From an uncultured Oscillospiraceae bacterium (GTDB lineage Bacteria > Bacillota > Clostridia > Oscillospirales > Oscillospiraceae), in the NCBI GenBank assembly GCA_949494735.1, contig CATABD010000025.1, positions 1 through 33,175 of the forward strand: a stretch of DNA of 33,175 nt, in the 5' to 3' direction. The notes beneath the pieces are model-generated. The model saw only the letters and a program-made list of their open reading frames with translations, was not told the DNA's origin and searched no databases. Positions 1 through 33,175 of the stretch are shown here, piece after piece; the stretch's first letter is position 1; each line of letters starts with the position of its first letter. The position numbers were made by a program, and so were the translations under genes.

Positions 1-333
1 CAGCGTGACAGCAAAAAAGCGCGGAGCGCCCGGGAGCAGGCGGCTAAGACGCGAAGCGGAGTGGACGGCTTTTCGGCCCAGCGGGCCGGAAAACGGCGCG
101 CGCAGTCGCAGCGGCTTAGCCGCCGTTGCGGAGGGGGCGCAGCGTGACAGCAAAAAAGCGCGGAGCGCCCGGGAGCAGGCGGCTAAGACGCGAAGCGGAG
201 TGGACGGCTTTTCGGCCCAGCGGGCCGGAAAACGGCGCGCGCAGTCGCAGCGGCTTAGCCGCCGTTGCGGAGGGGGCGCAGCGTGACAGCAAAAAAGCGC
301 GGAGCGCCCGGGAGCAGGCGGCTAAGACGCGAA
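1..333. repeat. 139-bp GC-rich tandem repeat, about 2.4 copies
   Basis: Two copies that look identical (1-139 and 140-278) are followed by a third that breaks off after 55 bp (279-333). The array probably continues to the left of the window. The unit length is not a multiple of three, so open frames crossing the array change frame from copy to copy and are very unlikely to be genes. Each unit carries two nested inverted repeats. In the first copy, GGCGGCTAAG (39-48) pairs with CTTAGCCGCC (115-124), and inside it is a hairpin with arms TTTTCGGCCC / GGGCCGGAAAA (about 70-93). This makes it look like a foldable extragenic element, not coding DNA. Its function is unknown. Confidence 0.93.
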
Positions 334-350
334 ACGTGGAGAAAACAAGT

Positions 351-382
351 GCCCGGCCCCCCAGCGGGGGCCGGGCGTTTTT
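351..382 (+). terminator. Intrinsic terminator ending the array/upstream plus-strand unit
   Basis: A GC-rich stem, GCCCGGCCCC against GGGGCCGGGC with a short loop, is followed by GTTTTT. Read on the minus strand it could also help end the LytM gene that stops at 406, but the T-tract is better on the plus strand. The plus-strand gene it would serve lies outside the window. Confidence 0.75.
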
Positions 383-383
383 A

Positions 384-399
384 TGTTTCACGTGAAACG
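384..399. promoter_or_regulatory. parS-like ParB/Spo0J (or Noc-type) binding site
   Basis: TGTTTCACGTGAAACG matches the Bacillus subtilis parS consensus TGTTNCACGTGAAACA at every defined position except the last base. Its core is a perfect 14-bp palindrome (GTTTCACGTGAAAC). It lies between a terminator and the stop codon of the LytM gene, so it is intergenic. ParB nucleates on such sites to load SMC and segregate the origin, and they cluster near oriC. A Noc site differs at a central base pair (ATTTCCCGGGAAAT type), so ParB is the better match. Confidence 0.8.
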
Positions 400-405
400 T
401 TAGTT

Positions 406-1128
406 CTAGTTTTCGGGCAGATATCCGGCGGGATCCACAGGGGCGTCGTCCTGATACATAGCAAAGTGGAGATGGGTGGGCTGCCCGCTCTCGGCGGCGG
501 CGGTCTGGCCCACCGAGCCGATGACCGCGCCGGTGGTTACCGCGTCGCCCGCCGATACCGTGGGGGCCTCGGCCAGGTTGGCGTATAGGCTGACCAGGCC
601 GTCGCCGTGGTCGATCTCCACCACTGTCCCCATCAGGTCGTCCTGATAGACCGCGGACACGGTGCCGTTGGCGGCGGCCAGCACCTTGGCGCCCAGGTCG
701 GCGGTGATGTCCAGCCCGCTGTGGGTGCGCCAGTCCCCCATGGTCTCGTTATAGACCAGCGTTTCCACCACGAAACCGGCGTCCACCGTGCCCTTTACCG
801 GCCAGGTGAAGACCAGCGGCGCAGGGGCGGCGGAGGCGGGCGGGGCGGAGATGGCGGGGGGCGGGGTGACCTGGGAGGAGGGGGCGGCGGACGGTCCGGC
901 GGGCTTGGCCGACGGCCTGGGGGTAGGGGAGGCAGAGGGCGTCTCCCGGATGGCGGCGGAGCCGGTCACAGGTTGGTCCAGCGCGCTGTCCAGACTGCCG
1001 CGCATCCCCTGGACCAGGTAATAGCCAGACAGGGCGATGGCGGCCACGCAGATGAGTACCACAAGATAGAAACCCTTTCCCGAGATGAAATCGCTCAGCT
1101 TTTCGATCCATGTTCGTTTGTTGTTCAT
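406..1128 (-). CDS. Membrane-anchored LytM/M23 domain protein, SpoIIQ-like
   Basis: This 240-aa protein has a short basic cytoplasmic start, one membrane segment (about residues 20-40), an Ala/Pro/Ser-rich linker (about 55-105) and a C-terminal M23/LytM domain (about 106-240). The zinc-site residues H136 and D140 (HSGLD) and the H219-L-H221 pair are present. The other catalytic His, usually in a YxHL motif, is Asn here (YANL, 182-185), so hydrolase activity may be weak or absent. One N-terminal anchor plus a LytM domain, in an apparent spore former, fits SpoIIQ, the forespore partner of SpoIIIAH in the engulfment channel. A vegetative murein-hydrolase regulator is also possible. The start has a GGAGGTG site 5 nt upstream. 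The gene is divergent from recG, and a parS-like site sits just past its stop. Confidence 0.75.
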   Translation of the reverse strand: MNNKRTWIEKLSDFISGKGFYLVVLICVAAIALSGYYLVQGMRGSLDSALDQPVTGSAAIRETPSASPTPRPSAKPAGPSAAPSSQVTPPPAISAPPASAAPAPLVFTWPVKGTVDAGFVVETLVYNETMGDWRTHSGLDITADLGAKVLAAANGTVSAVYQDDLMGTVVEIDHGDGLVSLYANLAEAPTVSAGDAVTTGAVIGSVGQTAAAESGQPTHLHFAMYQDDAPVDPAGYLPEN

Positions 1129-1145
1129 AACAACACCTCCGGCCC

Positions 1146-1175
1146 TATTGTGGACGGGGGTGTTACAGTTTATAC
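1146..1175 (-). promoter_or_regulatory. Possible forespore-sigma promoter of the LytM gene
   Basis: On the minus strand GTATA (1171-1175) is followed after 15 bp by GTCCACAATA (1146-1155). This resembles the sigma-F pattern GYWTA-N16-GGNNANAHTR, and the sigma-G -10 only weakly. The weak point is position: the predicted start of transcription would fall inside the Shine-Dalgarno sequence (1134-1140), leaving a leader of about 11 nt. Confidence 0.25.
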
Positions 1176-1203
1176 CAGCTGCGGTGGAAAAATCCCGGGG
1201 GGA

Positions 1204-1233
1204 TTGTTTTCGACGGGGAAGATGTGGTAAACT
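1204..1233 (+). promoter_or_regulatory. Candidate sigma-A promoter for recG
   Basis: TTGTTT and TAAACT are separated by 18 bp, in the divergent region between the LytM gene and recG. The resulting leader would be about 110 nt. Confidence 0.45.
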
Positions 1234-1267
1234 AAATAAAAATTACGTCTGTCCGCAAAAGCCGGGG

Positions 1268-1298
1268 CCCCGCCAAGCCGGCCTTTGGCTTTGCGGGG
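1268..1298 (+). other. Strong stem-loop in the recG leader
   Basis: CCCCGC-c-AAGCC pairs with GGCTT-t-GCGGGG around a 7-nt loop. No T-tract follows, so it is not a standard terminator. It would sit in the 5' leader of recG about 50 nt before the start codon. Its role is unknown. Confidence 0.4.
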
Positions 1299-1347
1299 AG
1301 ACAAGCCGCGCCGGAAAATACGGAGCCTGCGGCGAGGAGGCGATACC

Positions 1348-3423
1348 ATGCCGCTGACACGGGATACTCCCCTGACCGACCTGCCGGGGGTGGGCCCCGC
1401 CAGGGGGAAGAAGCTGGAGAAGCTGGGCCTGCGTACCCTGGGGGACGCCCTGGAGCACCTGCCCCAGCGGTATGAGGACCGGCGGGAGTGCTGCGCCCTC
1501 CGGGACGCCCCCCGGGACCGGCCCTGCTGCGTTTCCGCCATGGTGGCGGAGACGCCCCGGGTGAGCTACATCCGCCGGGGGCTGTCCCTGGTGAAGGTGA
1601 AGGCGGTAGACGGCACCGGTACGGTGTACATCACCTTTTTTAACCAGGACTATATCCGGGAGGCGGTCCGCCGGGGGGAGAGCTATATTTTTTACGGGAC
1701 GGTGGAGCGGCAGGGGAACCTGTTTTCCATGACCAACCCGGTGTTCGAGCGGGAGGGGACCGCCCGGACCACCGGGCTCATCATGCCGGTATACCCGCTG
1801 ACGGCGGGCATCTCCAACAACCTGATGGCCGGGATCACCCGCCGGGCGGCGGGCAGCTGCCTGGACGGCCTGCCCGAGATCCTGCCCGCTGGGCTGCGCA
1901 GGGAGCATAAGCTGTGCCAGACCCAGTTTGCCCGGAAAAACATCCACTACCCCGCCGACTTCGAGGCGCTGGCCATCGCACGGCGGCGGCTGGTGTTCGA
2001 GGAGCTGTTCGTCCTCACCTGCGGTCTGGCCCAGCTCAAGGACCGCCGCTCGGCGGGGGAGGGCCGGGTGATGGAGGGTAGCCCGGCGGACTTCGCGGCG
2101 CTGCTCCCCTTCCCGCCCACAGGGGCCCAGCGCCGGGCCATGGAGGACATGGCCGCCGACCTGCGCTCCGGCAAGGCCATGAACCGGCTGGTGCAGGGGG
2201 ACGTGGGGTCTGGCAAGACGGCGGTGGCCGCTTTCGGGGCCTGGGCGGCGGCGAAAAACGGGGCGCAGTGCGCCCTGATGGCCCCCACCGAGCTGCTGGC
2301 GGAGCAGCACGCCCGGACCATGGAGGCCCTGCTCTCACCCGCCGGGGTGCGGGTGGGGCTGCTCACCGGCTCGGTGAAGGGGAAGGAGAAAAAGGCCCTG
2401 CTGTCCGCCCTGGCGGCGGGGGAGATCGACCTGGTCGTGGGCACCCACGCCCTGTTCTCCCAGGGGGTGGAGTACAAGGAGCTGGGGTTGGTCATCGCCG
2501 ACGAGCAGCACCGCTTCGGGGTGGCCCAGCGGGGGGCGCTGGCGGAAAAAAGCGGGGCCGTCCCGCCCCACATCCTGGTCATGTCCGCCACCCCCATCCC
2601 CCGGACGCTGGCCCTCATCATCTACGGCGACCTGGACGTGTCCGTCATGGACGAGCTGCCGCCGGGGCGAACCCCGGTGGACACCTTCCTGGTGGGGGAG
2701 GACAAGCGGGCGCGGATGTACGGCTTTGTCCGCAAACAGGTGGGCGAGGGGCGCCAGGTCTATATGGTGTGCCCGGCGGTGGAGGAAAACGGCGGCGGCT
2801 GGGAGGACGGCCCCGGCATGGATCTGAAGGCGGTCACCGCCTACGCCGGGGAGCTGCGGGAGCGGGTGTTCCCCGAGCTGCGGGTGGGCTTTGTCCACGG
2901 CAGGCTGAAGGCCAAGGAGAAGGAGGACGTGATGTCTGCCTTCCACCGGGGGGAGCTGGACGTGCTGGTGTCCACCACCGTCATCGAGGTGGGGGTGGAC
3001 GTGCCCAACGCCTCCCTCATGGTCATCGAGAACGCGGAGCGGTTCGGCCTGAGCCAGCTCCACCAGCTCCGGGGCCGGGTGGGCCGGGGAAAGCACAAAA
3101 GCTACTGCGTGCTGGTCACCGCCAGCCGCAGCGAGACGGCCCGGGAGCGGCTGCGGGCCCTGTGCGCCACGGGCGACGGCTTCCAGATCGCGGAAGAGGA
3201 CCTGCGCCTGCGGGGGCCCGGTGACTTCTTCGGCAAGCGCCAGCACGGCCTGCCCCAGCTGAAGGTGGCGGATTTTGCCGCCGACATGGAGCTGTTGAAG
3301 GAGGCGCAGGCGGCGGCCCGGGAGCTGGTCGCCGCCGACCCGGAGCTGAAAAAGCCCTCCCACCGGCTGCTGAAAAAGAAGGTTCGGGAGCTGTTCCGGG
3401 AGAACGGGGCGCTGTTCAGCTGA
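1348..3423 (+). CDS. recG: ATP-dependent DNA helicase RecG
   Basis: This 691-aa superfamily 2 helicase remodels stalled replication forks and Holliday junctions. The N-terminus (LPGVGPARGKKLEKLG) is the helix-hairpin/wedge entry typical of RecG, followed by an OB-fold wedge. Walker A is GDVGSGKT (284-291), Walker B DEQH is at 385-388, and MSATPIPRT lies in motif III. The C-terminal helicase lobe carries STTVIEVGVDVPNA and QLRGRVGRG, and the usual RecG tail follows. Length is normal for the family. The ATG at 1348 is chosen because a GAGGAGG site precedes it and the family N-terminus begins there; an in-frame ATG at 1285 has no such site. The gene is followed after 45 bp by the GTPase-nuclease gene, probably cotranscribed. 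Confidence 0.97.
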   Translation: MPLTRDTPLTDLPGVGPARGKKLEKLGLRTLGDALEHLPQRYEDRRECCALRDAPRDRPCCVSAMVAETPRVSYIRRGLSLVKVKAVDGTGTVYITFFNQDYIREAVRRGESYIFYGTVERQGNLFSMTNPVFEREGTARTTGLIMPVYPLTAGISNNLMAGITRRAAGSCLDGLPEILPAGLRREHKLCQTQFARKNIHYPADFEALAIARRRLVFEELFVLTCGLAQLKDRRSAGEGRVMEGSPADFAALLPFPPTGAQRRAMEDMAADLRSGKAMNRLVQGDVGSGKTAVAAFGAWAAAKNGAQCALMAPTELLAEQHARTMEALLSPAGVRVGLLTGSVKGKEKKALLSALAAGEIDLVVGTHALFSQGVEYKELGLVIADEQHRFGVAQRGALAEKSGAVPPHILVMSATPIPRTLALIIYGDLDVSVMDELPPGRTPVDTFLVGEDKRARMYGFVRKQVGEGRQVYMVCPAVEENGGGWEDGPGMDLKAVTAYAGELRERVFPELRVGFVHGRLKAKEKEDVMSAFHRGELDVLVSTTVIEVGVDVPNASLMVIENAERFGLSQLHQLRGRVGRGKHKSYCVLVTASRSETARERLRALCATGDGFQIAEEDLRLRGPGDFFGKRQHGLPQLKVADFAADMELLKEAQAAARELVAADPELKKPSHRLLKKKVRELFRENGALFS

Positions 3424-3468
3424 CGGGTATAGAACAAGGCGGACAGACCGCCGTGAGGAGAATGAAGA

Positions 3469-6033
3469 ATGAAACGGCTGACCATCGGCGTGATGGCCCA
3501 TGTGGACGCGGGAAAGACCACCCTGTCCGAGGCCATGCTGTACCGCGCCGGCGCGGTACGCAGGCTGGGCCGGGTGGACCACGGCGACGCCTTTTTGGAC
3601 ACCGAGGAGCAGGAGAGGAAGCGGGGGATCACCATCTTTTCCAAGCAGGCCCGGCTGAGCTGGGAGGGGTGGGAGTTCACCCTGCTGGACACCCCGGGCC
3701 ACGTGGATTTCTCTGCCGAGACGGAGCGGGCGGTGCAGGTGATGGACTACGCGGTCTTGCTGGTCAGCGGCGCGGACGGGGTGCAGGGCCACACCGAGAC
3801 CCTGTGGAAGCTGCTGGAGCGTCACCGGGTGCCCACCTTCCTTTTTATCAATAAGATGGACCAGCCGGGCACGGACCGGGAAGCGCTGCTCTCCCAGCTC
3901 CGGGAGCGCCTGTCCGACGGCTGCGCGGATTTTTCCGGCGGCAGGGAGGAGCTTTTGGAGCACGCCGCCCTTTGCGATGAGGCGCTGATGGAGCGCTATC
4001 TGGAGACGGGAGGGCTGGACGACGGGGATTTGTCCGCCCTGATTGTGGAGCGGAAGCTTTTCCCCTGCTACTTCGGCGCGGCGCTGAAGGAGGAGGGGGT
4101 GGACGCTCTGTTGGATGGCCTGGCCCGGTACGCCCTGGAACCGGACTGGCCGGAGAAGTTCGCCGCCCGGGTGTTTAAAATTTCCCGGGACGACAGGGGG
4201 GAGCGGCTCACTTGGATGAAAATCACCGGGGGCGCGCTGAAGGTGCGTGACACGGTGAAGGGCCCGGACTGGGAGGAGAAGGCCACCCAGCTGCGCCTCT
4301 ACTCGGGCGCCAAATTCACCCCCGCCGGCGAGGCCCCGGCAGGGACGGTGTGCGCCGCCGCCGGCCTGACCCGCACCCGGGCGGGCCAGGGCCTGGGGGC
4401 GGAGGAGAACTGGGCGGGGCCGGAGCTGGAGCCGGTACTGGCCTACCAGGTGCTGCCCCCCGAGGGGGGGGACGCGCATACCCTGCTGGCTCAGCTGCGG
4501 ATTTTGGAGGAGGAGGACCCCCAGCTCCAGGTGGAGTGGAACGAGGGGCTGGGGGAGATCCGGCTGCGGCTCATGGGGGAGGTGCAGCTGGAGGTGCTCT
4601 CCCGGCTGATGGAGCGGCGGTTCGGGACGCAGGTGTCCTTCGGCCCCGGGCGGATTGTGTATCTGGAGACCATCACCGCCGCGGCGGAGGGGGTGGGGCA
4701 CTTTGAGCCCCTGCGCCACTATGCCGAGGTTCATCTGCTGCTGGAGCCGCTGGAGCGGGGGGCGGGGCTGGTGCTGGATACTGTTTGTTCGGAAAACGAG
4801 CTGGACCGCAACTGGCAGCGGCTGATTCTGACCCACCTGATGGAAAAGGAGCACAAGGGGGTGCTGACGGGCGTGCCCATCACCGATATGAAGATCACCC
4901 TGCTCACAGGGCGGGCCCACCTCAAGCACACCGAGGGGGGCGACTTCCGCCAGGCCACCTACCGGGCGATGCGCCAGGGGTTGATGGGCGCGAAAAGCGT
5001 ACTGCTGGAGCCCTGGTACGCCTTCCGGCTGGAGGCGCCCGCAGGCAGCATGGGCCGGGCCATGACGGATTTGCAGCGGATGGGGGCGGAGCTCCGGCCC
5101 CCGGAGCAGCAGGGGGAGACGGCCATCCTGGCCGGCAGCGTCCCCGTGTCCGAGCTGGGGGGCTACTGGACCCAGGTAGCCGCCTATACCGGGGGGCGGG
5201 GCCGGCTGTCCTGCACGGTGGAGGGCTACCGCCCCTGCCATAACGCCGAAGCTGTCATTGAGGCCACCGGCTACGACCCGGAGCGGGACTTGGAGAACCC
5301 CGCCGGGTCGGTGTTCTGCGCCCACGGGGCGGGGTTCAACGTGCCCTGGGATCAGGTGCGGGAGCACATGCACCTGGACAGCGGCTGGCGGCCAGCCGGG
5401 GTGCAGCCCGCGCAGGAGGCCGCCCCGGTCCGCCGGGAGGCCATGAGCTATGAGTCAAGGGCGGCGCTGGACCGCGAGCTGGAGGCCATTTTTCAGCGGG
5501 CCTACGGCCCGGTAAAGCAGCCCCACGCCTTCCGGCCGGCGCAAAAGAGCGCGCCCCCAAAGCCAAAGCCCTGGAAGGGCTTGAAGGTGCGGGACGGGGA
5601 CGATTACCTGCTGGTGGACGGCTACAATATCATCCACGCCTGGGATGGGCTGCGCGCCCTGGGTCGAAAGGATCTGGACAGCGCACGGGAACGGCTCATC
5701 AGCCGGCTGCGCAACTACCAGGGGTGGAAAAGGTGCAAGGTCATTGTGGTGTTTGACGCCTACAAGGTGAAGGGAAACCCCGGCAGCATGGAGCGGCTGG
5801 GCGATCTATGGGTGGTATATACCAAAGAGGCGGAGACGGCGGACATGTATATCGAAAAGACCACCTATGCCCTGGCGCAGGAGCGGAAAGAGCACCGGGT
5901 GAGGGTGGCCACCTCCGACGGGTTGGAGCAGATGATTATTTTGGGGCACGGGGCGGTGCGTATGCCCGCAGCGGAGCTGGAATTTGAGGTGGAACAGGCG
6001 GAGGGGGAGATCCGCCGGATCATCGGGGGATAG
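3469..6033 (+). CDS. EF-G/TetM-like translational GTPase fused to a Rae1-type NYN nuclease domain
   Basis: This is an 854-aa two-part protein. Residues 1 to about 640 are an elongation-factor-G-like GTPase of the ribosomal-protection branch. Visible are the P-loop AHVDAGKT (10-17), RGIT (52-55), DTPGH (74-78) and NKMD (128-131), then domains II-V. A Pro/Lys-rich linker (about 645-710) follows. Residues about 713-854 match YacP/Rae1, the NYN/PIN-like endonuclease that cleaves mRNA in the ribosomal A site of Bacillus subtilis. That part has LLVDGYN (D717, N720), VVFDA (D763), ETADMYIE (D792) and ATSDG (D817), so the acidic metal site appears complete. Inference: the GTPase half docks at the A site and delivers the nuclease. 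Automated pipelines may call it a tetracycline-resistance protein, but the fusion and position next to recG argue for a housekeeping or rescue role. GAGGAG precedes the start. Confidence 0.9.
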   Translation: MKRLTIGVMAHVDAGKTTLSEAMLYRAGAVRRLGRVDHGDAFLDTEEQERKRGITIFSKQARLSWEGWEFTLLDTPGHVDFSAETERAVQVMDYAVLLVSGADGVQGHTETLWKLLERHRVPTFLFINKMDQPGTDREALLSQLRERLSDGCADFSGGREELLEHAALCDEALMERYLETGGLDDGDLSALIVERKLFPCYFGAALKEEGVDALLDGLARYALEPDWPEKFAARVFKISRDDRGERLTWMKITGGALKVRDTVKGPDWEEKATQLRLYSGAKFTPAGEAPAGTVCAAAGLTRTRAGQGLGAEENWAGPELEPVLAYQVLPPEGGDAHTLLAQLRILEEEDPQLQVEWNEGLGEIRLRLMGEVQLEVLSRLMERRFGTQVSFGPGRIVYLETITAAAEGVGHFEPLRHYAEVHLLLEPLERGAGLVLDTVCSENELDRNWQRLILTHLMEKEHKGVLTGVPITDMKITLLTGRAHLKHTEGGDFRQATYRAMRQGLMGAKSVLLEPWYAFRLEAPAGSMGRAMTDLQRMGAELRPPEQQGETAILAGSVPVSELGGYWTQVAAYTGGRGRLSCTVEGYRPCHNAEAVIEATGYDPERDLENPAGSVFCAHGAGFNVPWDQVREHMHLDSGWRPAGVQPAQEAAPVRREAMSYESRAALDRELEAIFQRAYGPVKQPHAFRPAQKSAPPKPKPWKGLKVRDGDDYLLVDGYNIIHAWDGLRALGRKDLDSARERLISRLRNYQGWKRCKVIVVFDAYKVKGNPGSMERLGDLWVVYTKEAETADMYIEKTTYALAQERKEHRVRVATSDGLEQMIILGHGAVRMPAAELEFEVEQAEGEIRRIIGG

Positions 6034-6093
6034 GGGAAAGCCTTGCAGAGAAACAAATTTTCACCATTTTTTGTATGCGATTGGCAGAAATAG

Positions 6094-6134
6094 CAGGACC
6101 CGACAGAACAATTCTGCCGGGTCCTGGCTTTTCT
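6094..6134 (+). terminator. Intrinsic terminator after the GTPase-nuclease gene
   Basis: A 15-bp stem with one mismatch, CAGGACCCGACAGAA against TTCTGCCGGGTCCTG with a 3-nt loop, is followed by GCTTTTCT. It ends the recG unit. Confidence 0.85.
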
Positions 6135-6177
6135 AAAAAAATTTGTATTGTTGTGAAACAAAATTTCCTGATTTCTC

Positions 6178-6207
6178 TTGACGGAATCCGTGGGAACAGG
6201 CTATGAT
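6178..6207 (+). promoter_or_regulatory. Sigma-A promoter of the RpiR-type regulator
   Basis: TTGACG, 18 bp, TATGAT. A GAAA-N5-TTTC inverted repeat (6155-6167) lies just upstream. The decamer TATGATAAGG at the -10 also occurs before nagB (7226-7235). Confidence 0.65.
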
Positions 6208-6282
6208 AAGGTATCAGAAATAACCTGCGAGCCGTCCGGCGCCGCGGAAGCAGCCCGCTGAAGCGGGCGGAAAGGAGGAACT

Positions 6283-7137
6283 ATGCCTTACGGAAATGTA
6301 TTCACAAAAATCAACCGGGAATATTACCAGCTCACCGGCGCAGAGAAAAAAATCGCGGACTACATCCTCTCCCAGCGGCAAGAGTGCCAATACATGTCCA
6401 TCTCCGAGCTGGCGGAGGTCGCGGAGGTGGCGGAAGCCACCGTGTCCCGGTTCTGCCGCCGCCTGGGTTACCGGGGATACAGCGCTTTCAAGTTGGCGGT
6501 TGCGGGGGCCAGCGCGGGGCAGCGGCCGGTCAACCCGCTGTACGGGGAGATATTGGCGGAGGACAATGTGGGGGAGATGTGCCGGAAGATCTGTGCAGCG
6601 GACGTGGACGCCATTACGCAGACCCTGGCCATGATTGATCCCGCAGCCATCACCGCGGCGGCGGATCTGCTGCTGGGGTCGGACCGGGTGCTGTGCATGG
6701 GGGTGGGCGGCTCCATGATCCTGGCCTCGGAGGCGGCCCATCTGTTCTCCACCGCCCTTCCAAACTTTTACGCCGTGGAGGATTCCCATTTTCAGGCGAT
6801 CCGAGCTGCCATGCTCACCAGCCGGGACGCAGTGCTCTGTTTCTCCTACTCGGGCTCCACCCGGGATATGGTGGAGCTGCTGAAGCTGGCCCGGGAGAGG
6901 GGGGCGGGCACGGTGCTCGTCACCCGGTTCCCCAAGTCGCCGGGGGCGGCGCTTGCCGACATTGTGCTGGAGTGCGGAGCCAAAGAGGGACCGCTCCAAA
7001 TGGGCTCCATCGCGGCCCGTATGGGGCAGCTCTACCTCACCGACGTGCTGTTCAACGAGATGTGCCGCCGGGATATGGAGAGCTGCCGGGAGCGGCGCAG
7101 GGCGGTGGCCGACGCCCTGGCGGACAAGCATCTGTGA
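6283..7137 (+). CDS. MurR/RpiR family transcriptional regulator (amino-sugar control)
   Basis: This 284-aa protein has an N-terminal HTH_6 domain (residues 1 to about 77, with the recognition region ELAEVAEVAEATVSRFCRRLGY near 42-63) and a C-terminal SIS sugar-phosphate-binding domain (about 124-260). The SIS domain carries GVGGS (140-144) and SYSGSTRD (188-195). Family members sense phosphosugars through the SIS domain and repress or activate the neighbouring catabolic genes. Directly downstream are nagB and nagA, so the likely ligand is GlcNAc-6-P or GlcN-6-P. A strong AAAGGAGG site precedes the ATG. nagB has its own promoter in the 182-bp gap, so the regulator and enzymes are probably separate units under shared control. 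Confidence 0.92.
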   Translation: MPYGNVFTKINREYYQLTGAEKKIADYILSQRQECQYMSISELAEVAEVAEATVSRFCRRLGYRGYSAFKLAVAGASAGQRPVNPLYGEILAEDNVGEMCRKICAADVDAITQTLAMIDPAAITAAADLLLGSDRVLCMGVGGSMILASEAAHLFSTALPNFYAVEDSHFQAIRAAMLTSRDAVLCFSYSGSTRDMVELLKLARERGAGTVLVTRFPKSPGAALADIVLECGAKEGPLQMGSIAARMGQLYLTDVLFNEMCRRDMESCRERRRAVADALADKHL

Positions 7138-7193
7138 GGAATGGAAAAATATTTCACTTTACAAAATCCGTAAAAAATCATTTTCTCTTTGTG

Positions 7194-7222
7194 TTGACAA
7201 ATGTGGGCCGGAATTATACAAT
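7194..7222 (+). promoter_or_regulatory. Sigma-A promoter of nagBA
   Basis: A consensus -35 TTGACA is followed after 17 bp by TACAAT. The region also has a GAAA-N4-TTTC inverted repeat (7144-7155) and the decamer TATGATAAGG (7226-7235) shared with the regulator's promoter; both are candidate operator elements. Confidence 0.75.
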
Positions 7223-7319
7223 TGGTATGATAAGGCGCAGCCAGGCAGGGTGTTGAAAATGGGATGCCAGTCGCCTGAAAAGCCGCCCAACCAAAAAATT
7301 CATGTCGGAGGGTATTGCC

Positions 7320-8048
7320 ATGCGAATCTATTGTGAGAAGGATTACAACGCCATGAGCCGCCGGGCGGCCGCCGTCATCGCAGCCCAGGTGGTATCCAAG
7401 CCGGACTGTGTGCTGGGTCTGGCCACCGGCTCCACCCCCATCGGGGCCTACAAGCAGCTGGTGGAGTGGCACAGGCAGGGGGATCTGAGCTTTGCCCAGG
7501 TGCACTCGGTAAACCTGGACGAATATGTAGGGCTGGCCCCCACCCACGATCAGAGCTACCGCTATTTCATGCAGAATAATCTGTTCGACCATGTGGATAT
7601 CCTGCCCGAAAACACCAATGTGCCCAACGGCCTGGCCGCCGACGCGGCGGTGGAGTGCGCCCGCTATGAAGACGTGGTCAGGGCCTTGGGCTACGCCGAT
7701 TTGCAGCTGCTTGGCCTGGGCCGCAACGGCCACATCGGCTTCAACGAGCCCTGCGCCGAGTTCCCGGTGGCCACCCACCTGGTGGATCTGACCGAGAGTA
7801 CCATCGAGGCCAATGCCCGGTTCTTTGCCAGCGCCGGCGATGTGCCCCGCCAGGCCCTGACCATGGGCATCGGCACCATCATGCGCGCCCGCAGCATCCT
7901 AGTGGTGGCCAGCGGCGCGGACAAGGCGGAGGCGGTGCGCAAAACTGTGAACGGCCCCGTCACCCCGGAGGTGCCCGCCTCCATCCTCCAGCTCCACCCC
8001 AATGTCACCATCATTGGCGATGAGGCGGCGCTGAGCGGCCTTAAGTGA
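7320..8048 (+). CDS. nagB: Glucosamine-6-phosphate deaminase NagB
   Basis: This 242-aa enzyme converts glucosamine-6-phosphate to fructose-6-phosphate and ammonia, feeding amino sugars into glycolysis. Family motifs include GLATGSTPIGAYKQL near the start (phosphate loop), VNLDEYVGL (catalytic Asp), and GLGRNGHIGFNEP with the ring-opening His. Length is normal. The ATG at 7320 is preferred over an in-frame ATG at 7302 because the CGGAGGG ribosome binding site lies between them and the family begins MRIYC. nagA follows after 10 bp, so the pair forms an operon in the order nagB-nagA. Confidence 0.97.
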   Translation: MRIYCEKDYNAMSRRAAAVIAAQVVSKPDCVLGLATGSTPIGAYKQLVEWHRQGDLSFAQVHSVNLDEYVGLAPTHDQSYRYFMQNNLFDHVDILPENTNVPNGLAADAAVECARYEDVVRALGYADLQLLGLGRNGHIGFNEPCAEFPVATHLVDLTESTIEANARFFASAGDVPRQALTMGIGTIMRARSILVVASGADKAEAVRKTVNGPVTPEVPASILQLHPNVTIIGDEAALSGLK

Positions 8049-8058
8049 GGGACGGCGT

Positions 8059-9177
8059 ATGAAAATCACAGGCGGAAAGGTATTCGACCTGCGAAAGGGC
8101 TTTGTGGAGCGGGACGTATGCTTCGACGGCGCCCTGCTTACCCCGGACAGCCGGGACGGACAGAGCTATGACGCGGCAGAATGCTATGTGATCCCCGGCC
8201 TCACCGACGTGCACTTCCACGGCTGCGTAGGGGCGGATCTGTCCGACGGCGACGGGGACGGTCTCCAGGCCATGGCGAAGTATGAGCTGAGCCGGGGGGT
8301 GACCCAGATCTGCCCGGCGGGGATGACCCTGCTGGAGGACCGGCTGATGCAGGTGTGCCGCACGGCGGCGGAGCACAACCGGGCGGGCCGCCCCGGCGCG
8401 GACTTGGTAGGCATCAACCTGGAGGGGCCCTTCCTGTCCTATGCCAAGAAGGGCGCCCAGAACGGCGACTGGCTCCACGCCCCCGACGTGGCCATGCTGC
8501 GCCGGCTGGAGGAGGCGTCCGAGGGGCTGGTGAAGCTGGTGTCCGTGGCCCCGGAGGAGCCGGGCGCCATGGAGTTTATCAAGGAGGTGGCCGAGGAGGT
8601 GGCCGTCTCGGTGGCCCACACCACCGCGGACTACGACACCGCCCTGGAGGCCTTCCGGCTGGGGGCCAGGGAAGTCACCCACCTCTTTAACGCCATGCCG
8701 GGCTTCACCCACCGCGCCCCCGGCGTGGTGGGCGCGGCGCTGGACTCCCCCTGGAGCCGGGTGGAGCTGATCTGCGACGGCGTGCACATCCATCCCAGCG
8801 TGGTGCGGGCGGTATTTAAGATGTTCGGTCCGGACCGGGTGGTACTCATCTCGGACACCATGCGGGCCGCGGGTATGACCGACGGCAAGTACGACCTGGG
8901 CGGGCAGGAGGTCACGGTCAAGGGGCCGCTGGCCACCCTGGCGGACGGCACCATTGCCGGGTCGGTCACCGACCTGATGGCGGGCCTGAAAACCGCCGTC
9001 TCCTTCGGCGTCCCCCTGGCGGACGCGGTGCGTTCCGCGGCGGTCACCCCCGCCCAGGCCATCGGCATCTTTGACCGGGTGGGCAGCCTGGATGCGGGCA
9101 AGCGGGCCAACGCGGTGGTGCTGGACGGCGGGCTGAACGTGAAGGCCGTGTTCTTTCACGGGAAACAGGTGGTATAA
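8059..9177 (+). CDS. nagA: N-acetylglucosamine-6-phosphate deacetylase NagA
   Basis: This 372-aa amidohydrolase removes acetate from GlcNAc-6-P to give the NagB substrate. The metal and catalytic residues expected in the family are visible: H52-F-H54, E122 in NLEGPF, H187 in AHTTADYD, H208 in HLFNAM, DGVHIH (240-245), and the catalytic D266 in ISDTM. It is a cytoplasmic enzyme of GlcNAc and peptidoglycan recycling. It is cotranscribed with nagB and followed immediately by a terminator. No PTS or ABC uptake genes for amino sugars are in the window. Confidence 0.97.
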   Translation: MKITGGKVFDLRKGFVERDVCFDGALLTPDSRDGQSYDAAECYVIPGLTDVHFHGCVGADLSDGDGDGLQAMAKYELSRGVTQICPAGMTLLEDRLMQVCRTAAEHNRAGRPGADLVGINLEGPFLSYAKKGAQNGDWLHAPDVAMLRRLEEASEGLVKLVSVAPEEPGAMEFIKEVAEEVAVSVAHTTADYDTALEAFRLGAREVTHLFNAMPGFTHRAPGVVGAALDSPWSRVELICDGVHIHPSVVRAVFKMFGPDRVVLISDTMRAAGMTDGKYDLGGQEVTVKGPLATLADGTIAGSVTDLMAGLKTAVSFGVPLADAVRSAAVTPAQAIGIFDRVGSLDAGKRANAVVLDGGLNVKAVFFHGKQVV

Positions 9178-9187
9178 AAAGACAAAG

Positions 9188-9220
9188 CAAGAGAGGCGCT
9201 TCCCGCGCCTCCCTTGTTTT
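9188..9220 (+). terminator. Intrinsic terminator after nagA
   Basis: The core stem AGGCGC/GCGCCT is extended by CAAG/CTTG pairing and followed by TTTT. On the opposite strand it can also serve the convergent DUF4830 gene. Confidence 0.75.
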
Positions 9221-9266
9221 ATGGCAGGCCGCCGGCGAGGATGAAACGCTGCCGGGGGCTGTGCGG

Positions 9267-9794
9267 TCAGATGGCATGCCCTGCGGCCGTCTGGGACGGG
9301 GCCGGGGAGGGCTGCGGGCCGGTGGAGGGCTGGGGCAGAACGAGACCGTGGAGGAAGCTGCCGGATGATGACTGGATCTGGCCGCCCACCACCCGGTTTT
9401 TGTAGATGAGCAGGGAGATCTGCACCGGCTCGTCCTGGGTGGGGTAGTTGTTGAGCTGGTAGGTGTACCGCTTCACCCGCCTGCCCTTGTACTGGGTGAG
9501 GTCGAAGCCCTGGTCCGCCTGGAGCTGGAGGTAGCCGGTGTAGCTCTCGTCAAATTCCTCGGGGATGAGCAGCTCCTCGGTGGCGATGGGCTGGGAGGAC
9601 GTCTGCCAGCCCAGGCCGTTCAAGTAAGCCAGGCGGTCGTCGTTGTCCCTGACGTTCTTCACCTCCGCCGAGGCGGCCACCGCCCGCCCCCCCAGGGTGA
9701 GGGCGAAGGCCAGGACCGCGAACACGCAGCACAGGGCGGCGGAGGCCCCCGCCAGCAGCCGTCTCTTTGGTATACGCGCCGTGAAGATAATCAT
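9267..9794 (-). CDS. DUF4830-type membrane-anchored protein
   Basis: This 175-aa protein has a basic start and one hydrophobic segment (about residues 12-40), either a membrane anchor or an uncleaved signal. The body resembles DUF4830: the region NDDRLAYLNGLGWQ, then PEEFDESYTGYLQLQ, then KGRRVKRYTYQLNNYP. It ends in a Pro/Ser/Gln-rich tail. DUF4830 proteins are common in Clostridia and have no known biochemical role; an extracytoplasmic location is inferred. GGAGTGG precedes the ATG. The gene is transcribed alone, divergent from the pseudouridine synthase gene and convergent with nagA. Confidence 0.8.
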   Translation of the reverse strand: MIIFTARIPKRRLLAGASAALCCVFAVLAFALTLGGRAVAASAEVKNVRDNDDRLAYLNGLGWQTSSQPIATEELLIPEEFDESYTGYLQLQADQGFDLTQYKGRRVKRYTYQLNNYPTQDEPVQISLLIYKNRVVGGQIQSSSGSFLHGLVLPQPSTGPQPSPAPSQTAAGHAI

Positions 9795-9891
9795 GGTACC
9801 ACTCCGTTCTGTGATTTCTCAGGAACAGAATATGTTCAGAAGGACGGCATTATGATGACGAGGCGGCGGATGGAGGAAAGGGGAGCGGGCA

Positions 9892-10593
9892 ATGGAACGG
9901 CTGGACAAGCGGCTGGCCGCCACGGGTAGGTGGAGCCGGAAGGAGGCACGGGAGCTGATCCGGGCGGGGCGGGTGAGGGTGGACGGCGCGCCCTGCCGCG
10001 CCCCCGAGGCCAAGGTGGGCGAGCAGGCCCCGGTGAGCGTAGACGGCGCGGCCATACCTGCCCATGATCCGGTGTACCTCATGCTTTATAAACCAGCGGG
10101 AGTGGTGTCGTCCACGGTTGAGCCGGGGGAGCGCACGGTGCTGGACCTGCTGGGGGAGGAGTATCAAAACATCGGCCTTTTCCCAGCGGGGCGGCTGGAC
10201 AAGAACACCGAGGGGCTGCTGCTGCTCACCAACGACGGGCCGCTGGCCCACCGGCTGCTCTCGCCCAAAAGCCATGTGGACAAGGTATACTATGTGGAGG
10301 TGGACGGCGTACTGGGCCAGGACGACGTCCTGGCCGCGCAGGAGGGAATTGCCCTGGGGGACGGCACCATGTGCCTGCCCGCGGGTATGGAACTTTTATC
10401 CAGAAATAGCGCCTATATCACCCTGCGGGAGGGGAAATACCATCAGGTAAAGCGGATGATGGCGTCGCGGGGGAAGCCGGTGACCTATTTGAAGAGGGTG
10501 CGCTTCGGCCCGCTCACCCTCGACGAGAGGTTGCCCAAGGGAGGGTGGAGGCCGCTGACCCGGGAGGAACTGGAGGCCGTTGTCCGTCAATGA
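9892..10593 (+). CDS. Pseudouridine synthase, RsuA/RluB/RluE family
   Basis: This 233-aa protein has an N-terminal S4 RNA-binding domain (residues 1 to about 50) and a catalytic domain with YKPAG (66-70) and GRLDKNTEGLLLLTNDG, in which D103 is the catalytic Asp. The family makes pseudouridine in small-subunit rRNA (RsuA, position 516) or large-subunit rRNA (RluB/E). The short length and lack of a C-terminal extension favour RsuA, but the target cannot be settled from sequence alone. A purine-rich stretch (GGAGGAAAGGGGAG) precedes the start. The preceding 97 bp also hold a 15-bp inverted repeat, GAACA-N5-TGTTC (9823-9837), of unknown meaning. Confidence 0.9.
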   Translation: MERLDKRLAATGRWSRKEARELIRAGRVRVDGAPCRAPEAKVGEQAPVSVDGAAIPAHDPVYLMLYKPAGVVSSTVEPGERTVLDLLGEEYQNIGLFPAGRLDKNTEGLLLLTNDGPLAHRLLSPKSHVDKVYYVEVDGVLGQDDVLAAQEGIALGDGTMCLPAGMELLSRNSAYITLREGKYHQVKRMMASRGKPVTYLKRVRFGPLTLDERLPKGGWRPLTREELEAVVRQ

Positions 10594-10637
10594 TACGAAA
10601 TTTTTGGCAGTTTTCACAAAAAATTTTTGAAAAACTA

Positions 10638-10666
10638 TTGAAATCGGCAATGAAACTCTATATAAT
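10638..10666 (+). promoter_or_regulatory. Sigma-A promoter of the CdaR/PucR-type regulator
   Basis: TTGAAA, 17 bp, perfect TATAAT, in an AT-rich stretch. The leader is about 75 nt. Confidence 0.8.
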
Positions 10667-10746
10667 GATGGGGAAAGAGTGAGACAGATATCAACTTAGC
10701 GTGGCGGAGCGCTCAACTCCCGGCCGCATAGAAAGGAGAAAACGCA

Positions 10747-11838
10747 ATGTCCAGCAGGATTTTTCAAGGCGTCGTTCTTCAGATGAAGGAATGTACCGAC
10801 CGGGTTGTGGGGGTCATTGATGAGCAGGGCACGGTTGTGTCGTGCAATGAGCTGACCCGCATTGGCGAGAAGTGGGGCGCCGCTGCGGTGCTGCTGTCTG
10901 CGGAGGCGGATTCGCAGGTGACCAGCAACGGGTTTACCTTTAAGGCGTTGTCCGGCTGGAACGGCCAGTTTGATTATGCCGCGTTTGTCCGGGGAGAGGA
11001 CGAGCAGGCGGCGCTGATCTGTTCCATGGCGGTGATTGCCCTGAACGGGGCCAAGGCTTATTACGAGGAGAAAAATGACAAGGCTACCTTTGTGAAGAAT
11101 ATCCTGTGCGATAATATCCTGCTGGGGGACATCTATGTCCGGGCCAAGGAACTGCACTTTGTGTCCGAGGCGCCCCGGGCGGTGCTCCTGGTGCGCCAGC
11201 TGGGTGTGCCCGACGTGTCCGCCGTGGATGTGATTTCCGGGCTGTACCCGGACAAGCAGACCGATTTTGTGCTGTCCGTCAGCGAGACGGACGTGGCCCT
11301 GGTGAAACACCTGGGGGAGAACGCCGACGGCCGGGATTTGCAGAAAATTGCCCAGAATGTCCAGGAAGCCCTAACCCGGGACCTGGGGATCAAGACGGTG
11401 GTGGGCATCGGCACCATCGTGGGCCATATCCGGGATCTGGCCCGTACCTACAAGGAAGCCCAAGTGGCCATCGACGTGGGCAAGGTGTTTGAGACCGAAC
11501 GGTCCATCATCAACTATGAAAACCTGGGCATCGGGCGGCTTATCTACCAGCTGCCCACAACCCTGTGCGAAATGTTCCTGCGCGAGGTGTTCAAGAAAAA
11601 CCCCATCGACGCGCTGGACCAGGAGACGCTGTTTACCATCAACAAGTTCTTTGAGAATAACCTGAACGTGTCCGAGACTGCCCGGAAGCTGTTTGTCCAC
11701 CGAAACACCCTGGTGTACCGGCTGGAAAAGATTAAGAAGCTTACGGGCCTGGATCTGCGGGAGTTTGATGACGCCATCACGTTCAAAGTGGCGCTGATGG
11801 TCAAGAAGTATTTGGTCTCCCGGGGGATTGACTCCTGA
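10747..11838 (+). CDS. CdaR/PucR family transcriptional regulator
   Basis: This 363-aa protein has an unassigned N-terminal region (1 to about 130), a central GGDEF-like fold typical of CdaR proteins (about 140-270), and a C-terminal PucR-type helix-turn-helix (HTH_30, about 302-355). The HTH has the hallmark LNVSETARKLFVHRNTLVYR. Members such as CdaR (sugar diacids) and PucR (purines) activate catabolic genes on metabolite binding. No obvious catabolic operon adjoins it; the next gene downstream is the hybrid kinase, which has its own promoter. The ligand is therefore unknown. AAAGGAG precedes the start. Confidence 0.85.
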   Translation: MSSRIFQGVVLQMKECTDRVVGVIDEQGTVVSCNELTRIGEKWGAAAVLLSAEADSQVTSNGFTFKALSGWNGQFDYAAFVRGEDEQAALICSMAVIALNGAKAYYEEKNDKATFVKNILCDNILLGDIYVRAKELHFVSEAPRAVLLVRQLGVPDVSAVDVISGLYPDKQTDFVLSVSETDVALVKHLGENADGRDLQKIAQNVQEALTRDLGIKTVVGIGTIVGHIRDLARTYKEAQVAIDVGKVFETERSIINYENLGIGRLIYQLPTTLCEMFLREVFKKNPIDALDQETLFTINKFFENNLNVSETARKLFVHRNTLVYRLEKIKKLTGLDLREFDDAITFKVALMVKKYLVSRGIDS

Positions 11839-11869
11839 AAGGGAGCGCCGGGATAACGCGAGAGGGACG

Positions 11870-11906
11870 GCAAGGCGGGTGCGGTGAAGAGCCGCGCCCG
11901 CCTTGC
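11870..11906 (+). terminator. Stem-loop after the CdaR-type gene (weak terminator)
   Basis: GCAAGGCGGGTGCGG pairs with CCGCGCCCGCCTTGC (one mismatch) around a 7-nt loop. The stem is very stable but no T-tract follows, so it may stabilise the mRNA end instead of terminating transcription. Between it and the kinase promoter lies a possible seven-codon ORF (11961-11984) with GGAGG upstream. Confidence 0.4.
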
Positions 11907-11981
11907 TGCGTATAATGGGGGTAGGGCGGACGCTGGATGAATTTTTGCGGGAGGAACGCCTATGTCCGAAACCTGGCACTA

Positions 11982-12011
11982 TTGACACTAAAAAGAAGAA
12001 AATGGTATAAT
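11982..12011 (+). promoter_or_regulatory. Sigma-A promoter of the hybrid kinase operon
   Basis: TTGACA and TATAAT, both perfect, separated by 18 bp. The leader is about 93 nt and carries a hairpin. Confidence 0.8.
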
Positions 12012-12029
12012 TAAAAAAATAGACGGTTT

Positions 12030-12059
12030 GGCAGGCGGGACTATGGGACCCCGGCTGCC
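12030..12059 (+). other. Hairpin in the kinase-gene leader
   Basis: GGCAG pairs with CTGCC and CGGG with CCCG around a 10-nt loop, with one internal mismatch. It is followed by CGGGTGCTTTT. It could be a weak attenuator or only a structured leader. Confidence 0.35.
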
Positions 12060-12110
12060 CGGGTGCTTTTAGGCGGCTCCAATAAAGGGGGCGGATTGGA
12101 GATCGTGAAG

Positions 12111-14666
12111 ATGAAAAAAGAGCCAAAGAAACGGGAACAGCGGCGGGGACTTTTTCTGCCTCTCTCTTTTTTGCTGGTCTTTTGCGTTTTCGGCGCCATT
12201 GTGTACACGGTAGCCCGGAGAACGTCCCGGGAGATGTCCTCCGCCGCCATTCAAAACCTGAGCGAAAGCCTGGATCTGATCCAGTGTACCATTGAGGCCA
12301 TTTTTAACAGTGAGGCGGATTTCCAAGTCTTGATTGCCCGGGAGGTGGCCCGGGCGGAGGATCCGGAGGGGTTCATTCTTTCCTCCTCCAGCAACCGGAC
12401 TATGGTGAAGCTGTCCCTGATTCCGGCGGGCAGGACGCAGGGCATTTCCAACAACGGGGAGGTGTTCACGGCGGAGGGGCTGGATTTTTCCGCCGGGGGC
12501 ACGGTGGCAGGTATGTCCATTTCCCGGTCTTACCTGAACCATATGGGCACCTGGGCCTACACCATGAAATGTCCCGTGGAGCGGGACGGGGTGGAGACCG
12601 GGACGCTGTACGTGGAGTATGTCTATGACGCCATAGACCGCGCCCTGCCCTCGGACGGGTTCTATAACAAGCAGGCGTCGCTGTATATCATGGACGCCCA
12701 GAGCCAGCGGTTTGTCCTCAAACCCAAGGGGATGGGCCAGCGCAGCGCCGGCCACCTGAACCTGGACGACTTTTACCGGGCCAACGATATCCAAGATCCC
12801 GGCATCCGCTCGGAGGTGGCCCAGTGCCTGGGCGAAGGGCAAAATATCCTATTTTATCATAATATCCGGGGGGTGAAGGCCCTCAACTATATGTGGTCGG
12901 TGAACGGGGGGACTATTTTTCTGGTGGGCTATGTGCCTGTGGAGGCCATCCAGCAGGAGGGGCGGACAGTCAACCAGAATATTGCCATGGTGGTGGCCGC
13001 CATGTTGGCAGCCTTCTTCCTGTGTGCGCTGCTGTATTACCTCAACTGGCGGCAGCAGGACCGGGTGAGAAAAGAGCGGGAGGAGGAGCGGCGGTTCCAC
13101 AGCCAGCAGCTGGCCCAGGCCCTCCAGGCTGCCCAGATTGCCAGCGAGTCCAAAACCACCTTCCTGTCCAACATGTCCCACGATATCCGCACGCCCATGA
13201 ACGCGGTGTTGGGCTTCACCACCCTGCTGTCCAGGGATGCCGACAATCCGGCCAAGGTGCGGGAGTACACCAAAAAAATCACATCCTCCGGACAACACCT
13301 GCTCAGCCTCATCAACGACATTCTGGATGTCTCCAAAATAGAGAGCGGCAAGGTGGTGCTCACCTTTGACCGATTTGCCCTGAGCGATGTGGTGGCCTCG
13401 GTGGACGCCATTATCCAGCCCATGGCCCGCGCCAAGTCCCAGGAGTTCCATGTGGAGGTGACGGGCATCCGCCACGAGTACCTGGTGGGGGACGAGACCC
13501 GGATCAACCAGATCCTCATTAACCTGCTGTCCAACGCCGTAAAATACACCCCGGAGGGCGGCCACATCTGGCTGCGCATGATCGGGCTCAAGCAGCGTTC
13601 CGGCCAGTACGAACATATTCTCATTGAGGTGGAGGACGATGGTTACGGCATGACGCCGGAGTACCTGGAGACCATTTTCGACGCCTTTACCCGGGCGGAG
13701 AACAGCACCACCAACAAGGTGCAGGGCACCGGGCTGGGTATGGCCATCACCAAGAGCATTGTGGAACTGATGGGGGGAACCATCGACGTGGCCAGCCAGG
13801 TAGACCAGGGGTCTACCTTCCGGGTGGAGCTGGAGCTGCGCATCCAGGAGGGCTATGCGGACCGGCAGTTCTGGAAAGACCGGGGGATATCCCAGCTGCT
13901 GGCGGTGGAGGCGGACCCGGAAGGCCGGGAGGGCATTCAGACCCTTATGGCGGACACGGGCATCCAAGTGGACACCGCCGCCGGGCTGGAAGACGCCCTG
14001 GAGCGGGTGCGGGGCGGCGGGGCCTATCAATTGGTGCTGCTGGACTGGGATGGGCCGGGGATGGACGGCGCCCAAGCGGCCTGGGAGCTGCGCCGCGCCC
14101 TTCCCGAGGCGCCCCTTGTACTGCTGGCGGAGCACGATGCCCAGGGGATAGAACAGGCTGCGGAAATGGGGCGCACGGGCGTGCTGGCTAAGCCCTTTTT
14201 TGCGGCTGCCTTCCGGGAGAAGGTGGAGGAGCTTTGGGGGGACGGGGCCGCCGCCCAGCCGGAGCCTGAACAGGGGGACAGCCTGGAGGGGCTGCGCTTT
14301 CTGGCGGCGGAGGACAACGAGATCAACGCCGAAATTTTGACGGAGCTTTTGGAATTGGAGGGGGCCTCCTGCGAGGTTGTGGAGAACGGCCTGCTGGCGG
14401 TGGAACGGTTCCGGCACTCCCAACCGGGCGAATTTGACGCCATCCTGATGGATGTGCAGATGCCGGTGATGAACGGGCACGACGCCGCCCGCGCCATCCG
14501 GGCCCTGGAGCGGGAGGACGCGGGGAGCATCCCCATCATTGCCATGACGGCAAACGCCTTTGCGGAGGATGAAAAGGCAGCGCTGGACGCAGGGATGAAC
14601 GCCCACGTGTCCAAGCCGCTGGACGTGGAGCTGCTGAAAAAGGCGGTCAGGCAATTTGTGAAATGA
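12111..14666 (+). CDS. Hybrid sensor histidine kinase with two receiver domains
   Basis: This protein has 851 residues when started at 12111. Membrane segments at about 14-35 and 290-311 enclose an extracytoplasmic sensor of about 250 residues. A HisKA domain follows with the phospho-acceptor H357 (NMSHDIRTPMN), then a HATPase domain with an N-box (NLLSNAVKYTPEGG), EDDGYGM and GTGLGMAI. Receiver 1 (about 592-710) keeps an Asp (D645, LLDWDGPGMDG) and a Lys (AKPF), but its first acidic pair is degenerate. Receiver 2 (about 726-850) looks canonical, with EDN, D781 (LMDVQMPVMNG) and SKP. There is no DNA-binding output domain, so the signal must pass to another protein. An in-frame ATG at 12063 lacks a good ribosome site; GGAG sits about 9 nt before 12111. 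A GTG at 12105 is a possible alternative. The solute-binding lipoprotein follows in the same unit. Confidence 0.93.
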   Translation: MKKEPKKREQRRGLFLPLSFLLVFCVFGAIVYTVARRTSREMSSAAIQNLSESLDLIQCTIEAIFNSEADFQVLIAREVARAEDPEGFILSSSSNRTMVKLSLIPAGRTQGISNNGEVFTAEGLDFSAGGTVAGMSISRSYLNHMGTWAYTMKCPVERDGVETGTLYVEYVYDAIDRALPSDGFYNKQASLYIMDAQSQRFVLKPKGMGQRSAGHLNLDDFYRANDIQDPGIRSEVAQCLGEGQNILFYHNIRGVKALNYMWSVNGGTIFLVGYVPVEAIQQEGRTVNQNIAMVVAAMLAAFFLCALLYYLNWRQQDRVRKEREEERRFHSQQLAQALQAAQIASESKTTFLSNMSHDIRTPMNAVLGFTTLLSRDADNPAKVREYTKKITSSGQHLLSLINDILDVSKIESGKVVLTFDRFALSDVVASVDAIIQPMARAKSQEFHVEVTGIRHEYLVGDETRINQILINLLSNAVKYTPEGGHIWLRMIGLKQRSGQYEHILIEVEDDGYGMTPEYLETIFDAFTRAENSTTNKVQGTGLGMAITKSIVELMGGTIDVASQVDQGSTFRVELELRIQEGYADRQFWKDRGISQLLAVEADPEGREGIQTLMADTGIQVDTAAGLEDALERVRGGGAYQLVLLDWDGPGMDGAQAAWELRRALPEAPLVLLAEHDAQGIEQAAEMGRTGVLAKPFFAAAFREKVEELWGDGAAAQPEPEQGDSLEGLRFLAAEDNEINAEILTELLELEGASCEVVENGLLAVERFRHSQPGEFDAILMDVQMPVMNGHDAARAIRALEREDAGSIPIIAMTANAFAEDEKAALDAGMNAHVSKPLDVELLKKAVRQFVK

Positions 14667-14680
14667 AAGGATGGACGGCC

Positions 14681-16000
14681 ATGAAAAAGCAAGAAAACAA
14701 CGGCCTGCGCGGATGGGCCGCTATTTGCATGGCGGGACTTTTGCTGTTGGCGGGGTCGGCCTGTACAGGCGGGGATGAGAACCAAAACCTGCTTCCTTCC
14801 CAGGAGGTTGTCAAGCAGGTGGTCAACTTGTTCAGTCCCATGGAGAAAACCGACCCTGATGCGGAAAATGTGGCCAGGACCGCTGCGGACCTGACGGTGG
14901 CCATGGCGGAGGAGAGGCTGGGCGTCAGCGTGTCCTACTGGACCTACACTGCGGAGGATTATCAGGACAGGACCTATGACGAGGTGGCCCTGGACCGGGC
15001 CCGAAACAATATGGACGACCTGTATCTGCTCAACCCGGACACTATCCTGGCCCTGGGGGGCGAGGGCAGGCTGATGGACCTGTCGGGGCTGGACAGCGCG
15101 AAAAACCTGCGGGAGATCATCCGAACCGCCAATACGGTGGATGGCAAGCTGGTGGCCATCCCTCAGGAGGTAGTGGCCTACGGCCTGTTTGTCAACGTGG
15201 ATCTGTTCAAGCAGTACGGATTGGATTTGCCCAATACGCCGGAGGAGTTCCTGGAGTGCTGCCGGGTGTTCCAGGAAAACGGGATCGAGACCCCCATAGG
15301 CGCTAACCGCTGGTGGCTGGAGACCTTCGTATTCGCCCAGGCCTACGCGGATCTCTACAACGGCGGGAACACCGAGGCGGAGATCGCCGCTCTGAACGGC
15401 GGGGAGGCCAAGTACAGCGACTATATGCGCCCCGGCTTTGAGTTTCTCCAGACACTGATGGACTGTGGGTATATTGACGGGGCAAAGGCGCTGGTCAGCG
15501 AGGCCATTGATGGGGAGGGGCCGGACTTCCTGGCGGGCAGAACCCCCATCGTCATGGCCTACTGGGGGGCGGCCAACACGGAAACCGCCTACGGCAAGAC
15601 AGATTTTGAGATGCAGGTGATCGGATTCCCCAGCAGCCGGGGCCAGATGCCGGTGATGCCCATGACCGGATGGGCGGTGGGCGCCGACGCGGAGCATGCC
15701 CAGGATGCCATGCGGGTGTTGGACGTTATGATCTCTGATGAGGCCCTTCAGCTGTTTTCAGAGACCAACCGGGTGATTTCCCCATCCCAAAATGTGTCGG
15801 TGGACTGTGTACCGGCCCTGCGGCCATTAAACCACAGAATTGAGGAAGGCGTCTATGTTTTGGGCTCCAATGCGGGGATGAATGTGGAGCAGTGGGGCAA
15901 TACCTGCCTCATTGTACGGCAGCTGCTGGGGGGCGCCTCGGTGGATGAGTGCATGGCGGCCTTTGACCAGCTTCAGGAGGCGGCGCTGGGCCGCCGGTAA
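14681..16000 (+). CDS. Extracellular solute-binding lipoprotein (ABC family 1 type), no permease nearby
   Basis: This 439-aa protein starts with a basic, hydrophobic signal and a lipobox-like LAGSAC with C28 as the probable lipidated residue; Gly at -3 is atypical. The mature part reads as a family 1 (sugar-type) binding protein: DDLYLLNPDTILALGGEG, VDGKLVAIPQEVVAYGLFVN, GLDLPNTPEEFLECC, MPMTGWAVGADAEH. No ABC permease or ATPase gene is adjacent. The gene sits 14 bp behind the hybrid kinase, so it may present a ligand to that sensor or feed a distant transporter. The ATG at 14681 is preferred because AAAGGATGG lies just upstream. An alternative ATG at 14663 would overlap the kinase stop (ATGA) but has no ribosome site. 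Confidence 0.88.
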   Translation: MKKQENNGLRGWAAICMAGLLLLAGSACTGGDENQNLLPSQEVVKQVVNLFSPMEKTDPDAENVARTAADLTVAMAEERLGVSVSYWTYTAEDYQDRTYDEVALDRARNNMDDLYLLNPDTILALGGEGRLMDLSGLDSAKNLREIIRTANTVDGKLVAIPQEVVAYGLFVNVDLFKQYGLDLPNTPEEFLECCRVFQENGIETPIGANRWWLETFVFAQAYADLYNGGNTEAEIAALNGGEAKYSDYMRPGFEFLQTLMDCGYIDGAKALVSEAIDGEGPDFLAGRTPIVMAYWGAANTETAYGKTDFEMQVIGFPSSRGQMPVMPMTGWAVGADAEHAQDAMRVLDVMISDEALQLFSETNRVISPSQNVSVDCVPALRPLNHRIEEGVYVLGSNAGMNVEQWGNTCLIVRQLLGGASVDECMAAFDQLQEAALGRR

Positions 16001-16036
16001 GAAAACGCCGGCCTGTCCGCCGGCGGAGTCCGATGT

Positions 16037-16067
16037 AAAAAGCACCCCGCAGCCCGGGGTGCTTTTT
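16037..16067 (+). terminator. Intrinsic terminator after the solute-binding protein gene
   Basis: AAAAAGCACCCC pairs with GGGGTGCTTTTT around a short loop; the T-run is part of the stem. Symmetry makes it bidirectional. Confidence 0.9.
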
Positions 16068-16092
16068 CATCCGCACCGGGGCGTCAGGCTGC

Positions 16093-16122
16093 TTGAAAAA
16101 ATTTTGTGGGGCGTGCGATAAA
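16093..16122 (+). promoter_or_regulatory. Possible promoter of the sigma/anti-sigma operon
   Basis: TTGAAA, 18 bp, GATAAA. The match is moderate. An ECF-type autoregulated promoter could also lie here but cannot be recognised without knowing the cognate motif. Confidence 0.35.
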
Positions 16123-16165
16123 ACGCCCAATTCGCGCATTCCTTGTATGACAGGAGAAATGGACT

Positions 16166-16747
16166 ATGCTGACTGTGCTTGGCACCCAGATAACGCAAGA
16201 GAACCGGGATCGCCGGAACCGGGAGCTGGAGCAGCTTGTGGTTCAGACAGGCCGGGGAGACAGGGAGGCATTCGCCCTGCTGTACGGCCGGGCGCGGGGC
16301 GCGGTGTATGCCCTGGCGTTGTCCCTGCTCCACGACGCCCACGAGGCCCAGGACGTGGCCCAGGATGTGTTCGTCCGGGTGTGGGAGGGCGCCCCCGCCT
16401 ACTGTCCCCAGGGCTCGCCCATGGCGTGGCTTCTCACCATAGCCCGCAACTTGGCCCTGGCCCGGCTGCGCAGGGGCGTGCGGCAGGTGGAGCTGGGAGA
16501 GGAGGAGTGGAACGCCATCCCGGCCCAGGCCCCCGGCATCTCCCCCGAGGACCGGCAGCTCCTCCAGCAGGCGCTGGCGGGGCTGGGGGAGGAGGAGCGG
16601 CAAATTGTTCTGCTCCACGCCGTAGCCGGGCTGAAGCACCGGGAAATTGCCCGGCTGCTGGAAAAGCCGCTGTCCACCGTCCTGTCAAAATACCACCGCG
16701 GGCTGGGCAAACTGCGCAGCCTGATGAAAGGAGAGAGCGACCGATGA
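16166..16747 (+). CDS. ECF-type RNA polymerase sigma factor
   Basis: This 193-aa protein has a sigma-2 region (about 35-100: AFALLYGRARGAVYALALSLL, DAHEAQDVAQDVFVRVW) and a sigma-4 helix-turn-helix (about 128-185: EERQIVLLHAVAGLKHREIARLLEKPLSTVLSKYHRGLGKL). It has no sigma-3 and no SigI-type C-terminal domain, so it is an extracytoplasmic-function factor. Its stop overlaps the start of the anti-sigma gene (ATGA at 16744-16747), which couples translation of the pair and keeps their ratio near one. AGGAGA precedes the ATG at 16166. A longer open frame from 16093 in another frame is a shadow joined to the anti-sigma reading frame. Confidence 0.93.
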   Translation: MLTVLGTQITQENRDRRNRELEQLVVQTGRGDREAFALLYGRARGAVYALALSLLHDAHEAQDVAQDVFVRVWEGAPAYCPQGSPMAWLLTIARNLALARLRRGVRQVELGEEEWNAIPAQAPGISPEDRQLLQQALAGLGEEERQIVLLHAVAGLKHREIARLLEKPLSTVLSKYHRGLGKLRSLMKGESDR

Positions 16748-18303
16748 CTGACCGGGAACTGGAACAGCGGCTGGCCCAGGCCATATCCCATGCTGCGCCG
16801 GACGATCTGGACGCGGTTCTCTCCCGCTGCGGTGAGCAAAACGGGAGCGTGATGGAAATGAAGCAACAGAATATGGTTGACTTGGCCGTGACAGGGGGGG
16901 CCGCAGGAAAGAAAAAAGGGAGGGCCTGGCTGGCCGCCGCCTGCGCGGCGCTGGTGCTGCTGGGGGCGGGCGGCGGAGCGGGTTATTACTACCAGAACTG
17001 CGCCGTAGCGTCGGTGGTGTCGCTGGATGTGAACCCCAGCATTGAGCTGAAGGCCAGCCGGGGCGGGCGGGTGATTTCGTGCACCGCCCTGAACCAGGAG
17101 GCCGCCGCAGTGCTGTTCTCCATGGACGGGGGGGCGGACCTCAAGGGAGCAAAGCTGGATGTGGCTGTGAACGCCATTGTGGGGGCGCTGGTGAAAGCGG
17201 GTTACATGGACAGCATTTCCTCCGCCATCCTGATTTCGGTGGAGGACAGTGACCAGGCCCGGGCCGCCCGGCTCCAGCGGGAACTGGTGGCCTCGGTGGA
17301 TGGGGTGCTCCAGAGCCAGGCCCCGGGGACGTCGGTGTTCAGCCAGGTGATCGCCCATGATGCCGGGACGTCTGCGCCGGAGTATGAAACCTTTGACAGC
17401 GGCATCTCCGCCGGAAAAGCCGCCCTGGTGCGCCGGGTGATGGAGATGAACGGTACCGTTGCCACCAACAGCGCCAGCGCCTTCCAGCAGCTGGCCGCCC
17501 TGTCGGTGGAGGAGCTGGAGGATCTGCTGGACGCAGGGGAGCAGCGCATTCCCATCGGCAAGTCCGCCGCCGCGCTGGCCGCTGAGGAATATGCGGGCAC
17601 GCTGGAGCTCAGCTCGGTGACCACCGATGTGGATCCGGAGCTGGACGAGTTCCCGCCCCACTACGAGGTGGAGGTCAAGACTGCCTGGGGCGAGTATGAG
17701 TATATTGTGGATGCGTTCACCGGCCAGGTGCTCAGCGGGCCAAAGGATGTGGTGAGCCTGGCCCCCGGCACAGTCGTCCCCGTCCCGGATACCACCCCGG
17801 TTCCGCAGCCTTCGCCCTCCGCCCAGCCCCAGCCCTCCGCGCCCCCCGCCGGTCAGGACGTGGGCCGGGAGGCCGCGCTGGCTGCCGCGCTGGAACACGC
17901 GGGGCTGAGCGAGTCCCAGATCACCGGGCTCAAAGTGGAGCGGGACTGGGACGACGGACGGTTGGAATACGATGTGGAATTCTGGTGCGGCGAGACGGAG
18001 TACGATTACACCATCGACGGCCGTTCCTGCTCCGTGCTCAAGCACGAGCAGGAGCACCACGGTAGCGGGCACCACGGCGGTGTGGTTTCCTCCGAAGACA
18101 TTGGCATTGAGGCAGCCAAGGCCGCAGCCCTGGTCCATGCCGGAGTGTTAGAGAGCGAAACCAGCAAATTGGAGGTGGAACGGGACTGGGATGACGGGCG
18201 GTTGGAGTACGACGTGGAGTTCGAAGTGGGCCGGGTGGAGTATGAGTACACCATTGACGGCGCCACCGGCGCGGTGCTGGATTATGAGCAGGATTGGGAT
18301 TGA
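16744..18303 (+). CDS. RsgI-like transmembrane anti-sigma factor with three PepSY-like domains
   Basis: This 519-aa protein has a cytoplasmic N-terminus (about 1-60, the presumed sigma-binding part), one membrane helix (about 61-81), then an extracytoplasmic RsgI-type middle domain opening with VVSLDVNPSIEL (91-102). PepSY-like modules lie at about 272-331, 375-439 and 453-519, with a Pro/Ser/Gln-rich spacer (about 338-370) between the first and second. Modules two and three share the near-identical block VERDWDDGRLEYDVEF, also similar at DNA level, so one looks like a recent duplicate. RsgI proteins bind SigI and carry extracellular sensor domains; here the partner is an ECF factor instead. 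The true start is the ATG in the ATGA overlap. Confidence 0.88.
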   Translation: MTDRELEQRLAQAISHAAPDDLDAVLSRCGEQNGSVMEMKQQNMVDLAVTGGAAGKKKGRAWLAAACAALVLLGAGGGAGYYYQNCAVASVVSLDVNPSIELKASRGGRVISCTALNQEAAAVLFSMDGGADLKGAKLDVAVNAIVGALVKAGYMDSISSAILISVEDSDQARAARLQRELVASVDGVLQSQAPGTSVFSQVIAHDAGTSAPEYETFDSGISAGKAALVRRVMEMNGTVATNSASAFQQLAALSVEELEDLLDAGEQRIPIGKSAAALAAEEYAGTLELSSVTTDVDPELDEFPPHYEVEVKTAWGEYEYIVDAFTGQVLSGPKDVVSLAPGTVVPVPDTTPVPQPSPSAQPQPSAPPAGQDVGREAALAAALEHAGLSESQITGLKVERDWDDGRLEYDVEFWCGETEYDYTIDGRSCSVLKHEQEHHGSGHHGGVVSSEDIGIEAAKAAALVHAGVLESETSKLEVERDWDDGRLEYDVEFEVGRVEYEYTIDGATGAVLDYEQDWD

Positions 18304-18355
18304 GCAGGGGAGAAATACTGGAAAATAGGCAGGAAAAGGGCGGACGCAGAGGAAT

Positions 18356-18375
18356 GGGCGGCGCCTGCCCTTTTT
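18356..18375 (+). terminator. Intrinsic terminator after the anti-sigma gene
   Basis: A GGGC/GCCC stem with a short loop is followed by TTTTT. A longer pairing, AAAAGGGC (about 18334) with GCCCTTTT, is also possible. Confidence 0.6.
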
Positions 18376-18447
18376 GCGCTTATATGGTAAGCGCAGCTGA
18401 AAATCGGCAACCGCTGTCCGGCAAAGCTTGTGCGTCAACTATCGTAT

Positions 18448-18483
18448 AAAAATTGCGCAGGCAGATATACCTGCGCAATTTTT
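18448..18483. terminator. Bidirectional terminator upstream of the redox module
   Basis: AAAAATTGCGCAGG pairs perfectly with CCTGCGCAATTTTT around an 8-nt loop. It insulates the redox operon from the sigma operon in either direction. The 343-bp gap that holds it contains no gene: it has two terminators, a promoter and a long leader. Confidence 0.85.
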
Positions 18484-18488
18484 AATTC

Positions 18489-18517
18489 TTGATTATTCGT
18501 ACCATATTTCGTATAAT
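18489..18517 (+). promoter_or_regulatory. Sigma-A promoter of the redox operon
   Basis: TTGATT, 17 bp, perfect TATAAT. It leaves an unusually long leader of about 120 nt before the TlpA-like gene. I do not recognise a riboswitch family in that leader. Confidence 0.75.
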
Positions 18518-18646
18518 GTGTTTGAATTGAGAGGGTGGAAGGGCGTATAGCAAAGGCTAATATCGGCTTGCCTGTAAGCTCATGGTCGGGAACGCGCAGG
18601 CTATCTGGCGGAAACGAGAGAAAGCTGTAATAACGGAGGGACTGAT

Positions 18647-19243
18647 ATGGACAAACTGCGCAAGATGTGTTTAGGTATTCTGGTGCTGTGGCTGATCCTG
18701 CTATGCGGCTGCGCGGAAGCCGGCGGCGGACCGTCAGCCGGATCCTCTCCTGAATCGGATACGGCAAGCGGGCCTTTGGTCTCGGAAGAACTGCCTTTGG
18801 AGGAGTCCTCTCCCATTTTTATTACCTTCGAGGGGACTGACCTGGACGGGAATACAGTTTCGCAGGACATTTTTTCTCAGTCCAAGCTCACCATGGTCAA
18901 CGTGTGGGCGACCTATTGTAACCCCTGCCTGCGCGAGATGCCGGGACTCGGAGAATTGGCGGAGGAATATGACGGGTCGGAGTTCCAGATCATCGGCATT
19001 GTCAGCGATGTGATGGAGGGAGAGGATCAGACGCTTGTGGAAACCCTGGTTCAGGAGACAGGGGCGGCTTACCCGCACCTGCTTGCCAACGACTCCATCT
19101 ACCGGGCAATTCTGAACAGTGTAAGCGGAGTTCCCACCACCTTCTTTTTTGATGGAGATGGAATGTACTTGGGTGGCGTCGTCGGCTCCGCAGAAAAATC
19201 AGCTTGGGAGGAGATTGTCAATGGGCTTCTGGAAGCTCAGTAA
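18647..19243 (+). CDS. TlpA-like thioredoxin-fold lipoprotein
   Basis: This 198-aa protein has a signal sequence with a good lipobox (LCGC, lipidated C22), then a Ser/Glu-rich linker and a thioredoxin fold. The active site is WATYCNPC (C91, C94), and GVPTTFF carries the cis-proline. TlpA/ResA-type proteins reduce disulfides or cytochrome-type thiols outside the membrane. An adjacent CXXC membrane peptide and a polyferredoxin-like membrane protein suggest electrons are brought across the membrane to it. CGGAGGG precedes the start. The last 23 bp overlap the next gene. Confidence 0.93.
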   Translation: MDKLRKMCLGILVLWLILLCGCAEAGGGPSAGSSPESDTASGPLVSEELPLEESSPIFITFEGTDLDGNTVSQDIFSQSKLTMVNVWATYCNPCLREMPGLGELAEEYDGSEFQIIGIVSDVMEGEDQTLVETLVQETGAAYPHLLANDSIYRAILNSVSGVPTTFFFDGDGMYLGGVVGSAEKSAWEEIVNGLLEAQ

Positions 19244-19373
19244 GCGGCACGCTTGGATGCTCGGAGCCCTGGCCGGGATCGTTTCCCTCGTGATCGGGGT
19301 TTTTCAAGGTCAGTTTGCTGTGGTATGGAAAAAGGCAGTGATGATCTGCCTGGAGTGCATCGGGATCGGGTGA
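19221..19373 (+). CDS. CD1871A-type small CXXC membrane peptide
   Basis: This 50-aa peptide has one hydrophobic segment (about 13-32) and ends in ICLECIGIG, whose CLEC is a CXXC pair. It matches what I recall as the CD1871A family (CXXC motif-containing, about 48 aa), small partners of thioredoxin and 4Fe-4S membrane proteins in Clostridia. The ATG at 19221 lies inside the end of the TlpA-like gene, in another frame, with GGAGGAG 7 nt upstream. The next gene starts 3 bp after its stop. A two-cysteine relay between the polyferredoxin and the thioredoxin is inference. Confidence 0.85.
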   Translation: MGFWKLSKRHAWMLGALAGIVSLVIGVFQGQFAVVWKKAVMICLECIGIG

Positions 19374-19376
19374 CAT

Positions 19377-20207
19377 ATGAAACGACTTCGATTGACTGTA
19401 CAGTTGCTATTTACCATCGTGACAAATGGATACATGTATGGCTTCCTAAATGGGAAGATTTACCGAGGCGCTTTAAAATATGCCTGCGTACCGGGACTGA
19501 ACTGCTACTCTTGCCCAGGGGCCATTGCCGCGTGTCCCATCGGGGCCTTGCAGGCACTGCTGAACCAGAGGGGCCTGCAAATACCTTTTGTCGCGCTTGG
19601 ATTTCTCTTCCTCTTCGGAAGCTTCCTTGGGCGCTTCGTCTGCGGCTGGCTGTGCCCGTTCGGACTGGTACAGGATCTTTTGCACAGAATTCCCATTTTC
19701 AAAAAGAAAAAATGTCTGCCCCTTCACCGCGTACTGAAATACGGTAAATATGCCGTATTGGTCCTTTTTGTATGCGTAGGCTCCTTGTTCTTATTCGGAG
19801 GATTTGCGAAAGTCCCGGCGTTTTGCAAATATTTGTGCCCGTCCGGGACTTTATTTGGCGCTCTGCCCCTGCTTGGCGCGAATGAAGCCCTGCGGAGCCA
19901 AGCTGGTGGCCTATTCTTCTGGAAACTGGGGATTCTGCTTGGCATTGTGTTGCTCTCTGTGAAGGTTTACCGGCCATTTTGCCAATATCTGTGTCCGCTT
20001 GGAGCGGTTTACGGTTGGTTCAATCGTTTCAGCCTGGTGCAGATCCAATGGGAAAAGGGACGGTGCGTTTCTTGCATGGCTTGCGAACGGGCCTGCCCGG
20101 TGGCACTCTCTCTGCAAGAAATTTCCTGCTCCCCGGAGTGCATCCGATGCGGGAAATGCGTGGATGCTTGTCCGCAGAAGTGCCTGCATTTTTGGAAAAA
20201 AAGCTAG
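19377..20207 (+). CDS. NapH/NosR-type membrane 4Fe-4S protein
   Basis: This 276-aa polytopic protein has hydrophobic segments at about 70-90, 123-142 and 180-196. Its cysteine motifs are a Cys cluster at 37-53, then CxxxCP at C89-C93, C150-C154 and C202-C206. Two ferredoxin 4Fe-4S motifs form the C-terminus (C230-x2-C233-x2-C236-x3-C240-P and C255-x2-C258-x2-C261-x3-C265-P). This matches the NapH/NosR/CcoG-like electron-transfer family. It probably passes low-potential electrons from the cytoplasm to the CXXC peptide and TlpA-like lipoprotein. It lacks the FMN-binding domain of NosR. Start overlap and spacing put it in one operon with the two upstream genes. Confidence 0.9.
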   Translation: MKRLRLTVQLLFTIVTNGYMYGFLNGKIYRGALKYACVPGLNCYSCPGAIAACPIGALQALLNQRGLQIPFVALGFLFLFGSFLGRFVCGWLCPFGLVQDLLHRIPIFKKKKCLPLHRVLKYGKYAVLVLFVCVGSLFLFGGFAKVPAFCKYLCPSGTLFGALPLLGANEALRSQAGGLFFWKLGILLGIVLLSVKVYRPFCQYLCPLGAVYGWFNRFSLVQIQWEKGRCVSCMACERACPVALSLQEISCSPECIRCGKCVDACPQKCLHFWKKS

Positions 20208-20212
20208 GCGCC

Positions 20213-20361
20213 GTTTGAAAATTGGCAATATGCCCAGCGGCAAGGAATTTTTTCGCCGGGCAAGGCGATTTGGCGCAGAAATACTTTGTGTATTTCAAGG
20301 CAAAGCAACGCAGCTCGGCGGAAAAAGGCCCGCCGATTGGGCGTGTTGACAATTTTCAAAC
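20213..20361. repeat. 149-bp imperfect palindrome, MITE-like
   Basis: The outer arms GTTTGAAAATTG (20213) and CAATTTTCAAAC (to 20361) are exact inverted copies. Pairing continues with interruptions through GCCCA/TGGGC, TTTTT-CGCCG-GC type arms, to a perfect apical hairpin GAAATAC-TTTGT-GTATTTC. The element carries no ORF. It lies just past the 4Fe-4S gene, so as RNA it could act as its 3' stem-loop. A clear target-site duplication is not visible. Confidence 0.8.
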
Positions 20362-20448
20362 AAGCCCTAATCAAATGCCGAATAGAGTTGTTCAGGGGGC
20401 TGTTCCTGGTAAGCGCGCAGCCCAGAAACGGAGGGGATTATTTCTTCA

Positions 20449-20493
20449 TTATATATATTGCTGTGTAGAAGGAGAAAGATAAATAATTGGCAT
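20449..20493 (-). pseudogene. Remnant start of an N-acetylmuramoyl-L-alanine amidase gene
   Basis: An AAAGGAGG site is followed by ATG and the codons for MPIIYLSPSTQQYI, then TAA. The block IYLSPSTQ is what I know as the start of Clostridial cell-wall amidases, which normally continue for about 200 residues or more. Here the frame stops after 14 codons, and no further amidase sequence is seen in any frame before the 149-bp palindrome. The remaining sequence at 20362-20448 holds nothing recognisable. It is probably a decayed or deleted gene behind rsmA. Confidence 0.55.
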
Positions 20494-20494
20494 A

Positions 20495-20549
20495 AGGAAA
20501 ACCTCCTTTGCTTCATCCTATGCGGGGGAAAAGGATTTGACAAAGGAGG
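20495..20549 (-). terminator. Terminator-like hairpin after rsmA that also contains the remnant's ribosome site
   Basis: CCTCCTTTG (20502-20510) pairs with CAAAGGAGG (20541-20549), and ATCCT (20515-20519) with AGGAT (20532-20536), across a small internal loop. Read on the minus strand the stem ends in CAAAGGAGG and is followed by TTTTCCTT. It can therefore act as a terminator for rsmA and would hide the Shine-Dalgarno of the amidase remnant. Confidence 0.5.
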
Positions 20550-20554
20550 GTATC

Positions 20555-21403
20555 TCAGTGCAGTGCGTGGGACAAGGAGGAAAACTGTTCCAGACTCAGC
20601 TGTTCACCCCGGACGGTCTCAGGCAGGCCGCAGGACAAAATGATCTGCCGCAACTGTTCTTTAGAAAACCGATTGCCGTAGACGGCAGACAAGGCGTTGA
20701 GCAATGTCTTGCGCCGCTGGGCAAAGGCGGCCTTCACAACGGCAAAAATAGCGTCCCGGTCACCCGGCACCAACGGTTCAGGATGTGGAATCATCTGAAT
20801 AACGGCGGAAGTGACCTTGGGCGCGGGGAAAAAACAGTCAGGCGGGACCTCAAACAGCAGCTCGCAATGGGCATGGTATTGACAAAAAAGAGAAAATGCC
20901 CCGCAGTCTGGGCCGCCGGGGGCGGCGCAGATTCGCCTTGCCACCTCCTTCTGAACCATTACCGTAATGGACTGGAAGCAGCCGGACTCCAGGAGCCGGG
21001 TGAGTACAGGGGTGGTGATGTTGTAGGGCAGATTGGCACAGGCTTTGACTGTAAAGCCTGGAAACTTGTCAAATAGGATTGTGCTTAGCTCCAGCTTCAT
21101 TATATCGCCGGAAATAATCTCCACATTAGGACAATCGGCCAGCGTTTCGCGGAGGATGGGCAGCAGGGAGGAGTCCAGCTCAATGGCGGCAACCCGGCCA
21201 GCCCGGCGGGCCAGCTGCTGGGTGAGGCAGCCAATCCCCGGGCCGATTTCCAACACGGCACAGTGTTCATCCAGCCCGGCGGCATCGGCAATATCCCGGG
21301 GAACCCAGTCGGCAATGAGAAAGTTTTGGCCCATGGATTTGGAAAAACGGAATCCGTGGCGGGCCTGCAAGGCCTTGATATCACGGATATCGGTGAGATT
21401 CAT
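20555..21403 (-). CDS. rsmA: 16S rRNA dimethyladenosine transferase RsmA/KsgA
   Basis: This 282-aa enzyme dimethylates two adjacent adenosines in helix 45 of 16S rRNA. Visible features are GQNFL (25-29), the SAM loop EIGPGIG (52-58), the acidic residue in IELD (74-77), the catalytic NLPYNI (124-129), FFPAPKV and the C-terminal RRKTL. Length is normal. GGGAGG lies 6 nt before the ATG. The start codon overlaps the stop of a 23-codon ORF, which itself overlaps the upstream methyltransferase stop. Confidence 0.97.
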   Translation of the reverse strand: MNLTDIRDIKALQARHGFRFSKSMGQNFLIADWVPRDIADAAGLDEHCAVLEIGPGIGCLTQQLARRAGRVAAIELDSSLLPILRETLADCPNVEIISGDIMKLELSTILFDKFPGFTVKACANLPYNITTPVLTRLLESGCFQSITVMVQKEVARRICAAPGGPDCGAFSLFCQYHAHCELLFEVPPDCFFPAPKVTSAVIQMIPHPEPLVPGDRDAIFAVVKAAFAQRRKTLLNALSAVYGNRFSKEQLRQIILSCGLPETVRGEQLSLEQFSSLSHALH

Positions 21404-21471
21404 AAATGCCTCCCTAATTTTTCACGCAGCTCAGGAGTGATTTTAACCACAAAGATGCGTTCTGGCGTCAT
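21400..21471 (-). CDS. 23-aa ORF bridging the methyltransferase and rsmA
   Basis: The frame begins with an ATG that overlaps the methyltransferase stop (ATGA, 21468-21471) and ends with a TGA that overlaps the rsmA start (ATGA, 21400-21403). The peptide is basic and amphipathic, with the central run RIFVVKITPELREKLG. It has no strong ribosome site of its own, so translation would depend on termination-reinitiation. The rsmA ribosome site lies inside it. It could be a real microprotein, a coupling device, or chance. I do not recognise a family. Confidence 0.4.
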   Translation of the reverse strand: MTPERIFVVKITPELREKLGRHL

Positions 21472-22010
21472 TGGCACAGCTTTTTAAGAAAGCGGAGGTA
21501 GAACCAACCGTCATGGTCTTCCCTTGCCGCCAGCTCCAGCCCGGCGGCCTGACAAAGCTGGAGCATGCGTTGGGAATCCTGAGCCGCGTCCTCTTTGAGA
21601 ATACCGTAAGTGGTGTGAACGGCGGTCCCTGCGGCGTCAATATCCACATCAATTAAAAAGGGTTCGGGATAGGCGGATGCGATTTGGGCGTCCCAGATTT
21701 GGAGACTTCCGCCGGGGGAGAGTACACGGGCGGCCTGGGTGATTGCCTGGGCCTGAACCGCACGGGACATGTACATAAGGGTGAAAAAGGTGGTGACATG
21801 CTGAAAAGAGCAATTTGCAAAGGTCAGCTCGGTAGCGTCCATGAGGAATTTTTGAGGGCCATCCGGCGCCTCGTCCAGTTCATCCTGGCGGCTGTCTATG
21901 GCCACTGCCTGCCGGCCATAGATTCGCCCGATGACACCCTCTCCGCCGCCGCCCAGATCCAGAATGGGGCCGCGGAGCTCCTTCTTAATGTGAAGCTTTG
22001 CAGACGCCAT
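21468..22010 (-). CDS. Class I SAM-dependent methyltransferase
   Basis: This 180-aa protein has a Rossmann methyltransferase pattern: ILDLGGGGEGVIGRIYG (SAM loop, about 16-32), AIDSRQDEL (acidic end of strand 2), MDATEL, and LSPGGSLQIWD. It belongs to the broad Methyltransf_11/25 group, and the substrate cannot be read from the sequence. It lies between degV and rsmA in one minus-strand unit (gap to degV 21 bp). AGGAG is upstream of the start. Confidence 0.82.
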   Translation of the reverse strand: MASAKLHIKKELRGPILDLGGGGEGVIGRIYGRQAVAIDSRQDELDEAPDGPQKFLMDATELTFANCSFQHVTTFFTLMYMSRAVQAQAITQAARVLSPGGSLQIWDAQIASAYPEPFLIDVDIDAAGTAVHTTYGILKEDAAQDSQRMLQLCQAAGLELAAREDHDGWFYLRFLKKLCQ

Positions 22011-22031
22011 GTTATAGTCGCTCCTATTGCT

Positions 22032-22868
22032 TTAGTAGGCCACAATCACGCCGCCGCTGTTGGCATAGTAGGAGCTGAGCCCCCGGGTGGCGGTAATCAC
22101 GACGCTGGAAAATTTGCAGGCCTTTTGCGCCAGCTCCCACAGCTGCTGGGCGCGGTCGGGGCATAGGCATTGGGCAATATAAAGCGGTTTCCCTATGTGT
22201 TTTTCATCTGCCGCCATAATGTCCACCAGCTTGCTCAAAGCCTGCTTGATGGACAGCGCCTGCCCATGTTTGCAGATTTCTCCCTCCGGGGTGGAACCCA
22301 TAATCAGTTTGATGCGCAGCGCTCCGGTGAGCATGGCCTGTACCTTGGTGAGCCGGCCGTTTTTTCGCAGATTGTCCAGGTTTTCCAGCACAAACAGGGT
22401 GTTGGTGTCCGTAATGGCCAGCTCAGCCTGCGCTACGACCTGGGAGAAGGGGACGCCGGATTGGGCCAGTTGATGGATTTTCTGGGCCAAAAGCACCTCG
22501 CCCGCCGAGGCCGAGCAGGAATTGAACACATGGATATTCCGTTCAGGAGCCTCTTCCAAAAACATCTGCTTTGCCTGCCAGGCGCTGTTATGGGAGCCGC
22601 TGAGCAGGGCGGAGAGGGTGACTACGTAAATATCTCCCTCGGCCTGCCGGTATGCCTCCAGGTAGTCGCCGGGGGAGGGGCAGGAGGAGGAAGAGGCATC
22701 CTGGCTTTGATCCATGGCATAGATGAGCAGGCTGGTATCCAGACTCTGGTCATCCACATAGTCTTTGCCGCCGACGCGGATGGTAAGAGGAATGGAGCGG
22801 AACACTGGGTCTGCCCGCATGTCGGGGGTCAAATCGCAGCAACTGTCAACGATGATGGAAAAGCTCAT
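22032..22868 (-). CDS. DegV family fatty-acid-binding protein
   Basis: This 278-aa protein begins FSIIVDSCCDLTPDM, the usual DegV opening. It has SIPLTIRVGGKDYVDD, a conserved TLSALLSGSHNSA loop that contacts the fatty-acid head group, and a C-terminal domain ending in GGVIVAY. In Firmicutes DegV/FakB proteins bind fatty acids for the FakA kinase, which is not in this window. The family has several paralogs per genome, so its exact ligand is open. It is the first gene of the unit that continues into the methyltransferase and rsmA. Confidence 0.93.
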   Translation of the reverse strand: MSFSIIVDSCCDLTPDMRADPVFRSIPLTIRVGGKDYVDDQSLDTSLLIYAMDQSQDASSSSCPSPGDYLEAYRQAEGDIYVVTLSALLSGSHNSAWQAKQMFLEEAPERNIHVFNSCSASAGEVLLAQKIHQLAQSGVPFSQVVAQAELAITDTNTLFVLENLDNLRKNGRLTKVQAMLTGALRIKLIMGSTPEGEICKHGQALSIKQALSKLVDIMAADEKHIGKPLYIAQCLCPDRAQQLWELAQKACKFSSVVITATRGLSSYYANSGGVIVAY

Positions 22869-22881
22869 AAAAACAATCCCC

Positions 22882-22897
22882 TTACATAATAATGTAA
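22882..22897. promoter_or_regulatory. Perfect palindrome in the degV leader, candidate operator
   Basis: TTACAT-AATA-ATGTAA has exact 6-bp arms. It lies between the -10 box and the ribosome site of degV, where a repressor would block transcription. Confidence 0.4.
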
Positions 22898-22902
22898 ATC
22901 AG

Positions 22903-22930
22903 ATTATATCATATCACCATGGATTGTCAA
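22903..22930 (-). promoter_or_regulatory. Sigma-A promoter of the degV-rsmA unit
   Basis: Minus strand: TTGACA (22925-22930), 16 bp, TATAAT (22903-22908). Both boxes are perfect. Confidence 0.8.
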
Positions 22931-22956
22931 GAGAAAGGGGGCGGTTAACAAAACCT

Positions 22957-24246
22957 TTACAAAGGCTTCAGCCGCTTCTCATAGGCCACTCTCCGGGGGT
23001 CATGACCGCCGTTCACGGTGACGGTGATATTTCCACGGTATTGAAAGCCGTTTCGGCGAAGCAGGCCCTGCATGGCCTTGTTTTTTTTATGGGTGTCCAC
23101 CCGCAGCCAGCCCAGGCCTTGGGACAGGGCCAGCTGTCCGCACTCCGCGATCATGCGGTCAGCCAGCCCGGCGCCCCTCCACTGTTCCGCCACGGCGCAC
23201 CGGTGGAGGACGGCGTATGGTTCTTCGCGGGACCATTTTCCGTCGGAAATAGAGTTGTAGCTGGGTTCGGGGCGGGAAGAAAGAACAAAAAATGCCCCAA
23301 GGGTTCCCTCGCAGGTGAGTACAAAGCACTCGCCACGGTCCAAGTCAACTTGAAAATGCCTGCGCTCCGGGTAGCCATCCTGCCACTGGTCCACCTTGCA
23401 GGAGGCTAGAAAGGCTTGGGCCTGGGCGGCGATGACCAGCATGGCGTCCAGATCATCCTGCCGCGCCGGGCGGCACTCCACCGGTTGGGGGAGGACAGGA
23501 CGGGTTAGATCCTGTTCCAGCTCCGCCAGCAGCTTCTGGTCGGCTTTGGAGGAGAGATCCAGATTCCCATACAGCTCGGGCCGCCGTTCCCTGGTGCGCA
23601 GCAGGGACTGCTTGCGCCGCCAGCGCTCCACCTTGGCATGGTCGCCGGTGAGCAGCTCGGGTGGGACAGCCCTGCCGTGCCACACTTCGGGCCGGGAGTA
23701 TTGGGGGTATTCGAGAAGTCCATCCCAATGGCTCTCCTCTTGGAAGCACGCCGCATCGGACAACACCCCGGGCACCAGGCGGCACACCGCATCCGCAACC
23801 GCCATGGCGGCGATTTCCCCGCCGGTGAGGACAAAATCCCCCAGGGAAATCTCCTCGTCTACGCACTCGTCGATGAACCGCTGGTCGATGCCCTCATAGT
23901 GGCCGCACACTAGAATCAGGTGGCCGTGTTCCCAGGCCAGCCGTTTGGCGTCCGCCTGGGTGAAGGTTTTGCCGCAGGGGGAGAGGTAAATGGTGTGAGG
24001 GCGCGTCTCATATTGGCGGCAGATGTGTGCCCAGCACTGGTACAGCGGGTCAGCCTGGAGCAATGCCCCGCGGCCCCCGCCGTAAGGGTAGTCGTCCACC
24101 TGCTTCTGCTTATTCAGGGTGTAGTCCCGGATCTGGTGGGTGTCGATGCGCAGAATGTCCCGCTCCTGGGCCCGGCCCAGGATGGACTCGGACAGCACGT
24201 CCCCCACCGTGTCGGGAAACAGCGTCATAATGTCGATGTGGTACAT
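22957..24246 (-). CDS. trmD: TrmD tRNA (guanine-37-N1)-methyltransferase fused to a GNAT acetyltransferase
   Basis: This protein has 429 residues, against about 240 for usual TrmD. Residues 1-246 are a complete TrmD: PYGGGRG (55-60 region), the knot motifs GHYEGID (115-121) and SLGDFVLTGGE (134-144), and RRKQSLLRT. After an 11-residue linker, residues about 258-429 are a GNAT domain. Its acetyl-CoA loop is QWRGAGLA (355-362), and the pattern QWQDGYPERRHFQVD and LRVDTHKKNKAMQGLLRRNGFQY matches stand-alone Clostridial GNAT enzymes. TrmD makes m1G37 and prevents frameshifting. The acetyl acceptor is unknown; tRNA and ribosomal protein are both possible. It is the last gene of the operon, 6 bp after rimM. 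Only a weak hairpin overlaps its stop codon. Confidence 0.93.
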   Translation of the reverse strand: MYHIDIMTLFPDTVGDVLSESILGRAQERDILRIDTHQIRDYTLNKQKQVDDYPYGGGRGALLQADPLYQCWAHICRQYETRPHTIYLSPCGKTFTQADAKRLAWEHGHLILVCGHYEGIDQRFIDECVDEEISLGDFVLTGGEIAAMAVADAVCRLVPGVLSDAACFQEESHWDGLLEYPQYSRPEVWHGRAVPPELLTGDHAKVERWRRKQSLLRTRERRPELYGNLDLSSKADQKLLAELEQDLTRPVLPQPVECRPARQDDLDAMLVIAAQAQAFLASCKVDQWQDGYPERRHFQVDLDRGECFVLTCEGTLGAFFVLSSRPEPSYNSISDGKWSREEPYAVLHRCAVAEQWRGAGLADRMIAECGQLALSQGLGWLRVDTHKKNKAMQGLLRRNGFQYRGNITVTVNGGHDPRRVAYEKRLKPL

Positions 24247-24252
24247 TCCGTC

Positions 24253-24735
24253 TCACATCCCCTCAATCAGGCGCACCTTGATATATCCCGCTTCGATGTT
24301 GGTTTCCAGGATGAACTCCGGCACAGCGGGAATCATGATTTCCCGCTCCCCGGCTACCACATACACCTGCTGCCGGGAAGGGGAGAGGACTTCTTTCAAT
24401 GTGCCCAGCCTTTGCCCATCCTGGTCTACCACATCCAAACCGATGATGTCCGCCAGAAAAAAAGAACCTTGGGGAAGCCTGGCGTCGGCCCGGCGGAGCT
24501 GGACTGTTTTCCCCTTGAGGGCCATGGCCCCCTCCACGGTATCCACCCCCTGGAACCGGGCGATGACGCTGCCCTTGTGCACCCGGCTGGATGCCACCGG
24601 CATGGCCGCGCCGTCCACGTACAGCGTGGAAAAGCTGCGCAGGAATTCCGGGCTGTCCGCCCAGGGGACGATTCGTACCTCGCCGCGGATGCCGTGGGTG
24701 TTGACAATCTCACCGCAGTCTAAAAATTCCTGAAT
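24253..24735 (-). CDS. rimM: Ribosome maturation factor RimM with an ATT start codon
   Basis: This 160-aa protein helps assemble the 30S head and binds S19. The N-terminal domain reads QEFLDCGEIVNTHGIRGEV at residues 2-20, the normal RimM opening, and the C-terminal PRC barrel includes YVVAGEREIMIPAV. No ATG, GTG or TTG lies in frame between the upstream ribosome site and this block. The first such codon is GTG at 24618, which would delete 39 residues including the whole conserved start. GGAGG (24745-24749) is 9 nt before an ATT codon at 24733-24735 in exactly the expected place. ATT is therefore the predicted start, unless there is a base error. trmD follows after 6 bp. Confidence 0.9.
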   Translation of the reverse strand: MQEFLDCGEIVNTHGIRGEVRIVPWADSPEFLRSFSTLYVDGAAMPVASSRVHKGSVIARFQGVDTVEGAMALKGKTVQLRRADARLPQGSFFLADIIGLDVVDQDGQRLGTLKEVLSPSRQQVYVVAGEREIMIPAVPEFILETNIEAGYIKVRLIEGM

Positions 24736-24756
24736 GGGAACGCACCTCCAAACGGT

Positions 24757-24786
24757 AAAAGCCGGCGGGACAGCCCGCCGGCTTTT
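24757..24786 (-). terminator. Intra-operon terminator/attenuator between khpA and rimM
   Basis: AAAAGCCGGCGGG and CCCGCCGGCTTTT form a perfect 13-bp stem around a 4-nt loop. On the minus strand it directly follows the khpA stop and precedes the rimM ribosome site by only a few bases. It should cut transcription into rimM-trmD relative to rpsP-khpA. Confidence 0.8.
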
Positions 24787-24791
24787 CAGAG

Positions 24792-25022
24792 TCAGTCTAC
24801 GATATCGACTGAGATCTTTTTGCCCTGGCGCTGGGCCACCGAGCGCATCAGCGCCCGGATCTCCTTGGCGATTCGGCCCTGACGGCCAATCACCTTGCCC
24901 ATGTCGCTGGGAGCGACCCGGAGCTCCAGCACCGTCTCGGCGGGCGTCTCATATTCAGAGACGGACACCGCGCCGGGATCGTCCACCAGGCTGCGGGCGA
25001 TATAAGTGAGCAATTCCTTCAT
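24792..25022 (-). CDS. khpA: KH-domain RNA-binding protein KhpA
   Basis: This 76-aa protein is essentially one KH domain with the GXXG loop IGRQGR in VIGRQGRIAKEIRALMR. KhpA pairs with KhpB/Jag and binds many RNAs in Firmicutes. Length and position after rpsP are typical. The start at 25022 (MKELLTYIARSLVD) has GGGAGG upstream; an in-frame GTG-type extension to 25034 would have no ribosome site. A terminator hairpin follows its stop. Confidence 0.95.
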   Translation of the reverse strand: MKELLTYIARSLVDDPGAVSVSEYETPAETVLELRVAPSDMGKVIGRQGRIAKEIRALMRSVAQRQGKKISVDIVD

Positions 25023-25040
25023 GTGGCCTCCCAATCGTGA

Positions 25041-25277
25041 TTACAGGCCGGCCCTTTTCAGCAGGTCACGCACCGTGTCGGTGGGCTGGGCGCCGGTCTT
25101 GATCCAGGCCTGGGCCCGCTCCACGTCGATGTTGACGGCGGCGGGGTTCTGACGGGGGTCATAGGTACCCAGCTCCTCGATGAAGCGGCCGTCCCGGGGA
25201 TAGCGGGAGTCGGCGACCACAACGCGGTAGAAGGGGGCCTTCTTGGCGCCCATGCGGCGCAGTCTGATTTTAACCAT
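25041..25277 (-). CDS. rpsP: Small ribosomal subunit protein bS16
   Basis: This 78-aa protein opens with [20 protein letters not shown] and contains [19 protein letters not shown], the S16 signature. It is required for 30S assembly. The start at 25277 is set by GGAGGTG 8 nt upstream and the family N-terminus; the longer open frame to 25343 is not needed. It is the fourth gene of the ylxM-ffh operon and probably its most highly expressed. Confidence 0.98.
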
Positions 25278-25352
25278 CTTATATTCACCTCCAAAAGTTG
25301 TTTGTTCATTTATGGTAAATGCCCCGGAAGGGACGTAAACCAACGAAATTTT

Positions 25353-25556
25353 TCACTGGAACAAAAGGTTTTGCGCGTCCTGTGCGTAAAACTCTATTTT
25401 TCCGCACACGGGACATACAAAGCAGTCCACGCCGCTGCGGCGCTCCGGCTCGAAAGCGCCCTTACCGCGCTTGCGCGACAGATAGGGCGGCACGCTATGC
25501 GCGCCGGTATAAAATTGGGCGGTTAGCAAGGCAGTCCCGCACGTGCCGCAATTCAT
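25353..25556 (-). CDS. Small four-cysteine (zinc-ribbon-like) protein
   Basis: This 67-aa protein has CGTC near its start (C3, C6) and CPVC near its end, the two CXXC knuckles of a treble-clef or zinc-ribbon fold. The middle is basic. AAGGGGG lies about 7 nt before the ATG. It is 15 bp behind ffh and upstream of rpsP, inside the SRP/ribosome operon, a position not occupied in the textbook operon. A role in ribosome or RNA binding is a guess from context; no family was recognised. Confidence 0.65.
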   Translation of the reverse strand: MNCGTCGTALLTAQFYTGAHSVPPYLSRKRGKGAFEPERRSGVDCFVCPVCGKIEFYAQDAQNLLFQ

Positions 25557-25571
25557 AAAAACGCCCCCTTA

Positions 25572-26912
25572 TCAGAATGGCATTCCCATACCCTTAAACT
25601 TCCCGAACAGGCCCTTGGCCTTCCTGGGGTTGGCAAATTGCCGGGTAAACTGCTGGATCATGTCAAACTGCTTCAGCAGCCGGTTTACATCCACTACCTG
25701 GGTGCCGGAGCCGGCGGCGATACGTTTTTTCCGGCTGGAGTTGAGCACGGAGGGGTTTTCCCGCTCAAAGGGGGTCATGGACTGGATAATGGCCTCAATG
25801 CGCTTAAGATTGCCCTCATCCACAGACAGATCCATTTTTTTGCCTCCCATGCCGGGGAGCATGCCCATAATATCTTCCATGGAGCCCATGCTTTTGAGCT
25901 GGACCAGCTGGTCATAGAAATCGGCCAGGGTGAACTTGTTTTTCCGCAGCCGCTCCATCTGTTCGGCGGCTTTTTTGGCATCCAGATTCTGCTCCGCTTT
26001 CTCAATGAGGGAGAGCACGTCGCCCATACCCAGGATGCGGCTGGCCATACGGTCTGGGTGGAATACCTCCACCGCGTCCAGCTTTTCGCCGGTGCCGGCG
26101 AACTTGATGGGCTTGCCGGTGACGGCCCGGATGGAGAGAGCCGCGCCGCCCCGGGCGTCGCCGTCCAGTTTGGTGAGCATGACGCCGTCGATGTCCAGCG
26201 CGTCGTCAAAGGCTTTGGCGGCGGTGACCGCGTCCTGGCCGATCATGGCGTCCACCACCAGCAGAATCTCGGTGGGGGTTACGGCTTCTTTGACCCGGCG
26301 CAGCTCGTCCATCAGCGCTTCATCCACGTGGAGCCGCCCGGCGGTGTCCAGAAACACCATGTCATTGCCGTGCTTTTTGGCGTGTTCCACCGCAGCCTTG
26401 GCAATGTCCACCGGGTCGATCTGCCCCATTTGGAACACCGGGATGTCCAGCTGCTCGCCCACTACCTCCAACTGCTTGATGGCGGCGGGGCGGTACACAT
26501 CGCAGGCGGCCAGGAGGGGCCGCTTGCCCTGCTTTTTCATCAGGCCCGCCAGCTTGGCGCCGTTGGTGGTCTTGCCGGCGCCCTGAAGGCCCACCAGCAT
26601 GACAATGGTGGGGGGGGCGGGGGAGATGGCCAGCTTGCTGCCGCCGCCGCCCATGAGGGAGGTAAGCTCCTCATTGACGATCTTTACAATCATCTGGGCG
26701 GGGGTGAGGGATTCCATCACGTCCTGGCCCACGGCCCGCTCGGTGACCGAGGCCACAAAGCTTTTAACCACCTTGAAATTGACGTCCGCCTCCAGGAGGG
26801 CCATTTTGATCTCCTTCATGGCCTCCTTCACATCGGCCTCGGACAAACGGCCCTTGCCCCGCAGGCGCTTGAACACGGCGGACAGCTTATCGGTGAGACT
26901 TTCAAATGCCAT
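25572..26912 (-). CDS. ffh: Signal recognition particle protein Ffh
   Basis: This 446-aa protein is the SRP54-type GTPase that binds signal peptides and the SRP RNA and docks with FtsY. The N domain (1 to about 90) is followed by the G domain with GLQGAGKT (108-115), DTAGR (189-193) and TKLDG (247-251). The methionine-rich M domain (about 300-446) ends in GKFKGMGMPF. Length is normal. GGAG precedes the start, 5 bp after the ylxM stop. Confidence 0.98.
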   Translation of the reverse strand: MAFESLTDKLSAVFKRLRGKGRLSEADVKEAMKEIKMALLEADVNFKVVKSFVASVTERAVGQDVMESLTPAQMIVKIVNEELTSLMGGGGSKLAISPAPPTIVMLVGLQGAGKTTNGAKLAGLMKKQGKRPLLAACDVYRPAAIKQLEVVGEQLDIPVFQMGQIDPVDIAKAAVEHAKKHGNDMVFLDTAGRLHVDEALMDELRRVKEAVTPTEILLVVDAMIGQDAVTAAKAFDDALDIDGVMLTKLDGDARGGAALSIRAVTGKPIKFAGTGEKLDAVEVFHPDRMASRILGMGDVLSLIEKAEQNLDAKKAAEQMERLRKNKFTLADFYDQLVQLKSMGSMEDIMGMLPGMGGKKMDLSVDEGNLKRIEAIIQSMTPFERENPSVLNSSRKKRIAAGSGTQVVDVNRLLKQFDMIQQFTRQFANPRKAKGLFGKFKGMGMPF

Positions 26913-26917
26913 AACAG

Positions 26918-27289
26918 TTACTCCTGCTCCAGTTTGGCCACATTTTCCTTGATAGTCCGGGCCAGCTCATCCAGCATGGCGTCGCTGTAGCTGCGCCGGT
27001 CAACAGACTGGAGCAGCTTGTCGGCGGCCTGGTCAATGGCGGCGATAGCCGCCCGGGACTGCTGGAAACGGCGGATAATGTGGGTTTTGTCCTCAATCTC
27101 CGTCATGGATGCCTCGGCCCGGACGATCACATCCCGCACGCCCTGGCGGGAGATGCCGTAATTCTCCGCGATCTCAGCCAACGACAAGTCCTCATTGTAA
27201 TAGAGGTCATAGAATTCCCGCTGGCGCTCAGTGAGCAGATCGCCGTAAAAATCAAACAGCATGGCCATTCGGTATGCCTGATTTTTCAT
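26918..27289 (-). CDS. ylxM: YlxM/p13-like putative helix-turn-helix protein
   Basis: This 123-aa protein has a sigma-4-like helix-turn-helix in residues about 20-60 (LTERQREFYDLYYNEDLSLAEIAE, then GISRQGVRDVIVRAEASM). YlxM lies immediately upstream of ffh throughout Firmicutes and has been linked to SRP assembly in streptococci. The start has GGAGG 8 nt upstream. It is the first gene of the operon. A 22-bp palindrome in its leader may be its own binding site. Confidence 0.93.
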   Translation of the reverse strand: MKNQAYRMAMLFDFYGDLLTERQREFYDLYYNEDLSLAEIAENYGISRQGVRDVIVRAEASMTEIEDKTHIIRRFQQSRAAIAAIDQAADKLLQSVDRRSYSDAMLDELARTIKENVAKLEQE

Positions 27290-27313
27290 GGAATCCCGCC
27301 TCCAAAAATAATG

Positions 27314-27335
27314 TGTAAAGTTTATTAGCTTTACA
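27314..27335. promoter_or_regulatory. 22-bp palindrome in the ylxM leader, candidate operator
   Basis: TGTAAAG-N8-CTTTACA has perfect 7-bp arms and starts at about the predicted transcription start. It could be an operator or a leader hairpin. Confidence 0.45.
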
Positions 27336-27342
27336 ATGAGTT

Positions 27343-27371
27343 ACTATACCACAAACGATCTCAAAAGTCAA
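27343..27371 (-). promoter_or_regulatory. Sigma-A promoter of the ylxM-ffh-rpsP operon
   Basis: Minus strand: TTGACT (27366-27371), 17 bp, TATAGT (27343-27348). Confidence 0.75.
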
Positions 27372-27464
27372 GGAGAAAATGCCTGGATTTTCCGGGAAAC
27401 CGGGAAATTTCCGAAAAAATTGGAAAACCTTTCAGACGGGGCAGATTCTTATGCTGAACCGGCA

Positions 27465-27494
27465 TTGACAAGCGAAGGGTGCACGGCGTATGAT
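27465..27494 (+). promoter_or_regulatory. Sigma-A promoter of cysK
   Basis: TTGACA, 18 bp, TATGAT. The leader is about 100 nt. It contains a small ATCGG/CCGAT hairpin, but no T-box or SAM-riboswitch architecture that I can recognise. Confidence 0.65.
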
Positions 27495-27603
27495 GTATAT
27501 CGGGCCGGGAAAGGCCGATCTGGAAATAACGCATCACGGAAGGGCGAAAGGCGCCGGGCATTAAAAGCTTGGACAGCGCGCTCATTGAGGAGGGACGCCG
27601 TAT

Positions 27604-28536
27604 ATGGGGAACATTTATACATCAATAGACCAGCTGATCGGCCGTACACCGCTGCTGGAACTTACCCGGCTGGAGCGGGCAGAGGGGACGGGGGGCCGGA
27701 TCCTGGCAAAGCTGGAATATTTCAACCCTGCGGGGAGTGCAAAGGACCGGGTGGCCAAGGCCATGCTGGATGACGCCGAGGCCAGGGGGATGCTGAAGCC
27801 GGGCAGCGTTATCATTGAGCCCACATCAGGAAACACCGGAATCGGCTTGACCTCGGTGGCATCAGCGCGGGGCTATCGAGTCATCATTGTTATGCCCGAC
27901 ACTATGAGCATGGAGCGGCGGCAGCTGATGAAGGCATATGGAGCCGAGTTGGTACTTACTGAAGGGGCGAAGGGAATGGCTGGGGCCATTGCCAAGGCGG
28001 AGGAGCTGGCCCGGGAGATTTCCGGCAGTTTCATTCCCGGCCAGTTTGTCAACCCGGCCAACCCTGCCGCCCACAGGACGTCCACCGGGCCGGAGATCTG
28101 GGAGGATACCGATGGCCAAGTGGATATTTTTGTGGCTGGAGTGGGCACCGGCGGCACCATTACTGGGGTAGGTGAATACCTGAAGGGGAAAAACCCCAAG
28201 GTGGAGGTGGTGGCGGTGGAGCCCGCCAGCTCCCCGGTTTTGAGCAAAGGAACCCCGGGAGCCCATAAAATCCAGGGGATCGGTGCGGGCTTTGTGCCCC
28301 AGGTGCTGAATACCACTGTGTACGATGAGATTATCACCGTGGAGGATCAGGACGCCTTTGCTTTGGGTAGAAGAATGGGGCGGCTGGAGGGTATACTGGT
28401 GGGCATTTCCTCCGGGGCGGCCCTGTGGGCGGCGGTGCAGCTGGCCAAACGGGTGGAAAACGCGGGCAAAACGATTGTGGCTGTTCTGCCCGATGCCGGG
28501 GAGCGCTACCTGTCAACACCCATGTTCAAGGAGTAG
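27604..28536 (+). CDS. cysK: Cysteine synthase A
   Basis: This 310-aa PLP enzyme makes cysteine from O-acetylserine and sulfide. The Schiff-base lysine is K47 in NPAGSAKDR. The substrate loop PTSGNTG lies at 73-79, the PLP-phosphate loop GTGGT is present, and the ISSGA block is near the C-terminus. Length and motifs fit CysK; CysM is less likely. GAGGAGGG precedes the start. It is transcribed alone, with a promoter upstream and a terminator downstream. Confidence 0.97.
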
Positions 28537-28554
28537 GGCTGGTTTGAATAGTAT

Positions 28555-28590
28555 GGAAACACCCCCGCCTGGGCGGGGGTGTTTCCGTGT
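28555..28590 (+). terminator. Intrinsic terminator after cysK
   Basis: A perfect 15-bp stem, GGAAACACCCCCGCC against GGCGGGGGTGTTTCC with a 2-base apex, is followed by GTGTTT. Confidence 0.8.
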
Positions 28591-28626
28591 TTAGAAAAAA
28601 TTTACCGCTCCAGGCAAAATAACAGG

Positions 28627-28654
28627 TGTCAAATGGCGGCCTATGATGTATAAT
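28627..28654 (+). promoter_or_regulatory. Weak promoter before the M16 pair
   Basis: A perfect TATAAT (28649-28654) lacks a good -35; TGTCAA at 28627 is the nearest candidate. Confidence 0.4.
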
Positions 28655-28693
28655 ACTGGTTTAGAACAATCTGCACCAATGAGGAGGAAGGTT

Positions 28694-29974
28694 ATGCAGC
28701 AGCATTGGAAGCGGCTGGCGGACGGCGTGGAACTGTCCGCAATCCAGACGGACAAGTTCAAAACTGGCCTGTTGGCCGTGACCCTTACTATCCCCCTGAG
28801 CGGGGAAACCGCCACCGCCGGGGCGCTGATCCCGGAGGTGCTCAGCCGGGGCAGCAGGAACCACCCGGATATGGAGCGGCTGTCCGCTGCGACGGATGCG
28901 CTGTACGGCGCTTCTTTGGGCCCGGCGGTGCGCCAGCGGGGGGAGAGCCAGTGCGTCAGCTTTTTGAGCAGCTTCATTGACGACCATTATGCCCTGGATG
29001 GGTCGGCGGTGCTGGAACCGACCGCCGCCTTGATGGGAGAGGTTTTGCTGGATCCCGTGCTCCAGGAGGGGGCATTCCGGCGGGATTATGTGGAGTCGGA
29101 AGGGGTCAACCTGGCCGACCGTATTGAGGCGCGGGTGAATGACAAGCGTGGATGGGCGGTTTTCCGGCTGATACAGGAGATGTGCGCCGGGGAGGCCTAT
29201 GCCGTGGATAAGCTGGGCAGCGCACAGTGCGCCCGGTCCATGACGGCGGAGCGGCTGTGGGCGGATTACCGGGCGCTGCTTTCCCGGGCCCGGGTAAATT
29301 TTTACTACGGCGGCGCCGCCCGGCTGGAACGGGTGGAGGATGCGGTGCGCCGCGCATTTGCCCCGCTGCTGACGGGGCGGGACGCCCCCGTGCGCTGCCA
29401 GGTGGAGGCGGAGCCCAGGGGGCCTGTGCGCACGGTGACCGATGCCATGGACGTGACCCAGGGCAAGCTGGCTATTGGTTTCCGCACCGGCGGGATTACC
29501 ATGGCCAGCGATGATTACCCGGCCCTGGTGGTGTGCAATGCCCTCTATGGCGGCAGCGCAAACTCCAAATTGTTTTTGAACGTGCGGGAAAAGCTGAGCC
29601 TGTGTTACTATGCCTCGTCCATGCTGGATAAGGTAAAGGGACTGATGGTGGTGTCTTCCGGGGTGGAGTTTGCCCAGTTTGACCGGGCACAGGAGGCGAT
29701 TTTAGACCAGCTGGAGGCGATGCGGCGGGGGGACTTTACCCAGGAGGAGCTCACCGCAGCCATCCGAACAGTGACGGGCAGCCTGCGGGGCCGGCAGGAC
29801 AGCCAGGGGCAGATGGAGGACGACCGGTTGACCGGCGTACTGTTCCACGCAGCGGCCGGGGAGGACGGGGAGCTTATCAAAGCGGTGGAGGCGGTGACGG
29901 CGGACCAGGTGGCCGGGGCCGCCCAAAAGCTGAAGCTGGATACCATATTCCGCCTGACGGGGAAGGAGGGCTGA
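28694..29974 (+). CDS. M16 family peptidase-like protein without the zinc motif (YmfF-type)
   Basis: This 426-aa protein has two M16 half-domains. The place where active members carry HXXEH has no such motif, so it is probably the non-catalytic partner. Recognisable M16 features include a VLSRGSRNHPDMERLSAATD block and a C-terminal VVCNALYGGSANSKLFLNVREK block. The start at 28694 has GAGGAGGAAGG just upstream; an in-frame codon at 28643 does not. The active M16 gene follows 4 bp later, as in the Bacillus ymfF-ymfH arrangement. Confidence 0.85.
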   Translation: MQQHWKRLADGVELSAIQTDKFKTGLLAVTLTIPLSGETATAGALIPEVLSRGSRNHPDMERLSAATDALYGASLGPAVRQRGESQCVSFLSSFIDDHYALDGSAVLEPTAALMGEVLLDPVLQEGAFRRDYVESEGVNLADRIEARVNDKRGWAVFRLIQEMCAGEAYAVDKLGSAQCARSMTAERLWADYRALLSRARVNFYYGGAARLERVEDAVRRAFAPLLTGRDAPVRCQVEAEPRGPVRTVTDAMDVTQGKLAIGFRTGGITMASDDYPALVVCNALYGGSANSKLFLNVREKLSLCYYASSMLDKVKGLMVVSSGVEFAQFDRAQEAILDQLEAMRRGDFTQEELTAAIRTVTGSLRGRQDSQGQMEDDRLTGVLFHAAAGEDGELIKAVEAVTADQVAGAAQKLKLDTIFRLTGKEG

Positions 29975-29978
29975 GGTG

Positions 29979-31250
29979 ATGGATAAGCTGGAATATACCG
30001 CGCTGGGCCAGAGCGTCTGCCACTGCCTGCTGCCCAATGGACTGAATATCTACGTGGATGTGAGGCCGGAATACGCCAAGCAGTTCGCTTTTTTTGCCAC
30101 CCGTTACGGCGGGATGGATCTGCGCTTCCGCGGGGAGGACGGGGAATGGCTGGACACCCCGGCGGGGGTGGCCCACTTTTTGGAGCACAAGACCTTTGAT
30201 ACCGAGGATGGGAACGCCCTCCAGCGCATGGCGGCCAATGGGGTGGACCCCAACGCATTCACCTCCGCGTCCATGACGGGCTACTATTTCGACGGTGTGC
30301 GGGGCTTTGAGGAGAATCTGCGCACCCTGCTGTCCTTCGTATCCGTGCCTTGGTTCACCCCTGAGAGCGTGGCCAAGGAGCAGGGCATTATCGCCCAGGA
30401 GATCCGCATGTGCGAGGACGACCCCAACGACGAGGCGTATTATGGCCTGCTGGAGGCAATGTACGTCAGCCATCCCGTGCGAAACCGGGTGGCGGGGACG
30501 GTGGAGTCCATCTCCTGCATCACGGCGGATACCCTGTACCAGTGCCACCGTGCGTTTTACCGGCCGGGAAATATGGTGCTGTGCGCGGCGGGAAACATTG
30601 ATCCCCAGCGGGTAGCGGACATCGCCCAAGAGGTGCTGCCGGGCGCGCCTGCCCCGGCAGTGGCGGTAGACCATGGGCGTCCGGAACCGGTTCAGGTGGG
30701 GAAGCATGACACGCGAAAGACCATGGCGGTGTCCATGCCCCTGTTTGCCTTGGGCTTCAAGGGGACGCCCGCGGTTGGGGCGGAAGGCCTGCGCCAGCGG
30801 CTGGTTGCGGAGCTGATATGCGACATGCTGTTCAGCCCGTCCGCGCCGCTCTACAGCCGCCTTTACGAACAGGGGCTCATCAACGGCTCTTTTGGCAGCT
30901 TCTATTCCTCCAGCCCGGGCTGTGCGTTTGTTGCGGCGGAGGGGGAGAGCCGGGATCCGGAGCGGGTGCGCGGCGAGGTGCTGAAGGAGGCGATCCGCCT
31001 GGGGCGGGAGGGCATTGACCCCGCACTGTGGGACCGGCTGAAACGGGCGGCCTACGGCACCATGGTGCGCCACCTCAATTCCATGGAGGACACCTGTATC
31101 GAGTTGGCTGAGGCCCACTTCAATAGGGCGGACTACCTCAGCTTTCCCCAGGCGTTCCAGAGCATTGAGCGGGCGGACGGGGAAGCCCTGCTGCGGGAAT
31201 GGTGCGTGGAGGAGCGCACTGCCCTGTCCGTCATTTTGCCGGAAGAATAG
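29979..31250 (+). CDS. M16 family zinc metallopeptidase (YmfH-type)
   Basis: This 423-aa protein has the inverted zinc motif HFLEH (66-70), with a second Glu ligand expected at E141 in QGIIAQEIRM. It is the catalytic half of an M16 heterodimer with the upstream protein; such pairs cleave short peptides inside a closed chamber. The ATG at 29979 follows GGAGG by about 10 nt; a GTG 3 bp earlier is also possible. lgt follows after a short gap, so lipid modification of exported proteins may be coregulated with it. Confidence 0.9.
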   Translation: MDKLEYTALGQSVCHCLLPNGLNIYVDVRPEYAKQFAFFATRYGGMDLRFRGEDGEWLDTPAGVAHFLEHKTFDTEDGNALQRMAANGVDPNAFTSASMTGYYFDGVRGFEENLRTLLSFVSVPWFTPESVAKEQGIIAQEIRMCEDDPNDEAYYGLLEAMYVSHPVRNRVAGTVESISCITADTLYQCHRAFYRPGNMVLCAAGNIDPQRVADIAQEVLPGAPAPAVAVDHGRPEPVQVGKHDTRKTMAVSMPLFALGFKGTPAVGAEGLRQRLVAELICDMLFSPSAPLYSRLYEQGLINGSFGSFYSSSPGCAFVAAEGESRDPERVRGEVLKEAIRLGREGIDPALWDRLKRAAYGTMVRHLNSMEDTCIELAEAHFNRADYLSFPQAFQSIERADGEALLREWCVEERTALSVILPEE

Positions 31251-31273
31251 ATAAGACATAGAGGGGAATGACC

Positions 31274-32308
31274 ATGACAAATACCGTTTTTTTCCCCGGC
31301 CTGGGGCTGGAATTTGAACTCAACCGGGTGGCGTTCACCGTATTCGGTCACAACATTTACTGGTATGGCGTCATTATTGCGGCGGGCTTTCTGCTGGCAG
31401 TGATCTACGGCCTGCATATCGCACCCCGGTTTGGCATGGACCCGGATAAGATTACCGACGCTATTTTTGTGGTGGTGCCCATGGCCATCATTGGCGCCCG
31501 GCTGTATTACGTGATTTTCAATCCGGCGGTGTGCCTCGGTGCGGACGGCTCCTTCAGCTTGCTGAGGATGATCGCATTTTGGGACGGGGGGCTGGCCATC
31601 TACGGCGGCGTCATCGCCACGGTGGTCACCGCCGTGATCTACTGCCGGGTACGGAAGATCGACTTCTGGAGCGGCATGGATGTCACCGTCTACGGCCTGC
31701 TCATCGGCCAGCTCATTGGGCGCTGGGGAAATTTTGTCAATGTGGAGGCCTACGGCGGGCTTACCAAGCTACCTTGGCGGATGTGCTCCAGCTCCATCGC
31801 TAATGAGCTGTGGCGGGATGGGTTTTTGGAATCCGAGCAGATGTACCAGAGCGTTTTGGACGGTACGCTGGGGGTCCACCCCACCTTTTTGTATGAATCG
31901 CTGTGGAACCTGCTGGGGCTGGCGCTGCTGATCCTGCTGATGAAGCGGGGAAGGAAGTTCAACGGGCAGATGTTCCTCAGTTACGTGATCTGGTATGGTC
32001 TGGGCCGGGCGGCGATCGAGGGGCTGAGAACGGACAGCCTGTACTTCTTCGGCACGCCCATACGCTCGTCCCAGATGCTGGGCATCCTGTCGGCTGCGGT
32101 TGGCATTGGGCTGTATGTGGTTCGGCGCAGGACTGCCGGGCCTGCGCTGCCTCCCTTCCGGGCCGCAGACGGGGAGGGGGAAGAGAGGAAAACAGGCGAG
32201 AGCGCTCCGGCGGAAGAGGCTGCTCCAGGAGAAATGATCCCGACCCAGCCCGTCTTGCAGGAGGAAGAACGTAAGGAGGAGAATAAAGATGGCGGCGACA
32301 CGGATTGA
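31274..32308 (+). CDS. lgt: Prolipoprotein diacylglyceryl transferase Lgt
   Basis: This 344-aa polytopic membrane enzyme adds diacylglycerol to the lipobox cysteine. The key block is IGRWGNFVNVEAYG (about 148-161), with R150 matching the essential Arg. The WDGGLAIYGG motif has Tyr where E. coli Lgt has His103, as usual in Firmicutes. HPTFLYES follows. The C-terminal 60-odd residues form a charged, Glu-rich cytoplasmic tail. ATG at 31274 is chosen over 31268 because AGAGGGGA (31259-31266) is better spaced from it. Its last 20 bp overlap folD. Its substrates here would include the TlpA-like and solute-binding lipoproteins. Confidence 0.95.
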   Translation: MTNTVFFPGLGLEFELNRVAFTVFGHNIYWYGVIIAAGFLLAVIYGLHIAPRFGMDPDKITDAIFVVVPMAIIGARLYYVIFNPAVCLGADGSFSLLRMIAFWDGGLAIYGGVIATVVTAVIYCRVRKIDFWSGMDVTVYGLLIGQLIGRWGNFVNVEAYGGLTKLPWRMCSSSIANELWRDGFLESEQMYQSVLDGTLGVHPTFLYESLWNLLGLALLILLMKRGRKFNGQMFLSYVIWYGLGRAAIEGLRTDSLYFFGTPIRSSQMLGILSAAVGIGLYVVRRRTAGPALPPFRAADGEGEERKTGESAPAEEAAPGEMIPTQPVLQEEERKEENKDGGDTD

Positions 32309-33134
32309 CGGCAAGGCCCTGGCGGCCAAGCTGAAGGAAAATGTCCGGGCGGAGGCGGCGGTTCTGCCCCGGAAGCCCGGCTTGGCGGTAATTTTGGTGG
32401 GGGACGACCCGGCCTCCCGGGTGTATGTGACCAGTAAGCGCAAGGACTGCGAGGAGTGCGGCTTCTATAGCGAGGAGTACGCGCTGCCCGCCGAAACCAC
32501 CCAAAAACAGCTGCTGGAGCTGGTGGCGGAGTTAAATGGACGGGCAGACATTGACGGCATTCTGGTTCAGCTGCCCCTGCCCAAGGGGCTGGATGAGCGG
32601 GAGGTGCTGCTGGCTATTGACCCGACCAAGGATGTGGACTGCTTCCATCCGTATAACGTGGGGCAGCTCACTATTGGAACGCCGATATTCCAGCCCTGCA
32701 CCCCTGGCGGCGTGATGGAGATGCTCCGGGAGTACCATATCGACCCGGCGGGGAAGCGGTGTGTGGTGCTGGGCCGGTCCAACATCGTAGGTAAGCCCAT
32801 GGCGCTGTTACTGCTCCACGCCCACGGCACGGTGGTGATGTGCCACTCCAGGACACCGGATTTGAAGGAACTGGCCGCTTCCGCCGATATTCTGGTGTCC
32901 GCCGTGGGCAAAACGGGGCTGGTCACCGCGGACATGGTAAAGGAGGGGGCGGTAGTCATCGACGTGGCTATGAACCGCAACCAGGCGGGCAAGCTGTGCG
33001 GCGACGTGTGCTTTGAGGAGGCGGCCGCAAAAGCGTCCTACATCACACCAGTCCCCGGCGGCGTGGGGCCCATGACGCGGGCTATGCTGATGAAAAACAC
33101 CCTGACGGCGGCGAAGCTGCACCAGGGCGTATAG
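32289..33134 (+). CDS. folD: Bifunctional methylenetetrahydrofolate dehydrogenase/cyclohydrolase FolD
   Basis: This 281-aa enzyme interconverts methylene-, methenyl- and formyl-tetrahydrofolate. The catalytic lysine is K50 in YVTSKRKDC, the VQLPLP block holds the active-site Gln, DPTKDVDCFHP follows, and the NADP loop is GRSNIVGKP. PVPGGVGPMT is near the end. Length is normal. GGAGGAG precedes the ATG, inside the end of lgt. A hairpin at the window edge probably ends the unit. Confidence 0.97.
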   Translation: MAATRIDGKALAAKLKENVRAEAAVLPRKPGLAVILVGDDPASRVYVTSKRKDCEECGFYSEEYALPAETTQKQLLELVAELNGRADIDGILVQLPLPKGLDEREVLLAIDPTKDVDCFHPYNVGQLTIGTPIFQPCTPGGVMEMLREYHIDPAGKRCVVLGRSNIVGKPMALLLLHAHGTVVMCHSRTPDLKELAASADILVSAVGKTGLVTADMVKEGAVVIDVAMNRNQAGKLCGDVCFEEAAAKASYITPVPGGVGPMTRAMLMKNTLTAAKLHQGV

Positions 33135-33155
33135 GCGGCACTCAGGTTCACAGTG

Positions 33156-33175
33156 CGGGCGGCGTAGGCCGCCCG
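33156..33175 (+). terminator. Probable terminator after folD, cut by the window end
   Basis: CGGGCGGC pairs with GCCGCCCG around a 4-nt loop. The following bases, which would show a T-tract, are outside the window. Confidence 0.55.

Follow-up and report, generated by a model that had tools for sequence, protein, structure and literature searches.

This locus raises the question of what a single protein that carries both a TetM-like GTPase and a ribonuclease domain might do. The window, i.e., the whole stretch of DNA that was analysed (33,175 nt, from an uncultured Oscillospiraceae bacterium), contains an 854-aa open reading frame at 3469–6033 on the forward strand, which starts with ATG, has no internal stop and, by Pfam, encodes an EF-G/TetM-like GTPase followed by a Rae1-type NYN nuclease domain. 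We hold with moderate confidence, on the basis of sequence comparisons, that this protein belongs to the translational GTPases, in a clade separate from that of TetM, that it tethers a Rae1-type endoribonuclease and that it replaces the stand-alone Rae1. A Shine-Dalgarno-like GAGGAG, read from the sequence (3455–3460, forward strand), ends 8 nt 5′ of the ATG, and a recG-like gene lies 45 bp upstream of the fused gene. On the 3′ side, a hairpin with a T-run (6094–6133, forward strand) was terminator-like on weak evidence: the hairpin scan gave a 5-pair site on the forward strand (6116–6128) and a 15-pair palindrome on the reverse strand (6094–6126), with 5 sites in the part scanned vs. 2.2 in shuffles. 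A 1012-aa antisense frame (2335–5373, reverse strand) had no Pfam match at E 1e-5 and was taken as a by-product of high GC.

The GTPase part, on the forward strand as are all domains given here, comprises a G domain (Pfam GTP_EFTU, residues 3–221, 3475–4131) with the motifs AHVDAGKTT, RGITI, DTPGH, and NKMD; domain II (EF-G D2, residues 230–308, 4156–4392), which scored 24.7 bits and thus stayed under the Pfam cut-off of 27; domain III (EFG_III, residues 321–392, 4429–4644); domain IV (EFG_IV, residues 395–508, 4651–4992), with the aligned tips GHFEPLRHY (410–418) and KHTEGGDFR (486–494); and domain V (EFG_C, residues 511–593, 4999–5247). The G motifs, including the His of DTPGH, together with domains II–V place the protein among the translational GTPases of the EF-G/Tet type. 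Domain V is followed by a module with the pattern SVFCxHGAG..W....MH (residues 597–636, 5257–5376), which corresponds to the C-terminus of unfused sister GTPases, and by a fusion-specific linker helix region (residues 661–683, 5449–5517) flanked by two stretches with pLDDT below 50. The NYN_YacP domain (residues 714–849, 5608–6015) carries D717, D763, D792, and D817 and ends in a short C-terminal tail. In the region after domain V, C590, C617, H619, and H635 were kept in 49, 47, 37, and 48 of 50 fused proteins, respectively, which might indicate a metal site.

The C-terminal domain matched PF05991 (NYN_YacP) at E 8.1e-45 and 153 bits, against a curated cut-off of 24.6, and covered profile positions 1–135 of 166. 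Compared with the PDB sequences, the NYN part alone found YacP/Rae1 of Bacillus subtilis (5mq8 and 5mq9, E 5e-24) and no other entry up to E 1. The preliminary description had proposed one 854-aa chain of these two parts and, as a check, a comparison of the C-terminal domain with Rae1 structures; the Pfam and PDB matches bore out the proposal. The identity in the structural match was 43–45%, and the four aspartates aligned with those of Rae1. A PDB search with the model of the C-terminal part returned Rae1 alone below E 0.001, and an additional known fold there was therefore rejected. All 129 fused frames and all 19 solo proteins had Asp at the four positions, after three of the 132 fused frames that reached the locus end and two of the 21 other NYN frames that were pieces of fused genes had been dropped; some of the 132 frames are the same organisms reached by two routes. 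The acidic residues described as intact in the window are thus kept in the orthologs as well. In the GTPase part, the P-loop lysine K16 and DTPGH were invariant in 50 of 50 aligned fused proteins, and T17 and N128 were kept in 49 and 48, respectively.

The fusion is widespread in Clostridia, as judged from whole-genome searches with PF05991 in an order, a phylum, and a class sample that overlap. In the order sample the family was present in 43 of 147 genomes, and in 42 of these 43 the match lay in frames of at least 833 aa; the gene of the remaining genome (G107) was cut by a contig end. Of 40 fetched loci (from 42 other matches), 39 were single-frame full-length homologues with 48–67% identity, the exception being the one cut by its contig end. 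The phylum sample had PF05991 in 208 of 398 genomes and a fused frame in 23 of 398, where fusion was called from the match to the GTPase profile together with the length of the frame. The class sample had it in 189 of 291 genomes; among the 149 genomes listed, 86 had frames as long as fused ones (≥840 aa), 57 had frames as short as solo ones (≤220 aa), and six fell in between, a division made by frame length alone save for a few that were inspected. Five of these six middle-length cases (all but G665) were inspected, and G704 and G737 ran off their contigs. Three fused genes were interrupted, by one stop in G743, by a stop in G601, which also ran off its contig, and by a frame change in G584, and these may reflect decay or sequencing error. 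Among named loci, 79 of 80 were single-frame fusions and one (L172) was split; these 80 were the best of at least 590 matches to the fused query and were hence picked for their resemblance. The carriers include Intestinimonas butyriciproducens, Ruminococcus flavefaciens FD-1, Anaerovorax odorimutans, and Fusibacter sp. 3D3, as well as MAGs called Herbinix, Flavonifractor, Lachnospiraceae, and Oscillospiraceae; the nearest named relative among the matches listed was from an uncultured Oscillospiraceae bacterium (84% identity). The fusion is thus unique neither to one genome nor to one assembly, and single-frame homologues in so many loci confirmed at the sequence level that it is neither chance nor an assembly artefact.

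TetM and TetO share the five-domain EF-G-like GTPase with the fusion. One alternative reading is that the protein protects ribosomes against tetracycline or some other drug of the A site and that its RNase contributes an extra means of resistance. By single sequence, EF-G and TetM matched the GTPase part about equally, and the GTPase profile gave TetO (392 bits) and TetM (387 bits) a narrow lead over the best EF-G (379 bits) in the PDB; the best NCBIfam match of the fused protein was also tet_protect. However, this match scored 404 bits, where the family cut-off is 775. In TetM and TetO, the SPV stretch of the domain IV tip displaces tetracycline. It aligns with part of KHTEGGDFR at the second tip, and SPV is absent in the fusion. 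Each position of H411–Y418 and H487–R494 was kept in 43–50 of 50 fused proteins, save for F/Y exchange at 412. The TetM/TetO profile match also ended before the module after domain V, and the nuclease belongs to the fusion only. Plasmid carriage was rare as well: two of 1073 plasmid records with any match covered at least 80% of the fused protein, both were typed non-mobilizable, and neither had a drug-resistance gene annotated within 6 kb, the label of the fused gene itself aside. A resistance role is thus improbable in our judgement, although it is the role that was suggested in 2015 (PMC4342817, available text). The warning that the gene could easily be misannotated was justified, since the Agathobacter rectalis protein is labelled 'TetM/TetW/TetO/TetS family tetracycline resistance ribosomal protection protein'; the Monoglobus protein is annotated 'translation factor GTPase family protein'. 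Close to the fused gene of Monoglobus, a gene of the arsenate reductase family was found. In the Monoglobus record NZ_OY725736.1 ('plasmid 12'), secA and spore-coat genes also lie near the fused gene, and this record may be a chromosome piece.

The architecture is not new and has been in print since 2015, when Atkinson et al. noted, in one sentence of the available text, that 'ten species of clostridiales' have Tet proteins that carry a YacP-like NYN domain, and read them as possible drug resistance (PMC4342817). Those proteins, reported before Rae1 was characterised, have the same architecture as the fusion and probably belong to the same clade. Within the literature searched, which left several Rae1 papers outside its scope, PMC4342817 alone described the fusion, and work on its function was not found.

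The origin of the fusion could be traced through unfused relatives. In the order sample the GTPase profile separated three tiers: 42 fused proteins at 989 bits or more; 11 unfused GTPases at 647–827 bits (10 genomes, frames of 634–667 aa, plus a 379-aa partial frame in G051); and a lowest tier at 403–458 bits, ending near profile column 592–602. Most of the middle-tier proteins had both domain IV tips, and all 11, as well as six more from the phylum sample, had the SVFC/SIFC module. These sisters thus share GHFEPLRHY, HTxGGDFR, and SVFC/SIFC with the fusion in most of the cases listed and differ in having no NYN domain. All 17 stopped within ~20–30 residues of the start of the SVFC module and before the linker helix stretch, so the fusion reads as the old GTPase end, then the linker, then the NYN domain. 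In a GTPase tree of 143 rows, 115 fused rows formed one clade (SH-aLRT 99) with the 17 unfused sisters outside; the fused rows had been thinned from 129 to 115, the search was a quick one without bootstrap, and one EF-G row sat on a very long branch. The NYN tree (147 columns, 77 rows) put 58 fused rows on one side, with an SH-aLRT of 90 that was not starred. By these trees, the fusion has one origin in the sampled rows.

The linker carries a conserved element. The full AlphaFold model had a mean pLDDT of 86 and a pTM of 0.66, with residues 645–663 and 683–707 below 50; when the linker and NYN domain were modelled alone, the helix-holding blocks had mean pLDDT values of 67, 90, and 82. Over 50 aligned fused proteins, E670 was kept in 48, I674 in 44, Thr at position 678 in 40 (Ala in the window), and G680 in 39. 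A pattern for this helix was found in 79 of 132 fused linkers in its first form, in 109 in a looser form, and in 87 in a strict form, compared with 0.3% (looser) and 0% (strict) of 2640 shuffled linkers; the patterns were composed after the sequences had been viewed, and some misses came from a misplaced linker start.

Unfused sisters were also met outside these samples. Large plasmids of Ligilactobacillus salivarius (records H3–H15) carry one with ~49% identity to the fused protein, labelled either TetM-family resistance or translation factor GTPase, which is probably the same misannotation. A sister identical over the compared region occurred in two genomes of different families (L188 of G144, f20; L189 of G106, f3), and G106 also had another copy that differs from it; this may stem from a recent transfer or from contamination. 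In the viral set, two contigs (L242 and L243) open with the frame of an unfused sister (726 aa), which has the SVFC module at its end.

Counting matches over all genomes, no sampled genome had both a fused and a solo PF05991 match above the cut-off; this either-or pattern is one of raw counts, in which phylogeny is taken into account by two within-genus exchanges alone. Genomes with two matches had both fused (G660), both of solo size (G368), or two contig-edge pieces (G471). Second matches in G663, G724, and G763 (21 bits, positions 3–49) were under the cut-off. A small protein that matches the start of NYN_YacP at 21 bits was observed in one fusion-bearing genus (frames of 163–165 aa; G763:C20, G724:C1, and G663:C1).

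The two exchanges were found in genus g370, where G592 was solo and G562, G663, G724, and G763 were fused, and in genus g365, where G779 (88% complete) was solo and G557 and G587 were fused. Neither solo genome had a relative of the GTPase of the fused protein at E 1e-80. Both had the gene order rlmB-rae1-sigH, with rlmB identified by TIGR00186, whereas the order was rlmB-gap-sigH without a rae1 match in all five fused genomes inspected (G724, G663, G562, G587, and G557, with G763 left out). The genes that we take to be mrnC and sigH were named from a reading of their sequences, and mrnC and rlmB are separated by a further gene in g365. In the genome of the window and in G013, no rae1 match was present in the 1.5 kb after rlmB, and another gene was located there; the fusion was the one PF05991 match in the whole genome of the window.

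The fused nuclease has also lost part of its C-terminus. The window protein has 37 residues after the last catalytic Asp, compared with 61–67 in 19 of 19 solo proteins, and 64 of 130 fused tails were shorter than 50 residues. The NYN domain had been called complete, which holds for the catalytic core and not for this short tail. A loose form of E-x-W-R-R was found in the tails of 16 of 19 solo and 2 of 130 fused proteins, and the form E-x-[WM]-R-R in 12 of 19 and 0 of 130, respectively; the motif was written after the solo tails had been inspected, and two of the 132 fused proteins were left unscored. The C-terminus of B. subtilis Rae1 is EKWRRGDLD, in which W164 and R166 fall inside the motif; structure 5mq9 is the W164L mutant, and R166P is a suppressor allele read by its authors as loss of Rae1 function (PMC6613710, available text). 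We infer that solo Rae1 is aided on the ribosome by this tail, which the GTPase made dispensable. Rae1 of B. subtilis, with the same four-Asp NYN domain, is a separate 170-aa protein from the rlmB operon with the E-x-W-R-R tail, in contrast to the fused window protein, which lacks this tail and for which Rae1 appears to have been exchanged. Mutual exclusion, the exchange in two genera, and the lost tail together suggest that the fusion replaced stand-alone Rae1, and it may thus cut messages on stalled ribosomes.

The two halves might instead work independently, the GTPase on ribosomes and the RNase on other RNA, and the fusion would then tie their expression only. This would fit the long disordered linkers of the AlphaFold model and the five genomes (G478, G339, G364, G455, and G764) in which an unfused sister GTPase and a solo Rae1 are separate genes. 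We consider it unlikely, because Rae1 is reported as an A-site nuclease (PMC12320835 and PMC6613710, available text), the 115-row fused clade contains no unfused row, the linker has a conserved fusion-specific helix, and the tail of solo Rae1 was lost in the fused proteins. Some findings also weigh against our main reading. In the order sample, 10 genomes with an unfused sister had no PF05991 match, which indicates that the GTPase is useful without such a nuclease; in the phylum sample, such a match was likewise absent for the unfused sisters of G533 and G484 and for a lower-scoring relative in G509 (538 bits). PF05991 had no match in 104 of the 147 genomes of the order sample and in 102 of the 291 of the class sample, so the function is dispensable, and the gene neighbours of the fusion are not conserved.

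EF-G and TetM dock on the ribosome with domain IV at the A site. The GTPase of the fusion would dock on stalled ribosomes in the same way; upon GTP hydrolysis it would leave, and the nuclease, on its tether of ~70 residues, would move into the A site and cleave the mRNA there. The GTPase would have to leave first, since both would hardly fit the A site at once. GTP-driven delivery of this kind is what we infer for the nuclease. RelE-type nucleases have a fold unrelated to NYN and lack a GTPase. They share the cutting of mRNA in the A site (PMC12320835, available text), as predicted for the fusion. According to the same text, Rae1 and RelE-type enzymes can make such cuts, which free the A site for tmRNA (PMC12320835), and the cut ribosome would here pass to tmRNA as well. 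The genome of the window has a tmRNA (143 bits) and another gene with a stronger EF-G domain IV match (C67, 799-aa frame, 170 bits), taken as EF-G, which makes it unlikely that the fusion substitutes for either of them. A rescue route distinct from tmRNA, as first envisaged, lost ground with the presence of tmRNA and with A-site cuts that feed it (PMC12320835, available text); the fusion more probably works ahead of tmRNA than in its place. At one contig edge (C69:3–224), this genome has an additional EFG_IV match (96 bits, 175-aa frame), either another EF-G copy or a fragment.

A role in ribosome recycling or translocation, with the nuclease trimming rRNA or tRNA, was also weighed. The EF-G fold extends throughout the GTPase part, and rRNA/tRNA maturation was the role first proposed for NYN domains (cited in PMC4342817, available text). 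Such a role is quite doubtful in view of the stronger gene taken as EF-G in the same genome and of later work that puts Rae1 at the A site and on mRNA (PMC12320835 and PMC6613710, available text).

The full scheme is tentative and falls somewhat short of being probable: GTP-timed docking would pick the ribosome state, the tethered Rae1-type nuclease would then cut the A-site mRNA, the GTPase would have taken over the docking of the lost tail, and Clostridia would have swapped a free for a GTP-gated nuclease, even within genera. If the scheme is true, mRNA destruction would be an activity of a kind new to translational GTPases, common in Clostridia; since the tied nuclease would stand in for the free form within genera, Rae1 recruitment could be tested by swaps in B. 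subtilis, and a class of false 'tetracycline resistance' annotations would be corrected.

The neighbourhood of the fused gene was searched for operon partners, which were rejected: when 1172 neighbours lying up to six genes away from fused frames were clustered, no cluster exceeded 19 loci, and that one was at scattered positions. This bears on an anti-phage system that would cut mRNA on ribosomes during infection. A nuclease and a ribosome factor in one protein would suit such a system, and the whole fused gene occurs in two unannotated faecal 'Bacteriophage sp.' records (MT835563.1, 5421–8015, 58% identity; MT835514.1, 15276–17762, 48%), as phage cargo or as bacterial DNA in a phage set. Yet the PADLOC search matched no family at E 0.01 and the neighbours are not conserved, which makes this explanation very improbable.

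Three neighbours were recorded as separate observations. In the window, genes for an rpiR/SIS regulator, a glucosamine-6-phosphate isomerase-like protein, and an amidohydrolase lie in a row at 6283–9177 and form an amino-sugar group, apparently unrelated to the fused gene. In one locus (L048, G090), a 702-aa EF-G-like GTPase frame with a very long tree branch lies ~4.4 kb downstream of the fused gene on the same strand. In A. rectalis (NZ_CP143948.1, 5316–5824), and in this locus only, an annotated pair of a CopG-type antitoxin and a BrnT-type toxin adjoins the fused gene.
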